Assembly: GCA_018670825.1 (NCBI GenBank) | Contig: JABHIW010000048.1 | Span: 1 to 64,000, forward strand | Reading direction: 5' to 3' | DNA from: Candidatus Scalindua sp. | GTDB lineage: Bacteria > Planctomycetota > Brocadiia > Brocadiales > Scalinduaceae | DNA: 64,000 bases | In this document: positions 1 to 64,000 of the stretch, piece by piece | Layout: every line of letters starts with the position of its first letter | Numbering within the stretch: position 1 is the first letter of the stretch | The notes under the pieces: generated by a model | Told to the model about the DNA's origin: nothing | The model's input: the letters and a program-made list of their open reading frames with translations, nothing else | Database searches by the model: none | Translations under genes and position numbers: made by a program

Positions 1-182
1 ATGCTGCAAGCGGACACGAGACGAAACATGCTGCAAGCGGACACGAGACGAAACATGCTGCAAGCGGACACGAGACGAAACATGCTGCAAGCGGACACGA
101 GACGAAACATGCTGCAAGCGGACACGAGGCGAAACATGCTGCAAGTGGATATGAGACGAAACATGCTGCAAGTGGACATGAC
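1..182 (+). repeat. 27-bp tandem repeat, about 6.7 copies
   Basis: A 27-bp unit beginning ATGCTGCAAGCGGACACGAG is repeated head to tail. The first four copies are identical, the fifth has one change, and the sixth and partial seventh have several changes (AGTGGATATG, AGTGGACATG). Since 27 is divisible by 3 the repeat keeps every reading frame, and all three forward frames are open through it. The array is cut by the window edge, so the true copy number is unknown. Identical copies at the 5' side suggest recent expansion, so the count may vary between strains. Confidence 0.95.
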
Positions 183-455
183 AGTGGAGGTGATTCTCAT
201 TCAATTTTTCAGGGTTATTCGGGTGAAACACATAAAGCAGATGAACGTGTTTTTCACAAGAAAAAGCATGGAACATATATCAAAACGAAAAATCCATTGA
301 GCAATATCAAGTTATTTGTTCAGGATAAATGGTATACATCCGGAATACATAAAGTCTGGATTAGCGCTGCCGGCTTTATTATTGCAACTCAATTATGGCT
401 TTGTATTGTAGCATTTCTTTGCATGATAGTCTGGAGAATTAGAGAGAAAACATAG
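1..455 (+). CDS. C-terminal part of a histidine-rich repeat protein with a membrane anchor
   Basis: I do not recognise the family. The frame beginning at base 3 is open from the window edge to a TAG at 453-455, giving at least 150 residues. It starts with six copies plus a partial copy of a nine-residue repeat, AASGHETKH, with two histidines per copy. A further stretch containing several His, Lys and Asp residues follows, then a strongly hydrophobic segment (about residues 118-144, rich in I, A, L, W and F) and a short basic tail RIREKT, as in a C-terminal membrane anchor. The other frames through the repeat are also open: frame 1 runs to 300 and frame 2 stops at the end of the repeat. Only frame 3 leads into a plausible protein with a helix and a tail. 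The start lies upstream of the window. Metal binding by the His repeats is only a guess. Confidence 0.55.
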   Translation, partial: AASGHETKHAASGHETKHAASGHETKHAASGHETKHAASGHEAKHAASGYETKHAASGHDSGGDSHSIFQGYSGETHKADERVFHKKKHGTYIKTKNPLSNIKLFVQDKWYTSGIHKVWISAAGFIIATQLWLCIVAFLCMIVWRIREKT

Positions 456-787
456 TTGATGTTTTTACCTTTACAAACCCTGATTTCCGGACAAAGCTGC
501 TCAGTTCTTCTCCGATTTGGTAATAACTCCTACTGGCGTCCATGACACTACCTCAATAATGTTTGTCGCACTTAACACATATTCAACATCCTCATATCTT
601 ATATCTTCACTCAAATATCATTTTTAGTTGAAAAGTACGATTGAATTTGCCTATTATGTCTGCATGTCAATAATAATTCTATGTACCTATTATCAGTATA
701 CCCATCTCAAAATTGTTTTCAGTGAAAAGCAAAAAACCAAACTGGTTTTAGTATATATGGGAATGCATATGATAAGGGGGAAGGATT
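456..787. other. Non-coding gap between the His-rich gene and the first deacetylase
   Basis: No convincing gene lies here. Two short minus-strand frames (37 codons from a TTG at about 620, and 34 codons from an ATG at 543 to a stop at 439) have a plausible residue mix and overlap each other in different frames, which could be a remnant of a small gene. The right end carries a candidate promoter and the strong AAGGGGGAAGG ribosome site of the next gene. Confidence 0.5.
628..657 (+). promoter_or_regulatory. Candidate sigma70 promoter for the 788 deacetylase
   Basis: TTGAAA at 628-633 and TATTAT at 652-657 are separated by 18 bp. This leaves a leader of about 125 bases before the gene starting at 788. 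The match is good but not decisive in such AT-rich DNA. Confidence 0.35.
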
Positions 788-1840
788 TTGTTTAAGCTTA
801 GAAGATTTATCAAATTTATCGTTGCCTTCATCTTCTATTATTCAGGAATCTTTATTTTTTATAAAAGATTTGTCATTAAAGGAAAGGTTACGATATTAAT
901 GTTTCATCGTGTAACCGATACTTTTTTTGACGTTAGTCTATTGGTGAAAAGAAAAACATTTGAGGAATGTATGCAATATATTGCTCGGAGATGCCCTGTA
1001 ATCTCACTGGACTTTCTGGTACAGAATTTTGATAGGTGGGAGAGCGTACCGCATAATAGCTATGTGGTCACATTTGATGATGGATGGATAGATTTCTATG
1101 ATACTGCATATCCCGTTTTAAGTCGTTTAAAAATTCCTGCTACGGTTTATTTGACTACCGGTTTCGCATCATTAAAATGCAGTTACTGGCAGGAAAGACT
1201 GGATAACTTACTTGCGCAGATATTTGCAGAAAAAAGAACACTTCTAACAAAAGATAATATTATCTCTATACCTGAGATAAATCTCAAACTGAAATATTTA
1301 ATATTGAATAGTGGGGGGGCAGAAGTAACATTCAAATTTATTGATTATCTTAAAGAGTTTACTCATGATAAGATACTGAAAACTATTACTGATCTGGAAG
1401 TGTTCCAGGAGAGACATTCCATTAAGGTTGATAATAACAAAGAGAGGTCCTTTGTAAGCTGGGATGAGCTTAATCATATTAAAGATCCGAATATCTCGTT
1501 TGGCTCCCATACAGTAAACCATATGATCTTGACCAATGAACAAACGGATGTAGTTAAGGAAGAAATCAGTAAGTCAAAAGAGATTATAGAAAAAGAGACG
1601 GAGAGAAGCGTTATTCATTTCTGCTATCCAAATGGAAATAATAATGATGGTATAAAAGAAATTGTTGCTAAATCATATAAATCTGCATGTACAACCAAAG
1701 GCGGTTTTGTTTCAAAAGATTCTGACATTTATAGCCTCAACAGGATTGGAATAAACGAGGAGATGGTTACTGACTGGAGGGGCAATTTTTCTAAATACGT
1801 GTTTATCTATTCTATTTTTATTGAATCTTTAAAGGCATAA
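788..1840 (+). CDS. Polysaccharide deacetylase (NodB homology domain), membrane anchored
   Basis: A 350-residue NodB-type carbohydrate esterase (CE4 family), expected to remove N- or O-acetyl groups from a polysaccharide at the envelope. A hydrophobic segment at residues 8-28 would anchor it. The catalytic motifs are present: TFDDG at 95-99 (base Asp and metal Asp), the metal pair HxxxH at His241 and His245, and FCYPNG near 278-283 as motif 3. The start is a TTG at 788, supported by AAGGGGGAAGG at 774-784. A long insert (about residues 128-220) separates motifs 1 and 2. It heads a short plus-strand group that also holds a degenerate relative at 3178. Deacetylases of this type are common in exosortase/PEP-CTERM polysaccharide loci; the actual substrate cannot be read from the sequence. 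Confidence 0.85.
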   Translation: MFKLRRFIKFIVAFIFYYSGIFIFYKRFVIKGKVTILMFHRVTDTFFDVSLLVKRKTFEECMQYIARRCPVISLDFLVQNFDRWESVPHNSYVVTFDDGWIDFYDTAYPVLSRLKIPATVYLTTGFASLKCSYWQERLDNLLAQIFAEKRTLLTKDNIISIPEINLKLKYLILNSGGAEVTFKFIDYLKEFTHDKILKTITDLEVFQERHSIKVDNNKERSFVSWDELNHIKDPNISFGSHTVNHMILTNEQTDVVKEEISKSKEIIEKETERSVIHFCYPNGNNNDGIKEIVAKSYKSACTTKGGFVSKDSDIYSLNRIGINEEMVTDWRGNFSKYVFIYSIFIESLKA

Positions 1841-1959
1841 GTGTGCTTTACTTGATTTGTCTCTTAAAATCCTTTAATTAAATAAGGTATAGTGATAACG
1901 GCAATAAGCTTTTTTTAATAAATAATTTACAGAAATTACTATAATATTGAAGATTCGGT

Positions 1960-3060
1960 ATGAAGAATAGAGAAAGGGGATTATTGAAAATTGTAGAATG
2001 CCTGAAGAAACACAATTATTCAATCTCTCGAATCCTGCCATCTCAGAAAAATCACTTAAAGCTGCCGTTCGAACCAATAAATCTATTAAATTTTGTATTT
2101 TGGGAAAAAAATGCATTATATGAATGGACAGCATTTCCCCTGTTTTATCAAAAAATATTCAAACTGTTTTATCCAAAGGTATTTATTCTTTTTAAGATGT
2201 TCTTTCTTAATAATGAGGTGAAAAGGGATGACGTTTTTAAATTTTTCAGAGAAGAGGATGTTAGTTTATTTATAAAGGGTGGTATTTTAGATGAATCAAA
2301 TGGGAGTTACCGATTTACTATAAAATTAATTCCTTATCAGGACATGATTATCAGTAAAGGTTCATCATGGTTTGGTAAAGATTCTGTTATATTTGCAGAA
2401 TACTTAACTAAAGACTTAAGTGGTATGACGTTTGAAAAAACATTGGATTTATGTACAGGAACGGGTGTCCAGGCAATCGTGTCTAAAAAATATTCTAAAA
2501 GAGTGACTGCATCAGATATTCGGGAAGGTTTAGTACAAAACGCTATGCTAAACGCTAAAATTAACAATATTACCGATATCACTTTCTTAAATTCTAATTT
2601 ACTTAAAAACATTCCAGGGAAATATGACCTGATTACGGCAAACCCACCTTATGGTATTGTTTCAAATAACCCTGATGACAAAACATATGGCCTTCACACC
2701 GTTTTTGAGTTGTTAGAGAATCTTGATAATCATTTGAACAATGGTGGCATGGCAAGTATTATTACGGAGTCTGTAGTTAAAGATGGAAAGGATATGGTAT
2801 TTGAAAAGATCAAGCAGGTTTTTGACAACAAGAATTACACAATAGTTTTGACACCATTAAATTATCATATTAACAACCTCTTTTTTAATTTAGTACACAA
2901 AGAATATGGGATTTCACATATTCCACTTCATATCATATCATTTAGGAAAAATGATAAAAATATGATTGTGTTACTTAAACTGCCATTGATCAGGAAAATA
3001 ATATGTTTTGCTTATATAGCACTAATGTATTCTAAATATTTTTTTAGGCATGAGAAGTGA
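1960..3060 (+). CDS. Class I SAM-dependent methyltransferase (small-molecule/HemK-like fold)
   Basis: 366 residues. The C-terminal half has a Rossmann methyltransferase domain: motif I LDLCTGTGVQ at about 162-171, an acidic SAM-ribose residue in ASDIRE near 184-189, and the NPPY motif at 228-231 that is typical of methyltransferases acting on planar amino groups (N5-glutamine or N6-adenine types). The N-terminal 150 residues have no recognised domain and include hydrophobic stretches. The last 30 residues are hydrophobic and basic. It lies 119 bp after the deacetylase in the same direction. The ATG at 1960 is preceded by no strong ribosome site. Its target is unknown; NPPY does not by itself fix the substrate, and a role in modifying the locus polysaccharide is only suggested by position. 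Confidence 0.7.
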   Translation: MKNRERGLLKIVECLKKHNYSISRILPSQKNHLKLPFEPINLLNFVFWEKNALYEWTAFPLFYQKIFKLFYPKVFILFKMFFLNNEVKRDDVFKFFREEDVSLFIKGGILDESNGSYRFTIKLIPYQDMIISKGSSWFGKDSVIFAEYLTKDLSGMTFEKTLDLCTGTGVQAIVSKKYSKRVTASDIREGLVQNAMLNAKINNITDITFLNSNLLKNIPGKYDLITANPPYGIVSNNPDDKTYGLHTVFELLENLDNHLNNGGMASIITESVVKDGKDMVFEKIKQVFDNKNYTIVLTPLNYHINNLFFNLVHKEYGISHIPLHIISFRKNDKNMIVLLKLPLIRKIICFAYIALMYSKYFFRHEK

Positions 3061-3177
3061 TTATGAAATCCGTTAGAATTTAATTTGATATTGAACGATT
3101 ACGACGAGATAATCCATGATTTTTCTGAAAATATTTTTTAAACAAGTTACAATGATTTGACAAGGGGTAAAGCAGGG

Positions 3178-3984
3178 ATGGGTTTCCTAAAAAGCAAAGC
3201 AGCCGTTCTACAATATCAGAATATTTCTTACGACAAGGATAACTTCCTTGATACATGGATATTTCATGAAAGTTTTGAAGAACAGTTGGAATACCTTTCC
3301 AAAAATAATATATCCATCATTCCTTTGGAAGATGCGGTTTCGTATTTTAACGGGGACTTAAACTTAAAAAAACAGTCCTTTTCTCTCACCTTTGATACAG
3401 GATGCATTGAACTTTTTACCCTTTGTTATCCATTGCTGAAGAAATATGGATACCCTGCCACTTTTTTTATACGTCCCGATACCGTGGGGGAAACAAGAAA
3501 TATTAATGGTAGAGATGTGTGCTATATGAACTGGGATCAAATTGGTGAACTCGCTGAAAACGGCATGACTATAGGTATGTATGGATGTAGAGGAGGAGTG
3601 TTAACACAAACACCTTTGGAAGAGATAGAAAAAGAGATAAGAGGTGCAAGGCCGGTATTTGAAAAGAAACTTGAAAAAAAAGTGGCATACTACGGTGTCA
3701 GAGAAGGGATTCCTACAAAACAGATGGTGGATTTATTTAAAAGAGAAGGCATTAAAGCTGTTTTTTGTCAGGCGCCAACCGAAAAGAGAACATGCTCTTA
3801 TGCTGTTGGACGGATTCAGATAGATGATAATGACCTTAATATCCTACTCATTAAAACAAGAAAAATCTACGTTTTCTTAAAAGATTCCCGGTACTGGAGT
3901 TTTGGTCGTAAATGCAAATTTGATAAGGTTATCCACTTTGTATCTAACACCATTAACCGGATGAAAGGTAAAGAGTGTCACTAA
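3178..3984 (+). CDS. NodB-like protein lacking catalytic metal ligands
   Basis: 268 residues from the ATG at 3178, which follows the purine-rich stretch AAGGGGTAAAGCAGGG; a TTG at 3157 would add seven residues. The overall sequence follows the NodB fold: a TFD motif, then PATFFIRPD, then a segment equal to motif 2, then alternating helices and strands. However motif 1 reads TFDTG (about 71-75) instead of TFDDG, and where HxxxH is expected the sequence is GMYGCRGG with no histidine. Active CE4 enzymes need these residues, so this copy is probably not a metal-dependent deacetylase. It could bind glycan or regulate the active relative at 788. It is otherwise intact, with no frameshift. Confidence 0.75.
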   Translation: MGFLKSKAAVLQYQNISYDKDNFLDTWIFHESFEEQLEYLSKNNISIIPLEDAVSYFNGDLNLKKQSFSLTFDTGCIELFTLCYPLLKKYGYPATFFIRPDTVGETRNINGRDVCYMNWDQIGELAENGMTIGMYGCRGGVLTQTPLEEIEKEIRGARPVFEKKLEKKVAYYGVREGIPTKQMVDLFKREGIKAVFCQAPTEKRTCSYAVGRIQIDDNDLNILLIKTRKIYVFLKDSRYWSFGRKCKFDKVIHFVSNTINRMKGKECH

Positions 3985-4033
3985 CCACGTAAAAAACAGC
4001 ACAATGAATTTTTAGATAACAAAAAGTTTCGCT

Positions 4034-4058
4034 TCCCCGGACAAAAAGCGCCGAGGAC
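4034..4058 (+). repeat. Dispersed 25-bp repeat, copy 1 (inverted relative to 26664)
   Basis: The 25 bases here (core CGGACAAAAAGCGCCGAGG) are found again, as the exact reverse complement, at 26664-26688. The match extends a few bases further on the left if one base is skipped. Both copies are in gene-free DNA and they bracket the block from the PEP-CTERM lectin to the GT2 at 25690. No transposase is near either copy. Confidence 0.8.
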
Positions 4059-4188
4059 TTTAATTCATCGAAATCAATGCAATACGGATTAATGCTGCTA
4101 GAGATAAATCCCCTCAAAAGAAGGTCTGGATCGTAAAGCCCCTGCGTGCAACATGTGGTTGGGAAAGTGTTTTATTATATTCGTGCCG

Positions 4189-4210
4189 GTTTTGGCGGCC
4201 CAGCCAAAAC
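4189..4210. promoter_or_regulatory. Perfect 8-bp stem hairpin
   Basis: GTTTTGGC at 4189-4196 and GCCAAAAC at 4203-4210 form a perfect stem around a six-base GC-rich loop. No run of T follows on either side, so it is not a standard terminator. It could be an operator or an RNA structure. Confidence 0.5.
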
Positions 4211-4288
4211 TCATTAATAAATTTCTTCTCAGAAATCCTTGTTTACTTCCTATGATTTGTGTTGCTATTGGACGTTTTCCTTAAGCCC

Positions 4289-4328
4289 ATTCCGTGTGTA
4301 CATGGATACCATTATGTGAATACGGAAT
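4289..4328. promoter_or_regulatory. Inverted repeat ATTCCGT / ACGGAAT with nested ATGG-CCAT
   Basis: Seven-base arms at 4289-4295 and 4322-4328 enclose a smaller inverted pair (ATGG, three bases, CCAT). It could be a binding site for a dimeric regulator. It sits just before the first of the two GGGG/CCCC palindromes. Confidence 0.35.
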
Positions 4329-4335
4329 AAAAAAT

Positions 4336-4352
4336 TGGGGTATTTTTCCCCA
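4336..4352. promoter_or_regulatory. GGGG/CCCC palindrome, site 1
   Basis: TGGGGTATTTTTCCCCA is 17 bp with five-base arms. It matches site 2 at 4436 in 14 of 17 positions, and the two sites start exactly 100 bp apart. A paired operator for a regulator of the downstream lectin gene is the simplest reading. Confidence 0.55.
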
Positions 4353-4435
4353 GATGCTAACTCTAATGTTACCACTCTTAACATGTTGATATTTCAGGAA
4401 TTCCGACAAATCAATAAGGTATTTTTCAAATTGTC

Positions 4436-4452
4436 TGGGGAAAATTTCCCCA
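4436..4452. promoter_or_regulatory. GGGG/CCCC palindrome, site 2
   Basis: TGGGGAAAATTTCCCCA is a perfect 17-bp palindrome around a central A (eight-base arms). It is followed after four bases by another run of five C, as in a half site. It lies about 190 bp upstream of the first lectin promoter. Confidence 0.6.
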
Positions 4453-4640
4453 AATTCCCCCTATCATGTTTGCAATAGTTGCTTAATAGAGTTTATGTCT
4501 GATACCATTTTATTAATTTGTAAGCCCTGTTATTTAAATATGTTAGCATGTTGTCTGTTTTTTTGCTACCGGTATTGAAGAGTATTGGCGTAGTTTTTGC
4601 GACATATATAAAGTGAAGAGTAAGAGTCGTAAGTATTAAA

Positions 4641-4669
4641 TTGACATAGACAGCATAATCGCTTACAAT
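4641..4669 (+). promoter_or_regulatory. Sigma70-type promoter P1 of the PEP-CTERM lectin
   Basis: TTGACA at 4641-4646, a 17-bp spacer and TACAAT at 4664-4669 give a near-consensus promoter. It is the first of two copies on a duplicated 42-bp unit (4641-4682 and 4737-4778, 35 of 42 bases identical). Transcription would start near 4676. Confidence 0.7.
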
Positions 4670-4736
4670 AACAAACAGACTCTCTCTTTGTGTTTAAAGG
4701 GTTGAGGTGTCGGCAGAGTTAAATGCAAATATTATG

Positions 4737-4765
4737 TTGACATGAACAACTTGATCGCTTATAAT
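4737..4765 (+). promoter_or_regulatory. Sigma70-type promoter P2 of the PEP-CTERM lectin
   Basis: TTGACA at 4737-4742, a 17-bp spacer and TATAAT at 4760-4765 match the consensus at every position. This is the second copy of the 42-bp unit, 96 bp after the first. The predicted start near 4772 gives a leader of about 95 bases. Confidence 0.75.
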
Positions 4766-4850
4766 AATAAACAGACTCATGCGTTACGCTAAACAAATCG
4801 GTAAGAATATGAGAGTGAGCGGTATCTTGAGAAGGAAATTAAAGTGAAAG

Positions 4851-4860
4851 AGAAGGAGGT
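4851..4860 (+). promoter_or_regulatory. Very strong ribosome-binding site of the lectin gene
   Basis: AGAAGGAGGT is a nearly full complement of the 16S 3' end, eight bases before the ATG at 4869. Most genes in this window have far weaker sites. Together with two consensus promoters it suggests very high expression. Confidence 0.85.
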
Positions 4861-4868
4861 GTTTTAAG

Positions 4869-5852
4869 ATGAGTAGAAATAATAGAATATATAACATTCT
4901 GATAGCCCTTGGAATTGTGCTAATTGTTAATGTCAAAGTTGCAAATGCCACAACGATAACTTTTGATGATATGTCTAATCTGAGCAGTTTTATTTTAAAT
5001 GACAGGACTGCCGTAGTACATGGTGTGACTGACGATGATAATGGCCCTACCATCAACACCGTCCTCAACGGCGATGGAGAAAAGGTCTTGCGACTAACGG
5101 ATTCTTTAGGGTTTATAAGTGGAACCGCATTCTTAGAAAATACAATTTCCCTGACTAACAATCGTTCTTTCAGTACTGCCTTTAAATTTCAGATTACCAA
5201 TCCAGTAGGTGCAGTAGATTCCGATGGAGTGACTGGTGCAGACGGCCTGGCACTTGTTCTTCAAGGCGTAGGTAATAACGTTGGTGGAGTCGGTGGTGGC
5301 ATGGGATATCAAGGTTTAAGTCCCAGTTTGGCAGTAGAATTTGATACATGGGATAACGATATCAGCTTTCCAGGTTTTGATGATCCTAATGGTAACCATG
5401 TTGGTATCAATCTAAATGGTAATATTATTTCAGAAATAACAACAGCAGATGTTCCAGGAAGTAATCTTCCCGCTCACATGAATAATGGTGACAATTGGTA
5501 TTCATGGATCGATTATGACGGCAGTCAAAACTTATTAGAGGTTAGACTTATAACCTTAACGACGCCAGAGCAGATAATAATTCGTCCGACTGCTGCTCTT
5601 TTATCGTATTCTATTGATTTGGAATCGATTTTGCCAAGTGATCTTTTCATTGGTTTTGCTTCCGGAACTGGCAGTGGACGTAACACACATGACATCAAAT
5701 CCTGGGAGTTTATTGATACATTCGAACCGATTGACAGTGAAGTTACAGTTCCGGAACCAACAACAGTAGCACTCCTCGGTATCGGACTGGCCGGATTGGG
5801 AGCAGGATATTTGAGAAGGTCGAGAAAACAAAGGATAAAGAAAAGTCAATGA
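4869..5852 (+). CDS. PEP-CTERM-anchored L-type lectin domain protein
   Basis: 327 residues, predicted to be exported and surface anchored. A signal peptide covers residues 1-27, ending in ANA. Residues about 28-285 follow the bacterial legume-type lectin fold: ADGLALVLQ at 124-132, AVEFDTWDN near 155-163, NHVGINLNG near 176-184, a DYDGSQNLLEVRL strand, and the closing LFIGFASGTGS...HDIKSWEF. The Asp and Asn residues in these segments correspond to the Ca/sugar site of the family. The tail is a classic PEP-CTERM signal: VPEPTT at 294-299, a hydrophobic helix (LLGIGLAGLGAGYL) and a basic end. Proteins with this tail are processed by an exosortase, which is not in the window. It stands alone behind two strong promoters. 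Binding to the polysaccharide made by the neighbouring genes is inferred. Confidence 0.9.
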   Translation: MSRNNRIYNILIALGIVLIVNVKVANATTITFDDMSNLSSFILNDRTAVVHGVTDDDNGPTINTVLNGDGEKVLRLTDSLGFISGTAFLENTISLTNNRSFSTAFKFQITNPVGAVDSDGVTGADGLALVLQGVGNNVGGVGGGMGYQGLSPSLAVEFDTWDNDISFPGFDDPNGNHVGINLNGNIISEITTADVPGSNLPAHMNNGDNWYSWIDYDGSQNLLEVRLITLTTPEQIIIRPTAALLSYSIDLESILPSDLFIGFASGTGSGRNTHDIKSWEFIDTFEPIDSEVTVPEPTTVALLGIGLAGLGAGYLRRSRKQRIKKSQ

Positions 5853-5947
5853 TTCAGTTGTGATGCAGAATTGGGAAGTGCTATACTTATTTAGTCGGTT
5901 TATATAACTTCAACCAATAGGTATAAATAAACGATAAGTTCCTCGTG

Positions 5948-6343
5948 CTATCTTTTCTTTTTCCTGCATTTCTTGATTATGCTTTTTTGAGAATATTCCA
6001 ACCCGCATTGAACTCCCATCAGATTTTTGTCTTTGTATAAATTTACCATTGCAGAACCCCCTCCTCTATTAACAAATATTTTATCCCCAAAAATGATTGG
6101 TTCCGTGAATGTGCCTCATTGATATTTCGCAAATCATGGTTCACACCATGGAGAGATTAGGTAAATTCCTTTGCTAATTGAAATCCTTTGGGAGAACAAT
6201 TTGCCAATCAAGTTTAATGGATAATCTACTATCTCACAGTAACAGTTCATCACCTCACCTCTATCTATTACTGAAAAATCTTCTCTGGATTGCATGATAC
6301 CTGATAAAGATACTCTGGTATGACAAAAAACGCATGCATTCAA
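5948..6343 (-). pseudogene. Possible decayed gene with two in-frame TGA codons
   Basis: One minus-strand frame from 6343 down to a TAG at 5948-5950 reads as plausible protein but is broken by TGA at 6134-6136 and at 6116-6118. The upstream part contains CVFCH, which has the form of a c-type heme motif. The downstream part reads TEPIIFGDKIFVNRGGGSAM, which resembles a strand from a PQQ-type beta-propeller. The parts may come from one gene inactivated by point mutations, but with only about 130 codons this could also be chance. Confidence 0.25.
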
Positions 6344-6518
6344 GGAAAAGATAGGGTCGATACAGAGAGCATTGTAAAACGTTTAAGCGGATGAGTATGC
6401 ATTCTTTGGTTCTATGCTAAATTAACAGGAAATTATTACAAGATTTGATGAAGAATCCAATGCTTATGAAAAGGAGCAATAGATGACATCAGGCAAATTA
6501 GCTGTCCATTGTTTATTA

Positions 6519-6546
6519 TTGACGTTTTACTCAATTAGTTTATACT
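6519..6546 (+). promoter_or_regulatory. Candidate promoter for the ABC exporter and glycosyltransferase block
   Basis: TTGACG at 6519-6524, a 16-bp spacer and TATACT at 6541-6546. It would start transcription near 6552, about 140 bases before the first gene. It is the best-looking promoter upstream of the long plus-strand block. Confidence 0.45.
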
Positions 6547-6691
6547 GTTGTTTGCGTAAGCAGTTTAGTATCTTACGGTTAGCTAAATCCTGTGAAGATA
6601 TTTCTTAATTAACGCAGAAGTGTGCATATTTAAAAAAAGGCACACAAAAAGTGTTTTGCAACGTTGTGTTCAAATGGTTTAGAAGAATAGA

Positions 6692-7528
6692 ATGGAACAT
6701 ATCACACCACTACCGATTACCGTTATTAAACCGTCAAAGGGCTGGGTTTCGCTTAAACTGAGAGACCTTTGGGAGTATCGTGAATTACTTTACTTTCTAA
6801 CCTGGCGAGATATCAAGGTTCGTTACAAACAAACTGCATTAGGGGCTATGTGGGCCATTATTCAACCATTTTTTACCATGGTAGTATTCAGCTTGTTTTT
6901 TGGTAGATTGGCAAAAATCCCTTCTGATGGTATTCCCTACCCGCTTTTTGCTTATGCCGCTCTTGTTCCCTGGTCCTTTTTTGCCAATGGATTGAGCCAG
7001 TCGTCAAACAGTTTGGTGGGAAGTGCGAATCTTATTACTAAGGTATATTTTCCACGTTTAATCATTCCTGTTGCCAGTGTCCTTTCCGGTATCATAGACT
7101 TCGCGATAGCATTTATCGTATTTATTGGTATGGCTCTCTTCTATGGAATTTATCCCACGGCGGCTGTTGTATTACTGCCGTTCTTTTTACTTCTCGGGTT
7201 GGTAACAGCGTTGGGAGTAGGGCTATGGCTATCAGCTTTAAATGTAAGATTTCGTGATGTCAGGTATATTATTCCGTTTTTAACCCAGTTTTGGTTGTTT
7301 GCGACACCCATTGCATATCCCAGTAGTTTACTGTCTGAGCCTTGGAGGACTGTTTACGGCATTAACCCCATGGTAGGAGTGGTAGAAGGGTTCAGATGGG
7401 CTCTTTTAGGTACGGATACCGCTCCCAGTGCCATAATATTTGTTTCTGCACTGACAGCTATGGGTTTATTAATAAGTGGGGTTTTTTATTTCAAGAGGGT
7501 GGAGAAGTACTTTGCAGATATAATATGA
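6692..7528 (+). CDS. wzm: ABC-2 type polysaccharide export permease (Wzm/RfbA-like)
   Basis: 278 residues with six predicted membrane helices in the ABC-2 arrangement. The N-terminus carries the family signature before helix 1: a basic stretch DIKVRYKQTALGAMWAIIQP at about 41-60. The pattern of a long cytoplasmic N-terminus, paired helices, and a re-entrant segment near ATPIAYP and INPMVGVVEGFRW is typical of O-antigen and teichoic-acid exporters. It forms the membrane channel that moves a finished, lipid-linked glycan across the inner membrane, using the ATPase encoded next (7639). It is the first gene of the plus-strand block. The gene symbol reflects family resemblance only. Confidence 0.88.
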   Translation: MEHITPLPITVIKPSKGWVSLKLRDLWEYRELLYFLTWRDIKVRYKQTALGAMWAIIQPFFTMVVFSLFFGRLAKIPSDGIPYPLFAYAALVPWSFFANGLSQSSNSLVGSANLITKVYFPRLIIPVASVLSGIIDFAIAFIVFIGMALFYGIYPTAAVVLLPFFLLLGLVTALGVGLWLSALNVRFRDVRYIIPFLTQFWLFATPIAYPSSLLSEPWRTVYGINPMVGVVEGFRWALLGTDTAPSAIIFVSALTAMGLLISGVFYFKRVEKYFADII

Positions 7529-7638
7529 TAACGTTATCCGGTGTTAAAAAGTCTGAGTAGCAAGTCTTCGGGATGCATGAGTGGAACGGCAACCTTAAGA
7601 CACATTTTAATTAAAACAAGTTATGTGATTTTTGAAAC

Positions 7639-8925
7639 ATGAATGATATTTCTATTAGTGTAGAAAATTTAAGTAAGCAGTATAATATAAGCGTTGGTAC
7701 GGGTAGAGGCAGGACTTTCAGAGAAGCCTTAATAGATAAGGCATTAATGCCCTATCGTCGAATCAAGGGTGCATTTGTATCTGATACTTCAGGACTTGAT
7801 GCTGACTCGGAATCAATTTGGGCCCTGAAGAATATCTCCTTTCAGGTTAAAAAAGGAGAAGTACTGGGAATCATTGGCAGAAACGGTGCAGGAAAGACCA
7901 CGCTTTTAAAAATATTATCACGGATCACGGAACCGACAGAAGGAGAGGTTAGAATTACCGGCCGGGTAGGTTCTTTGCTGGAAGTGGGTGCCGGTTTTCA
8001 TTCAGAACTTACGGGAAGAGAGAATGTTTACTTAAGCGGGGCAATTTTGGGTATGAAGAAGGCTGAGATTGACAAAAAATTTGATGATATGGTGGCATTT
8101 GCCGAAATAGAAAAATTTATTAATACCCCGGTTAAAAGATATTCAAGCGGCATGTATATGAGATTAGCCTTTGCTGTCGCTGTTCATCTGGATCCTGAGA
8201 TACTATTGGTAGACGAAGTCCTGGCAGTTGGAGATGCGGTATTCCAAACAAAATGCCTTGCCAAAATGACAAGTATCACTCAACAAGGACGGACAGTTTT
8301 ATTCGTTAGCCATAATCTGAACGCCGTGGGCAGTATTTGCCGACATGGTATCGTTTTAGATAGTGGAAGTATCGTTTTTCAAGGATCGATACAGGAATCT
8401 ATTCAATTTTACGAAGAGGAGATCTTCCAGAAAAAATATGTTGATAAACCAATTGCCCATCGCAAAGACCGTAGCGGAACTGGAGATGTAAGGCTAGTTG
8501 ACTTTCATATTGAAAATGAATATGGAGAAAAAATAGATAGAATTCGCAATGGAAATACCGTTAAATTTTGTTTCAGTTATTGCACAAAGAGAGAGCAGGG
8601 AGCTAATAGTGTTGACTTGAACATTGTTGTTGAGAGGGAGACAGGAAAAAGTGTTTTTCAGCTGGGAACAAGATTTACAGGTCAGCAGATTAAACACCTT
8701 CCACATAAGGGGCAAATTGTTTGTACGATAAAGAGATTTCCATTGGTTCCCGGCAAGTACAAACTTAACCTTTATCTCGAATCAGAAATGAATGTTGCAG
8801 ATTATATCATTCCATTAACCTATTTAGATGTAATTGATGGGGATTTTTATGGTTCAGGGTATCAGGTATTCGAAAATGAGAGTAAGATTTTAATAGATGG
8901 CAAATGGTCCTACATCTCTCTTTAG
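7639..8925 (+). CDS. wzt: ABC exporter ATPase with C-terminal glycan-recognition domain (Wzt-like)
   Basis: 428 residues. The ATPase domain has Walker A GRNGAGKT at 80-87, the signature YSSGM at 168-172, Walker B ILLVDE at 188-193 and a switch His at 225. Residues about 265-428 form an extra beta-rich domain like that of Wzt proteins, which binds the modified end of the glycan before export. That domain type goes with polymers whose chain length is set by a terminal group such as methyl or phosphate, which fits the many methyltransferases that follow. A 35-residue insert before the first strand of the ATPase (about 20-60) is usual for the KpsT/Wzt group. It is 110 bp after the permease gene. 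Confidence 0.9.
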   Translation: MNDISISVENLSKQYNISVGTGRGRTFREALIDKALMPYRRIKGAFVSDTSGLDADSESIWALKNISFQVKKGEVLGIIGRNGAGKTTLLKILSRITEPTEGEVRITGRVGSLLEVGAGFHSELTGRENVYLSGAILGMKKAEIDKKFDDMVAFAEIEKFINTPVKRYSSGMYMRLAFAVAVHLDPEILLVDEVLAVGDAVFQTKCLAKMTSITQQGRTVLFVSHNLNAVGSICRHGIVLDSGSIVFQGSIQESIQFYEEEIFQKKYVDKPIAHRKDRSGTGDVRLVDFHIENEYGEKIDRIRNGNTVKFCFSYCTKREQGANSVDLNIVVERETGKSVFQLGTRFTGQQIKHLPHKGQIVCTIKRFPLVPGKYKLNLYLESEMNVADYIIPLTYLDVIDGDFYGSGYQVFENESKILIDGKWSYISL

Positions 8926-9015
8926 TTTAGAGTAATATCTGATGTCTATTTGTATCTGTAGGAATTAGTTTGATAGGTTTGAATAGCACTTTTACTTTTT
9001 AACTGGCGGTTTTAG

Positions 9016-9882
9016 ATGAAATGGCTAAGAGAAAGCCAAAATATTTATCCGGATGAATTACAATTACTTGATGATGCTTTAGCACGTTTCTACTCAGATC
9101 CTCCTGAAACTTACTATAAAGAAGCGGCAGTAGCCAATGAAGACTGGAATACTCCAGATCATATATTTCACAGAAAAATAACAGACCAAGCCTATCCTGA
9201 TGCAAAAGTTCTCGATGTGGGCTGTGGCCCGGCGATGGCCTGTCCGTGGTTTATGAAGAAAAAATCCCATTACACGGGAGTAGATCTTTCAAAGGAACAG
9301 TTAGAAGCTAATAGAAAGAAATATCCAAAATGTGATTTTCTAGAGATGCATTGGCGTGATATTCCTGAACTCGAAGATGTTTTTGACATTGTAACTTCTT
9401 TTTTCACTTTGGAACATATAGTGTTTCCTCGTGATTTTTTGAAAGCATCTGCTCAGTGTGTAAAACCTGGTGGTTTTTATTCCGTGCTTTGCCCTGACTA
9501 TCTTAAACGTGGTTTCATTCCCTCTCAACATTTCTTTGGAAGGAGGCCAGGAGGTATTAAGGCTAAAATAAAGAAATTTCAGTGGATTGAAGTATTAATT
9601 GAAATAGTTGATCGGTACTGCCTTTATCCAAAATTAATTCAAAAAGCACGCTTAATGTCTAGTAATGACGGGGCATGGCTGATCAACCTGCGGCCGCTTT
9701 GTTTAGAAACTGACTCATGGGAAACAGACTGGGATGCCGTCTACATGGTTGGAGAAGATGAGATTGCTAACTATATTAAAAACCTGGGTTTTAAGATTAT
9801 TGAACAAGGCGCTATGTTACGCGAAGCTGATATCTCTGAAACGTATCCGGAATTCTGCTACGTGCTTGCTCAAAAACTCTGA
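9016..9882 (+). CDS. Class I SAM-dependent methyltransferase
   Basis: 288 residues. A SAM-binding Rossmann fold is shown by VLDVGCGPAM near 66-75, YTGVDLS near 87-93, and a post-II acidic region ending in TLEHIVFPRDFL, the pattern of small-molecule O- or N-methyltransferases. The first 60 residues (a helix, then TPDHIFHRKI) and the last 110 are specific to this protein. It follows directly after the Wzt-like gene, whose C-terminal domain recognises modified chain ends, so it is a candidate for capping the polymer; this is inference. The ATG at 9016 is preceded by a weak GGCGG site. Confidence 0.8.
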   Translation: MKWLRESQNIYPDELQLLDDALARFYSDPPETYYKEAAVANEDWNTPDHIFHRKITDQAYPDAKVLDVGCGPAMACPWFMKKKSHYTGVDLSKEQLEANRKKYPKCDFLEMHWRDIPELEDVFDIVTSFFTLEHIVFPRDFLKASAQCVKPGGFYSVLCPDYLKRGFIPSQHFFGRRPGGIKAKIKKFQWIEVLIEIVDRYCLYPKLIQKARLMSSNDGAWLINLRPLCLETDSWETDWDAVYMVGEDEIANYIKNLGFKIIEQGAMLREADISETYPEFCYVLAQKL

Positions 9883-9897
9883 AAGCATGATACTAAA

Positions 9898-9911
9898 ACC
9901 ATTATAATGGT
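9898..9911. promoter_or_regulatory. 14-bp perfect palindrome
   Basis: ACCATTATAATGGT lies 15 bp after the stop of the methyltransferase. It has no loop, so a DNA-binding site is more likely than a terminator. Perfect palindromes of this length are not very rare in AT-rich DNA. Confidence 0.3.
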
Positions 9912-10094
9912 GGGCGAAGTAAGTTAAATTTGCTACAATTTTTTTCCTGATTTGCAAGCTCCTGAAAAGTGTTAACCCCACGTATCTAAGGTTTAAATTG
10001 TGACCCAAGCCACATATATACTTTCTGGGAGAGAGTGTGAAATAGAAATACTGTTAGATAGTTAAGAAATGTTTATTATCGAGGTTCTTACACT

Positions 10095-10973
10095 TTGGAA
10101 AAACAGGCAGATAAGCAAAAATATCTTTCTTATATTGATCCCGTGGTTACCGTTATAATCCCGGCTTACAATGAGGAAAAATCAATAGGTGATTGTATCC
10201 ATTCTTTGAGAAAACAAGATATGCCGCTGGATATTATTGTTGTAGATGACGGTTCTCGTGATCAAACAGTTGCAATCTGTGAAACGATTGGAGTTAGAGT
10301 ATTCTGTCAAGGACATAAAGGGCCAGGTACCGCAAGGAACTTTGGAGCAAGAAATTCTAAAGGAAATATTTTAGTTCTTGTTGATGCGGACATGGTATTG
10401 GAGCCTGATTATGTAACCAAGTTAATAACGCCTATCGCAAGGGGTGAAGTCATCGCTACGGGTCATTGGGATGAACAGGTCCTGAACTGGGATAATCCAT
10501 GGGCCAGATGCCAAACTTACGATCTTGGTCTTGCAGATAAGCAACGTCAGCCACTGGATGCCCTTGAAGAGGAAGGAGTATACAGGGCAGTTCGTAAAGA
10601 TTTTTTTCTGGATTTTGGAGGTCATTCGGAAGACAGAGGAAGAGGAGAAGATGCGTCAATTTTCAAGCGTACGAAAATCATGGCAAAAATAATAAGAAAT
10701 GCAGGATGTCATCACCGCAATCTGGAGAATGCAAGGGAAGTGTTTATTCATTCTGCATGGAGAGGAAAAAATGTAGCGGTAGAAAGTAGTGAAAGATTTA
10801 GGAGAACGTTAACATCGATAGTATACAATAACCCTGTATTGAGATTAGCTAAAGGATTGATAATAGGGGTAAAAAAAAAAGAACCGTACATGGTAATATA
10901 TGAACTGGTATATTCTATTGGATTCTCATTTGGTGCTGTTTATGCGCTAATCACTAAAAAGTATCAACAGTAG
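10095..10973 (+). CDS. Family 2 glycosyltransferase
   Basis: 292 residues with a GT-A fold. It starts VTVIIPAYNEE at about 18-28, followed by the nucleotide-sugar motif DDGS at 51-54 and the metal-binding DAD at 97-99. Acceptor-side features include the EDRGRGED segment near 178-185. A hydrophobic stretch near the end (YELVYSIGFSFGAVYALI) suggests membrane association. The start is a TTG at 10095; GAGG at 10081-10084 is the only ribosome-site candidate. It would add one sugar to the growing glycan at the inner membrane; donor and acceptor cannot be told from sequence. Confidence 0.85.
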   Translation: MEKQADKQKYLSYIDPVVTVIIPAYNEEKSIGDCIHSLRKQDMPLDIIVVDDGSRDQTVAICETIGVRVFCQGHKGPGTARNFGARNSKGNILVLVDADMVLEPDYVTKLITPIARGEVIATGHWDEQVLNWDNPWARCQTYDLGLADKQRQPLDALEEEGVYRAVRKDFFLDFGGHSEDRGRGEDASIFKRTKIMAKIIRNAGCHHRNLENAREVFIHSAWRGKNVAVESSERFRRTLTSIVYNNPVLRLAKGLIIGVKKKEPYMVIYELVYSIGFSFGAVYALITKKYQQ

Positions 10974-11132
10974 AAAGTTTGCAATTAGTCTTTTGCAAGT
11001 CTATGAATACCGGTAGGCTGACCAATGGTACCCCGGACAATAGAAACCATTCTTATTAATATACGCAAGCATTTCATGCTATAAATTGAACTTCAATTTT
11101 GTATTAAGATAGAAACTAAAGATATATACAAA

Positions 11133-12182
11133 GTGAAAATCGTACATTATTCACATCAATTGGGGATGGGAGGCACGGAAAAATGTATGCAATATTTTGT
11201 GGAATATCTGCATAATGCCGGCCATGATTGCTACTGTATACATAATCGTCAGAAAACCGATGAGGAGGGCTGCTATAGAGAGAAATTACTCCTGGACATT
11301 TTGGATAATGAAAAAGTGCTAGCATATTCCTCAGAGGAAGAGTTTTTTAGTATACTGGCAGGTATACAACCTGATATTTTCCATGTCCATCGGAGCGGAC
11401 GCCCTGATGAGTTCCCAATTGTTCCCAGGTTGAAAGATTATGTTGGGAAGTGTGTTGAAACTAATATTTTTGGAGGTTATGATTCTACAAAAATCATTGA
11501 TTTAACAATCTACGTTAGCGACTATTTAAATAAGAATGCTCGACACCCCAATAGAAAAACATGTGTTATTTATAATCCTGTCAAGGAACCATTGCACACA
11601 AAAAATTTAAGAAGCACCCTTGGTATATCACCTGCTACTTTTGTGATGGGTCGTATTGGAAGGCCTGATGATTATATTTTCGACGCTATCTCATTACGTG
11701 CTCTCAAGATAATTGAAGGAAAAGGAGATTATGATATCTTATACCTTGTTCAGTCCCCCCCCCCTAACATGATAAGAGTAGCTCAGGATATAGGACTAAA
11801 AAAAGTGAAATTTCTCACTGCCCCTATTGTAACAGATGAAGAAATTACGTCTTTTTTCAACACAATTGATATCCTCGCCCATGCTCGAAAAGATGGTGAA
11901 ACATTTGGGTTAAATATTGCAGAAGCAATGATTCATGGCAAACCCGTAATCTCACATCGAAGCCATAGAGCAAATGCACACAAACCATTTGTAAAAAAAT
12001 GTGGTTTTTTTGTTAGAAGGGATAATTTCAGACAATATGCTAAATGTATCGGTATATTATATCATAACAAGAAAAAACGTCTAACATTAGGCAGAAGAGG
12101 GCATGACTTTGCCAGGGAAAATTTTCTTCTGACAAATATCGGTAAAAAATTAGAGGAATGCTACAAACAATTACATACCTGA
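11133..12182 (+). CDS. Family 4 glycosyltransferase (GT-B fold)
   Basis: 349 residues. The N-terminal domain has GMGGTEKCMQYF near 10-21, the usual glycine loop of GT4 enzymes (GxGGxE). The C-terminal domain contains the donor-binding region with E-x7-E spacing: GETFGLNIAEAMIHGKPVIS near 254-273. It retains both glutamates of that motif. The start is a GTG at 11133. A run of nine C within the gene (11756-11764) encodes SPPPN and is a possible slip site. It acts in assembly of the locus glycan; linkage unknown. Confidence 0.85.
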   Translation: MKIVHYSHQLGMGGTEKCMQYFVEYLHNAGHDCYCIHNRQKTDEEGCYREKLLLDILDNEKVLAYSSEEEFFSILAGIQPDIFHVHRSGRPDEFPIVPRLKDYVGKCVETNIFGGYDSTKIIDLTIYVSDYLNKNARHPNRKTCVIYNPVKEPLHTKNLRSTLGISPATFVMGRIGRPDDYIFDAISLRALKIIEGKGDYDILYLVQSPPPNMIRVAQDIGLKKVKFLTAPIVTDEEITSFFNTIDILAHARKDGETFGLNIAEAMIHGKPVISHRSHRANAHKPFVKKCGFFVRRDNFRQYAKCIGILYHNKKKRLTLGRRGHDFARENFLLTNIGKKLEECYKQLHT

Positions 12183-12282
12183 TTTTATGGGGACTTGCAG
12201 GATAACAAAAAATTATTTGAGTACCGAATATACTGTACTCCATAAAGTAAGCATGTGTAATTTAGGAGTATTTAATAAATAG

Positions 12283-13572
12283 ATGACTAATACAAATAAA
12301 ACCAAAATTATTAACATAATGCCTCATGGTTCATGTTATCATTACTCTCCTGATGAAAAACCGGATTATTGGTGGGAGAAGCCTGATAGGAGCTGGTTGG
12401 GTTTTTGGGCACGGGAATGGCCAGGTTTGTTGGGGGAAGCGGTATTAGGAGTGAGCGATCAATATGATTGGGAGGTATGGCAGCCTGATTTTCGTGCTGA
12501 TAAGATATATACTAAACAATTAGATTCGGGTTTGATTTATCGTCTATTCCCTGCAAAAGAAAAAATCTATAGACTTGGAGTCAGACCGCAAAATGGTTTT
12601 TTTTCAAAGGATATGGTATTACGTCTTAAGAAGATCAAAGAGACTCCGATAATCTTGACCCTTTATAACACTTATGGTTTTCATATACCATTTTTTATTG
12701 AAATTCTGAAGTTATTTGGCCCTTCAAAGAGATTTCCAATCTTTTCTCTAGGGTTGGGGATGTTTAAATCTCCTGCAAGCGAGTTAATGGAAATACATAG
12801 GCCTCTAACCTATTTGTGCCTTTTAGTAGAGTTTTATCGCCAAAAGAAACTTTTACCATACGTGGATATTATTTCCGAAATGGCAGACTCATCATTGCCT
12901 GAGATAAGAAAAGTATATAAAGGCCGTATGGAAAAGCTTATTATGGGGTGCGATTTTGAATTTTGGGTTCCGGTACCTTCACCTGAATTAAAGAAATCGA
13001 TTAGAAATGAACTGAACATTCCGCAAGAGAAAACTGTCTTTTTTGCGTCAGGTAATTTCATCCCTAGAAAACAGTTGGATAAGTTGATAGAAGTCTTTAG
13101 AAAGGTGTCTGAACGTGATGATTTTTTTCTTAACATAACGGGACATGGGGATGAGTCTAATATCAAACTATTAACTTCTCTTGCCGAAAACCTGGTAAAG
13201 CAGAAAAAGGCTGCCTTTCATTCTTATGTAAAGGTGGATGAATTGAGAAAAATTTATTGGGCATCGGATGTATATATTTCAGTAGCTACTGATGAGGGTG
13301 GGCCGGTATCAGTTATGAAGGCAATGGCTTGCGGATTACCGGTCTTGTCTACACCGGTGGGTAATACCGCAGAAAAAATGATGAAACATGGAGTCGGAAA
13401 AATTGTATCAATTGAAAATTATGATGAGTGGGTTATAGCTATACTGGAAATTCTTAATAAAGAAATACCAAAGGCTATTGATATTAAAATAGCTGAAGAT
13501 TCATATAATTGGCCTAATGTAGCAAAACAATATATAAAAATATATGATGATTTGTGTAAAATCTACTTTTGA
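12283..13572 (+). CDS. Family 4 glycosyltransferase, long form
   Basis: 429 residues. The N-terminal half is unusual, with a Trp-rich segment at about 28-65 (DYWWEKPDRSWLGFWAREWP) before the acceptor domain. The C-terminal half is a standard GT4 donor domain: an IPQEKTVFFASGNFIPRKQL strand and loop, then DEGGPVSVMKAMACGLPVLS with the two acidic residues of the E-x7-E motif partly changed (DEGGPVSVMKA in place of EGFGLxxxEA). It ends in TGA at 13570-13572, which overlaps the TTG start of the next gene by four bases (TTGA), so the two are translationally coupled. TAGGAG is 14 bases before the ATG. Confidence 0.8.
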   Translation: MTNTNKTKIINIMPHGSCYHYSPDEKPDYWWEKPDRSWLGFWAREWPGLLGEAVLGVSDQYDWEVWQPDFRADKIYTKQLDSGLIYRLFPAKEKIYRLGVRPQNGFFSKDMVLRLKKIKETPIILTLYNTYGFHIPFFIEILKLFGPSKRFPIFSLGLGMFKSPASELMEIHRPLTYLCLLVEFYRQKKLLPYVDIISEMADSSLPEIRKVYKGRMEKLIMGCDFEFWVPVPSPELKKSIRNELNIPQEKTVFFASGNFIPRKQLDKLIEVFRKVSERDDFFLNITGHGDESNIKLLTSLAENLVKQKKAAFHSYVKVDELRKIYWASDVYISVATDEGGPVSVMKAMACGLPVLSTPVGNTAEKMMKHGVGKIVSIENYDEWVIAILEILNKEIPKAIDIKIAEDSYNWPNVAKQYIKIYDDLCKIYF

Positions 13573-14630
13573 ACTATCCCATTAATATGAAGATTATAAA
13601 CACGTTCCATAAGCTTTTCTTACTCCTTTTTGTCATGAAGGGTTTTTACGTTTATTTACTTGTTCGATGTAAGATAAAAGCGAAGGGGAGCGTTTATTTC
13701 AATACAAAACCGGACAGATTATGTATTGAAATTAGTCAATCAGATATAAGCCAAAAGGAATCAACGGAGTGCCTGTATATACTTTCTAAACTATTACATA
13801 ATAAGACTATAAATTCATACGACAAGACAAGGAATGGTTTAGGTATATGTGCTTTTGGCAGGAAAGCAGTTTTGGGATTTGATCTATTTCTCCTCGGAAA
13901 TATAGTTTATCCTGCCCTATGCGCTGGTATTTTTGTAGAAGAATATGATAACGATTTTTTTCTTATTACTATAAACGATAAATTCAAATTCATTATAAGA
14001 AAAAAAAACAAATCCGACATATTATTATTAAAAGATATCTTTATATATAAAGAATATGATAAGTATTTGCCAGATCTTCAAGACAAAGTTGTCTTGGATA
14101 TTGGAGGGTATATCGGTGACACTGCAATTTACTTTTCACATTTAGGTGCATCCTCGGTTTATGTTTACGAACCACATCCGGCACTCTATAAAATGATGAA
14201 TAAGAATATTGAGTTAAATAACAGACAGAATATAAAAACTAATAATTGTGGTGTCAGTGGTGCAGATTCAATTATACCAATAAAAGAAAAGAGATCTTGT
14301 AATGGGCCAACGGCAGTATTTGGATTAGAACTTCCCAAGAATAATCAAGGTAAAACGGTAGAAATAAAGGCATTCTCATTAGAAAAGATTATAGATAATA
14401 TTGGTGAAATTGATCTTCTGAAAATGGACTGTGAGGGGTATGAATTTCCAGCACTCCTTTCATGTAATAGGATACACCTTGAGAAAATAAAAAAAATGGT
14501 AGTTGAATATCATGGTAATCCGGAAAAAATAGTAAAACATCTTGAAAATAGCGGATTTGTTGTAAAATTTGAAAAGACTGGTTCTACTATTGAAGGTGAC
14601 GTTGGTATTTTAACTGCTTCTCTTGTATAG
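13569..14630 (+). CDS. FkbM-family methyltransferase
   Basis: 353 residues. The C-terminal 190 residues match the FkbM group: DIGGYIGDT at 177-185 binds SAM, YVYEPHP about 20 residues later gives the acidic ribose contact, and IDLLKMDCEGYEF near 283-295 followed by MVVEYHG are characteristic. FkbM enzymes O-methylate sugars or polyketides. The first 170 residues have one hydrophobic segment (about 15-32) and may anchor the enzyme. The TTG at 13569 overlaps the preceding stop; an in-frame ATG at 13587 would remove only six residues and is equally possible. Confidence 0.85.
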   Translation: MNYPINMKIINTFHKLFLLLFVMKGFYVYLLVRCKIKAKGSVYFNTKPDRLCIEISQSDISQKESTECLYILSKLLHNKTINSYDKTRNGLGICAFGRKAVLGFDLFLLGNIVYPALCAGIFVEEYDNDFFLITINDKFKFIIRKKNKSDILLLKDIFIYKEYDKYLPDLQDKVVLDIGGYIGDTAIYFSHLGASSVYVYEPHPALYKMMNKNIELNNRQNIKTNNCGVSGADSIIPIKEKRSCNGPTAVFGLELPKNNQGKTVEIKAFSLEKIIDNIGEIDLLKMDCEGYEFPALLSCNRIHLEKIKKMVVEYHGNPEKIVKHLENSGFVVKFEKTGSTIEGDVGILTASLV

Positions 14631-14766
14631 CAGATAATGCTATATTACAAATTAGTAACAAAGAAAAAATATTATTTAATTTCTTCTCTAAAAGTGGTTA
14701 GTTCTGAATAATATTTTACTAAGAGAGTAAACCTATTATAAATTTAGAATAGTTAAGGAGTTTCAA

Positions 14767-15762
14767 TTGCCAACTTCTTTAGTTACTGGTGCTGCCGGAT
14801 TCATTGGTTCACACGTGGTAGACAATGCCTTAGCCATAGGACATGATGTGGTTGCTTTGGATGACTTAAGTGGAGGTTTTGAAGAAAATGTAAATCCAAA
14901 AGCAGAATTTATAAAGGGAAGTGTAGAGGACTATGAGCTGGTACAAAGAATTTTTGAAAGATATCGTTTTGATTATGTTTATCATCTAGCGGCCTATGCA
15001 GCAGAAGGTTTAAGCCATTTTATTAAACGATTTAATTATTCTAATAATTTACTAGGGAGTATTAATCTAATAAATGCCAGCATAAATAGTGGTACGGTGA
15101 AGACGTTTGTGTTTACTTCATCTATAGCGGTGTATGGTAAAAGTCAGCTTCCTATGACAGAGGAGTATACGCCCATGCCTGAAGATCCTTACGGTATTGC
15201 AAAATACGCGGTAGAACTGGATTTAAAGGAGTCTCGTGAGATGTTTGGTTTGAATTATATTATTTTCAGACCTCATAACGTATATGGAGAGCGGCAGAAT
15301 ATTAGTGATAAATATAGAAACGTAATTGGAATATTTATGAATCAAATTTTACAAAAGCAACCTATGACAATCTTTGGAGATGGAGAGCAGACACGAGCCT
15401 TCTCCTATATTGAGGATGTTGCCCCGATTATTGCAAAAAGTGTTGAGAGGAGTGCTGCTTACAATCAAGTCTATAATATTGGAGCAGATGTTCCTTATTC
15501 AATAAACCACTTATCCAGAGAAGTGGCGAGGGCAATGGAGGCTGAAGCTAAGATTAAATATCTGGATGCCCGAAACGAAGTTGTCCACGCCTATTCCACT
15601 CACACTAAAGTCAGCAACCATTTTGGAGACTTAATGAGAAATGTAACCCTGGAAGACGGGCTTAATAAGATGGCCTCTTGGGTGAAGAATCAGATACCAA
15701 GAAAAACCACAAATTTTGACAATATTGAAGTAACAAAGAACCTTCCGGAATCATGGCGATAG
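14767..15762 (+). CDS. NAD-dependent sugar-nucleotide epimerase/dehydratase (GalE-like SDR)
   Basis: 331 residues, an extended short-chain dehydrogenase. Glycine motif GAAGFIG at 8-14 binds NAD, the acidic LDDLSGG near 31-37 is the usual nucleotide-ribose region, the catalytic Ser lies in FTSSIAVYG near 116-124, and Tyr142-Lys146 form the YxxxK pair. The FGDGEQTRAFSYIEDV segment near 204-219 is typical of UDP-glucose 4-epimerase-like enzymes. It would make a UDP- or GDP-sugar for the block. The start is a TTG at 14767 with AAGGAG at 14755-14760, so the start is well supported. The next gene overlaps its end by ten bases. Confidence 0.85.
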   Translation: MPTSLVTGAAGFIGSHVVDNALAIGHDVVALDDLSGGFEENVNPKAEFIKGSVEDYELVQRIFERYRFDYVYHLAAYAAEGLSHFIKRFNYSNNLLGSINLINASINSGTVKTFVFTSSIAVYGKSQLPMTEEYTPMPEDPYGIAKYAVELDLKESREMFGLNYIIFRPHNVYGERQNISDKYRNVIGIFMNQILQKQPMTIFGDGEQTRAFSYIEDVAPIIAKSVERSAAYNQVYNIGADVPYSINHLSREVARAMEAEAKIKYLDARNEVVHAYSTHTKVSNHFGDLMRNVTLEDGLNKMASWVKNQIPRKTTNFDNIEVTKNLPESWR

Positions 15763-16724
15763 ATAATAAGGCGATAGTGCCGGTAATGCAAAAGCATCCG
15801 AAAGTTGCAATCATAATCCTTCACCTGAAGGCTTTACCATGTCTTGTCGATTGTGTAGTATCTCTCAATAAAATAACCTATCAGAATTTTAACATTATTA
15901 TTGCTCACAATGGACCTGAAAGTACAGCTTTGCTGGATACATTGGCTCCAATATCCAGACACATACGAAAAGTAATAGATATGGACGCCAACATTGGTTT
16001 TACCGGGGCAAATAATGTTGGTATTAGATATGCGCTCCGCGATGGAGCAGAGTATATATTATTATTAAATGACGATACCGAAGTTGCTCCTGATTTTTTA
16101 AATAAGTTGATAGATGTCGCAGAATTGCGCCTGGATGCTGGAATGCTGGGCCCCAAGATTCTTTTTTATGATCAACCTCAAAAAATATGGTTTGCAGGGG
16201 GAAAGTTCAATCCTGAAACCTGCATGGCTTCATCATTAGAAGTTGATCAGACGGTACAACATGAGAATTCTGTTCCGATTGAGTCCGATTTTATTACCGG
16301 TTGTGCGTTACTGGTTAAAAGAAATGCGATAGAAAAGATCGGTCTATTGGATGAAAGAATATTCATTTATTGTGAAGACCTTGATTGGGGATTAAGGCTT
16401 ATCAAGGCTGGTCTCAAAAATCTGGTTGTGCCTGACGCAAAGATCTGGCACAAAGTATCTATTACCGTTGGCGGCCTTGACTCACCATTCACAATCTACC
16501 ACAAAACACGTAGTAGGCTCCTTATGGCTAAGCTATATGCACCAAAATTATTATACAAATTGCACCGGAAATTTTTCCGTGATATAATCTGGCTCTTGTT
16601 TAAATCACATGGGCCATCGAAGATTAAGAAAGCAGGAGCGTGTCTTCTTGCAATGATAGATTACCATACAGGTGAAACCGGTAAAGGGCCAGATTTTTTA
16701 ATGACAACACGTAAAATAAAATAA
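15753..16724 (+). CDS. Family 2 glycosyltransferase, rhamnosyltransferase-like
   Basis: 323 residues. The GT-A core is VAIIILHLKALPCLVDCVVSL near 16-36, then NIIIAHNGPES in the place of the usual VDNGS motif, then MDANIGFTGANNVGIRYA and LLLNDDTEVAPDF near 105-117, a motif set typical of WbbL/RfbF-type enzymes. The acceptor loop CEDLDWGLRLIKAG near 206-219 is also characteristic. The more C-terminal part (RSRLLMAKLYAPKL) is basic. The gene overlaps the epimerase gene by ten bases, which suggests coupled translation; the epimerase product may be its donor. Confidence 0.85.
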   Translation: MAIDNKAIVPVMQKHPKVAIIILHLKALPCLVDCVVSLNKITYQNFNIIIAHNGPESTALLDTLAPISRHIRKVIDMDANIGFTGANNVGIRYALRDGAEYILLLNDDTEVAPDFLNKLIDVAELRLDAGMLGPKILFYDQPQKIWFAGGKFNPETCMASSLEVDQTVQHENSVPIESDFITGCALLVKRNAIEKIGLLDERIFIYCEDLDWGLRLIKAGLKNLVVPDAKIWHKVSITVGGLDSPFTIYHKTRSRLLMAKLYAPKLLYKLHRKFFRDIIWLLFKSHGPSKIKKAGACLLAMIDYHTGETGKGPDFLMTTRKIK

Positions 16725-16776
16725 CCATCTGCCAGAAGTAGGAACAGGCGGATAACCCCTATTAAACATTGCTCTT

Positions 16777-17487
16777 ATGAACGGAAAGTCAAGATTTTTA
16801 TACGAACAATACTGGCGTGAACGTATTAGGAAATCAAAGGAAGGAGACAAAAGTGGACAAAAGCCTAACGAAATTTTTGTCACAGCTTCTGCCGCTTTGA
16901 AAGAGGGAGATAGAATTCTTGATGTGGGCTGCGGAAATGGGTACTTTGCACTTTATGTTAAAGATAAATTCGCGAGGCTATATGGATCAGATATTTCAGA
17001 AGAGGCTGCCCACGTTGCTCAGAGACAAGGTGTATTTACAACCATAATGGATCTGAATTCGTCGTTATCTTATAAGGATAATACATTTGATACCGTAACA
17101 TGCCTGGACGTAATCGAACATTTATTGGATCCTGGCTCGCTCATTGATGAAATTTATCGTGTGCTTCTGCCTGATGGACAATTGGTATTAACAACACCGA
17201 ATTTTAGGTATTTCAGGAATCTAAATAAGTTAATTTTCAAGGGCATTTTTCCTCATACAACTTCTGATGAATTTGCATGGAAAGGTGTGCATTTAAATTA
17301 TTTTACGAGAAGAGACCTGGAAAATCTTTTCAAAAAAGCTGGTTTTGTAGGAATGAGATTTTTCATTAATCAGGACCAATTCCTTTTATCTAAAAAGAGG
17401 AAGTTGGGCCATTTCTTAATCGGTGAGAAAACGTTTGGAGAATGGTTTTGCGGAAGCATAACCATCTCGGCATATAAGGAGTCCTGA
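16777..17487 (+). CDS. Class I SAM-dependent methyltransferase
   Basis: 236 residues. ILDVGCGNGYFALYV at about 47-61 is motif I, YGSDISEEA near 69-77 carries the ribose contact, and CLDVIEHLLDPGSLIDEIYRVLLPDGQLVLTTPN covers motifs II and III in the Methyltransf_11/UbiE style. A membrane-proximal segment in the last third (LNYFTRRDLENLFKKAGF) is the typical helix-turn end of this fold. It ends at 17487, immediately followed by the CDP-alcohol transferase start at 17488, so the two are tightly linked. Confidence 0.82.
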   Translation: MNGKSRFLYEQYWRERIRKSKEGDKSGQKPNEIFVTASAALKEGDRILDVGCGNGYFALYVKDKFARLYGSDISEEAAHVAQRQGVFTTIMDLNSSLSYKDNTFDTVTCLDVIEHLLDPGSLIDEIYRVLLPDGQLVLTTPNFRYFRNLNKLIFKGIFPHTTSDEFAWKGVHLNYFTRRDLENLFKKAGFVGMRFFINQDQFLLSKKRKLGHFLIGEKTFGEWFCGSITISAYKES

Positions 17488-18321
17488 ATGGCTACAAATA
17501 AATATCCAACACTCAGGGAAATTCGTGATACACATGCGTGGAAACGTGAATACGAAAGGTATTTACCATTAAGCAGGTTTGTTTTTCGCCCTGTAGGTTT
17601 TTTGCTTACCTGGTTAGCTATCCGTGTGGGATTGACTTCAGAAGCTGTTTCATGGTGGTCCGGGTTTGTGGGATTAATTGGATACGGGTGTTTGATGAGT
17701 GGTAGGGAACAATTGCTTCCATTCGGTATTGGCGCACTGATCTTTTTCAACATTCTTGACTGTGTGGACGGAAGTATTTCGCGTTGTATGAAAACACAAA
17801 ATCCATACGGACAGTTCCTGGATTCTATTATGGCATGGATCGACATGGGGTTCTGGGCACTTATCGGGATTATGGCATTTCGAAATCCAGAGTTTTTATT
17901 CTGCCCCAACCCGATGGGATATAGTCCTATTTTCTGGTTGGCAGTAGGAGGATTGGCCTGTTACTTCCACAATCTTATTGGACTTCTTGAGGGGACCTTC
18001 GAGCAATATATCAGGGTTGGGTGGAATGGCATAAGAACAGATAGCAATAATAGTTCTGACAATATGCCTAACAAAGATGGAAAGGATGCAAGTTGCCCTT
18101 ATAAGAGAACACTAATAAGTATTATCGGTAAAATTAATCACAACCTACGGGTCAGAGAAACACATTATCTTCTTTTGGTCCTGGCCTATCTGAGTAAGGT
18201 TATTGATTTATTATTAATCACTTATCTGTTTTATTATTTCATCCACGTCATACTGTTGCTTGTTATTTACTGCTGTCGTGGAAGACAACTACGTAAATTT
18301 TATCTACAGGAAAGACTATAG
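17488..18321 (+). CDS. CDP-alcohol phosphotransferase family membrane protein, variant active site
   Basis: 277 residues with several membrane helices. The family motif (D-x2-D-G-x2-A-R-x8-G-x3-D-x3-D) is found at residues 91-119, with Asp91, Asp94, Gly95, Arg99, Gly108 and Asp112 all in place, but the last Asp, expected at 116, is Ala; the next Asp is at 119. A-R is S-R here, which is a mild change. In the family that last Asp is the proposed catalytic base. The enzyme would transfer a phospho-alcohol from a CDP donor, either to a lipid or to a sugar of the locus glycan. Start at 17488 abuts the previous stop. The loop at 190-215 is polar and faces one side. Confidence 0.75.
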   Translation: MATNKYPTLREIRDTHAWKREYERYLPLSRFVFRPVGFLLTWLAIRVGLTSEAVSWWSGFVGLIGYGCLMSGREQLLPFGIGALIFFNILDCVDGSISRCMKTQNPYGQFLDSIMAWIDMGFWALIGIMAFRNPEFLFCPNPMGYSPIFWLAVGGLACYFHNLIGLLEGTFEQYIRVGWNGIRTDSNNSSDNMPNKDGKDASCPYKRTLISIIGKINHNLRVRETHYLLLVLAYLSKVIDLLLITYLFYYFIHVILLLVIYCCRGRQLRKFYLQERL

Positions 18322-18325
18322 TACA

Positions 18326-19093
18326 ATGCTGAAAACCGGTTACGACTTTACTAAAGAAGAAATTATTGAAAAATATAGTGTTTTGGATCAAAGGCGAGGG
18401 TTAGGAAAAGTGTTTAACGAACGGGTTATTGCTTTGTCAGGCAATTTGAGTGGCAAAAAAATTTTGGATGCAGGTTGTGGTTTTGGAGAATTACTTGTGG
18501 CGCTTGAGAAATGTTACTCCGCCAGTCATCTTTATGGCGTAGACCTGATAGATGTCCGAATTAAAGAAGTGTCTGATAAATCTGGTAAGATTGTAATAAA
18601 AAAAGGGGATATTCAGGAAAAAATTCCTTTCGAAGACAACTACTTTGATCTTGCATTTTGTACAGAAACCTTAGAACATTTAAAGAACCCAGATCATTGT
18701 CTTCAGGAAATTATACGCGTACTTAAAAGAACGGGATTTATCGTTATTACGGTTCCTAACGGAACGGGATTTTGGCCATTTCTTTATCTTGATAGTTTGA
18801 TTCCGACAAAATGGCTCAGAAGTCGCCTTTTACCCTATGAACACCCTTCAAATACTGATCAACCTGTAGACACCTGCTATGAGTATAAAGAGATTATTGA
18901 GCTTATTTGCCGTAATGGACTGCTGATTGAGAAGATTGAAGGTTGGCGGTATTTGCGCTATCTCCAAATGTTTCCTTTAATAAGAAATATTTCTCCTGTC
19001 GTAGAATGGTTTTTCGCAAAGTTCAAAATGGAGAGGTTTGCCTATAACTTATTTTTCCTATGCCGAAAAGATGAAGAGACCCAGGGATTATAA
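18326..19093 (+). CDS. Class I SAM-dependent methyltransferase
   Basis: 255 residues from the ATG at 18326. That ATG is chosen because it comes five bases after the previous stop and CAGGAAAG lies 12 bases upstream; the longer frame opening at 18260 would overlap the preceding gene by 62 bases. KKILDAGCGFGELL is motif I, followed by YGVDLIDVRIKE, a DIQEKIPFEDNYFDLAFCTETLEHL region and RVLKRTGFIVITVPNG, all usual for Methyltransf_11 enzymes. The last third has aromatic-rich helices (WRYLRYLQMFPLIRN) that may pack on a membrane or acceptor. Fifth methyltransferase of the window. Confidence 0.8.
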   Translation: MLKTGYDFTKEEIIEKYSVLDQRRGLGKVFNERVIALSGNLSGKKILDAGCGFGELLVALEKCYSASHLYGVDLIDVRIKEVSDKSGKIVIKKGDIQEKIPFEDNYFDLAFCTETLEHLKNPDHCLQEIIRVLKRTGFIVITVPNGTGFWPFLYLDSLIPTKWLRSRLLPYEHPSNTDQPVDTCYEYKEIIELICRNGLLIEKIEGWRYLRYLQMFPLIRNISPVVEWFFAKFKMERFAYNLFFLCRKDEETQGL

Positions 19094-19167
19094 TAATATA
19101 GCCCTAGTATTTTCAATGGACTTATTTATAGGAATAAAAAAATTCCAATACAAAGAAAATAGTTAAC

Positions 19168-20403
19168 ATGAACATCTGTCTTTTTTCTATAGTAACTTAC
19201 TGGCATGGTATAAAGGGAGGTATGGAGAACCATGGGAAAATCCTTTGTGAGGGTTTAGTAAAAAGAGGACATGAGGTAACGGTGATTTCTACAAGGCATC
19301 CGGATGGCAAGGAATATGAGGAAGTCAATGGGATAAAGATATATTACCTAATCAAAACAGGTTTCGGTACTTATTGGAAAAAATGGGGAAAAGAAAGTTT
19401 AAGGAAATTTAATCTGTTAGATAGCATAAAACCTTTTGATATTGTTTTAAGTCAGAGTTTTAGTGGATATTATTTTGCAATCAAAAAAGGAAAATACCGA
19501 ATACCCTTTGTCTCCTTTCTCCAGGGCGCCGGTCCTTCTCTTACTATTACAATGATTAAGGTGGCTTTTAGCCAGCAACGTATTCCTATTGCTGAAACAT
19601 TAAGAATTTCCTTGATGTACTTTGTTCACTATTTTGTGCTACAGTTGCCAACGGTGCTCCTTTCCGATTTAATAATCTGTGCAAGTGATGACGTTAAAAA
19701 ATCGGTAAGAAGGTGGTATCCTGTCAGGAGGAAAAAAATCTATACGATTATGAATGGTATAGACACTTTTGTTTTTTCACCAAACAAACAAGAAAGAGAC
19801 AGGCGGAGAAAACAGCTGGGCATGCGGGAAGAAGAGTGCCTTCTCATGACCTCTGGCACAATAAGTAAAGAAAAGGGACATCATTTAGCCGTAGAAACCT
19901 TGAATACACTATTAGAGGAAAACACTGGCTTAAAATTGGTAATTGTTGGTGCTGGTGAATATCTGGCATCTTTATCCGGATTAGTTGAAAAACATGGTTT
20001 GAAGGATCGGGTAATTTTAACAGGATTTATTCCTAATGAATATATCAGCAGCTATTACAATGCAGCAGATATATATCTGCTGCCTACATTGCGTGCTGAA
20101 GGTCTGCCGTTTACCTTAATAGAAGCTATGTCTCTTGGCTTGCCTATTATAGCAAGCAAAATAGGCGGCATCCCTAATATTTTGAAAAACGAGCAAGAAG
20201 GATTGTTGGTCAATCCAGGCGATACAGATGATATAGTATCAAAAATTTTGATATTATTACAAAATGAGAGCTTAAGGAAAGAGTTAGGGGCAAATGCCCG
20301 CAGTAAAGTACTGAACGAACTTAAAGCAGAAAACATGGTCAACAGAACGCTAAAGGTTATTGAGTCAAATCTTTTCTCAAATCAAAGAGGTGTTAAATAT
20401 TGA
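19168..20403 (+). CDS. Family 4 glycosyltransferase
   Basis: 411 residues, GT-B fold. N-terminal motif GIKGGMENHGKILCEGL at 14-30 is the GxGGxE-type loop. The C-terminal domain has SKEKGHHLAVETL, a GAGEYLASLSGLVEKHGL nucleotide-binding stretch and RAEGLPFTLIEAMSLGLPIIASKIGG, which contains the E-x7-E pair. A hydrophobic region near 125-170 could touch the membrane. Its stop overlaps the TTG start of the next gene (TTGA at 20400-20403), so translation is probably coupled. Confidence 0.88.
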   Translation: MNICLFSIVTYWHGIKGGMENHGKILCEGLVKRGHEVTVISTRHPDGKEYEEVNGIKIYYLIKTGFGTYWKKWGKESLRKFNLLDSIKPFDIVLSQSFSGYYFAIKKGKYRIPFVSFLQGAGPSLTITMIKVAFSQQRIPIAETLRISLMYFVHYFVLQLPTVLLSDLIICASDDVKKSVRRWYPVRRKKIYTIMNGIDTFVFSPNKQERDRRRKQLGMREEECLLMTSGTISKEKGHHLAVETLNTLLEENTGLKLVIVGAGEYLASLSGLVEKHGLKDRVILTGFIPNEYISSYYNAADIYLLPTLRAEGLPFTLIEAMSLGLPIIASKIGGIPNILKNEQEGLLVNPGDTDDIVSKILILLQNESLRKELGANARSKVLNELKAENMVNRTLKVIESNLFSNQRGVKY

Positions 20404-21440
20404 AAGTTCTTTTTTTGCCTCTCTATAACGACATTTGGGCAAGTAGTCGCTGTAGAATATATCTTTACAAAAAGAGACTGGAAAAGCATTCAATAAGTGT
20501 ACATATTTTGCCTCCTCCAAATCCCGATATTATCTCACGGGGAATTTATCTTTGTAAAATATTTTTTTCTCTTTTATGGGTTGATGTCGTTTATATACAG
20601 AAGAAAATATTCCCATCATATCTGTTTTTTATAATAAAGACCTTTAATAATCGCATAGTCTTTGACTTTGACGATGCGATCCATGCCTGTCCCTCATCTA
20701 TTGACACTCATCTCTTTGATACAAGAAGTAACGAAAGACAACTCAGCAATATACTTAAGAGGTGCAGCCATATAGTTGTGGGGAATTCCTATCTTTATCA
20801 GTTTGCAATGAAGCACAACTCCCATACCACAATTATACCAACCCCGGTAGACCATGAACAATTTTCTCCTCAGCAACCTGAGGGTTTGAATTCTCAATCA
20901 GAAAAGGGAAAGAGGAAAATAGTACTTGGGTGGGTGGGGCAAGGCCAAAATTTAATTTACCTAGATACCGTGAAGGACGCTTTACAAGAAATAAGTCATC
21001 TCAGGCGAAACAGGATCTGCCTTAAAGTCATAAGCAACAAGCCTTATTGCATTGAAGGTGTAGATGTTTTAAACCAAACCTGGAGTATAGAAAAAGAAGT
21101 TGATAATTTAAGATCAATAGACATTGGCTTGATGCCTCTTATTGATGATGAATGGACTCATGGTATATGTAGTTTTAAGGCTTTACAATTTATGTGTCTG
21201 GGGCTTCCTGTCGTTATCTCGCCGGTAGGAAACAATAAAGAAGTAGTCTCACACGGGAAAAATGGCTACTTTGCAAATACCAAAGAGGAATGGATAAGAT
21301 ATCTCTTAAATTTAATTGATGATGAAGAAAAAAGGAAAGAGTTTGGATTTGCAGGCAGAGAGTTTGTAATCACAAAATACACGTACGAGGTGACTACTCC
21401 TATGCTTGTAAAAGTATTGAGGGAAACCGTCTGTAATTAA
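20400..21440 (+). CDS. Family 4-like glycosyltransferase
   Basis: 346 residues. The TTG start at 20400 is supported by AAAGAGGTG eight bases upstream. The sequence shows the GT-B layout with a short N-terminal domain (MKVLFLPLYNDIWASSRCR), a FDFDDAIHA acidic stretch near 91-99, and a C-terminal domain with LGWVGQGQNLIYLDTVKDAL and GICSFKALQFMCLGLPVVISPVGN. The second glutamate of the usual E-x7-E is replaced by the KALQ sequence, as in a subgroup related to CapM/spore-coat transferases. It sits between another GT4 and a small methyltransferase. Confidence 0.78.
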   Translation: MKVLFLPLYNDIWASSRCRIYLYKKRLEKHSISVHILPPPNPDIISRGIYLCKIFFSLLWVDVVYIQKKIFPSYLFFIIKTFNNRIVFDFDDAIHACPSSIDTHLFDTRSNERQLSNILKRCSHIVVGNSYLYQFAMKHNSHTTIIPTPVDHEQFSPQQPEGLNSQSEKGKRKIVLGWVGQGQNLIYLDTVKDALQEISHLRRNRICLKVISNKPYCIEGVDVLNQTWSIEKEVDNLRSIDIGLMPLIDDEWTHGICSFKALQFMCLGLPVVISPVGNNKEVVSHGKNGYFANTKEEWIRYLLNLIDDEEKRKEFGFAGREFVITKYTYEVTTPMLVKVLRETVCN

Positions 21441-21461
21441 ATTTATCCAAACAAACAACAT

Positions 21462-22013
21462 ATGCTATCCACCTTACACCACTTACGAAAAGCACAAAGA
21501 ATGATACGAAAGATTAAACGTGAAAGCCGTATTAAAATTAACCTGGGATGCGGAGACGATTTTCTAAAGGGTTATCTAAATTGTGATCGTTACAATAATT
21601 GTGCTGACATTTCATTGGATATGCATGAATTACCATTTCTTGACGAAAGTATAGATTTAATAGAAACCCACCATGCATTAGAACATCTCCCAATGGAAAA
21701 GGCAGATAAAGCTATCTCCGAATGTTACAGAGTGCTGAAACATAAAGGGCATCTAATAATCAGTGTTCCAAATTTAGAAGAATGTCTTAAACTACTTCTA
21801 AGAAAATCTTCAAAAAACAAATTAGATCACATTATAAAAATGATTTATGGCTCACAAGAAAATGAAGGAATGTTTCATCGCTGTGGATTTACACCTCAAA
21901 TATTGAGTCAATTATTGGAATTAACGGGATTCAAGATACTATTATTAAAAGATGGGATTCCAAAAAGGCCAACTCCTACTTTTCTCTGCATTGCTGGTAA
22001 GGCCACTAAATAG
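21462..22013 (+). CDS. Small SAM-dependent methyltransferase (COG4627-like)
   Basis: 183 residues, close to the minimum for the fold. INLGCGDDFLKGYLNCDRY at about 27-45 is the diagnostic start of this group, in which the second strand follows very quickly after motif I. HHALEHLPMEKADKAISECYRVLKHKGHLIISVPN gives motifs II and III. FHRCGFTPQILSQLLELTGF near the end is the conserved C-terminal part. These small enzymes are common in polysaccharide loci and act on glycosyl acceptors. A 140-bp gap follows. Confidence 0.8.
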   Translation: MLSTLHHLRKAQRMIRKIKRESRIKINLGCGDDFLKGYLNCDRYNNCADISLDMHELPFLDESIDLIETHHALEHLPMEKADKAISECYRVLKHKGHLIISVPNLEECLKLLLRKSSKNKLDHIIKMIYGSQENEGMFHRCGFTPQILSQLLELTGFKILLLKDGIPKRPTPTFLCIAGKATK

Positions 22014-22176
22014 ACTGATCCGATTGAATTCAATATTAGCCAATAGTGTATGGGGTTCATTTTAGATATCGAAGAGGGGGATTGGGGAAACACAAGAGTG
22101 GAAGACGTATGCAGGTATACGCCTTAAATAATCTTTTTCAAGGACACTCTATTTGTTTTTCTGTATAGGTTATTAT

Positions 22177-23259
22177 ATGAAGTACATTGATCGTATCAAA
22201 GCACATACGGGACACATCTTATATCATCTTTGGCCCGGAGGAAAGACCATCCTTCCTTCCTCTGTTGTCCTTGAGTTTACCAACCGCTGTAATCTGAGAT
22301 GCAGTATGTGCTGGTGGGATTTTCAGAAAAGCGCAAAAAATGGGCATAAAGAATTAACACTTTGTGAATTTAAAACCTTGATCGATGAATTAGCGACATT
22401 TCGGCCCAGACTAACTATAACAGGTTCAGAGCCATTTATGCGCAAGGATGCTCCGGAAATCCTTGAGTATATTCATGAGAAGAAACTTACCGTAGACTGT
22501 ATTATGACCAATGGAACACTAATGTCTGAAGAAATAGCAGAGGCTATCGTGAAAACAAATCCAGGAATGGTCCAATTTTCCATTGATGGTGATGAAGATA
22601 TCCATGATCAGATCAGAAGTATGAAAGGGGCATATCAACGAACGGTAAAGGGTATAGAAATTTTAAAATCTGCTATAGAGCATGATGGCAAGTGTGAGGG
22701 GATAGGAATCAGATTAAACTGTGTTATCTCGCCTCAGAATCTTCATTGCTTAAACTCTGTAGCCAGGCTTGCAAAAGAACTCGGGGCACAGCTTCAATTT
22801 CAATATCTGATGTGGTTAGACAGGGATCGAATTAATCACCATCAAGCCTTCATGAGGAATACGCTTGAATTTGATGATAAGAACATCTGTAACCTTTATA
22901 GCAATCTTGAAGGTTTAGACCTGAAAATACTGGAGGAACAAATTGCTGAAATAAGAAAATTCTGCAATGAAAGTGGAGTACCCTTGTTCTTTATGCAATT
23001 TTCTGATCAAGCAGAAATAAAAATGTGGTATTCTGATCTAAACTTTATACCAAGAGGAAAGTGCCTTGAGCCGTTTCTCGTGAGTAGAATAGATGCTGAA
23101 GGCAATGTCAAGTTTTGCCCGCTTATTGACTACTCCTACGGTAACATAAAAGATGTCTCATTTCGTGTGTTATGGAACAACCTGAGGGCATTAAAGATAC
23201 GTTCTCTGCTGAGGAGACAACGGTTATTTCCCGGATGTATAAGATGTTGTAAGTTGTAA
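22177..23259 (+). CDS. Radical SAM protein with SPASM-like C-terminus
   Basis: 360 residues from the ATG at 22177 (a TTG at 22153 would add eight residues; neither has a strong ribosome site). FTNRCNLRCSMCWWDF at about 34-49 contains the CxxxCxxC motif (Cys38, Cys42, Cys45) for the 4Fe-4S cluster and SAM cleavage. GSEPFM near 89-94 corresponds to the SAM-binding GGEP segment, and SIDG follows. The C-terminus has further cysteines (GKCLEPF, VKFCPLIDYS, then GCIRCC) arranged like an auxiliary-cluster SPASM domain. Members modify peptides, sugars or cofactors; in a glycan locus, sugar modification such as deoxygenation or epimerisation is a fair guess. Confidence 0.85.
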   Translation: MKYIDRIKAHTGHILYHLWPGGKTILPSSVVLEFTNRCNLRCSMCWWDFQKSAKNGHKELTLCEFKTLIDELATFRPRLTITGSEPFMRKDAPEILEYIHEKKLTVDCIMTNGTLMSEEIAEAIVKTNPGMVQFSIDGDEDIHDQIRSMKGAYQRTVKGIEILKSAIEHDGKCEGIGIRLNCVISPQNLHCLNSVARLAKELGAQLQFQYLMWLDRDRINHHQAFMRNTLEFDDKNICNLYSNLEGLDLKILEEQIAEIRKFCNESGVPLFFMQFSDQAEIKMWYSDLNFIPRGKCLEPFLVSRIDAEGNVKFCPLIDYSYGNIKDVSFRVLWNNLRALKIRSLLRRQRLFPGCIRCCKL

Positions 23260-23319
23260 ATTCCGCGGATAGCATAGCAAATGGAGTTTTAAAGTGTTAA
23301 AGTCGCCTTTAGATAAAAT

Positions 23320-25674
23320 ATGAATAGTAATAGCATAAAAAATCTCAAAGATTCACCTCACCATTTAATCATTTCCGCAAGTGGAATTTCATTAGGCTTG
23401 TTTATTTGGGGTATTTATTCTTCTGCATCTTCACCGATTCTCTGGATATTTATAGCTATATGTATCTTGTATGTCTCTTTATACATTTCTTCTTCTATAA
23501 TTTCACGCCTCTCCGGCTTAAAAAGGTGTGAGGTGATAAGAAAAGATGCTTATAGCTATCTCCCGCTATTACTCTTCCTATTCTTTCTCGTTAAATACTC
23601 GTTTTCTGCAAGCACACCTTTCTATGACTACATGGTAGAGAGATACTTTTCCGGGATTTTAATAATTCCAATTGGAAGTATGATGATCTTCCTTAAAATA
23701 TTTATTTTTATAAATCAAATAAATATTCCTTCCAATCTGTTTGTCCTGAAAAAAAGCAGGGTTTACTATCTCCTGTCTATGCTTGCCGCCGTATATGCAG
23801 GCATGTTCTCATATTATTCAATTACCAGGCACGTAAATCTTAATTCAGGTATTGATTGTTTGGGATTTTACTCACAGGCGGTTTGGCTTTTTAGTAACCT
23901 TAAAGTGCCTTTCAGCTCTTTTTATAACGAAATCATCTTTGTGGATCACATGACACCCATTTTGATGTTTTTGGCTCCTTTTTATAAGATTTATAGTGAT
24001 CCGGTTACATTGCTTATTTTGCAAAGTGTATTATTATCATCAGGAATTTTCCCGATTTATTGGCTGGCCAAGGATAAGCTTGACAGCAATTTTCTGGCTA
24101 TCTCCCTATGTATTGGATACCTTCTTTATCCTGCATTGCAGTTTGCCAATTTGTATGAGTTTCATCCGGTAAATATAGCAACCCCTCTTCTTCTTTTTGT
24201 CTTCTATTTTTTTACCAAAGGGTCCTATGTCAGGTATTTTATTTTTCTGATTTTCGCCTTGTTGTGTAGAGAAGATGTTGTACCTATAGTTTTCTTTCTG
24301 GGAATATATATTTTTTTCTATGAAAGAAAGTGGAAGATCGGTGTTATCACAACCTTATTAAGTGTCTCCTGGTTCTATTTAGCTTATTGGATCCTTCTGC
24401 CATACATAACATCAGGAGAGAACTCAAAATTAAACGCTGGTTCCTTTGGCCTTTACTCTCATCTTGGAGGTAGCTTGGGAGAGATTTTAGCAACCATAGT
24501 GCTTCATCCCATTACAATTCTTAAGCAAATCCTGATTGTGGAAAAAATGGGGTATATCGTTTTATTGCTACTGCCGTTATGTTTTATCTCTCTTTTTCAC
24601 CCCCCTACTTTGCTAATCGGTTTTTCAATGATTATGGGAAACCTGTTGTCACATAATATATCCATGTCAACTATACGTTTCTTCTATACCGCAACTATCA
24701 CCCCTTTTATCTTTATTTCAGGTATATATGCTCTGCGGTTTTTGTTAGGCAAACAAAATTTTATTCTAAACTTCGTAAGAAAAATAAATCCAACATATAC
24801 TATTTCAAGGTCGAACCTTGTCATTGCCTTTTCATCTGTTATATTGTTTGCAAGTATAATCGGCAGTATTTTGTACGGTCCGTTACCATATTCTTCAGAT
24901 CCATATGCTGATGAATATTTGGTGAAGAAAGCAGGCGCAGAATCTGCAAAGGAAATATTTAAATTGATCCCACCAAATGCATCACTCTCAGCAGCCAATA
25001 ATCTGGGTGCACACCTGAGTAGCAGGGAAAAGATCTATTCTTTCCCGTATGATTATGCAGATCCTGAAGAGAAACCGGAATATGTGGTTATAAATCTAGC
25101 AAAACCATACAGTGGGACAAAATTAATAAGTCGTAATGAATTCAATAACAGTATAAGAGAAATACTGCTTCAACGTAACTATGGTGTATTCCACACCAAA
25201 GACGGTTATACTATTTTTAAAAAAGATTATAAGGATAATCTGGGTATAAAAAAAATTGCTTTTACCACTGACAGTCCTGATCAAATAGCAAACATTAAAT
25301 TAAACAGTGATATAATATTTTGGGGATATACATTGAGCACTTCGACAATAAGACCCAAGATACCTTTTCGTATTGTTTACTTCTGGAAGGCGTTAAAAGA
25401 TGTTGACGACGACTATTATATGTTAATCAAGCTTGTGGATGAAAGTGGAAAGATTGTATTTCAGCAGGATCATGATCCCGTTTACGGCCTTTATCCTACT
25501 CCTTCATGGAAAAAGGACAACCTGATCCATGAAGTATATTGGATTGAGTTGCCAATAACTGTCCAGCCAGGAATGTATCATATATATATGGGAGTGAGAA
25601 AAAGGACAGATGTAAGAATAGATAGTTTAGAAGGTTTAACAAAAGTAACGACTATTACAGTTCAAAAGTTTTAG
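23320..25674 (+). CDS. DUF2079 polytopic membrane protein, GT-C-like, with extracytoplasmic C-terminus
   Basis: 784 residues with about 12-13 hydrophobic segments up to residue 520. NLNSGIDCLGFYSQAVWLF near 177-195 and FVDHMTPILMFLAPFYKIY near 206-225 are the signature stretches of DUF2079, whose conserved acidic residue at the first loop is arranged as in GT-C glycosyltransferases that use polyprenyl-phosphate sugars. CREDVVPIVFFLGIY near 310-324 is also characteristic. Residues about 530-784 lie outside the membrane and appear as two small domains, the last one a beta-sandwich (VVYFWKALKD..., PVYGLYPTPSW, PGMYHIYMGVRKR). The next gene encodes the type of GT2 that makes polyprenyl-phosphate sugars, so it may supply the donor. 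Confidence 0.75.
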   Translation: MNSNSIKNLKDSPHHLIISASGISLGLFIWGIYSSASSPILWIFIAICILYVSLYISSSIISRLSGLKRCEVIRKDAYSYLPLLLFLFFLVKYSFSASTPFYDYMVERYFSGILIIPIGSMMIFLKIFIFINQINIPSNLFVLKKSRVYYLLSMLAAVYAGMFSYYSITRHVNLNSGIDCLGFYSQAVWLFSNLKVPFSSFYNEIIFVDHMTPILMFLAPFYKIYSDPVTLLILQSVLLSSGIFPIYWLAKDKLDSNFLAISLCIGYLLYPALQFANLYEFHPVNIATPLLLFVFYFFTKGSYVRYFIFLIFALLCREDVVPIVFFLGIYIFFYERKWKIGVITTLLSVSWFYLAYWILLPYITSGENSKLNAGSFGLYSHLGGSLGEILATIVLHPITILKQILIVEKMGYIVLLLLPLCFISLFHPPTLLIGFSMIMGNLLSHNISMSTIRFFYTATITPFIFISGIYALRFLLGKQNFILNFVRKINPTYTISRSNLVIAFSSVILFASIIGSILYGPLPYSSDPYADEYLVKKAGAESAKEIFKLIPPNASLSAANNLGAHLSSREKIYSFPYDYADPEEKPEYVVINLAKPYSGTKLISRNEFNNSIREILLQRNYGVFHTKDGYTIFKKDYKDNLGIKKIAFTTDSPDQIANIKLNSDIIFWGYTLSTSTIRPKIPFRIVYFWKALKDVDDDYYMLIKLVDESGKIVFQQDHDPVYGLYPTPSWKKDNLIHEVYWIELPITVQPGMYHIYMGVRKRTDVRIDSLEGLTKVTTITVQKF

Positions 25675-25689
25675 CGCTACCGACATATC

Positions 25690-26427
25690 ATGCACATTAA
25701 AGAAAACGTTTATTTATCTATTGTGATTCCTGCTTATAATGAGGAGAAAAGAATCGGTGCAACACTTGAAAAGATAATTAGTTATTTGCAGATAAAGGAT
25801 TTTATGAGTGAAATAATAGTTGTTGTCGATGGTGGTTCCGATTCAACAGTTGAAGTTGTTAAAAGTTATGAACAGTTGTTTGATAAACTAGTGATATTAG
25901 TAAATGAAACAACCATGGGAAAAGGATACTCTGTAAGGAGAGGTGTACTGGAATCAAAAGGGGATATTGTGCTGTTTACGGATGCAGATTTGTCAACACC
26001 GATTGGAGAAGTTGAAAAACTTTTCTTTTGGCTGGACAAAGGTTATGATGTGGCTATTGGTTCAAGAAGCCTGAAGGAGTCACAAGTAGAAATATACCAG
26101 TCTTTCATACGTCAAAGTATGGGAAAGACATTCAATAAGATTTTGAAATTAATAGTTTTTACGGGTTTTAAAGATACTCAATGTGGTTTTAAATGCTTCA
26201 AAAGGTATGCAGCAGACAAAGTATTTGCAAAACAGATGATCAGCGGTTTTGCCTTTGACGTAGAGATTCTTTTAATTGCCAAACGACAGGGGTTCAGGAC
26301 AAAGGAAGTACCCGTAATATGGTTAAATTCACCATTCTCAACGGTACATATTATAAAAGATTCTTTTCTTATGCTCTGTGATTTGTTTAGAATAAAATAT
26401 TATGATATTTCGAAAAAATATCATTAG
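25690..26427 (+). CDS. Dolichyl/polyprenyl-phosphate glucosyltransferase-like GT2
   Basis: 245 residues. SIVIPAYNEEKRIG near 10-23, VVVDGGSDST near 45-54 (a changed DDGS), GKGYSVRRGV near 77-86 and FTDADLSTP near 97-105 place it with dolichol-phosphate glucosyltransferases (ALG5-type). The GxKDTQCGFKCF stretch near 157-168 is strongly diagnostic, as is the closing VPVIWLNSPFSTVHIIKDS. There are no clear membrane helices, unlike mannosyltransferase relatives. It probably charges a lipid-phosphate with a sugar for the DUF2079 protein encoded 15 bp upstream. Confidence 0.85.
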   Translation: MHIKENVYLSIVIPAYNEEKRIGATLEKIISYLQIKDFMSEIIVVVDGGSDSTVEVVKSYEQLFDKLVILVNETTMGKGYSVRRGVLESKGDIVLFTDADLSTPIGEVEKLFFWLDKGYDVAIGSRSLKESQVEIYQSFIRQSMGKTFNKILKLIVFTGFKDTQCGFKCFKRYAADKVFAKQMISGFAFDVEILLIAKRQGFRTKEVPVIWLNSPFSTVHIIKDSFLMLCDLFRIKYYDISKKYH

Positions 26428-26731
26428 TACCTTTATTAAAATATTTTACCTGTTTTTGCAGAGAAACGGGTGATGATTCACCGTAAAGTAGGTCAGAAGT
26501 GATGAAAGAAGAAGACCACCTGCTCTAGTGTGCTTCGCTTTACACAACCTACTCCTGCAGATAAAATCAGGAATTTTGATTAATTCCAATACTCCAATTT
26601 TAAAAGAATGGATTCAGAGAATAGTCAATAATATTTGACGCTTGGCACTCCTGGCGTCTTCTTGTCCTCGGCGCTTTTTGTCCGGGGAGCGGTGGACTTC
26701 TTTTCCAACTTGTTCGGGTTAGGGTTATAGA
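26428..26731. other. 304-bp non-coding gap
   Basis: No gene seen. It holds the second copy of the dispersed 25-bp repeat (26664-26688), a small hairpin at about 26467-26482 (GGTGA, TGAT, TCACC), and AAAGTAGGT/ACCTACT half sites at 26485-26493 and 26547-26553. Base composition near 26640-26700 is richer in GC than the surroundings. The next gene's TTG start at 26732 lies in its right end. Confidence 0.5.
26664..26688 (-). repeat. Dispersed 25-bp repeat, copy 2
   Basis: This is the exact reverse complement of 4034-4058. The flanks differ, apart from a few bases. The two copies point at each other across 22.6 kb, a layout that would allow inversion of the block between them, though 25 bp is short for recombination. 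Confidence 0.8.
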
Positions 26732-27751
26732 TTGCTTAAAAGTATATTTTTAAAATCAGGTATTATTGTTTTTTCAATTGTCTTAAGCCTATTCATTTTG
26801 GAAATAAGTATTCGTATTTTTACTAGTCAGCCATATTACGGCTATCCTAAATATATGTATAGAAATGACCAAGAAATTGGGTTTTCACTAACACCTGACT
26901 TTGAAGGAAGGCATATCCAGCCTGATTTTAATATAAAATATAATTTTAACTCATACGGATTTAGAGGTCGAGAAATATACAAAGAAGAATTGGATTCTTC
27001 TATACGCTTACTTCTTTTAGGAGATTCTGTAGCTTTTGGAAATGGAGTTTCATTTGAAAAAAGCTGGGCATACCGTCTTGAAAAGAAACTTAATAATGGA
27101 TTTGATGAGAAACAAAAGTACATTGTAGTTAATACAGGAGTTCCCGGATACGGACAGGATGAGGAAATAAAGCTATTCAAAAAATGGGGTAAGAATTTAA
27201 AGCCCCATATTGTACTAACTACATTTTGCACGAATGATTGGAACGATAATTCTTCACAGTATATAGAGGATGGTTATGTAGTAAATAACAGGGGTTCTGC
27301 ATCTAGAATAAAAGTATTTTTAAATCTTCATTCCAGATTGTATACATTTATTGTTTTAAGGATTAAGTCTACCAGCTGGTGGCATCGAAACAGAGAAGAC
27401 AGAGGAGAAGCAAGAATAAGCCCACCTGTAAACATTGCGAAAAAAAATATTGCTTCTCTTGACAGGGAGGTGAAGGCTTTGGGGATGAAGCATTATCTCG
27501 TCTACTTCCCTGACAAAACATATAATCATACAAATAAGGATGATCATAGAAGGTTTTTAAAACTATGTAAGGAGTTAAATATACCAGTTATAGATTTATA
27601 TCCAGAATTTAATGTAAACCCTGAAGAGAGAAGACGCTTGTATTTTAAAATTGATCCACACTGGAATGACAGAGGAAACGAACACGCTGCTGAAGCTATA
27701 TATAAGAACTTAAAGCCAGTACTAAAGAACATAGCTTCACAAATTGATTAA
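26732..27751 (+). CDS. SGNH/GDSL hydrolase-like membrane-anchored protein
   Basis: 339 residues. An N-terminal hydrophobic segment (about 9-27) anchors it. The four SGNH blocks can be followed: LLLGDSVAFG at 94-103 (nucleophile Ser99), NTGVPGYG near 133-140 (block II Gly), CTNDW near 168-172 (block III Asn) and DPHWND at 308-313 (Asp308 and His310). These are the catalytic residues of acetyl-esterases and of the O-acetylation partner proteins. The start is a TTG at 26732 and the ribosome site is weak. It is likely to act on O-acyl groups of the glycan outside the inner membrane. It is followed by a GT2 gene at 27776. Confidence 0.8.
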   Translation: MLKSIFLKSGIIVFSIVLSLFILEISIRIFTSQPYYGYPKYMYRNDQEIGFSLTPDFEGRHIQPDFNIKYNFNSYGFRGREIYKEELDSSIRLLLLGDSVAFGNGVSFEKSWAYRLEKKLNNGFDEKQKYIVVNTGVPGYGQDEEIKLFKKWGKNLKPHIVLTTFCTNDWNDNSSQYIEDGYVVNNRGSASRIKVFLNLHSRLYTFIVLRIKSTSWWHRNREDRGEARISPPVNIAKKNIASLDREVKALGMKHYLVYFPDKTYNHTNKDDHRRFLKLCKELNIPVIDLYPEFNVNPEERRRLYFKIDPHWNDRGNEHAAEAIYKNLKPVLKNIASQID

Positions 27752-27775
27752 AAAGAGAAACCACAGGCAACATAA

Positions 27776-28708
27776 ATGTCAAAAAAAATTAATAAACCTC
27801 ACTTTATTTCTATTGTGTTACCAACACTAAACATGAGTGCTGATATCATCAGGTGCCTTGATTCTATTAAAAAACTGGATTATCCAAAAAAGTATGTTGA
27901 GATTATCGTGTGGGACAACGGTTCAACTGACGGAACTCAGTCAGACGTAAGTCAAGCGTTCAGTGCGATGGAAAAGGATGAAGATTGGAAGGGACTGGAT
28001 TTAATACAGAGTGAGGAGAATCTGGGTGTATATACATCGAGAGATGAGTTGTTTAAAAGTATTTCATCTGAGACAGAGTATGTTTTGAGTCTGGACGATG
28101 ATGTTTTCTTGCCCTGTGATAGCCTAAAAATCTTGGTCAAATATCTCCAGGATCATTCTAATGCAGGAATCATAGGTCCGAGAACGGTATATGATATGAA
28201 TCCCAATGAAATTGCACATGGGGCTGGTTTTGTAAATCTATGGGCAGGAAGATATAAGGATATTGATACTGGTAGTCTGGTTGAATGCGATTATGTTATT
28301 GGATGTTGTATGCTTATAAAGAGGGAAGTTATTACAGAATTGAAGGGATTTGACAGGGATTACTATACTTCTCATGGAGAGGTCGATTTCTGCTTGAAAG
28401 CAAAAAAGAAGGGATACAAAACATTTTATGACCCCAGTGTAATCGTCAGGCATAATGTAGCAAAGGGAGGGACGAAAACGCTGGAACGAATTTACTACCT
28501 TTATCGCAATAAATTGCTGGTTATTCGCAAAAACTCTTCACTGCTACAGAAAGTGATCACTTTCCCTTTATATACCGTTTTCTGGGTACCGAAAATGATA
28601 ATAGATTCCATACGATTCCATCGAGGTATTAAACTGGATGAGTGGAAGGTAATGCTCAAGGCGGTAAGACACGCAATCATACACCGTGTAGGCAAAGTAG
28701 ATTTGTAA
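27776..28708 (+). CDS. Family 2 glycosyltransferase
   Basis: 310 residues. FISIVLPTLNMSADI near 10-24, EIIVWDNGSTDGT near 42-54 (nucleotide site), and EYVLSLDDDVFLPCDS near 101-116 (DDD metal site) define the GT-A domain. ECDYVIGCCMLIKRE and SHGEVDFCLKAKKKGYKT near 201-218 give the acceptor region with ED-like residues, as in rhamnosyl- and galactosyltransferases. A C-terminal hydrophobic and basic stretch (VITFPLYTVFWVPKMIIDSIRFHRG) may dip into the membrane. It is 24 bp after the SGNH gene. Confidence 0.87.
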   Translation: MSKKINKPHFISIVLPTLNMSADIIRCLDSIKKLDYPKKYVEIIVWDNGSTDGTQSDVSQAFSAMEKDEDWKGLDLIQSEENLGVYTSRDELFKSISSETEYVLSLDDDVFLPCDSLKILVKYLQDHSNAGIIGPRTVYDMNPNEIAHGAGFVNLWAGRYKDIDTGSLVECDYVIGCCMLIKREVITELKGFDRDYYTSHGEVDFCLKAKKKGYKTFYDPSVIVRHNVAKGGTKTLERIYYLYRNKLLVIRKNSSLLQKVITFPLYTVFWVPKMIIDSIRFHRGIKLDEWKVMLKAVRHAIIHRVGKVDL

Positions 28709-28785
28709 CGTCAAATGGTTATTATTAAAGAAAGTAATAATACCTTAAACACTACTTGTAACAATGGGCTGCAGGAGACAACCCT

Positions 28786-29931
28786 ATGAGATGCAACCTT
28801 CTATACGTATTTGACAATATGGAGTTTGGTGGTGGGGAGAGGGTCTTCGCACAGATAATCAACAGGTTATCCGGTAAAAAATATAAAATTATGGTAGCCT
28901 GTTTACCAACAGGGGCATTTGTAGAAAAAATTAAAGGAAGCGGGGCACAGATTAAATCTGTTGATATGAGGAATAGATTTAATCCCGGAGTGATTTTGCA
29001 GTTGTCGAGTTTGATAAAAAGAGAGGGAGTAGATATAGTGCACAGCCAGGGGGCACGTGCAGATTTTTTTGCAAGAGTAGCCGCAAAATTTGCTGGAGCA
29101 CCTGTTGTTGTTTCTACGGTTCCTATGCCGGTAGAAGGCTTTGATGTAAGTCCAATAAGAAAGTTGATATACACCGCCTTTAACAGATTCTCAGAACGTT
29201 TTGTGGACAGGTTCATGGTTGTTTCCGATGCTCTGGAAAAAATGATGATAGAGAGGCATAGGATTGGACCTCAAAGGGTCGTTAAAATTTATAATGGGAT
29301 AGAGGAAGATGAATACTGTATGGCTGATAAGGAGATTGTGAGCAGAAGTTCACATTTCAGAAAGGAGTCCGGCTTAGATGATGACGTTCCAATTATTGGG
29401 GTAATAGGAAGGTTGGTTTGGCAAAAGGGCTTTGAGTATTTTATTGAGGCAATACCTGAGGTGTTAAACAGATTCATAGATGCAAGGTTTTTAGTTATAG
29501 GAGAAGGAGTGTTAAAAGATGCGTTGGAGGCAAGACACGAGAGATTGAAGCTGGGAGATAAGTTGATTTTTACCGGTTTCAGGAGTGATATTAAGGATGT
29601 CTTAGCCTCTGTTGATATATTTGTTATACCTTCATTAATAGAGGGATTGCCTATGATACTCCTTGAGGCAATGGCTATGGCAAAACCAATAGTAGCTACT
29701 GATATTGATGGTATAAAAGAAGTGCTGTATAATGGGGAAGCGGGGTTACTTGTACCGCCCAAAGACCCGAAGGCTTTATCCGATGCTATAATTGATATGC
29801 TTATCCACAGGGATAAAGCATATCAGATGGGCATGGCCGCCAGGAAGATAGTAAAAGAAAAGTTCGGGGTTGATGTTATGGTGCAAAAGGTTGAAGATGT
29901 TTACGAGGAGTTGTTACAGCTTAAATCCTAA
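28786..29931 (+). CDS. Family 4 glycosyltransferase
   Basis: 381 residues. FDNMEFGGGERVFAQIINRL at about 9-28 has the GGGE loop. VVSTVPMPVEGFD and SERFVDRFMVVSDALEK near the domain boundary are typical. The C-terminal half has IGVIGRLVWQKGFEYFIEA near 201-219, VIGEGVLKDALEARHERL and PSLIEGLPMILLEAMAMAKPIVATDIDG with the E-x7-E pair. It is a retaining enzyme of the CapM/WcaL group. A 129-bp gap with two small hairpins follows before the next gene. Confidence 0.88.
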   Translation: MRCNLLYVFDNMEFGGGERVFAQIINRLSGKKYKIMVACLPTGAFVEKIKGSGAQIKSVDMRNRFNPGVILQLSSLIKREGVDIVHSQGARADFFARVAAKFAGAPVVVSTVPMPVEGFDVSPIRKLIYTAFNRFSERFVDRFMVVSDALEKMMIERHRIGPQRVVKIYNGIEEDEYCMADKEIVSRSSHFRKESGLDDDVPIIGVIGRLVWQKGFEYFIEAIPEVLNRFIDARFLVIGEGVLKDALEARHERLKLGDKLIFTGFRSDIKDVLASVDIFVIPSLIEGLPMILLEAMAMAKPIVATDIDGIKEVLYNGEAGLLVPPKDPKALSDAIIDMLIHRDKAYQMGMAARKIVKEKFGVDVMVQKVEDVYEELLQLKS

Positions 29932-29948
29932 GTAATAAAGGGAGAATG

Positions 29949-29995
29949 GCAAGGTCTCCTTGCTTTCGACAGCCTGAATGAGGCCTGCTAGTCGA
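29949..29995 (+). other. Two adjacent hairpins after a glycosyltransferase gene
   Basis: GCAAGG and CCTTGC (29949-29954 and 29958-29963) form a six-base stem with a three-base loop. A second structure has TCGAC/GTCGA arms at 29966-29970 and 29991-29995. There is no T-run after either, so it is not a canonical terminator. It may shape the transcript between the GT4 at 28786 and the methyltransferase at 30061. Confidence 0.3.
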
Positions 29996-30060
29996 GAATC
30001 CCCTCCTCCAGCTTAATGGTATAGGTTTTGTTTTTTTGTTCAATTATGCAAGGATATTAA

Positions 30061-31122
30061 ATGAGGAAGAGACTTCTGGAATGGCTAGCGTGTCCTTTAT
30101 GCCGTAAAAAACTAAAATTAGAAATTTTCCTGCAAGAGGAAAAAGAGATTGTCGAGGGAACGCTGCAATGCTTATGTGGCCAGCAATTCCCAATCATTTC
30201 TGGTGTTCCAAGAATGTTGCATGGTACCTTAAAAAAAAATCTTGTACAGGTATATCCAAACTTTTTTCTTCGTTACCGAGATCAACTAGATGAAACTTTC
30301 GTGTCAGAAGAAGATGTCATGATAAGGCATAAACAGAAGACAATAGATCGATTCGGGTATGAGTGGACACATTTTAACGATTATGATTGTGACAACTTTA
30401 ATGCGTTTATTAAGCCTTTACCGAAAAATTTCTTAAAAGGCAAGCTGGGGCTGGATATTGGGTGTGGAGCTGGTCGTCATGCCGGACAGGCTAGTAAGCA
30501 GGGAGCTGAGGTTGTATGTGTTGATCTGTCAGAAGCGGTTGATATGGCCTACAAGAATAATATCGGTAATGAGCTTGTTCATGTTGTTCAAAGTGATGTT
30601 TACAACCTTCCGTTCAATACGGGAAATTTTCAATTTATTTATAGTTTGGGGGTATTACATCACCTGCCGGAACCTGAGCGTGGATATCAAGCTTTAATAC
30701 CATTTCTGAGGGAGGAAGGTGCTTTGTTTATATGGCTATATGCATATGCTCCTCGTAAAGTGGCTTTGGAAATTCTACGGTCTGTTTCGCAAAAACTCTC
30801 TAATAATAATATCCGGCGTATGGCTTATATGTGTAATTTGATTGACTATGGTATATTTGTAAATATGTATCATTTTATGTGTAGCTTACCTTTTTTAGGA
30901 AGATTGGTAAACCGTGATACTTTTATTCGTTTTAAAGAATACAAAGAGTATGGTTTTCGTGTTGGGTATATTGACTGGTTTGATCGTTTATCTGCACCCA
31001 TTACTAATTTTTACAAAAAGAATGAGGTGCGCAAATGGTTAACGCATAGTGGATTATCTGATACAAAACTACTACCTGTGGGAGATTCATGGTGGTGGCT
31101 CTACGGCGAAAGGAAAATATAA
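30061..31122 (+). CDS. Trm112-like zinc-ribbon methyltransferase
   Basis: 353 residues. Residues about 1-55 are a Trm112-type zinc ribbon: LACPLCRKKL near 9-18 (two Cys), LQCLCGQQFPIISGVPRML near 36-54 (two more Cys). Next a class I methyltransferase: GLDIGCGAGRHAGQA near 130-144, VCVDLSEAVD, then LGVLHHLPEPERGYQALIPFLREEGALFIWLY. The remainder has aromatic-rich helices that may lie along the membrane. The pairing of a ribbon with a methyltransferase on one chain is common for enzymes that modify glycans or lipids. AAGGAT lies just upstream of the ATG. Confidence 0.82.
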   Translation: MRKRLLEWLACPLCRKKLKLEIFLQEEKEIVEGTLQCLCGQQFPIISGVPRMLHGTLKKNLVQVYPNFFLRYRDQLDETFVSEEDVMIRHKQKTIDRFGYEWTHFNDYDCDNFNAFIKPLPKNFLKGKLGLDIGCGAGRHAGQASKQGAEVVCVDLSEAVDMAYKNNIGNELVHVVQSDVYNLPFNTGNFQFIYSLGVLHHLPEPERGYQALIPFLREEGALFIWLYAYAPRKVALEILRSVSQKLSNNNIRRMAYMCNLIDYGIFVNMYHFMCSLPFLGRLVNRDTFIRFKEYKEYGFRVGYIDWFDRLSAPITNFYKKNEVRKWLTHSGLSDTKLLPVGDSWWWLYGERKI

Positions 31123-31123
31123 T

Positions 31124-32254
31124 ATGAACCTTTTGGTGGTCGGAGCGGATTTTTCACCTTACAGTGGTGGGATTGGTACTTACACTAGAGAAATAGCTAG
31201 TTTTCTTACTCTAAAAAACCAGGTTATTGTTTTAGCAAATGGGATCTCCAATCCAAAAATATTTGACAATAATAGTCCTTATCGCATTATTCGTACCCCA
31301 TCATTTCCCGTTCTTCGTCACCTGGCCTTATTCATTTATCTTCCATGGATACTCAGGAGATATCACATTGATGCAGTCTTGCATGTCGTCTGGACTACAG
31401 CTTTGATTAGTCATTTTTGGCACTACTTAATACCGGCACCTTATTTTGTCAGTGTTCATGGTTCAGAGTTCCACGATGATACATTGACATGGAGGAGGCG
31501 TTTAAAAGGCTATCTGAGGAAATGGAGGCTATTAGCTCTTCAAAAATCAAAAGGAATTTTTCCTGTCAGTAATTACAGTGCTCGCCTTGTAATATCACTG
31601 GGTGTGGAAAGAGAACGTATCGAGGTAATCTCAAACGGTGTAGATACAAAACGGTTCAAACCCTCTGCAAATTATAAAAATCCAGATGAACAGAAAAAAT
31701 TACTTACGGTTGCGCGCCTGGATTTGCATAAAGGACATGATCGTGTCCTTGAGGCTCTGGCAATACTTAAGGCACAAGGCATAACACCACAGTATATCAT
31801 AGTAGGTCAGGGAGATGAGGAAATCAGATTGAAAAAAATGACACAAACCCTTGGTTTGGAAAATCAGGTAGAATTTACGGGTTTTATTTCTGGAAATCAA
31901 TTGCCTCCCATGTATAATTCTTGTGATATTTATGTTATGGCCAGCAGGGAAATACCGGGACGCTTGGACCTTATTGAGGGATTTGGTATCTCTTTTCTTG
32001 AGGCGGGAGCGAGTGCAATGCCCGTAGTTGCTGGAGATTCTGGTGGTGTCTCTGATGCGGTACGGAATGGAAAGACGGGCATTTTAGTCAACCCTGATAA
32101 GTCGGATGATATTGCTTCCGCAATAAAGCGCTTACTTATTGATGAAGAACTTGCAAGACGATTGGGAAATGAAGGTCGCCGGTGGACAGAAACACAAATG
32201 AGTTGGGAACAAGTCGCCGAACGTCTGGTTAATTCGATACAAAGGATGGCGTGA
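31124..32254 (+). CDS. Family 4 glycosyltransferase
   Basis: 376 residues from the ATG at 31124, which is one base after the previous stop and follows AAAGGA at 31109-31114; the longer frame from 31049 would overlap the previous gene by 74 bases. LVVGADFSPYSGGIGTYTREIA opens the GT-B N-domain with the GGIG loop. VHGSEFHDD near 117-125 and NYSARLVISLGVERERIEVISNGVD are typical. The donor domain includes LLTVARLDLHKGHDRVLEAL and EGFGISFLEAGASAMPVVAGDSGG with both glutamates of the E-x7-E pair. Related to the WcaC/PimB-like group. Confidence 0.88.
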   Translation: MNLLVVGADFSPYSGGIGTYTREIASFLTLKNQVIVLANGISNPKIFDNNSPYRIIRTPSFPVLRHLALFIYLPWILRRYHIDAVLHVVWTTALISHFWHYLIPAPYFVSVHGSEFHDDTLTWRRRLKGYLRKWRLLALQKSKGIFPVSNYSARLVISLGVERERIEVISNGVDTKRFKPSANYKNPDEQKKLLTVARLDLHKGHDRVLEALAILKAQGITPQYIIVGQGDEEIRLKKMTQTLGLENQVEFTGFISGNQLPPMYNSCDIYVMASREIPGRLDLIEGFGISFLEAGASAMPVVAGDSGGVSDAVRNGKTGILVNPDKSDDIASAIKRLLIDEELARRLGNEGRRWTETQMSWEQVAERLVNSIQRMA

Positions 32255-32313
32255 ACAATAGATAAGATTTTACCACGGAATATAACTGAAAAGAGAGATA
32301 GATTCAATTTGCT

Positions 32314-32340
32314 CCCACCCGGATGACTTGGTCGGATGGG
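32314..32340 (+). other. Imperfect hairpin in the gap before asnB
   Basis: CCCA-C-CCG at 32314-32321 pairs with CGG-A-TGGG at 32333-32340 around an 11-base loop, with one mismatch. No T-run follows. It may be an RNA structure in the leader of the amidotransferase gene. Confidence 0.25.
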
Positions 32341-32433
32341 TAATCCATCAACAATAGTTTAATTTACTTTACACAGCAAAGCCTTATATAGTCACATCTG
32401 GTCATTTATATTAATTAATTAAAGTAGAAAAAA

Positions 32434-34377
32434 ATGTGTGGAATTTGTGGTAAGCTCAGTCACGGGAACAAAATAGTTGATAAAGCGCTTCTCAAAAGAA
32501 TGTGTAAATCACTTGCCTACCGTGGGCCAAATGATGAAGGAGTTTTTGTCAGCACAAACGAAAAATCTCAAACCTCAAAGGTACAAGTCGGTTTAGGACA
32601 CACCCGTCTCAGTGTGATTGATTTGTCAGACGCCGGTCACCAACCCATGTGTAATGAAGAAGAGAATATATGGTTAGTTTATAATGGAGAGGTATATAAT
32701 TTTAAGGGAATCAAGGCCGAATTAGAAGCGAAAGGACATAGATTCAAAAGCAATACGGATTCTGAGGTTATCATACATTTATATGAAGAGGAGGGAATTG
32801 ATTGTCTGAAAAGGCTGAATGGTATGTTTGCCTTTTGCATTTGGGATGAACGCCTACAGAAGCTCTGGTTATGCCGGGATAGACTCGGAATCAAACCTCT
32901 TGTCTATTATTGGGACGGAGAGACCTTAATCTTTTCCTCAGAAATAAAGGGTATACTCTGTGATAGCAATGTGAGAAAGGAAATTGATTGGACTGCTTTG
33001 GAATTGTATCTGACCTTTAACTACATTCCAGCGCCAAAAACTATTTTTGAAAATATCCGAAAACTTGAAGCTGGACATTATCTCCTGGCAGAAAGAAAAA
33101 CTGTGGTAACCAGAAAATATTGGGATATTGGTGCCGAAACCACCTCTCCGGAGAAAAAACCGACAAAAAACTTTGAACGATTAGATTTTTATAAAGAGAG
33201 ATTATATGGGTTAATGGAAAACGCAGTACAGAAAAGGATGATATCTGATGTTCAATTAGGCGCCTTTTTGAGTGGCGGGATAGATTCCAGTATTATTGTT
33301 GGTCTTATGGCCAGAAATTCTGAAAGGCCGGTCAAGACTTTTTCTATTGGTTACAAAGATATGCCGCTCTTTGATGAAACAAAATATGCAAGAGAAGTTT
33401 CCAGGTTCAATAAAACAGAACATTACGAGTTTAAGCTGAACCATAAAGATGTACTTGATATATTTCCAGATGTTCTGGGAACACTGGATGAACCATTTGC
33501 GGATTCTTCAGCGGTTCCGACATATATAGTCTCCCGAGAGACAAAACAACATGTTACCGTAGCTCTTGCGGGAGATGGAGCTGACGAGTTATTTGCAGGT
33601 TATCGGATGTATCAGGGAGAGTACATGGCAAAGTATTTCTCAATATTACCTCGCATAATAAAGGAAGGGATAATAGGTCCGTTTACAAATTTCCTTCCTG
33701 ACTCCAGAGACAAGAAATATTCAGAATACATGAGAAGGTTCAAGAAATTTACCAAAGGTATGAGTGGTTCCCTTGCAGAAAGATTTTACGGTTGGCAGGA
33801 AATATTTCCATCTAATACAAGACAACGGTTGATCAAAAATTATCTCCAGGATAAGATTTCTTTCCGGGAAGGTAAGGAAATTATTTCTCAAAGACTAAAT
33901 GAATTTGCAGGTGATAATATTAACAGAATGCTTTATGTAGATGTTAAAAACTCTCTTCCTGGAGATATGCTGACAAAGGTTGACTTGATGAGCATGAGAA
34001 ATTCACTGGAAGTAAGAGTTCCTTTTTTAGACCATGAAGTAGTTGAATTTGCCTTCAAAATGGAAGGAGAGGTTAAACTAAAAGGACTGAAAAGGAAATA
34101 CATTTTAATGGAAACGTTTAAAGATATACTACCGCCTATGTTGCATAATAGGCCCAAATGGGGTTTTGAGATGCCAATCGGAGCCTGGCTCAAAAATGAG
34201 TTGAAATTTCTCATAGATGAATTTCTGTCCAAGGACGTTATTAATAAACAGAATATTTTTGAATATGAGGTAATTGATTGTATGATTAAAAAACATTTGA
34301 GTAATAAAGTGGATTATTCATGGCAGCTGTGGAATCTGATTGTTTTTCAGCATTGGTTTAAGGGGTATTTTTTATAA
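32434..34377 (+). CDS. asnB: Asparagine synthase-type glutamine amidotransferase
   Basis: 647 residues. The N-terminal Ntn glutaminase starts MCGICG, with Cys2 as nucleophile once Met is removed, and has the conserved RGPNDEG near 30-36, LGHTRLSVID near 54-63 and VYNGEVYN near 88-95. The synthetase domain has the pyrophosphate loop FLSGGIDSS near 279-287. AGDGADELFAGY near 379-390 is typical, as is VDLMSMRNSLEVRVPFLDHE. It moves amide nitrogen from glutamine to a carboxylate. In polysaccharide loci, including PEP-CTERM ones, such proteins are thought to amidate uronic acids or related groups; whether this one makes asparagine or amidates glycan is not decidable here. Confidence 0.9.
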   Translation: MCGICGKLSHGNKIVDKALLKRMCKSLAYRGPNDEGVFVSTNEKSQTSKVQVGLGHTRLSVIDLSDAGHQPMCNEEENIWLVYNGEVYNFKGIKAELEAKGHRFKSNTDSEVIIHLYEEEGIDCLKRLNGMFAFCIWDERLQKLWLCRDRLGIKPLVYYWDGETLIFSSEIKGILCDSNVRKEIDWTALELYLTFNYIPAPKTIFENIRKLEAGHYLLAERKTVVTRKYWDIGAETTSPEKKPTKNFERLDFYKERLYGLMENAVQKRMISDVQLGAFLSGGIDSSIIVGLMARNSERPVKTFSIGYKDMPLFDETKYAREVSRFNKTEHYEFKLNHKDVLDIFPDVLGTLDEPFADSSAVPTYIVSRETKQHVTVALAGDGADELFAGYRMYQGEYMAKYFSILPRIIKEGIIGPFTNFLPDSRDKKYSEYMRRFKKFTKGMSGSLAERFYGWQEIFPSNTRQRLIKNYLQDKISFREGKEIISQRLNEFAGDNINRMLYVDVKNSLPGDMLTKVDLMSMRNSLEVRVPFLDHEVVEFAFKMEGEVKLKGLKRKYILMETFKDILPPMLHNRPKWGFEMPIGAWLKNELKFLIDEFLSKDVINKQNIFEYEVIDCMIKKHLSNKVDYSWQLWNLIVFQHWFKGYFL

Positions 34378-34440
34378 TGCCTGTTTAGACTGTAAATAAA
34401 AAGGAGTAATCAGGATTTGTGAAAGACAGGAAAGTAGAAT

Positions 34441-35877
34441 ATGTTATTTAATTCAATAGAATTTGCGCTATTCTTGCCGATAGTATTTAGTCTCTATTGG
34501 TATGTTGTAAATAAAAATATAAAACTACAAAACGCTTTACTGTTATTCGCAAGCTATTTCTTTTATGGTTGGTGGGATTGGAAATTCTTGTCTCTAATCG
34601 CATTCAGTTCAATAGTGGATTATGCCGTTGGAATTGGGCTTTCAATAACAGATAACAGAATCCGAAGAAAATTCTTATTACTAACTAGTATATTGACTAA
34701 TCTTGGATTTCTTGGCTTCTTCAAATATTTTAATTTCTTTGCCGAGAACTTTGCAGAAGCTTTTACTTTTCTTGGACAACCAATTTCAGACCCTGCTCTT
34801 TTAAGTATAGTGCTTCCCGTAGGGATTAGTTTTTATACATTTCAAACACTGAGCTATACCATTGATGTGTATAGGAGAAAGTTTGAACCGACTAAAGATA
34901 TAGTTGCATTTTTTGCTTTTGTCAGTTTTTTCCCACAACTGGTTGCAGGTCCTATAGAAAGGGCCAAAAACCTACTACCTCAATTCTACAAGAAAAGGAC
35001 TTTTGAATATGACAGAGTGGTTGATGGAATGCGCCAAATACTATGGGGTTTATTCAAAAAAATTGTAATCGCGGACAATTGTGCAATTTTCGCGAATGAC
35101 ATCTTTGCAAATTACAATAATTATTCAGGAAGTACTTTGCTTTTGGGCGCTTTCTTTTTTGCTTTTCAAATCTACGGTGATTTTTCTGGTTACTCAGATA
35201 TTGCTATCGGGACGGCTCGATTATTCGGATTCCGTTTAATGAGAAATTTTGCATTCCCTTATTTCTCAAGAGATATTGCAGAATTTTGGAGGCGTTGGCA
35301 TATTTCATTGTCAACGTGGTTTAGAGATTATGTGTATATTCCGCTTGGCGGTAGTCATGGCAGGACTTGGACAATAACGTGTAATATTTTTGTCATTTTT
35401 ATTGTAAGTGGATTCTGGCATGGAGCAAATTGGACTTTTATTGCCTGGGGTACTTTGAATGCGATTTATATCCTTCCGTTAATACTGATCAATAAAAATC
35501 GTAAGAACACGGATACCGTTGCAGAAGGTAGGTGGTTACCAAATATTAATGAAATATTACAGATTGGGATCACCTTCTTAATGACATCGATTGCATGGAT
35601 ATTTTTTAGGGCAGAAAATGTTCAGCAAGCACTTTCTTATCTAAACAGGATCTTCTCAGTGTCATTCTTGACTTTGCCGGAAATACATCCAAAAAAAGAA
35701 ATCATTCTATTAATGATATTTGTTTTAATTGAATGGCTGCAAAGGGACAAACAACATGCTCTACAAATAGAACTGAAGCTTCCCAGATATCTACGATGGG
35801 GAATTTACTATACAATAATCATCATCATCTTTCAGTTTTCTGTTACCCAACAGGAGTTTATTTACTTCCAGTTTTAG
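34441..35877 (+). CDS. algI: MBOAT-family membrane O-acyltransferase (AlgI-like)
   Basis: 478 residues with about ten membrane helices. LFNSIEFALFLPIVFSLYW opens as in AlgI. LPVGISFYTFQTLSYTIDVYRRKF near 128-151 and FFPQLVAGPIERAKNLLPQF near 162-181 are hallmark segments. The DFSGYSDIAIGTARLFG stretch, EFWRRWHISLSTWFRDYVYIPLGG and FIVSGFWHGANWTFIAWG (catalytic His near 325) complete the family pattern. It moves an acyl group from a cytoplasmic donor to a glycan or lipid acceptor on the outer side. It works with the SGNH-like protein encoded immediately downstream. Confidence 0.92.
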   Translation: MLFNSIEFALFLPIVFSLYWYVVNKNIKLQNALLLFASYFFYGWWDWKFLSLIAFSSIVDYAVGIGLSITDNRIRRKFLLLTSILTNLGFLGFFKYFNFFAENFAEAFTFLGQPISDPALLSIVLPVGISFYTFQTLSYTIDVYRRKFEPTKDIVAFFAFVSFFPQLVAGPIERAKNLLPQFYKKRTFEYDRVVDGMRQILWGLFKKIVIADNCAIFANDIFANYNNYSGSTLLLGAFFFAFQIYGDFSGYSDIAIGTARLFGFRLMRNFAFPYFSRDIAEFWRRWHISLSTWFRDYVYIPLGGSHGRTWTITCNIFVIFIVSGFWHGANWTFIAWGTLNAIYILPLILINKNRKNTDTVAEGRWLPNINEILQIGITFLMTSIAWIFFRAENVQQALSYLNRIFSVSFLTLPEIHPKKEIILLMIFVLIEWLQRDKQHALQIELKLPRYLRWGIYYTIIIIIFQFSVTQQEFIYFQF

Positions 35878-35885
35878 GGATTATA

Positions 35886-36986
35886 ATGAAAAAATTTATC
35901 TATAATTCAATAATATTCCAAATGCCTATTCTTATTTTCTTGGGGATTATACTCTATATCTTGATGATAACTGGTGAATTGTCCAATCCTGACAAAATAA
36001 TATCTTACCAGTCTAAAAACAATATACTTTACGGCCTTGCATATTCAAACCCAGTAAAATATTTCAAATTGAAAAATGTTGAATACAAAAAGCCCGAAAT
36101 AATTTCATTAGGTACTTCAAGGGTATTGCAATTTAGAGATTTCTTCTTTAAAAAACCAGGATTATTTTATAATGCAGGCGGAGGAGTTGCAACTATCAAA
36201 GATTTTAATACTTTCATAAATACATTACAGACAGAAAATCTCCAAGTTGTAATAATTGGATTAGACCAAAATTTTTTTAACGAAAACTGGGATAATTTAA
36301 AAAGTTTAAAGGCTGATTATAGAAATAATTTTTCAATTGAAACCATAGTACTTACACAAGGGATTCAAGTTCTTAAAGATTTCTTTAGTAGAAAAATATC
36401 TATTAATACATTACATTCTTCAAGTAGAAATATAGGTTTGTCAGCAATACAGTACAATGAAGGTGCCAGACCAGACGGAAGCGACTTGCGAACAAGGCTG
36501 TTTGCGAAACACGAATTAGACTTCAAAGATTGTTTTAAAAGAATAGAGGAAGGGAGAAGGTTTTTTCAATATGGCCGGGACATAAATAGTGCAGCGGTTA
36601 AAGAGCTGGATTTATTTTTGCAGAATTGCGAAACAAGAAATATTCATGTAATTGCGTTCTTACCACCTTATGCCCATGCCGTGTGGAATAAAATGAAGCA
36701 GAAAAAAGATAGTTTTTCGTATATGTTTAAATTACAAGAGAAATTAGAACCAATTTTCGATACGTATTCATTTGATTTTTTTGATTTCAGTGATATAAAG
36801 AAATTAGGAGCTACTGATTATGAAACCTTGGGTGGCTTTCATGGCTCTGAGAAAGCATATTTGAGAATTTTCATTAAAATGAGAGAAAAATGTGATATTT
36901 TGAAAAATTATGCTGATTTAGACAGATTAAATGAATTGTTATTAAATTCTTATAGTAGTAAAGAAGTCATACATGAAATATATTAA
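35886..36986 (+). CDS. Acyltransferase partner, SGNH-like (AlgX/DltD-type)
   Basis: 366 residues from the ATG at 35886, with TAGGGA just before it. The open frame extends further upstream into algI, but that part has no ribosome site. A hydrophobic anchor covers residues 9-29. IISLGTSRVLQF near 65-76 places a Ser-like position in the SGNH block I style (GTSR, as in DltD/AlgX-like partners), and FHGSEKAYLR near the end stands for the late Asp/His block, although the DxxH form is not clear. Proteins like this pass the acyl group from an MBOAT to the polymer. Positioned eight bases after algI, so co-translation is likely. Confidence 0.7.
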   Translation: MKKFIYNSIIFQMPILIFLGIILYILMITGELSNPDKIISYQSKNNILYGLAYSNPVKYFKLKNVEYKKPEIISLGTSRVLQFRDFFFKKPGLFYNAGGGVATIKDFNTFINTLQTENLQVVIIGLDQNFFNENWDNLKSLKADYRNNFSIETIVLTQGIQVLKDFFSRKISINTLHSSSRNIGLSAIQYNEGARPDGSDLRTRLFAKHELDFKDCFKRIEEGRRFFQYGRDINSAAVKELDLFLQNCETRNIHVIAFLPPYAHAVWNKMKQKKDSFSYMFKLQEKLEPIFDTYSFDFFDFSDIKKLGATDYETLGGFHGSEKAYLRIFIKMREKCDILKNYADLDRLNELLLNSYSSKEVIHEIY

Positions 36987-37109
36987 ATAGGATAACTGCT
37001 GTCTGGTTACAAAGAGGCAAATACACTTTTCCTCGAAGTAGGATTATTTTTTTAGGGTAGTGTAATATCAATTATAGCTTTTAAAATAATAATTATTGCT
37101 TAACAGGTT

Positions 37110-38303
37110 TTGGAAAAAACAAAAATTATCCATATAATCACTCGCCTTGATAAAGGAGGCTCTGCTGAAACCACTTTGCAAACAGTTTCTTTGTTGGATC
37201 ATAAAAAGTATGAGTTATTTCTCATCCGTGGTCTTTCACTGGAATCTAACATGAGCAATATGGAAAGGGAGTCAGTAGAACGGGATTTGTCTCTGGCAGA
37301 GGCTAAAAGTATTAAGGTATTTGCTTTACCCTCGCTAGTGCGACGTTTATCGTTTAAGAACGATCTTCTGGCATTTATTAGTATCTACCGATTAATAAAA
37401 CGAATAAGACCTCACATCGTTCACACACATACCTCTAAAGCAGGATTGTTAGGCCGACTGGCTGCCTTTTTGGCCAGGGTGCCAGTAATTATACATACCC
37501 CTCATGGGCACGTATTCCATAGCTATTATGGCCCTTTTATGACTAGAATATTTATAATAGCGGAGAGAATTTTATCACTCATGACTGATAAAATTGCTGC
37601 ATTAACGGATAGGGAAAGAGATGAACATTTGGAACAGGGAGTAGCTTCTATTGAGAAATATACTATTATACACAGTGGTGTAATGCTGCAGCAAATAATG
37701 AATATGAATATTGATATTGAAACAGGAAAGAAGGAATTCGGTATTCCTCAAAATAGCAATGTAATAGGTGTGGTTGGCAGGTTAGTTCCTATCAAGGGCC
37801 ATAAATATCTGGTTTCTGCGGCAAAAAGGATTATTAAAGAATTCGACAATACCGTTTTTGTTTTTGTTGGAGATGGTTATTTAGAATCAAGGCTTGAGAA
37901 ACAAGCAGAATCACTTGGAGTAAGAAAACATATCATTTTTGCAGGATGGCGAAAGGATGTAATTGAGGTACTTGATCTCTTTGACATTCTTGTTTTACCC
38001 TCTCTAAACGAAGGAATGGGTAAGGTATTGATTGAAGGAATGGCCTTAGGCAAACCAATTGTTGCCAGTCGTGTTGGGGGGATAATTGATTTGGTGAAGA
38101 ATGGGGACAACGGGATACTTGTATCTCCAAGAGATTCTGATGCATTGGGGGAAGCAATATTAACACTTATCAGAAACAAAAACCTTGCTCAAAGATTAGG
38201 CGAATATGGCAAAGCTAATATTTCTCCTGAATATGACACATTCGTCATGGTAAGACAAATAGAGGAAATGTATGAAAATATGTTGAGCCGCAAATGTTCG
38301 TAG
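37110..38303 (+). CDS. Family 4 glycosyltransferase (CapM-like)
   Basis: 397 residues. KTKIIHIITRLDKGGSAETT near 3-22 opens with the GGSA loop in place of GGxE. HTHTSKAGLLGRLAAFLARVPVIIHTPHGHVFHSYY near 108-143 is the strongly conserved stretch of the CapM/cd03808 group. The donor domain has IGVVGRLVPIKGHKYLVSA and PSLNEGMGKVLIEGMALGKPIVASRVGG. The start is a TTG at 37110 with AGG nearby; the ribosome site is weak. This type often adds an early sugar to a lipid-linked primer, so it may act early in glycan assembly. A 203-bp gap follows. Confidence 0.86.
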   Translation: MEKTKIIHIITRLDKGGSAETTLQTVSLLDHKKYELFLIRGLSLESNMSNMERESVERDLSLAEAKSIKVFALPSLVRRLSFKNDLLAFISIYRLIKRIRPHIVHTHTSKAGLLGRLAAFLARVPVIIHTPHGHVFHSYYGPFMTRIFIIAERILSLMTDKIAALTDRERDEHLEQGVASIEKYTIIHSGVMLQQIMNMNIDIETGKKEFGIPQNSNVIGVVGRLVPIKGHKYLVSAAKRIIKEFDNTVFVFVGDGYLESRLEKQAESLGVRKHIIFAGWRKDVIEVLDLFDILVLPSLNEGMGKVLIEGMALGKPIVASRVGGIIDLVKNGDNGILVSPRDSDALGEAILTLIRNKNLAQRLGEYGKANISPEYDTFVMVRQIEEMYENMLSRKCS

Positions 38304-38506
38304 CGGAATTTGAGTAATGGTCCATTCGCATAAATCGAATTTATCGAGTTCAGAATATATTCTTTAAGAAAGTTCCGATTGCATTCTATTAATAAACATG
38401 ATATGACCTAAGATTATTCCGGTACTTTGAAAAAGTGCTGAAAGTGGTGCCGTGAAATCCCCTGCATATGACAGGTAGAAAAAATAATAGGTAATCTACT
38501 GCAAAA

Positions 38507-40045
38507 ATGGTGATATTAAGAAAAATTGCGTGTATTTTAGTTTCAGGATTGGTTTCTGTTACCTTTTGTATGTTAAATTGCTTTGGTGTCGATAACCAGC
38601 AAACGTTACAATATCAGGAGGAAAACAGGCCATTATCAACTTTTTCACAGGGAAAAAATCCTGGCGAAAAAAAACCAGTAAACTACCAACAAGTTGCCGG
38701 CCTCATTGACTTGCGTACAACGTACAGTGATGGGGCTCATGATTTAGACTTCCTTATCGATCTTGCAAAGAAGAGGGGTTTTGAAGTACTCTTCATCAAT
38801 GATCATGACCGGATGGCAATGGAATATGGTATCTTCCCTTTTAGAAATATTATTCGGAAAAGAGAAGAGTTGCCTTCTATTAATAGCAGGGGTGCGGAAA
38901 AATACTTTCAGGGTATTAAACTGGCGGCTCAACAACATCCGGAGATGATTTTAATCCCAGGATCTGAAACAGCTCCTTTTTACTATTGGACTGGCAGCCC
39001 TTTTAAGGACAACCTCACTGCTCATAACTGGGAAAGACATTTACTCATCATGGGTTTGGAAAACCCTCAAGATTATAAAAACCTCCCTGTACTTCACAAC
39101 GGGTTTTCTACCCGGTATGCCAGACAACTATCATCATTAAGTATTATCTTTCTGATTCTTATGTTACTGGGTTTAATTTTAGCGGCTAAAAGGGGTTATT
39201 CCAGAATACTCGGTATCGTTATTATAGTAAACGCCTCATTAATGTTGATAGAATTTAACCCTTTCAAAAGTTCCCTTTTTGATCAATACAGTGGTGATCA
39301 GGGGTACTTGCCTTATCAAGAGCTGATAGATTACGTTGAAGATAAAGGGGGAATGACCTTCTGGACACATCCGGAAGCCGGTGCTGGTGTGAATGCTCGA
39401 AAAGGACCCATTACAGTAAAAACACCCAAACATCCGGAATCGCTGTTAATGACTAAAGGATACACAGGGTTTGCAACAATTTATGGAACCTGGACTACGA
39501 TTACAGAACCGGGGAAGGAGTGGGATAGGGTCTTGCTTGAATACTGCCGTGGAGAAAGGAATACACCTGCCTGGGGTATATCAACTGCGGACTATCATAA
39601 AGAAGGAGAGTCAGGCGGAAGATTAGGAGATTTTCCCACAGTGTTTCTGGTGAAGAAGAAAACCAGAGAGGGAATTCTTTCAGCTCTCAAACAGGGCAGG
39701 ATGTATGCGTGTAGACCAAGTGATAATTCCCGTAGGTTTGTCTTGGAAGATTTTTCTGTTTCAGACTCTTTAGCAGAGACTAGTGCTATTATGGGAAATA
39801 CTATTAAATTAGATAATAATCCAAAAATAAGTATTAAAATTTCCTCATCAGATAAAGAAAATTATGCAATCAATGTAAGGCTTATCCGTTCTGGTGAGTT
39901 AATAAATACCTTTGCCGGTACTACGCCATTTGTGGTTAACTTTGAAGATGATTATGTTAAGCCAGGAAAACAAATTTACTATCGCTTAGATATTCCAGGG
40001 AAGTTAGTCTCTAATCCTATATTTGTAAAGTTCAGGCGTGAGTAA
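38507..40045 (+). CDS. PHP-domain-like membrane protein with altered metal site
   Basis: 512 residues. A signal or anchor segment lies at about 5-25. A PHP-like core is split by two membrane helices at about 211-252. LIDLRTTYSDGAHD near 67-80 corresponds to the DxHTHxSDG motif, but both histidines of the first HxH are replaced (Arg70 and Thr72); FINDHDR near 96-102 keeps the DHD motif, and FWTHPEAGAG and STADYH recall later ligands. So the metal site looks incomplete. The C-terminal third is beta-rich (from GRMYACRPSDNSRRF to the end). In many bacteria such CehA-like hydrolases act on phosphoesters; here the missing ligands make activity doubtful. Last gene of the plus-strand block. Confidence 0.65.
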   Translation: MVILRKIACILVSGLVSVTFCMLNCFGVDNQQTLQYQEENRPLSTFSQGKNPGEKKPVNYQQVAGLIDLRTTYSDGAHDLDFLIDLAKKRGFEVLFINDHDRMAMEYGIFPFRNIIRKREELPSINSRGAEKYFQGIKLAAQQHPEMILIPGSETAPFYYWTGSPFKDNLTAHNWERHLLIMGLENPQDYKNLPVLHNGFSTRYARQLSSLSIIFLILMLLGLILAAKRGYSRILGIVIIVNASLMLIEFNPFKSSLFDQYSGDQGYLPYQELIDYVEDKGGMTFWTHPEAGAGVNARKGPITVKTPKHPESLLMTKGYTGFATIYGTWTTITEPGKEWDRVLLEYCRGERNTPAWGISTADYHKEGESGGRLGDFPTVFLVKKKTREGILSALKQGRMYACRPSDNSRRFVLEDFSVSDSLAETSAIMGNTIKLDNNPKISIKISSSDKENYAINVRLIRSGELINTFAGTTPFVVNFEDDYVKPGKQIYYRLDIPGKLVSNPIFVKFRRE

Positions 40046-40214
40046 AAAAAACCAAGGCATAATTCAATGCTGATTTGTTATTCAGTATTATGAAAAGCTA
40101 TTACTGACTTTATCGTTTTGCTCATACATCATTTGTATACGGTAAAAAGCTGTCTCTCGAATGGGCTTGTTGTATTTTCTTTGGTTTACAACTTCTTTTA
40201 GACTCATAGGTTCT

Positions 40215-40565
40215 TTACTTTTCTCTGGCCTTCATTTGACTCCGTTCCTCTTTCTGTCTCTCAACCCCTGATTGCCACCTTTGTCTGTCCCAAGTCCCCT
40301 CCCAATCAAAATCTGGATGCTCATTCCTGAGTTTTTCAACATCTGCGTCTGTCAACCCGGTTCGCCTATGTATAGTATGAACGTTTTTACCCAATAGTGA
40401 TTCCACACTTTTAACCCTTTCATAATTAAAAACACCCTTCCCGAAAATAAGTCCTATGATTATACAGATTATCCCTGCTATGACAAAAAAAACAAAGTTA
40501 TTCCTTATCGCCCATTTAAGTTTTTTGCGATTGTAGCCATGCATATTACTTTTTTTTGTTTCCAT
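40215..40565 (-). CDS. Small single-helix membrane protein, unknown function
   Basis: 116 residues. A basic N-terminus (residues 1-22) is followed by one hydrophobic helix (about 23-43, FVFFVIAGIICIIIGLIFG) and a charged C-terminal tail with a coiled-coil character and many Arg, Glu and Gln residues. I do not recognise a family. It is the last gene of the minus-strand polysaccharide block and may be co-transcribed with the small protein at 40615. It could support assembly of the export or ligase complex, but this is only by position. Confidence 0.55.
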   Translation of the reverse strand: METKKSNMHGYNRKKLKWAIRNNFVFFVIAGIICIIIGLIFGKGVFNYERVKSVESLLGKNVHTIHRRTGLTDADVEKLRNEHPDFDWEGTWDRQRWQSGVERQKEERSQMKAREK

Positions 40566-40614
40566 CTTAAAACTCCTTTTTAAAACGCCTTATCTGAGTA
40601 CATTTTCATGGTAC

Positions 40615-40947
40615 TCAACGATAGGGATCAAGTATGCTTCGCTTTTTATTCTTTGCTCCTGGTTCTTTTTCATCTTGCCATCCCCCTTTTGGATGGAGGG
40701 GAACGTTCTTTCCTTCATGTGTTAATTTTTCAATCCGCTCAAGATCCCTCGGAACATATCCATAACCTTTTCCATAATTCTCTTTAATACCTGTAAAAAA
40801 TTTCATGATTAATGGAAATAAAAGTATTAAGACCATAAGTGCCAGGAAATAAATAAGGTAATACTTCTTCGAAGTATGGCTTATTCCTAACCAACCGAGC
40901 AGTCTTCTTCTAAAAGATTTCTTACGTATACGCATGTGTCTAGTCAT
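40615..40947 (-). CDS. Small single-helix membrane protein, unknown function
   Basis: 110 residues. The first 28 residues are very basic (RIRKKSFRRRLLGW), then one strong helix at about 29-50 (YYLIYFLALMVLILLFPLIM), then a polar tail with Gly-Tyr and Pro-rich parts (YGKGYGYVPRDLERIEKL). No family recognised. It sits between the O-antigen ligase-type gene (40989) and the other small membrane protein (40215), all on the minus strand with short gaps, which supports a shared operon. Confidence 0.55.
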   Translation of the reverse strand: MTRHMRIRKKSFRRRLLGWLGISHTSKKYYLIYFLALMVLILLFPLIMKFFTGIKENYGKGYGYVPRDLERIEKLTHEGKNVPLHPKGGWQDEKEPGAKNKKRSILDPYR

Positions 40948-40988
40948 ATATTTTCTGCCTTAAACTGTAGGCTTTAACAACATCAAAT

Positions 40989-42428
40989 TTAAACCCTTTG
41001 GGGCACCTTCTCAGGTCCATGTAACATATATGGCGCCTTTTCCTGTATATTTGAGGATTCATTCTTTAGTTTTTTCTGCTCATCCTTATCTAAGTGGTTT
41101 AGCACAACAAGAAGCCCCATTAAAAACCAAAAAGGTTCCATAATTCTAACGATAATAAAGGTATTTGAACCTATCGAATGAAGTAAAAGTGATACGAAAC
41201 CGGCAAGAACGCCCATGGACAGGCCTTTTACATAGCTGTCGTTGGTATTTCTATGTGTATCTAATATAAACTTAAAAATTGAGTACATTAGATACATGAA
41301 TATGCTAAAACCCAATATGCCCAGTTCAATCAGTGTTCTGAAATATTGAGCATCTATAAACCAATACCCTGTTATGCCATACCCGAATATGGGGTGATAT
41401 TTCAGGTCTCTGATAACCCCTTGCCAACTCAGTACTCTCAATGTAGCTGATGAGTCTAATGCGATATCAGTTCCCCCCACTTTCGCCTGATAGCCCCTTT
41501 CCGTCTTAAATGTACCACTGAATCTCTCTTTAACGTTCTTTGGTAAAAGAAATGGGCTTACAGCAAGAATGACAACTATTGCGCCTATTAATAGCAACTT
41601 TCTTTTATTCAATACAAGAAAAACAAGGTACATGAAAGGTAGCCCCATCCATGCTGCCCTGGACTCCGTTGCCATAATCACAACTAAGGATAGCGCTATT
41701 AAACCTGCTAAGAGCATCTTTGCCCTTCTGTTTTCACTTGTCAAAAAAAGCCCGATACTGACGGACATCATCATTATCAGATATCCGCCGAAGGTACCTG
41801 GTTCACCGGAAGCACCTTCAAATGGAGCTGTTACCCTCTTTCCTGCAGGTATTTGCATAAAACCAATAAAAGCAGTTATTGCGCATGTTACCAGTAAGAG
41901 TATTACAAAGATCTTAACCTGCTCCCTTGTCGTTACAAAATTGACTGCCATAAAGAAAACGACAAAGTATTCAAAATATTTCAAAACAAAGAAAAGCCCA
42001 ACGACATTGATCTTACCATAAATACCTCCCATAATAGTTGAGAAGAAACAGACTAAAGTATAAGCTATAATCCCTCTGTTTAAAGGTGTTTTTGGAAAAA
42101 GTCCATATTCCTTTTTAATTGCAGACCTGATAAACCAGCTAAGTGATAATACCACGAGAAGCATGTCATCAATTCGAATAGTAAATCCCTTCCCCTGTGT
42201 GTCCCTCTGTCCAAACTCAGGTGATAGCAACATGGAAAAGACCAGCAGATACAAAGCAATGGGAGGCCAGACAAAACTAACGATAAATATCACGAGCCCC
42301 AACGTAACCCCAAGGACAAGTATTGGTACAGTTTTGGTTGTAGCAAAACCAACAACACAACCAATCAGGAGAATCCCTACTAACATGAGAATCAGGCTTA
42401 AGTCAATTTGTCTCGTACCGTTAGCCAT
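40989..42428 (-). CDS. O-antigen ligase/polymerase-type polytopic membrane protein (Wzy_C)
   Basis: 479 residues with 11-12 hydrophobic helices. The Wzy_C/O-antigen-ligase signature covers the long central part: TAPFEGASGEPGTFGGYLIMMM near 199-220, ATESRAAWMGLPFMYLVFL near 250-268 and the large periplasmic loop with LRVLSWQGVIRDLKYHPIFGYGITGY near 328-353. Arg and His residues in these segments are those known to matter in WaaL/Wzy proteins. It would polymerise repeat units or attach a finished glycan to a carrier at the periplasmic face. It lies downstream of the Wza-like fusion and the BY-kinase, so it is probably the polymerase for that export route; no flippase gene is seen. Confidence 0.85.
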   Translation of the reverse strand: MANGTRQIDLSLILMLVGILLIGCVVGFATTKTVPILVLGVTLGLVIFIVSFVWPPIALYLLVFSMLLSPEFGQRDTQGKGFTIRIDDMLLVVLSLSWFIRSAIKKEYGLFPKTPLNRGIIAYTLVCFFSTIMGGIYGKINVVGLFFVLKYFEYFVVFFMAVNFVTTREQVKIFVILLLVTCAITAFIGFMQIPAGKRVTAPFEGASGEPGTFGGYLIMMMSVSIGLFLTSENRRAKMLLAGLIALSLVVIMATESRAAWMGLPFMYLVFLVLNKRKLLLIGAIVVILAVSPFLLPKNVKERFSGTFKTERGYQAKVGGTDIALDSSATLRVLSWQGVIRDLKYHPIFGYGITGYWFIDAQYFRTLIELGILGFSIFMYLMYSIFKFILDTHRNTNDSYVKGLSMGVLAGFVSLLLHSIGSNTFIIVRIMEPFWFLMGLLVVLNHLDKDEQKKLKNESSNIQEKAPYMLHGPEKVPQRV

Positions 42429-42552
42429 TGTTTAGATTTTATTTAGTTGCTATTTAAGGTTAGAGAGTGGATTTAGAATATCATACAACGATTTTATATT
42501 TTGTTTTTTCTTCAATTATATAATAATGCTTGATTCAAATTTAATCGTTGTT

Positions 42553-45297
42553 TTATTTAGCACTCTGACCTTGCCAGGGAGCAGCCGCTGGTGGTAGCTG
42601 TGGTGTTGTTATTATTTGTTCTACAGATGGAGCAGGATCACGTCGGAAAGGGAAGCCAGAATACCGTGGTAGAGCTGTGGAATCGTAAAAATTTGAAGGT
42701 AACTGAGCAATCTGGAGAAAGGGTCCAAATGCTCTTACTAAATTTCGTATTCTTCCCATGATATTTTTTGATACAAAAACAACATCACCGCTATTTAATG
42801 GAATATTTTTCCTGAAATCACCCCGTTGATAAATCTCTGTTAAATCGACTTTTATGGTCTCAGGCCTTTCCACGGATCCTCTTATTACCAGTACCTGCCT
42901 GGCCTTGCCATACACAGTAGGCCCACCGGCACTAATAACGGCTTCCAGCAACGAAATATCCTTGTCAAAGTTGAATAAACCAGGTCTTGCCACTTCACCC
43001 ATTACAAATACTCTATTCTTAATTTCCGCCTTGCTGGGTATAAAAAAAACATCACCATCCTCAACTATTACATCCTGACGGAAATCAGACCTGAAAAGCG
43101 CATCAAATATGTTTAAAAAATATGTTTTTCTGTCCCTTATCAGTCGTACATGTGTTAAGTCTGCAATTTCTAAATGGCCTCCAGCTCTTGCTAAAAATTC
43201 TGAAAATCTTTCTTTGCCGTATAGTGCGTATATACCTGGTCCGGTTGGCTGTCGCGCTAAGGACCTTACTGCTCCAAAGATTGACAGAGTGTAAGCTCTC
43301 TTAAAGTTATCGGGTATTTCTACCTTAATAAATGGGTCCCTAAACACTTTACTTAATTGTGCCGTGAATTCTTCTTCTAATTCCGTTGGTGTAAAGCCCG
43401 TTACATTGAAATTTTTGATGTAAGAAAAGGACACGGTATTTTGAGGCGAGACTAAGACCTCATATTCTTTTTCTTCTAAACCTACCCAGAATGTTATTGA
43501 TAATTTATCTTTTGAGCCAATTCGATACTCCGGAATGCCGTTTACTTCCCGCCACGCCTTATATTCCTTAACAGGAATTAAGTCACCTTTTTCTAGAAAC
43601 GGATAAGCATATCTCCCGGCCTCATCTGATTCAGGATTGGCATCAAACTTTGCTTTATCTTCTTGTCGATTATCCGGTGATTTACCATAATTTAACGCAA
43701 TATCTATCCTTCTACCTTCCTGCCATGCACTATCTTCTCCGGCTTCATTCATAAAATGTGAATCTCTCCTGATATCAATCTCAATTCTTTCTTGAGATAT
43801 ATCTTTGGAAATAAAGTAATCAGTCACCGTTTTAAGTCTCGCTTCTGAAAGAGCTTGATCAACTGAAGATTGTTTTGCCTCGACTCTTCCAGAACCGGAA
43901 TATTTCTTAAAGTTTAAAACAGTTCCTTCAACACTATTAAGAACATTTAATAGATTGTTTAAGGATTTAGTTGATTCTGCACTAAGATCTGACGTTTCCG
44001 TATCAAAAAAAACAGAAGTTTCCAATACCGGTACCGGAAGTTTAATTTCTCCCTCTTCATCAACTAAATCATTTTCAGTCTGTAGCTCTGCCTGATGATC
44101 TATGCCCCTTAGCCATATCTTTACTCCTTCTCCATAAGTCGTGGCTGCAATGTCGAGATTGTTATCAGAATTAAAATCTGCGAACCCGATATCAAAATAA
44201 TAGCCATCCTTAGGCAGCCCTTCATCTCTCGCAATCATCCATTTAAACATGCTTGCCTGATACCATACAATAATTCCATTGTTATCGCTTAATGTAGCGG
44301 CTATATCCAGTAAGCCGTCATTGTTAAGGTCTACGGCCTTTGCCCTCCAGAAATTTCCTTTTTTTGTAAGTACTTTCTTTTTCGAGAAACCTCCCTCACC
44401 GTTGCCATAATGGATTTTAACACCATCAAAATTTGCTGCTGATATAATATCAGGATTGCCATCACCATTAACATCCGCCACATCAACTCCCCAGAAAGAG
44501 CCTATATCAACAATTGATTCTACAGCAGACCACCTGCCATCACCGGAGCCAAGCCATACCCTCAGTGCGCCTCCATCTTCCCCCCACGCCGCACCCACTA
44601 AATCAATCTTTCCATCGTTATCAAAATCACCTACCTCAACATCACTATACATATTCCTGCGTGTTGGACCTGATTCTTGAATGAAAGTGCCTTTACCAGT
44701 TCCCATCCAGACATTAATACCTCCTTTAAATACACTTGTTTTATTGGCTGCTATAACGTCCAGGTTACCATCATTATCTATGTCAGCAAGCCTAAGTCCA
44801 TCGAATAAATCTTTTTCAGAAACAGGTTGCGGGTCTCCAAATCTGCCATTTTCATTAATCCACGCCTGTACACCGTTTGTATCTCCCATGCTTGTTGAAA
44901 TAATATCAAGCCAGCCATCATTATTCAAATCCCCGGCGGCTAACGAACGGATATCCCCCCTTATCTTGAAACGCTGCGCCCTTTCCCAATTACCGGCATC
45001 ATCTCCAAACCAGAGAAATATTGCCCCAGGTTCATAACTTCCACCGACAACATCAACCTTTCCATCGTTATTAAAATCACCTAACGTTAAGGAACGAAAA
45101 TGACCTGACTGTTCGGGGCCAAAGTCCCTGGACCATCTTTGATCAGACCTATACCGGTGAACTCCGGGTCCTTTAAAAGGTGCTTTTTCAGTATCCAAAA
45201 GCTCTCTACGAGTCTCCAAAATATTTCCACAACCAACGAGGATGGCTAAAAAAATTAAGGTACTTATTATTTTGGCTCTCTTTGATGCTATTGACAC
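42553..45297 (-). CDS. Lipoprotein fusion: FG-GAP propeller, OmpA-like domain and Wza-type exporter
   Basis: 914 residues in one unbroken frame. The N-terminus is a lipoprotein signal ending in LVGC (Cys23). Seven Ca-binding loops of the D-x-N-x-D-G type (DFNNDGKVD near 74, DLNNDGWLD near 123, then near 172, 224, 275 and 323, and a weaker seventh DFNSDNNLD near 374) are spaced by about 50 residues, as in a seven-bladed FG-GAP/VCBS propeller. Residues about 428-537 resemble an OmpA C-terminal domain (SVFFDTETSDLSAESTKSL, LSEARLKTVTDYF, EGRRIDIAL). From 585 on it is a Wza-like exporter: Poly_export domain (590-665) and two SLBB domains (about 668-750 and 760-840). It lies between the BY-kinase and the ligase-type gene. 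A fused propeller on an exporter is unusual. Confidence 0.88.
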   Translation of the reverse strand: MSIASKRAKIISTLIFLAILVGCGNILETRRELLDTEKAPFKGPGVHRYRSDQRWSRDFGPEQSGHFRSLTLGDFNNDGKVDVVGGSYEPGAIFLWFGDDAGNWERAQRFKIRGDIRSLAAGDLNNDGWLDIISTSMGDTNGVQAWINENGRFGDPQPVSEKDLFDGLRLADIDNDGNLDVIAANKTSVFKGGINVWMGTGKGTFIQESGPTRRNMYSDVEVGDFDNDGKIDLVGAAWGEDGGALRVWLGSGDGRWSAVESIVDIGSFWGVDVADVNGDGNPDIISAANFDGVKIHYGNGEGGFSKKKVLTKKGNFWRAKAVDLNNDGLLDIAATLSDNNGIIVWYQASMFKWMIARDEGLPKDGYYFDIGFADFNSDNNLDIAATTYGEGVKIWLRGIDHQAELQTENDLVDEEGEIKLPVPVLETSVFFDTETSDLSAESTKSLNNLLNVLNSVEGTVLNFKKYSGSGRVEAKQSSVDQALSEARLKTVTDYFISKDISQERIEIDIRRDSHFMNEAGEDSAWQEGRRIDIALNYGKSPDNRQEDKAKFDANPESDEAGRYAYPFLEKGDLIPVKEYKAWREVNGIPEYRIGSKDKLSITFWVGLEEKEYEVLVSPQNTVSFSYIKNFNVTGFTPTELEEEFTAQLSKVFRDPFIKVEIPDNFKRAYTLSIFGAVRSLARQPTGPGIYALYGKERFSEFLARAGGHLEIADLTHVRLIRDRKTYFLNIFDALFRSDFRQDVIVEDGDVFFIPSKAEIKNRVFVMGEVARPGLFNFDKDISLLEAVISAGGPTVYGKARQVLVIRGSVERPETIKVDLTEIYQRGDFRKNIPLNSGDVVFVSKNIMGRIRNLVRAFGPFLQIAQLPSNFYDSTALPRYSGFPFRRDPAPSVEQIITTPQLPPAAAPWQGQSAK

Positions 45298-45452
45298 TAT
45301 TCGCCTTCTCCTGAAAAAAACATGATAATAACAATTATTATCTATTTAGGGATTTGTACATATCCTTTGAAATTTTAAAATATATAAACAGATGCTCCCA
45401 TTCTAAACATACAATTCGGCAACTGATACATATTTAATTGTAATTTATTTTA

Positions 45453-48002
45453 TTAGTACTTTAAGATACCAAATTGCCACAGTAAGCCATAAAAAATGAA
45501 TGTCGATGTTATGACCAAGATAATAATTTCCAGCCACTTCTTCCATGGTCTTTCCTTTAAGAAACTTGCTCTTTTCTTACTTGCCCGAGGCTTCTTTACC
45601 GATTTTTCCTTAGGTTGCCCCCTTCTTTTACTACCTTTCATCTTTGCCGATAAATTATTTACTACATCCGGCACCTTGAACCATTTCTTAATCGTATTCT
45701 TATATTTTGGTTCATTTATTTCAGATGTTTCTTCCTCCTCCCTCTCCTCTTTCTCTCCTATAATCATTTTTAATAATTTATCAGTTATATTTGGCATTTT
45801 AAACCATTTCTTGTACCATGGTACTATCGTTTCTTCTCCTTCTGAACCGTAACCATAATAATATCCATAATAACCGTAGTCCTTATAGTCCTTACCTGTT
45901 TCAGGTTTCAGACCATTCAAGACTACACCTATTACATTTGCCTTTGAATTTACCAGTTGTGCCTTTGCACGCTTGAGAGCGCCTCTTGCGACTTGGCCTA
46001 CTTGGTATACCATAACCACGCCTTCTGCTTTTGTTGATGTTATCACGGCATCGGTAGTTGGGAGAACAGGTGAACAATCAAGCAATACAATATCATATGA
46101 GCTCTCTACCTGAGAAAGGATTTCACTCAGTCTGGAGGAATTGAGTAATTCAGATGAGTTTGGAGGTATTAAACCCGAAGTTATTATGTTCAGATTATTT
46201 ATTCCCGGTGCTGTTGTCGTTATATCTTCCATTCCCATCTTCCCCATCATTATATCTGTATCAGTTTTTATTACCTCATCCCAGTTATAATTTCCTAAAA
46301 TGACATCAGATAATCCCGGCTCTCTTTCTAATCCGAACATTTTGTTTACCATAGGCTTTCTCAGATCAGCATCTATCAAGAGCACCTTTTTACCAATCTG
46401 TGCAGACGCCATCGCAAAATTACATGATATGGTAGTTTTTCCTTCCCTCATAGAAGAGCTGGTAATTGCTATAATTTTCATCTGCCGTTCTGCTGCAATA
46501 AATTCTACCCCGGTACGCAAGGATCTATAGCTTTCTGCTATAGTAGATTTTGGTGCAAAGTGGGATACCAATCGGGCATTCAGTTCGAGCACTTCTTCTG
46601 AAAGTTCAGCGCTTCTATTTTTCAGCAAGGTATCTTTGATTTGTTCAGTACCCATGAATGGGATTACTCCAACAACCGGAACCCCAAGAAATCCTTCCAC
46701 ATCTTCAATTGTGCCAATAGAAGTATCCATGGTCTCACGTACAAAGGCCATGACCACTCCCAAAATAAACCCAATAAGAGCTCCAATTATTGATGTAGTT
46801 GTAGTCGTAGGTGGATTTATTGGGAATGTTGGTATAATAGCAGGCCTTACGATTGTTATTTCCTGTATCTTTTCAGCTTCCTTAATCAATACCTCCTGGT
46901 ACTTCTGTTCTAAAGAACTAAGAAGTGTTTGATAACCCTTGACATCGTTTTCAATCCTTTCCATGTCAAAACTAATTTCAGGAAGTGAAAGAAATACTTG
47001 CAGCTGCTTGACCCTCTCCGTTTCTGCCGATTTTTGGGTTTCCCGGTGCCTTTCCTTTTCAGCAAGTAAGTGGTCCCCCATGTTTTTCATAATAGCATCT
47101 ATTTCCGTATCTATTCTTTGTACCTCAGGATGATTCTCAGTAAAGTCGATTAGTAATACATTTCTTTCCAATTGCAGTCCGTCTAAACCGGCATTGAGGG
47201 TTGTAAATACAGGGCTTATCTCCTTTGAATAAAAGCCTACCACCTTTTCCTTAGGCAATGATTTCTGAAACTTAAGATGCTCTATTAAATTTTCAATATC
47301 TTCCGCCTTTTCTTTGGAATCACTAAGTTCTTTTTCTGCCGCTTCTAACCTCCGAGAGGTATCTTTGGCATGGGTTTCCATTGAAACAAAGCGTTTTTCC
47401 TGCCTTAGTTTTTTAAGCTCTTGCTGAGACGCCTTTAAAGTCTTAACAATTGTACCTAATCTGCTTTCAATGAAATCCCTTGCCTCGTATGTACGTAAAT
47501 TCTTTTCCTTGGAATTTATCTCCTGAAATGCCTCAGCAACTCCGTTGGCTAATTCCATTGAAAATCTTGGTTCTCTTGAGGTCGCTGATATGTTTATTAT
47601 GTCAGTTTCTCCCTCCACTACGGTATTCAACTTATTTTTCAGATCAATGACGATATTCATCATATCAGGATCATCTCTAACAGCCTTACTTGGAATCTCC
47701 TTATCAATAAGGCCCATATTTTTGGCAGCTAACTCCACGACTGGAAGGCTAGTCGCTATAGCAGATTGCGTCTCTAACGAATCGGCATCGGACCATGATA
47801 TGGTTTCAATGTATAAGCCGGTAACCGTTGTACTTTTTTCTACTCTTATGCTTGATGCTGCTCTATACAATGGAATAGGTTGTTTTGAGAGAGAGAAAAT
47901 TAAACTGAAAAGGCCAATAGTAATAGTAGCAAAAGCGATAATAAGTTTTCGCTTTTGCATTATCCTGGTGTAATCCCTAAGGTTTAAATCATACTGGGCC
48001 AT
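45453..48002 (-). CDS. Wzc-type polysaccharide co-polymerase and BY-kinase with extended C-terminus
   Basis: 849 residues. Wzz region: helix 1 at about 20-37, a periplasmic coiled-coil part (about 170-380), PTFPINPP at 391-398 and helix 2 at 404-422. Tyrosine-kinase region: Walker A SSMREGKTT at 516-524, Walker A' VLLIDADLR at 540-548, Walker B IVLLDCSP at 638-645. A tyrosine cluster with eight Tyr lies at 706-718. Normal BY-kinases end there; this one goes on for 130 residues with repeats of the form KKWFK-MPN and KKWFK-VPD (731 and 772) and a basic linker (790-820), and ends with a third hydrophobic helix (about 825-845). GGAG sits ten bases before the ATG. It should control chain length and export with the Wza fusion encoded downstream. 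Confidence 0.9.
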   Translation of the reverse strand: MAQYDLNLRDYTRIMQKRKLIIAFATITIGLFSLIFSLSKQPIPLYRAASSIRVEKSTTVTGLYIETISWSDADSLETQSAIATSLPVVELAAKNMGLIDKEIPSKAVRDDPDMMNIVIDLKNKLNTVVEGETDIINISATSREPRFSMELANGVAEAFQEINSKEKNLRTYEARDFIESRLGTIVKTLKASQQELKKLRQEKRFVSMETHAKDTSRRLEAAEKELSDSKEKAEDIENLIEHLKFQKSLPKEKVVGFYSKEISPVFTTLNAGLDGLQLERNVLLIDFTENHPEVQRIDTEIDAIMKNMGDHLLAEKERHRETQKSAETERVKQLQVFLSLPEISFDMERIENDVKGYQTLLSSLEQKYQEVLIKEAEKIQEITIVRPAIIPTFPINPPTTTTTSIIGALIGFILGVVMAFVRETMDTSIGTIEDVEGFLGVPVVGVIPFMGTEQIKDTLLKNRSAELSEEVLELNARLVSHFAPKSTIAESYRSLRTGVEFIAAERQMKIIAITSSSMREGKTTISCNFAMASAQIGKKVLLIDADLRKPMVNKMFGLEREPGLSDVILGNYNWDEVIKTDTDIMMGKMGMEDITTTAPGINNLNIITSGLIPPNSSELLNSSRLSEILSQVESSYDIVLLDCSPVLPTTDAVITSTKAEGVVMVYQVGQVARGALKRAKAQLVNSKANVIGVVLNGLKPETGKDYKDYGYYGYYYGYGSEGEETIVPWYKKWFKMPNITDKLLKMIIGEKEEREEEETSEINEPKYKNTIKKWFKVPDVVNNLSAKMKGSKRRGQPKEKSVKKPRASKKRASFLKERPWKKWLEIIILVITSTFIFYGLLWQFGILKY

Positions 48003-48102
48003 TTATTTTGTACTCCGGTTTTTACTAAATATTGTTTACAAAGTAGGGCAGGATAGATAATTGAATGTCAGGTATCTTAAAATCATAATTTCTGTGTATA
48101 TC

Positions 48103-48165
48103 AAACAAACCAAAAGTTCTGCTCTAAAACTACGTTTATTATAGAGAAGGATTTTTGGTTTGTTT
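48103..48165. promoter_or_regulatory. 13-bp inverted repeat around a TATAAT upstream of the BY-kinase
   Basis: AAACAAACCAAAA at 48103-48115 and its exact reverse complement TTTTGGTTTGTTT at 48153-48165 are separated by 37 bp. On the minus strand the spacer contains TATAAT with no good -35 box, as in an activator-dependent promoter. It lies between the TPR gene and the BY-kinase and could control the kinase-exporter operon. Confidence 0.4.
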
Positions 48166-48229
48166 TAGCAGAAAAATAAATTTATTTACAATCACTTGTA
48201 TCTGTGAGCAAGATCACGAAAAATTATTT

Positions 48230-50209
48230 TCAATAACCAAATAATATTCCTTTGGGATTGTTTTTATTTTTTAATGCGACACCAGGGGATGAACCTTTCA
48301 CAGAAAAAGAGAATGCAAGGCCGTATAAAGCGTTTGAAGAGCATGGGTTAATCCGAAGTGTATTCTTATACCCAATTATAGCGTCATGAAACATCTCTTC
48401 ATACATATTGCCTAATCTGTAAGGAAATTCTGTATTATATTTCTCGAACGGCTTCGCTTGTTCAGGTGAACTGGCATCACTAATTTTTTCATTATCCGTA
48501 TCATCCAAAAGATAAAATCGTTTGACTGAAAAGTTCTGATTGTCTTCCGGTGCATTTTCTCTTCTTGCTATTGCATCGTCAAGATACATGGCTTTACGGT
48601 AATAAGCATGGGCCAGATTTAGAATGGCATTATTGTCATATGGGTTTTTAATTGTATCGTCTTCATATCTCTTTATCGCATCATTAACTTCTATTTTTGT
48701 CTTGTAGTTTTTGGTTATATTGTACGTATAAACCCTGTAGTCTGAGTTGGTTTTATTTTTAGCAACGGCTTTTTCTTCAGAAGAGTTTACCTGAATGACA
48801 ACACCTACATTTGCTTGATCGTTTGACAGGCTTGCACCCGTTTCTTGCTTGACTTCGGTTTGTTTGTATGCGACATGCCCTTGAATTTGTTTTTCATCTC
48901 GACCTTCTTTATGCGGCACTTTCTTCATTAGTACTTTTTCAGGTTTTAAGCTATTTGTTCCTTGTGAAAGAAGGAATGGGTATTGGCTATCTACATGTTT
49001 TTGACTATCTTCTCTATTTTTTGTATTACTTTTTTTCGCCAGTATCATTTCCTCAGCAACATCAATTTTATGAGGAATTTTTTTCTTGAGAGACTCTTTC
49101 ACCTGTTCTCCCTTATGCAGGTTTTTTCTTCTTACATCGTTGTTAGTGCTGCCAGAAACATTCTTACCGGAATAAGACTCGCTACTATGGATACCTTTAT
49201 CTGGAATAACCTTTTTGTCTTCACTGATAATATTAAGAGTACTTTTATCCAGCATCGCATAGTTTTGATTAATTTTCATAGTCTTGTTAAACTCTATTAT
49301 TGCTTTATCGAGTTTTCTATTTTCGGCATAAACTATGCCAAGATTATAATGTGCTTTTTCGAGGACATCTTTAAGTTGTGGGAAATTAGGGTTTATGCCC
49401 GATACCTTGTTAAACTCAATGATAGCATTATCATATTCCTGATTTTCCAGGTGGAATGTGCCTAAACTAAAATATATTTCGCTTAGAGATTTCTTTGCAA
49501 TTGTATTTCCTGGTTTAAGCGCTAAACCCTTTTCGAATGCCAACTGTGCTTTTTTAAATTTTGCTTCTTTTTTATATGCATTTCCCAGATTTATGTAAGC
49601 CTCAAATAGGTCTTTTTGTTCTTTCGTGTTTTCAGCTACTGGTAACGCATTAAAAACCATCTTTGCAACAGCTTCATTAAGATCAATACCCATTGCCTTC
49701 TTAAATTCACATTTGGCATCATCTGTCATGCCTTTTATTCCATAGGCGGTGCCCAATTGTATATGTGATTCCAGATGATTTGGATTCTCTTCTATTGAAC
49801 ACTGAAATTCATAGATTGCCTGGTCGATCAAGTTTCTTTCCGTATAAGCAATTCCAAGAGCAAAATGGGCCAAGCCAACTTGATTCAATTTTATTTGCTC
49901 TTGCTCCACGCCAGGCAGGCTATCAATACGTTCTTTTTCGATTGCATTATTTTCCGTTTGTTTAATTATTGTATTAGTAGATGGTGAAGATCCCTCTTTT
50001 ATGGAAATGTTTGAAGACAGTGCCTGGCTTGCCACGTTTTCTTCATCAGGCTGTAGTAGGCCTTCTTCGTAGTTACCATCTTGGTTTATAGTGTTAATAA
50101 ATTGTTGATCTGTTATATCCTTTTTCTTCACAAAACCCTGGTTTGTACAGGATATTGCTCCAGCCGATATCAAAAAAAGTGGTATTAGTAAGTTTGTAAG
50201 TTTTGACAT
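48230..50209 (-). CDS. TPR-repeat lipoprotein
   Basis: 659 residues from the ATG at 50209, which has GGGG nine bases upstream; a TTG at 50224 would add five. An N-terminal signal ends near ISC, so it is probably a lipoprotein. At least six TPR units occupy about residues 105-320: HFALGIAYTERNLIDQAIYEFQCSIEENPN, then AYGIKGMTDDAKCEFKKAMGID, AYKKEAKFKKAQLAFEKGLALKPG, FHLENQEYDNAIIEFNKVSGINPN and VYAENRKLDKAIIEFNKTMKIN, with the typical pattern. A long polar low-complexity linker (about 325-485) leads to a final TPR-like part (about 515-620). TPR lipoproteins are common helpers of polysaccharide polymerisation or secretion complexes, including in PEP-CTERM loci. Confidence 0.85.
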   Translation of the reverse strand: MSKLTNLLIPLFLISAGAISCTNQGFVKKKDITDQQFINTINQDGNYEEGLLQPDEENVASQALSSNISIKEGSSPSTNTIIKQTENNAIEKERIDSLPGVEQEQIKLNQVGLAHFALGIAYTERNLIDQAIYEFQCSIEENPNHLESHIQLGTAYGIKGMTDDAKCEFKKAMGIDLNEAVAKMVFNALPVAENTKEQKDLFEAYINLGNAYKKEAKFKKAQLAFEKGLALKPGNTIAKKSLSEIYFSLGTFHLENQEYDNAIIEFNKVSGINPNFPQLKDVLEKAHYNLGIVYAENRKLDKAIIEFNKTMKINQNYAMLDKSTLNIISEDKKVIPDKGIHSSESYSGKNVSGSTNNDVRRKNLHKGEQVKESLKKKIPHKIDVAEEMILAKKSNTKNREDSQKHVDSQYPFLLSQGTNSLKPEKVLMKKVPHKEGRDEKQIQGHVAYKQTEVKQETGASLSNDQANVGVVIQVNSSEEKAVAKNKTNSDYRVYTYNITKNYKTKIEVNDAIKRYEDDTIKNPYDNNAILNLAHAYYRKAMYLDDAIARRENAPEDNQNFSVKRFYLLDDTDNEKISDASSPEQAKPFEKYNTEFPYRLGNMYEEMFHDAIIGYKNTLRINPCSSNALYGLAFSFSVKGSSPGVALKNKNNPKGILFGY

Positions 50210-50896
50210 AATATATAACCCCAATTCTGTTTGTAACTATTTCGAAATGTATCAATCTTCTGGAAGGATATTGAAAATATCATAATAAACACTTCCAAAA
50301 TAAAGAGCTCTAAATAGTCAAAAAATATTTCTGAAACTGAAACAACTAAATACTAATAACAAAACAATCTGATGGCAGCTTTAAAAAAAATCTTTATGTA
50401 TTATTGCCACCATTATCAGACGTTATGTTTAGCAGAACTTGCCATGGCATGACTACTTCTTCAGAACAAACAATTTGGGATTAATCTGATGATGGCAAGT
50501 CGTGTACCTTTATGAAGCGAAAGGCACTTTAGCAGTGTGTGATTCGTTAGAATTTTATTATGTGGAAGGTGGTTTATACGGTAAAACCAGATTGTGAAAA
50601 GTTTATGGTACTCTACCAAAATGAAAATTACTATAAACTTTTAGTGGGTAATGCCTTACGAATATGCTAGAGGATAAAGTAACTTTTCGGCAATGTCAAC
50701 AAAAAAATCTGGAACATTTCTCTATTTAACGTTATTGGAAGCCGTATTCCCCGATAGTAAAACAACAAAATACGGAAGTATTATACCTGACGGCAAAAGT
50801 GCGGCCTCTTCAGTATGTTAGCCTATCTTCATTTCAGTCCATTAAAACATATGGAGCTTGCATTGCAGGTTTAGAGTCAATCCATAGCCGGTACAT
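50210..50896. other. 687-bp non-coding gap with repeated TGATGGCA-type motifs
   Basis: No gene seen. CTGATGGCA occurs at 50369-50377, a related CTGATGATGGCAA at 50486-50498, and reverse forms at 50404-50419 and 50437-50445 (ACTTGCCAT, an exact reverse complement of 50492-50500). The cluster could be a regulator site for the TPR gene, which is read leftward from 50209. A minus-strand promoter candidate (TTGACA at 50694-50699, TATCCT at 50671-50676, 17-bp spacer) lies at 50671-50699. The end near 50855 is similar to the DNA after the upstream HD-GYP copy. Confidence 0.4.
50671..50699 (-). promoter_or_regulatory. Candidate promoter reading toward the TPR gene
   Basis: On the minus strand TTGACA (50699-50694), 17 bp and TATCCT (50676-50671). 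The -35 is perfect and the -10 matches four of six. It is about 460 bp before the TPR start. Confidence 0.25.
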
Positions 50897-53070
50897 TTAT
50901 TGAGGCAAATCAGACTCGTACACAGTACCGGTAACGTATAAGAGTGGCGTTTCCGTCAATCTTATTATCTTTTTCTTCTTCGGTCTACGATTTTGTGAAT
51001 TAAAAAGAATTTCTACTGTTGGGCGTAAAGGTGCATCTTCATAAATTTCTATCACCTTACATATTGCCTTCGAATTTAATTTAAGATAACTACCCAATGG
51101 AAAGCATGATAGTTTTGTAAGTAATAATCGTTTAATATTATTGGAAAAAAGTTTTTTTTGAGTACCTAATATTAACTTTACCGCATCATGAGGCATATAA
51201 CCCCTTCTTTGAGGCCTATTATGAGTTAAAGCTTCATATACATCAACAATACCTATAATTTTGGCGTAACCATGTATTTCATCTCCTTTAAGTCCGTTTG
51301 GATATCCCTGACCGTTCTCTCTCTCCTGTTCCTGAGAAGCCACTTTGGCAATCCACAAATATTTTTCCCCAAGGGTTTGGAGTATTTTATAAGTATAAGA
51401 CGGGTGCTCTCTAAGTTGTTGCAATTCAGAAGCCGACAGTTTCCCTTTTTTATTTACAATTCCATTTGGTACAAAAACCATACCGATATCATGCAGGAGG
51501 GCCGTTATCCCTAATTCAATCAGCTTCACCTGTGAATAATCAACCCCTTTTCCCAAGATTAAAGAATAAATACATACATTAGCAGAGTGTGCTGCAAGAT
51601 TGTCCGGTATACCCTTGCCCTGTACCGCCTTTCCGTAAAGAATATTGGTTGCATTCTCTGTATGTACTATTTCCTTTATAACTTCCAATCCTCTCTCTAT
51701 GGAAAATCTTTTTTTTCTTTTTATACTCTTAATGATCCCCTCTACAAAATCGTAAAGACTTGCATACAAATCTTCTATTCGTTTTTGTTCTTCCAATCCT
51801 TCCTTAGAAAGAACAGTTAGTTCTTCCTCGCTTGGTAATGAAATATTTTCCATGGTTAAATGATAAAAAACAAGGAACTTGTTATATCTGAAGGTAAAAG
51901 CACGGCATCTGCGACATGTTAGTCTCCCTTTACTTTAACCCATGCTTGCATTGTAGGTGTAGAGCCTATCTATCATATTTATTGAGGCAAATCAGACTCA
52001 TAGACAGTACCGGTAACGTATAAAAGCGGCGCATCCGTCAATCTTATTATCTTTTTTTTCTGTAGTCTACGATTCTGCGAATCAAAAAGAATCTCTACTG
52101 TTGGGCGTAAAGGCGCATCTTCATAAATTTCTATCACCTTACATATTGCCTTCGAATTCAATGTAATATAACTACCCAACGGAAAGCATGATAGTTTTGT
52201 AAGTAATAATCTTTTAACCTCATTGGAAAAAAGGTCTTTTTGGGTGCCTAATATCAACTTTACCGCATCATGAGGCATATAACCCCTTCTTTGAGGTCTA
52301 TTATGGGTTAAGGCTTCATATACATCAGCAATACCTATAATTTTGGCGTAATCATGTATTTCATCTCCTTTAAGCCCATTTGGATATCCTTGGCCGTTCT
52401 CTCTTTCCTGTTCCTGAGAAGCCGTTTTGGCAATCCACAAATATTTTTCCCCAAGGGTTTGGAGTATTTTAAAGGTATAATATGGGTGCTTTCTAAGTTG
52501 TTGCAATTCAGAAGTCGTCAGTTTCCCTTTTTTACTTACGATTTCATTTGGTATAAAAACCATACCAATATCATGCAGGAGGGCCGTTATCCCTAATTCA
52601 ATAAGCTTTTCCTGTGAATAATCAACCCCTTTTCCCAAGATTAAAGAATAAATGCAAACGTTAGCAGAATGTGCTGAAAGATTATCTGGTATACCCTTGC
52701 CCTGTACCGCCTTTCCATAAAGGATATTGGTTGCATTCTCTGTATGTACTATGTCCTTAACAATTTCCAATCCTTTCTCTATGGTAAATCTTTTTTTTCT
52801 TTTTAAACTGCTAATGACTCCTTCTATAAAGTCGTAAATAGTTGCATACAAACCTTCTATTCGTTTTTGTTCTTCCAATCCCTCTTTAGAAGGAGCGGTT
52901 AGTTCATCCTCGCTTGGTAAAGAAATATTTTCCAGTGTTATTTTATCAGGCAGTTTGTCTTCCCTGGCCTCGGTAGGCAGGTTCATCTCGCTTATCTCTT
53001 CTGAACTAGACCCTCCTTCTTGCTTTGTTTTTACCGCATCTTTATCCTCTTTGAGGCGTTCCAGATTTCT
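50855..53070. repeat. Tandem duplication of the HD-GYP region, period about 1082 bp
   Basis: The stop regions of the two copies (50897 and 51979) are 1082 bp apart. Similarity covers the coding part and also the 3' non-coding flank: 50855-50896 and 51938-51978 share GCATTG-AGG and the stretch leading into the stop. This shows a duplication that took in the intergenic DNA. The copy next to the ATPase keeps the N-terminal extension and is likely the older form. The right limit given here is approximate. Confidence 0.75.
50897..51853 (-). CDS. HD-GYP-like domain protein, downstream copy of a tandem duplication
   Basis: 318 residues. An HD-GYP core covers about 60-310: HSANV near 89-93, the HD pair LLHDIG at 119-124 (His121 and Asp122), HPSYTYKIL near 150-158, GYPNGLKGDEI at 183-193 and VDVYEALTHNRPQRRGY. 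However the HHE ligands before GYP are replaced by Glu175-Gln176-Glu177, and the Asp at 180 is Asn. Typical HD-GYP phosphodiesterases of c-di-GMP need these. So it may bind rather than cleave the nucleotide. It lacks the 69-residue N-terminal extension of its neighbour; its ATG lies where the neighbour's residue 70 is. A c-di-GMP role fits control of matrix production, but this is inferred. Confidence 0.8.
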   Translation of the reverse strand: MENISLPSEEELTVLSKEGLEEQKRIEDLYASLYDFVEGIIKSIKRKKRFSIERGLEVIKEIVHTENATNILYGKAVQGKGIPDNLAAHSANVCIYSLILGKGVDYSQVKLIELGITALLHDIGMVFVPNGIVNKKGKLSASELQQLREHPSYTYKILQTLGEKYLWIAKVASQEQERENGQGYPNGLKGDEIHGYAKIIGIVDVYEALTHNRPQRRGYMPHDAVKLILGTQKKLFSNNIKRLLLTKLSCFPLGSYLKLNSKAICKVIEIYEDAPLRPTVEILFNSQNRRPKKKKIIRLTETPLLYVTGTVYESDLPQ

Positions 53071-53142
53071 GATTTTTACTTCTTCATCCTGCTTTTTCTC
53101 TGGAATTTTACCCTGTTTGATTAAATCTGATAGTCTTGCCAT
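51979..53142 (-). CDS. HD-GYP-like domain protein, upstream copy with N-terminal extension
   Basis: 387 residues, clearly a paralog of the protein at 50897: the two run in parallel from ENISLPSE (residue 71 here, residue 2 there) to the identical ending YVTGTVYESDLPQ. The extension (1-69) is polar, charged and probably unstructured, starting MARLSDLIKQGKIPEKK. HDIG (His190-Asp191) is kept, and HHE is again replaced by EQE (244-246) with Asn at 249, so the altered metal site existed before the duplication. The gene ends 125 bp upstream of the other copy's start and starts 13 bp after the ExeA-like ATPase, so they likely share a transcript. Confidence 0.82.
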   Translation of the reverse strand: MARLSDLIKQGKIPEKKQDEEVKIRNLERLKEDKDAVKTKQEGGSSSEEISEMNLPTEAREDKLPDKITLENISLPSEDELTAPSKEGLEEQKRIEGLYATIYDFIEGVISSLKRKKRFTIEKGLEIVKDIVHTENATNILYGKAVQGKGIPDNLSAHSANVCIYSLILGKGVDYSQEKLIELGITALLHDIGMVFIPNEIVSKKGKLTTSELQQLRKHPYYTFKILQTLGEKYLWIAKTASQEQERENGQGYPNGLKGDEIHDYAKIIGIADVYEALTHNRPQRRGYMPHDAVKLILGTQKDLFSNEVKRLLLTKLSCFPLGSYITLNSKAICKVIEIYEDAPLRPTVEILFDSQNRRLQKKKIIRLTDAPLLYVTGTVYESDLPQ

Positions 53143-53155
53143 AAGTTACAGTCTA

Positions 53156-53956
53156 TTATTTTCCTGTATCATCTATTAATTTCTGAATTATTTTGGTATT
53201 GATTAGCTCCGCTTCAGTACTGAAGCCATCAAGAAGGGCCAGATCACAGATATTATTAATCTCTCTCGGTACACCCTTTGTGTATGAATGAATTTTCTCA
53301 ATAGCCTCTTTAGTAATTATATTCTTTTTTAAACCGGCCACCTTCAATCGAAAAATTATATATTTTATTGTATCGTTAAGATCAAGATGTTTTAGATGAT
53401 ATCTTATAGAAATCCTTGAATTTAGTTGCTTTATGCTTGTTACCCTTTCCCTAAGTTCGGGTTGCCCTATAAGTATTAATGTCACTAGGAATTTTTCATT
53501 TAGTTGGAAATTTAACAGTAGCCTCAGCTCCTCGAGCGTTGTTTCACTCTCTATGGCCTGAGCTTCGTCAATTACCACTATGGTCTTTTTGCCTTTATTT
53601 AGATTGTCCAGCATCTTCTCATTAAGCATGTGAAGCATTTCTGTTTTGTCTTCAACTGATTTTTCAACACCTAATTGATAAAGTATTTCTTTAAGTAGGT
53701 CAATAGGGGAGAGGCATGGATTAGCAATAAGTCCTATTTCATATTCATCACTCGAAAGTTCCTGAATAAAAACCCGACTCAGGGTAGTCTTTCCGCAACC
53801 GATCTCACCAGTTAACATTGCCGCTCCTTTCTGAGACTTTGTCGCGTATATGAGCCTCATCAATGCTTCTTCATGCTGTGATGAACGATATAAGAAGCGA
53901 GGATCAGGAACATTTTCAAAAGGAAGGGTATCGAGTCCCCAATATTTTTCGTACAA
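53156..53956 (-). CDS. ExeA-like AAA ATPase of the PEP-CTERM locus type
   Basis: 266 residues. MYEKYWGLDTLPFENVPDPRFLY at 1-23 is the conserved opening of ExeA-like and PEP-CTERM-locus ATPases. Walker A GEIGCGKTT is at 50-58 and Walker B VVIDEAQ at 127-133. The sensor-type region LILIGQPELRERV near 157-169 and a winged-helix-like end (TKEAIEKIHSYTKGVPREINNICDLALLDG) follow. This type is found in most exosortase/PEP-CTERM polysaccharide loci, where it is thought to power or regulate assembly. No DNA-binding or peptidoglycan-binding domain is attached, unlike ExeA of type II secretion. It is the first gene of the minus-strand block and is divergent from argC. Confidence 0.87.
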   Translation of the reverse strand: MYEKYWGLDTLPFENVPDPRFLYRSSQHEEALMRLIYATKSQKGAAMLTGEIGCGKTTLSRVFIQELSSDEYEIGLIANPCLSPIDLLKEILYQLGVEKSVEDKTEMLHMLNEKMLDNLNKGKKTIVVIDEAQAIESETTLEELRLLLNFQLNEKFLVTLILIGQPELRERVTSIKQLNSRISIRYHLKHLDLNDTIKYIIFRLKVAGLKKNIITKEAIEKIHSYTKGVPREINNICDLALLDGFSTEAELINTKIIQKLIDDTGK

Positions 53957-54168
53957 ACTACGGTCTCCTAATTTATTAGTGTTTGGCTCAATGTTCAGGA
54001 AAGCTCATTATTAAGACTATATTACAGATTTTGGAGTTTAACCGGTGACTAATTTTATCGTATTTATGATGAAAGCAAACTAGTTAACCCGAGTGAAGCA
54101 CTAACTTCCTGTAACATCACAGAAAATATTATAATCTATGGCATAATCCCTCCAACGTATCATGGATG

Positions 54169-54197
54169 ATTTAATCATAAACAAAATGTATTGTCAA
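54169..54197 (-). promoter_or_regulatory. Candidate promoter for the minus-strand block
   Basis: On the minus strand TTGACA (54197-54192), a 17-bp spacer and TTAAAT (54174-54169). It would drive the ExeA-like gene with a leader of about 205 bases. The -10 is weak. Confidence 0.25.
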
Positions 54198-54323
54198 ACT
54201 ATTTTAATCAGTAAGCCCTTTATTTTCCTATAGATAACAACAATAAAAGTGTTGATAAAGGATAATACAATTTTGAAAAATGCTACTGCTTTGCTCTGAA
54301 AAAAATAACAGTACATTTTGGAT

Positions 54324-54352
54324 TTGACGTATTTACAAAGGGTTGTTATTAT
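54324..54352 (+). promoter_or_regulatory. Sigma70-type promoter of argC
   Basis: TTGACG at 54324-54329, a 17-bp spacer and TATTAT at 54347-54352. Transcription would start near 54359, 55 bases before argC. This is the better of the two divergent signals in the 457-bp gap 53957-54413, which holds no gene. Confidence 0.5.
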
Positions 54353-54413
54353 CCAAAAGTGACGGTATCTTCACAAGTTATGAAGTTTAAACTTTAAAAA
54401 ACGGGGAAAATTA

Positions 54414-55433
54414 TTGATCAAAGTTGGAATTGTAGGGGCAACAGCATACACAAGTTTGGAGTTAATTAAGATTTTATTGCGTCATCCTGATGTAGATATA
54501 TCGTATCTTGGTACCAGAAGAGAAGGTGATTTCAAAATTTCTGACATTTTCCCTGTTTTAACCAATACACTTGATATGCCTTGTTCGCAGATGGCCCAAG
54601 ACGATTTGCCAGAGGGGTTAGACATGGTTTTTGTTACACTTCCTCCGGTAATAGCTATGCAGTATGTTCCCACACTCCTTAATGCGGGGACAAGAGTAGT
54701 AGATCTGAGTGCTGATTACCGATTTCAGAAAAAATCTATTTACGAAAAATGGTACAAGGCTAAACATACTGATCCCTCGAATCTGAAAAATGCTATCTAC
54801 GGCCTTCCGGAGATTTTCAGGGAAAAGATTAGAACGGCAAAGCTAGTTGCTAACCCAGGATGTTATCCAACCTCTGCGATTATTGGCTTAGCGCCATTAA
54901 TATCAAATGGTTACGTTTACACCGATGACATAATCGTTGATGCCAAATCCGGAATTTCCGGAAGAGGACGTGAACCTACAGAGGGAACTCATTATTGTGA
55001 ATGTAACGAGAATATTGAGGCTTATAGTGTTGGAGAGCACCGGCACATGCCTGAAATTGAAAATATACTGTCTCTAATTGGAAAATCAGAGTCTAAGGTT
55101 TATTTCACTCCACATTTAATCCCAATGAACAGGGGCATTCTGTGTACAACATATGTGAAAACCAAAAAGAAAAGCTCTAGCAAAGAGATTATAACTCTAT
55201 ATAATGATTTTTATTCAAAAGAACCCTTTGTCAGAGTCAAAAAAAATAACGAACTCCCGAAAACGAAAGACGTTGCTAATACAAATTTTTGTGAAATAGC
55301 AATCAGGCAAGTTGGCGAACGTGTTATAATCTTATCGAGCATAGACAACTTGATAAAAGGAGCAGCCGGACAGGCCGTTCAGAATATGAATATAATGTAC
55401 GGTTTTAAAGAGACATTGGGACTTTTGTTTTAA
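54414..55433 (+). CDS. argC: N-acetyl-gamma-glutamyl-phosphate reductase
   Basis: 339 residues, the usual length. It reduces N-acetyl-glutamyl phosphate to the semialdehyde in arginine synthesis, using NADPH. GIVGATAYTSLE at 5-16 is the nucleotide-binding start, VVDLSADYRF near 95-104 is typical, and the catalytic Cys150 lies in ANPGCYPTSA. The start is a TTG at 54414 with GGGGA nine to ten bases upstream. HRHMPEIE with its histidine and the closing NLIKGAAGQAVQNMN are also conserved. gltX follows after 14 bp, likely in one operon, an odd pair metabolically but one that shares glutamate. Confidence 0.93.
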   Translation: MIKVGIVGATAYTSLELIKILLRHPDVDISYLGTRREGDFKISDIFPVLTNTLDMPCSQMAQDDLPEGLDMVFVTLPPVIAMQYVPTLLNAGTRVVDLSADYRFQKKSIYEKWYKAKHTDPSNLKNAIYGLPEIFREKIRTAKLVANPGCYPTSAIIGLAPLISNGYVYTDDIIVDAKSGISGRGREPTEGTHYCECNENIEAYSVGEHRHMPEIENILSLIGKSESKVYFTPHLIPMNRGILCTTYVKTKKKSSSKEIITLYNDFYSKEPFVRVKKNNELPKTKDVANTNFCEIAIRQVGERVIILSSIDNLIKGAAGQAVQNMNIMYGFKETLGLLF

Positions 55434-55447
55434 AGGTACTATATAAA

Positions 55448-56767
55448 ATGGATTCAAATGTAAAGGTGAGATTTCCTCCCAGCCCCACAGGATTCCTGCA
55501 TATTGGAGGAGCGAGAACCGCTCTCTATAACTGGCTTTTCGCCAGACATAATAATGGAAAAATGGTGTTGAGGATCGAAGATACTGACAGGCAACGTTCT
55601 ACTGAAGAGGCGACTCAGGCAATCCTGGATAGTATGACATGGCTAGGTTTAGATTGGGATGAAGGCCCATATCATCAGAGCGATAGGCTTGAAATATACA
55701 ACGAATACGTAGAAAAATTATTGAAGGATGGCAAAGCGTTTTATGTAGATGATCCTGAAAAAGGGAGAGCTGTACGCTTTAAAATTACAGATGAGCTTAC
55801 TGGTTTTGATGATATAATTCATGGAAGCATAAAATCAGATACTTCTCTTCTTGAAGACTTCGTTATACAGAAAGCAGACGGTTTTCCTGCATACAATTTT
55901 GCATGTGTTGTCGATGACGGAGTAATGGGAATAACACACATTATCCGGGGAGATGATCATCTATCGAATACGCCAAGGCAAATTGCCCTTTACAAAGCAT
56001 TGGGTTTTGATTTGCCAAAGTTTGCACATATTCCAATGATTCTTGGAGAGGATGGTTCCCGCATGAGTAAGCGTCATGGGGCAACATCTGTAACAGATTA
56101 TCGTACAAAAGGTTACTTGCCGGATGCTATAGTCAACTTTATAGCGCTTCTTGGATGGTCGCCAGGGCACGATCAGGAGCTATTAACCAGGCAGGAAATG
56201 ATTGAGAAGTTTACTCTGAAACGAGTTAATAAAACCAGTTCACAGTTTGATTTTACTAAGCTTGACTGGATGAACAGCAAATATATTCAGAATCTGCCGG
56301 TTGGAGACCTTGTCAGTGAATTACAGCCATATATAAAAGATGCAAATTTAGATAGTGAAGTAGTTTCAGATGAATGGTTACACAAGCTGGTAGAATTATA
56401 TAAGGAGAGGTTTAGAACGTTGCCGGAGTTTGTAACACTAACTACCCCCTTTTTCTCTAATGAGATTGAGTATGAAGAGAAGGCAGTTAAAAAACATCTG
56501 AAAAAGAATAATTCCTCTTTGGTAAAAGATGCTTATAAAAAACTGAAGGAAGTCAAAGATTTCTCGTCAATTGCAGAATTAGAAAGTTGTCTACGATCAA
56601 TAACAACGGAACACAATATTGGTTTTGGTAAATTGGCCCAGCCGATAAGAGTTGCTCTAATAGGGAAAAGTGCAAGTGCGGGAATCTTTGAAACTTTAGA
56701 ACTTTTAGGTAAAGATAAAACCCTGAAGAGACTGGAATATGCAATAAATACTTTCTTATTGGACTAA
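55448..56767 (+). CDS. gltX: Glutamyl-tRNA synthetase, internally shortened
   Basis: 439 residues, shorter than the usual 460-490. It charges tRNA with glutamate. RFPPSPTGFLHIGG at 8-21 contains the HIGH-type motif and RMSKR at 205-209 is the KMSKS-type loop. The usual stretch between YYC and VVRFK (roughly residues 100-130, often with a CxC...CxxC zinc-like part) is missing: here AFYVDDPEKGRAVRFKI is much shorter. The anticodon-binding part (from 300 on) is normal in length. It is in line with argC and thpR. Confidence 0.93.
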   Translation: MDSNVKVRFPPSPTGFLHIGGARTALYNWLFARHNNGKMVLRIEDTDRQRSTEEATQAILDSMTWLGLDWDEGPYHQSDRLEIYNEYVEKLLKDGKAFYVDDPEKGRAVRFKITDELTGFDDIIHGSIKSDTSLLEDFVIQKADGFPAYNFACVVDDGVMGITHIIRGDDHLSNTPRQIALYKALGFDLPKFAHIPMILGEDGSRMSKRHGATSVTDYRTKGYLPDAIVNFIALLGWSPGHDQELLTRQEMIEKFTLKRVNKTSSQFDFTKLDWMNSKYIQNLPVGDLVSELQPYIKDANLDSEVVSDEWLHKLVELYKERFRTLPEFVTLTTPFFSNEIEYEEKAVKKHLKKNNSSLVKDAYKKLKEVKDFSSIAELESCLRSITTEHNIGFGKLAQPIRVALIGKSASAGIFETLELLGKDKTLKRLEYAINTFLLD

Positions 56768-56802
56768 TACTGGATTTTCCAGAAAATGACAGTAAAATTT
56801 AA

Positions 56803-57366
56803 ATGACTATTAGAGTATTCATTGCAGTAGAAATTGATAGTGAAATAAAGAACAAACTATCTGAATACTTGAGTATGTTAAAGAGGACAGGCGCTGATGT
56901 TAAGTGGGTTTCTCCTGAGAATATCCACTTAACTTTAAAATTTATTGGATATATAGAGAAGGACGCCCTTATCAATTTAAATAAAATCATTAGCGATGCG
57001 GTCTCCAGCACTGGACCATTCAGTATCAGCATTGGGAATATTGGGGCATTTCCAAGCCTTAAGAAACCACGTGTGGTTTTTGTCTGTGTGCAAGAGAAAG
57101 GAAATGACCTTCTCCGGATCTATGAAAAGCTTGACAAAGGAGTTGAGCGGCTAGGTATAAATAAGGAATCTAAAAAATATGTTGGACATATTACACTTGG
57201 TAGAGTCAAATCACAGAAAAACATATCCAATCTGAAAAATGCATTAAATTCTGGAAAAGAGTGTTGCTTTGGCCTTGAAAAGGTAACTTCTCTATCCTTA
57301 ATAGAAAGCGAATTAACCCCAACAGGTCCAATTTATACGAGATTAAACAATTTTATATTAAATTAA
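56803..57366 (+). CDS. thpR: RNA 2',3'-cyclic phosphodiesterase
   Basis: 187 residues, the usual size for the LigT/ThpR 2H family. The two catalytic HxT/S motifs are HLTLKFIG (His42) and HITLGRVK (near 128), forming the 2H active site. FIAVEI near the start and LIESELTPTGPIYT near the end are conserved. It opens 2',3'-cyclic phosphates on RNA ends. It follows gltX after 35 bp, and the next gene starts one base after its stop. Confidence 0.9.
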   Translation: MTIRVFIAVEIDSEIKNKLSEYLSMLKRTGADVKWVSPENIHLTLKFIGYIEKDALINLNKIISDAVSSTGPFSISIGNIGAFPSLKKPRVVFVCVQEKGNDLLRIYEKLDKGVERLGINKESKKYVGHITLGRVKSQKNISNLKNALNSGKECCFGLEKVTSLSLIESELTPTGPIYTRLNNFILN

Positions 57367-57367
57367 A

Positions 57368-57883
57368 ATGAAAAAAGCAAAAATCAAATTTACTCCGGAG
57401 CATAACTGGGTTGAGTTAAAAAGAAAAGTAGCGGCAATTGGAATAACTGATTACCTTATAGGAGAACTAGGAGATCTCATAGATCTCTGTTTGCCGAAAG
57501 TTGGAGAAGAACTTATTTATGGTATTTCTTATGGTGAGATCGAATCCATAAATATTCTTCATGACTTAATAGCTCCATTAAGTGGTGAAATTGTAAAGGT
57601 AAACTCAGACTTGTCTACCAGTTTGAAAGTTTTACAGAAAGATCCTTATGGAGAGGGTTGGTTCATTAAAGTCAGACTGGAAGAGACCGAAATCATTGAT
57701 TCCCTTATGGATGAAGATGAATATGATGAGTACATAAAAAGTATTAAGAAAAAGACAAAAGAAGCTGGAAAGAAAAAGAAAAAAGTAGAGGTAAAAAAAA
57801 CAGCAGAAAAAGAGACGGAGAATACGGCAGAGGATAAGAAGGTGGCAAAAAAGAAAACAGTGACTAAGAGCAAGAAAAAGTAA
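57368..57883 (+). CDS. GcvH-like protein without the lipoyl lysine, with a lysine-rich tail
   Basis: 171 residues. Residues 5-115 follow the glycine-cleavage H-protein: FTPEHNWVELKRKVAAIGITDY near 8-29, the hairpin GEIESIN at 57-62, APLSGEIVKVN near 69-79 and the end DPYGEGWFIKVRL. In a working H-protein the motif is ESVKA and the Lys carries lipoate. Here the position is Asn62 (ESINI), so it cannot be lipoylated there. The tail (about 128-171) is almost only Lys, Glu, Ala, Thr and Val, as in nucleic-acid-binding or surface tails. No gcvT or gcvP is near. It may be a structural or binding protein. Confidence 0.75.
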   Translation: MKKAKIKFTPEHNWVELKRKVAAIGITDYLIGELGDLIDLCLPKVGEELIYGISYGEIESINILHDLIAPLSGEIVKVNSDLSTSLKVLQKDPYGEGWFIKVRLEETEIIDSLMDEDEYDEYIKSIKKKTKEAGKKKKKVEVKKTAEKETENTAEDKKVAKKKTVTKSKKK

Positions 57884-57944
57884 GTGAGTGGAATATGCTA
57901 TCTTCCATGTCATTAAAAAAAATATATTTCTACAATGATATAAA

Positions 57945-58700
57945 GTGAATGACCTAAAAAGGATTGATAATAAACATTGGAACTTAAAGGATATATTTAA
58001 GGTTTTCCTGCTTTATCTGCTTTTGATGTTGGCAGGAATACCCGTTTTTATAAAAGTAGTTAAGTTGGTTTTTGGATTAGATTTAGTAGAAGCATTTGGG
58101 CAGAATACGATTCTCCTTAGCTTGTCACTGATTGTAAATCTTGTAACATGCCTTTATATTTTCAATATCGTCCGGACAGGATATGGTTTGCCAGTAGAAT
58201 CATTAGGCTTAACTATCCGTAACTGGAAAAGTGATGTTAAAACTGGCCTAAAATACTACCTGATAATTCTTCCTGTCATAATTGCATCCGGTTTTATAGT
58301 AGATTCCGTGTTGAGAGCGTTTGGTATCGAACCCGAACAGCAAGACATTATTAGCAAGCTTCTGAGTGAGGATTCTTTAGGGGTCCTCGCTTTTATGGTT
58401 TTTTTCGGGATGTTAGCGGCACCGATTGTAGAGGAACTTATTTTTAGAGGATTCCTGCAGTCTGCCGTAAGAATCACTTGCGACAAGTTGCAAACTATTC
58501 TTATCAGCGGATTTGTTTTTGCGTTGATACACTGGAACGCCTATGTTTTTTTACAAATTTTTGTTTTAGGACTTATGTTAGCGTATTTATTTGAAAAAAC
58601 CGGTTCGTTAGTTGCGCCAATAACCGTCCATATTTGTCATAATACGGTTACATTAGCTTTTTTAATTTCGTACAAACATTTTTTGAAAAGTCATGTTTAA
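57945..58700 (+). CDS. CPBP-family intramembrane metalloprotease (CAAX-like)
   Basis: 251 residues with about six helices. The family motifs are present: EELIFRG at 163-169 (Glu163 and Glu164, Arg168), FALIHW with His196 and HICHN with His229 and His232. These are the catalytic and metal residues of the CPBP/Abi proteases. The start is a GTG at 57945, without a clear ribosome site. It ends eight bases inside tyrS. Members process prenylated or membrane proteins and sometimes act in immunity to peptides; the substrate here is unknown. Confidence 0.85.
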   Translation: MNDLKRIDNKHWNLKDIFKVFLLYLLLMLAGIPVFIKVVKLVFGLDLVEAFGQNTILLSLSLIVNLVTCLYIFNIVRTGYGLPVESLGLTIRNWKSDVKTGLKYYLIILPVIIASGFIVDSVLRAFGIEPEQQDIISKLLSEDSLGVLAFMVFFGMLAAPIVEELIFRGFLQSAVRITCDKLQTILISGFVFALIHWNAYVFLQIFVLGLMLAYLFEKTGSLVAPITVHICHNTVTLAFLISYKHFLKSHV

Positions 58701-59904
58701 GAGCATTGATGAACAACTTAATATTATTAAACGCGGAGTTTTAGAAATTGTCCGACAAGAAGAGCTTGTTCAAAAACTTAAAAAATCGATAAAGACACAA
58801 ACACCATTACGGGTTAAATTAGGACTTGATCCTACCGCGCCAGATATACATATTGGAAATGCAATTCCCATTCATAAGTTGCGTAATTTTCAGGAACTTG
58901 GCCATACGGCAGTTCTGATCATTGGTGATTATACGGCAATGGTTGGTGATCCGTCCGGTGTGAATAAGACCAGACCTCAACTCACGCAAGAAGACATAGA
59001 CAATAACGCGAAAACCTATCTGGATCAGATAGGAAAGATACTGGATATTGAAAAAACTGAAATCCGTTACAATAGTGAGTGGTTTAAAGAAATGAAATTT
59101 ACTGATGTAATTACACTTGCTTCTAAGATGACGGTGGCCAGAATGATGGAGAGAGACGATTTTTCAAAGAGATATTCTTCAGGAGTTCCCATCAGCCTTC
59201 ACGAATTTATTTATCCATTAATGCAGGGGTACGATTCAATAATGGTGAAAAGCGACATAGAAATCGGTGGTACGGATCAGATATTCAGCCTGCTTGTCGG
59301 CCGTGACCTTCAAAGAGACGCAAAAATGGAACCACAGATAGCACTCACCACTCCCTTACTGGAAGGAATTGATGGGAATAAAAAGATGAGTAAAAGCCTG
59401 GGTAATTATATTGGTATATATGAAGAGCCAAAAGAAGTCTTTGGTAAAACAATGAGGATCAGTGATGACCTTATGCGTAAGTATTTTGAACTGGCAACAG
59501 ACATGGCTATTGAAGATATAGAAAGTACATTAAATGGACATCCACGTCAGGCAAAGACCGTTTTGGGAAAAGCTATTGTAAGCCGGTATTACGATGATGA
59601 GGCAGCAGAGAAGGCTGCAGATCAATTTGACAAGGTTTTTAAAGAACATAAAATTCCGGATGATATTCCGCAAATAAAGTTCCCTTCCAATGAAAGCCAG
59701 AATTATAAAATTTGGATAGTGAAATTATTGGTGGATCATGGTTTTGCGTCTACTAATGGGGAGGCAAGAAGATTGATTTCTCAAGGAGGAGTAAGTATTG
59801 ATAATAAAAAGTATACAGACCCGGCACAAGAAATAAGCTTGCAAGATGATATGGTGTTAAAAGTAGGAAAACGCCGTTTTGCGAAAATCGTTATAACTCA
59901 CTAA
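58693..59904 (+). CDS. tyrS: Tyrosyl-tRNA synthetase
   Basis: 403 residues. It charges tRNA with tyrosine. LGLDPTAPDIHIGNAIPIHKL at 44-63 carries the HIGH-like HIGN motif (53-56) and KMSKS is at 231-235. The bacterial type-II TyrS (TyrZ-like) pattern with a YSSGVPISLHEFIYPLMQGYDS segment is clear. A C-terminal S4 RNA-binding domain covers about 340-400. It overlaps the CPBP gene by eight bases, and its end overlaps the convergent isomerase gene by four bases. Confidence 0.95.
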   Translation: MFKSIDEQLNIIKRGVLEIVRQEELVQKLKKSIKTQTPLRVKLGLDPTAPDIHIGNAIPIHKLRNFQELGHTAVLIIGDYTAMVGDPSGVNKTRPQLTQEDIDNNAKTYLDQIGKILDIEKTEIRYNSEWFKEMKFTDVITLASKMTVARMMERDDFSKRYSSGVPISLHEFIYPLMQGYDSIMVKSDIEIGGTDQIFSLLVGRDLQRDAKMEPQIALTTPLLEGIDGNKKMSKSLGNYIGIYEEPKEVFGKTMRISDDLMRKYFELATDMAIEDIESTLNGHPRQAKTVLGKAIVSRYYDDEAAEKAADQFDKVFKEHKIPDDIPQIKFPSNESQNYKIWIVKLLVDHGFASTNGEARRLISQGGVSIDNKKYTDPAQEISLQDDMVLKVGKRRFAKIVITH

Positions 59905-60872
59905 TATTTTTTGATTACCACACTTCTTCTCAATTTTTTTAAATACTCCTTTTTTGTTTTAACAAATTCTTCTCTAAAAAGTGTATTGCGGATTTCATCC
60001 TGTACTTTCATAAAGGACAGTGTTTGGGCCTGAATAACCTCTTCTATCTTAAAGATATGGTAGCCTAACGAAGATTCTATTACTGGACTTATTTCACCTT
60101 CCTTTAAATGGGAAATAGAGGCAACCAAGTCTTTTCTGAAACCCTTTACTTCATCAAACCCCCACAACCCTCCTTTGTCTGCATGCGGTCCGCGTGAACT
60201 TTCTTTTGCCAATGTATCGAATCCCTCGCCACTCTTCGATTTGCTTAATAGATCTTCTGCCGCAACTTTTGCCTCTTCATCTGAATTATAGCTTGAAAAC
60301 TTTATCAATATATGCCTGAAACTCATACTACTTTCCATTGAAAATTCATCAATGTGATCCTGGTAATAGCGTTTAATTCCTTTTGGTGTAACTATTATTT
60401 TCCTATAAACATTCTCACGCATAATTTCTTCGATCAATAAATCATCCTTTAGTTCTGCTCGTTTTTGAAGAGGGTTGACTCCCTGTTTGTTTGCCAGTTC
60501 ATAAAATTTATAGAGAGAACCTACTTCATCAACAGCACCTTTCACAAATGAATCAACGTTCTTTTCAATCGCTTCAGCCATTTCCGGTTTCTCAACTAAA
60601 AGCTTCTTTGCTTCCTGTACAAGAATTTTTCTATCAATTAATTCATCAATGGCATTCTGAATAATTTCTTGTTTTTTTGACTCCAGTTCTGACTCAGAAT
60701 ATTTTTGTGCAGCAATTCTGAATGCTTCATAAGCTCGCGTTTGGATATCAAATTCTGTAATTATTTCACCGTTAACGATAACACGTACTGCATTTAAATT
60801 TTCAGCACTTATTTGATGTAAATAACATAGTTGTATAACAAAAAAAGCTAAGCTTAATTTTAGAATCTTCAA
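59901..60872 (-). CDS. Parvulin-type peptidyl-prolyl isomerase (SurA/PrsA-like)
   Basis: 323 residues. A signal peptide covers 1-23 (cleavage near ISA-EN). Residues about 24-170 are a SurA-N-like helical chaperone domain (VRVIVNGEIITEFDIQTRAYE onward), and about 180-275 the PpiC rotamase: SFRHILIKFSSY, then GGLWGFDEVKG and SSLGYHIFKIEEV. It would fold exported proteins in the periplasm. The gene is convergent with tyrS, and their last four bases overlap. It is 107 bp downstream of mfd on the same strand. Confidence 0.88.
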   Translation of the reverse strand: MKILKLSLAFFVIQLCYLHQISAENLNAVRVIVNGEIITEFDIQTRAYEAFRIAAQKYSESELESKKQEIIQNAIDELIDRKILVQEAKKLLVEKPEMAEAIEKNVDSFVKGAVDEVGSLYKFYELANKQGVNPLQKRAELKDDLLIEEIMRENVYRKIIVTPKGIKRYYQDHIDEFSMESSMSFRHILIKFSSYNSDEEAKVAAEDLLSKSKSGEGFDTLAKESSRGPHADKGGLWGFDEVKGFRKDLVASISHLKEGEISPVIESSLGYHIFKIEEVIQAQTLSFMKVQDEIRNTLFREEFVKTKKEYLKKLRRSVVIKKY

Positions 60873-60979
60873 GCGTTACTTCCTCCTGCACGGTTAATTG
60901 AAAGTTTATAATATGCTCCAGTATACAATCCAGTAGATGATCTGTCATCTATCATTTTCAGGTAATTGTTCCGCGTTAA

Positions 60980-63900
60980 TTATTCAGCAATTAACAAATT
61001 TTTTACGAAATTTGCTGTATCATAAGACGACATTCTCTTTCGAGGTAGTGTAAGATGCAGTTCGTTACTAGCCACCACTTTTACCATCTTTTTCGCATTT
61101 TTAAAGAGTGTTTCTGCTTTTTGCAAGTTTTCTATCTGAAGTAAAATAGTACCGTCTATTCTTATAAGCGAAAGGATATGAGAAGCTTGTGCAGCTATCC
61201 TTACTTCGCATTCCATTAATAGGTTTTTAACATGCTCAGGTATTGGGCCAAATCTATCAGCAAGCTCTTTTCCCATCTCCTCTATCTCGTGTTGAGAGGA
61301 TAAGCGATTAATCTTCCTGTATATTTCTATCTTCAGCTTCATGTCAGGGATATAGTTGTCCGGTAGATATGATTCAAGGTTTAAGTTTATATGGATATCA
61401 TTGTAATCCTGAACTGGCTCATTTTTCGCCTTACGAATCACAATTTCAAGCAGCCTGCAGAACATTTCATAGCCGACTGCGGCAATATGTCCATGCTGTT
61501 CTATACCTAAAATATTTCCTGTGCCTCGAATCTCAAGATCTCGCATCGCAATCTTAAAGCCTGCTCCAAGTTCAGAAAAGTCAATAATTGCCTTTAATCT
61601 TTTTTCAGCTTCCGGTGTAACCGGTCTGTTTTTCGGTAGTAAGAGATATGCATAAGCGCGGTGCTTATAGCGTCCTACCCTGCCGCGCAATTGATGCAAA
61701 TCAGCTAAACCAAAATGGTCTGCCTCATTAATAAATATCGTATTTACATTCGGAATATCGAGGCCTGACTCTATTATTGTTGTAGATACAAGGATATCTG
61801 TCCTCCCATTAATGAAATCTGCTGTTTTCTTCTCCAGGTCTCCTTCCGGCATTTGCCCATGAGCGACAGTAATGCTCGCTTCCGGGACTATCTTCCTGAC
61901 GGTTTCTGCAATATGATTTATATTTCTTACGCGATTGTGTACAAAATATACCTGTCCGTCACGATTTAATTCATGGAGTATTGCATTCCTTATTACCTCT
62001 GGATCAAAACGCAATAAATTTGTCTGTATTGATTGTCTGTCCTGGGGCGCTGTATTCAAAGATGAAATATCTCTTATGCCCAAGAGTGACAAATGCAACG
62101 TGCGTGGGATTGGAGTTGCAGTTAACGTGAGGACGTCTACCGATTCTCTCAGCTTCTTTAGTTTTTCCTTGTGCGCTACACCAAATCTTTGTTCTTCATC
62201 TATTACTATTAATCCGATATCCTTGAAGGTAACATCTTTCTGGACCAATCTGTGCGTTCCAATTACAATATCTACCTTTCCCTCTTTTAAATCCTCCAGT
62301 ATCTCCTTTTGCTCTTTTCGTGTTTTGAATCTGCTTAACACATCAATATTAACGGGATAGTCTGCCATTCTATCAATAAATGTTCTGTAATGCTGCTGTG
62401 CCAGTAAGGTTGTCGGTACCAGGACGGCGACCTGCTTTCCATACATTACGGTTTTAAATGCTGCTCTTATTGCAATCTCTGTTTTTCCATATCCTACATC
62501 TCCACAAATTAGTCTGTCCATCGGCTTTGATGATTCCATGTCATCCTTAATATCACTTATAGCCTGTATCTGATCTTCAGTCTCCTGGTATATAAATTCA
62601 GACTCAAATTTTCTCTGCCATTCAGAATCTCTCGGGTAGGCAATGCCCTGTTTTGCTTCTCTGATTGCCTGCATGGAAATGAGTTCGGTTGCCATGTCTT
62701 GAACGGCTGCTGTTGCAATTTGTTTTTTCCTTTCCCATGTTCTGTTGCCCAATTTACTAAGCTTTGGCTTGCGCTCAGAGCCGGATATGTATTTCTGTAC
62801 TAATTCAATCTTTGTGGCAGGCACATAGACCTTTGCTTCTTCATCGAACTCAAGTGTAAGAAATTCACCACAACTACCTGACTCATTATCACTATTGAGT
62901 ATTTGCATTCCCAGGAACCTTGCTATGCCGTGACTCGCGTGTACTACCAAGTCTCCCACTGCCAAATCAAGAAATGAATCGATTGCCTTTGACGGAATCA
63001 GACTCTTTGGTTCTCTTCTCAGTCGGTAGCGATGGAATATCTCATGATGTGTAAGAAACGCGGTTGAGATATCTTCAAACAAAAAACCATGGTTGAGATG
63101 CCCGATTTGATACTCTATATGATTGGAAAGAGAACGTTTGCTTGCAACCTTCCTGGTTCTTTTCGGTTTTGTCTTAAGGGGAGCTAGCGGGAAAATAATG
63201 TCTGGTGACAGGAGTTCGCTCAGCCTCTGCTCCTCAGCCTGATTACTACAGAATATTATGGTATTTTTGTGAGAGGTTCTTATCTCCCCGATCTTTTTAA
63301 TTGAATTATCTACATCGTGGTCAAAATAATCCAGGGCTTTTATATTAAATGAAAATGTATTCTCACGTTTAAGTGTTAACCGGGAAAGATATATCTTCCT
63401 GAAATCTTTGCATAATTCTAAGATATGATTGAAAGAAAAAATCTTGTCGTGAGATTGTAAGTTATCGTTTATATGCTCTGCCTTGCTTTCAATGTTTCCA
63501 TACTCCTTAAAAATTATCCACGACTCTTTTGGTATATAATCAATAAGAGAGCTGAACTTGCCTTTCCGCATGTCAGATGTATCTGGTAGAGATAGTTTCT
63601 CTTTTGGATGAGCAGGCGCATTTATCTGTTCGGTCTGTACACCAAGTATTTTACATTCATTAACCTTCTTTGCTGACAATTGTGTCTCCGTGTTAAACAT
63701 ACGGATAGAGTCAATTTCGTCCCCAAAGAACTCAATGCGATAAGGCATTCTACCTGCTCTGTTACCTTCCGGAATATCATTACCTTGTTCGTCTTCTTTC
63801 AGGGAAGAAAATGGGAAAATGTCGATAATCCCACCCCTCAAGCTGAATTCTCCGGGCAGTTCAACTATACCTGTACGCTCAAAACCACCTTTTATTAACC

Positions 63901-64000
63901 ACTCTACAATAAATTCTTGTTCGCATTCCTGCCCGATCTTGATTGTGAGTATGTTTTTCTCTATTGCTTCCGGCGGAGGGACATGTTGCAAGAGCGACTG
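60980..64000 (-). CDS. mfd: Transcription-repair coupling factor, N-terminus outside the window
   Basis: About 1006 residues are visible and the frame runs off the window end at 64000 (Gln-Ser-Leu precedes the first Leu of the longest in-window start), so 120-150 N-terminal residues are missing. It removes stalled RNA polymerase and recruits UvrA. Domains: part of the UvrB-like region (FSLRGGIIDIFPF), the RNA-polymerase-binding CarD-like domain (VGDLVVHASHGIARFLG near 340-360), the RecG-like helicase with Walker A GDVGYGKTE, DEEQRFG and the TRG-type motif, then the C-terminal TRCF domain. All helicase motifs look intact. Confidence 0.95.
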   Translation of the reverse strand, partial: QSLLQHVPPPEAIEKNILTIKIGQECEQEFIVEWLIKGGFERTGIVELPGEFSLRGGIIDIFPFSSLKEDEQGNDIPEGNRAGRMPYRIEFFGDEIDSIRMFNTETQLSAKKVNECKILGVQTEQINAPAHPKEKLSLPDTSDMRKGKFSSLIDYIPKESWIIFKEYGNIESKAEHINDNLQSHDKIFSFNHILELCKDFRKIYLSRLTLKRENTFSFNIKALDYFDHDVDNSIKKIGEIRTSHKNTIIFCSNQAEEQRLSELLSPDIIFPLAPLKTKPKRTRKVASKRSLSNHIEYQIGHLNHGFLFEDISTAFLTHHEIFHRYRLRREPKSLIPSKAIDSFLDLAVGDLVVHASHGIARFLGMQILNSDNESGSCGEFLTLEFDEEAKVYVPATKIELVQKYISGSERKPKLSKLGNRTWERKKQIATAAVQDMATELISMQAIREAKQGIAYPRDSEWQRKFESEFIYQETEDQIQAISDIKDDMESSKPMDRLICGDVGYGKTEIAIRAAFKTVMYGKQVAVLVPTTLLAQQHYRTFIDRMADYPVNIDVLSRFKTRKEQKEILEDLKEGKVDIVIGTHRLVQKDVTFKDIGLIVIDEEQRFGVAHKEKLKKLRESVDVLTLTATPIPRTLHLSLLGIRDISSLNTAPQDRQSIQTNLLRFDPEVIRNAILHELNRDGQVYFVHNRVRNINHIAETVRKIVPEASITVAHGQMPEGDLEKKTADFINGRTDILVSTTIIESGLDIPNVNTIFINEADHFGLADLHQLRGRVGRYKHRAYAYLLLPKNRPVTPEAEKRLKAIIDFSELGAGFKIAMRDLEIRGTGNILGIEQHGHIAAVGYEMFCRLLEIVIRKAKNEPVQDYNDIHINLNLESYLPDNYIPDMKLKIEIYRKINRLSSQHEIEEMGKELADRFGPIPEHVKNLLMECEVRIAAQASHILSLIRIDGTILLQIENLQKAETLFKNAKKMVKVVASNELHLTLPRKRMSSYDTANFVKNLLIAE

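Follow-up and report, generated by a model that had tools for sequence, protein, structure and literature searches.

What kind of protein arises when a Wza-type polysaccharide exporter is joined to a propeller and an OmpA-like domain, and what would the propeller do in such a molecule? The question is raised by an ORF in Candidatus Scalindua sp. (contig JABHIW010000048.1, positions 1 to 64,000; this whole stretch of 64,000 nucleotides is referred to as the window). The ORF is intact, starts with GTG and encodes 914 residues. A sequence-only reading of the window had placed a propeller, an OmpA-like domain, Poly_export and two SLBB domains on this one lipoprotein chain, a layout on which the ORF, profile searches and the AF2 model agree:

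42553..45297, minus strand: propeller–OmpA–Wza fusion (lipoprotein OPX exporter), 914 aa (ORF, Pfam, AF2)
45229..45297, minus strand: lipoprotein signal peptide, aa 1–23, with lipobox LVGC (C23) and a Gly after the Cys (sequence)
44104..45135, minus strand: seven-bladed VCBS/FG-GAP propeller, aa 55–398 (Pfam, blade alignment, AF2), with Ca loops at D74, D123, D172, D224, D275, D323 and D374 and an aromatic ring of F67, (I116), F165, Y217, F268, F316 and Y367
43678..44028, minus strand: degenerate OmpA-like domain, aa 424–540 (Asp column occupied by G468, Arg487 kept)
43315..43533, minus strand: Poly_export (Wza D1), aa 589–661 (Pfam)
43030..43296, minus strand: first SLBB domain, aa 668–756, weak by sequence and clear by its fold match to Wza
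42772..43014, minus strand: second SLBB domain, aa 762–842 (Pfam)
42556..42762, minus strand: C-terminal helix and disordered tail, aa 846–914 (profile scan, AF2)

The propeller is highly significant in profile searches, with Pfam matches to FG-GAP_3 (E=8e-48) and FG-GAP (1e-19), and the exporter part is matched by SLBB_2 (6e-19), Poly_export (5e-14) and SLBB (6e-11). When the exporter part is scanned alone, both SLBB copies appear, including the weak first one, and both Pfam and Foldseek give the order of Poly_export followed by SLBB domains that defines the OPX/Wza family. The seven Ca-loop sites named in the earlier reading are exact to the residue and their Asp is invariant in seven Scalindua-type orthologues; Pfam, the blade alignment, AF2 and Foldseek all indicate that the seven DxDxDG blades close a propeller. 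In the lipobox, G22 and C23 are invariant across the aligned orthologues. A weak Pfam match to PliI overlaps blade 7 and was dismissed as spurious.

The AF2 model built from 69 sequences has a mean pLDDT of 81, with values near 95 for the propeller, near 93 for most of the exporter and near 80 for much of the OmpA-like part, and a pTM of 0.51 that leaves the arrangement of the domains open; it replaced an earlier run with seven sequences (mean pLDDT 45). Helical segments are predicted at residues 850–873. Our structural comparison by Foldseek reveals that the model resembles E. coli Wza (2j58, E=5e-17) as well as VCBS/integrin-type propellers. The protein is also Wza-like in being a lipoprotein with Poly_export and two SLBB domains, encoded beside Wzc- and Wzy-type genes. 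It differs from Wza in about 530 additional N-terminal residues, which hold the propeller and the OmpA-like domain, and in giving no match to PF18412 (Wza_C) even at E<=10. Since this match is missing, the fusion would fall by sequence in Class 3 of the published OPX scheme (PMC9603273).

An assembly join or a frameshift linking separate genes can be excluded, because the same architecture recurs in six other genomes of the genus (63–86% identity; the copy in G004 is truncated at the edge of its contig) and in another phylum. A full-length match is also present in a further record titled Candidatus Scalindua (L035), with 77% identity in the best segment. The complete propeller–OmpA–exporter fusion is also present in two genomes, G417 (L036, record titled Syntrophus) and G590 (L152), with 51–53% identity to the window protein. 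We infer that these two genomes belong to another phylum, given that 297 genomes sampled from their phylum showed no overlap with the planctomycete genomes. The check for the architecture in other genomes is thus answered in the positive, within the genus and beyond it. Two related records deserve mention: in G014 (L011), from another genus of the same family, the fusion gene is disrupted by a stop codon as well as a contig break, and a contig of a MAG labelled Maribacter (L034) encodes a Scalindua-type fusion with 78% identity and is probably a mis-binned member of the Scalindua group.

Simpler versions of the protein also exist. In most relatives examined in both phyla, the exporter is plain and about 400 aa long. 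In the distant planctomycete family f17, of the same phylum, propeller and exporter are fused without an OmpA domain. By comparison, in another distant planctomycete, G074 (L117/L154), a plain exporter gene adjoins a separate gene for an FG-GAP protein that has its own N-terminal lipoprotein-like stretch; the neighbouring gene looks Wzc-like by eye. These separate adjacent genes form a Rosetta-stone link between the two functions. In the exporter tree, all fused exporters group together with weak support (78/93), and a single origin of the fusion is therefore favoured rather than shown. The propeller tree, in which branches are long and forks remain open, unites the exporter-linked propellers, that of the separate G074 gene among them, in a clade with 100/100 support against 20 generic propellers.

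The genes around the fusion, all on the minus strand, encode a Wzx/Wzy-type polysaccharide operon with Wzc:

40989..42428, minus strand: Wzy/O-antigen-ligase-type membrane protein (profiles)
45453..48002, minus strand: Wzc-type chain-length determinant/tyrosine kinase (profiles, Wzc tree)
48230..50224, minus strand: TPR lipoprotein, confined to the Scalindua form of the operon (profiles, gene order)
50897..53142, minus strand: two HD-GYP-type (HD_5) proteins, operon neighbours in both phyla too (profiles)
53156..53956, minus strand: XrtA/PEP-CTERM-type AAA ATPase, first gene of the conserved operon (TIGR03015, 240 bits, below the family cut-off)

This set resembles the exosortase (XrtA)-type EPS operon of ATPase, exporter, Wzc-type kinase and Wzy, and plain-exporter relatives commonly have the order ATPase–HD-GYP–Wza–Wzc–Wzy. 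The Scalindua operon differs from that type in the position of the exporter gene, between wzc and wzy, and in a TPR lipoprotein gene ahead of wzc. The TPR lipoprotein, which varies in length (641–957 aa) and gave essentially TPR-type matches alone in the profile scan, occupies the slot held by wza in plain relatives. The two HD_5 genes lie side by side here, with a single one in most relatives examined. Among the window ORFs scanned, no beta-barrel partner was seen adjoining the fusion gene. Elsewhere in the window, genes for an AlgX-like SGNH hydrolase (26732–27751) and an MBOAT acyltransferase (34441–35877) lie amid glycosyltransferase genes, and their presence suggests an O-acetylated polymer.

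Tree comparison reveals that the exporter gene and its operon do not share one history, as expected for acquisition of a single gene. The Scalindua exporters branch with those of the two other-phylum genomes at 100/99. Constraining them to a group with plain exporters from the same order, a group chosen once the tree was known, lowers the log-likelihood by 129 units (p-AU 3e-82). The Wzc tree differs: here Scalindua is placed with the plain operon of G016, a member of its own family, at 99/100, far from the Wzc proteins of the fused operons. The Scalindua Wzy, HD-GYP and ATPase proteins are likewise 58–70% identical to those of G016, versus 34–43% to those of the other-phylum fused operons. 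Furthermore, the exporter gene precedes wzc in G016 and in the other phylum but lies between wzc and wzy in Scalindua, and the operon comparison showed no plain exporter before wzc in Scalindua operons. Because the exporter groups with the other phylum and the adjacent Wzc with the ordinary operon found in its family, the most economical interpretation is that Scalindua gained a fused exporter gene and lost its original plain one. The lineage of G417 and G590 is the probable donor, since its exporter gene has stayed in the usual place and its OmpA domain is intact.

The OmpA-like domain of the window protein is real but degenerate. Its sequence and fold class are those of the OmpA/Pal peptidoglycan-binding domain, with support from NCBIfam YiaD (1e-9) and from Pal (PDB 4g4v, 7e-6), but its score against PF00691 stays below the Pfam cut-off (22.1 versus 27.2 bits). 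By comparison, both other-phylum orthologues, L036 and L152, clearly exceed the cut-off, with full OmpA matches (E-values of 4.6e-12 and 1.9e-12 among the pair). Of the residue pair that contacts diaminopimelate in OmpA/Pal, Arg487 is kept and the Asp column is occupied by G468; the Asp is kept in two of seven genus members and lost in the other five. The L036 domain retains both, the Asp in GYADP and the Arg in LSQKRA. The domain is also among the less conserved parts of the fusion, with a mean pairwise identity of 62%. The earlier identification of an OmpA-like domain therefore stands on the YiaD, Pal and orthologue matches, with the window protein itself below threshold, and the proposal that it holds the exporter to the cell wall is plausible for the other-phylum orthologues and doubtful here. 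An anchor of this kind would be possible in principle because anammox bacteria do have peptidoglycan (PMC4432595).

The location of the propeller can be approached through Wza. In that protein the acylated Cys sits at the inner leaflet and the chain as far as D4 lies in the periplasm (PMC9601211), and the helical arms of Wzc contact D1 (PMC12881504). As the propeller and the OmpA-like domain lie between the Cys and D1, both would be expected in the periplasm, near the entrance of the exporter; the suggestion that the propeller acts at the exit finds no support in this topology.

A more specific indication comes from the propeller face. Seven residues before the Ca-loop Asp, an aromatic residue is present in six of the seven blades of the window protein, I116 being the exception. 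Among 69 generic FG-GAP propellers, collected by similarity to the window query so that bias, if any, runs against the difference, an aromatic occupies this position in 6 of 321 blades (2%), never more than once per protein, and Pro is usual. The remaining exporter-linked propellers share the aromatic pattern wherever blades were detected, more weakly in the separate G074 gene product. The propeller is at the same time among the best-conserved parts of the fusion, with a mean pairwise identity of 77%. Searches with the propeller alignment were biased, several top matches being the alignment's own rows, and were not used as evidence of exclusivity. In the AF2 model, the aromatics lie where strand A begins or close by, on the other side of the propeller from the Ca loops. 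This corresponds to the DA' loop, as judged from strand order in the model and not from a bound sugar, and in PVL and tachylectin-2 the sugar pocket is formed by the GW motif of the DA' loop (PMC8023676). The aromatic ring at the place of a lectin pocket is the main argument for glycan binding, without amounting to a demonstration, and it makes the earlier suggestion that the propeller could bind glycan a supported possibility.

We therefore regard it as somewhat probable that the protein is an OPX/Wza-type lipoprotein with an inserted propeller and OmpA-like domain, whose periplasmic propellers putatively bind or guide polymer; the propeller is most likely a periplasmic glycan-binding collar on a Wza-type translocon. 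In the proposed mechanism, a VCBS-type seven-bladed propeller and an OmpA-like domain would have been inserted between the acylated N-terminal Cys and Poly_export, so that propellers surround the Wza ring within the periplasm. Close to the D1 entrance, the polymer or its precursor would be bound or guided by the aromatic ring, which faces away from the Ca loops. In the ancestral form, the OmpA-like domain may have served as a tether to peptidoglycan, and it would be decaying in this species.

An aromatic ring can also serve protein–protein contacts, and the propeller might instead be a periplasmic docking scaffold for Wzc, the TPR lipoprotein or a neighbouring protomer, with no glycan bound. 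Proteins are the ligands of many VCBS/integrin-like propellers; among the best fold matches are LGI1, KICSTOR and integrins, alongside lectins (PVL type, PLL2); and a TPR lipoprotein gene lies within the Scalindua operon. Docking is nevertheless rather unlikely: the separate histories of the fused exporter and its Wzc speak against a dock specific to Wzc, neither the other phylum nor f17 has the TPR gene in its operons, and the aromatics occupy a lectin-pocket position. A surface-exposed propeller that holds or receives exported polymer at the exit would agree with the existence of surface lipoproteins in some lineages, but it is improbable given the Wza topology, in which the segment between Cys and D1 is periplasmic. 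More improbable still, the extra domains could be passive spacers or wall anchors that set the Wza–Wzc distance in a wide periplasm around a propeller without ligand, as the OmpA-like domain and its Pfam match in the other phylum would allow, but the OmpA Asp is lost in most genus members, that domain is less conserved while the propeller face is kept, and f17 has the fusion without OmpA.

The fusion combines known parts in a form that we did not find described: the open-licence papers searched contain no propeller–OPX/Wza or FG-GAP–OPX fusion. Published OPX surveys classify exporters by what comes after Poly_export; the three-class survey scored Poly_export, SLBB, Wza_C and GfcC profiles (PMC9603273), and N-terminal additions would therefore have gone unscored. 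With VCBS/FG-GAP propellers, PVL lectin and integrin alpha, the fusion shares the fold and seven blades with DxDxDG Ca loops, but it differs from generic members in its aromatics, where these mostly have Pro, and in forming its own clade. Three points appear to be new: the replacement of an exporter gene by transfer, separate from the history of its Wzc; the aromatics at the PVL/tachylectin-2 pocket position of an FG-GAP propeller; and the loss of the peptidoglycan-binding Asp in this species. Nature also supplies four clean proteins for testing, namely the fusion with OmpA, the fusion without it, the separate-gene version and the plain version.

Tentatively, and short of even confidence, we propose that these proteins form a new OPX subclass: a portable exporter that comes with a calcium-dependent lectin ring (in an octamer, up to 56 blades), which would grip or read the polymer before the outer-membrane pore and could be exchanged between phyla as a single gene while its Wzc partner stays behind. 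Should the propeller bind glycan, substrate recognition would sit on the outer-membrane exporter itself, which would help to explain how a lone exporter gene can be transferred into a foreign operon.
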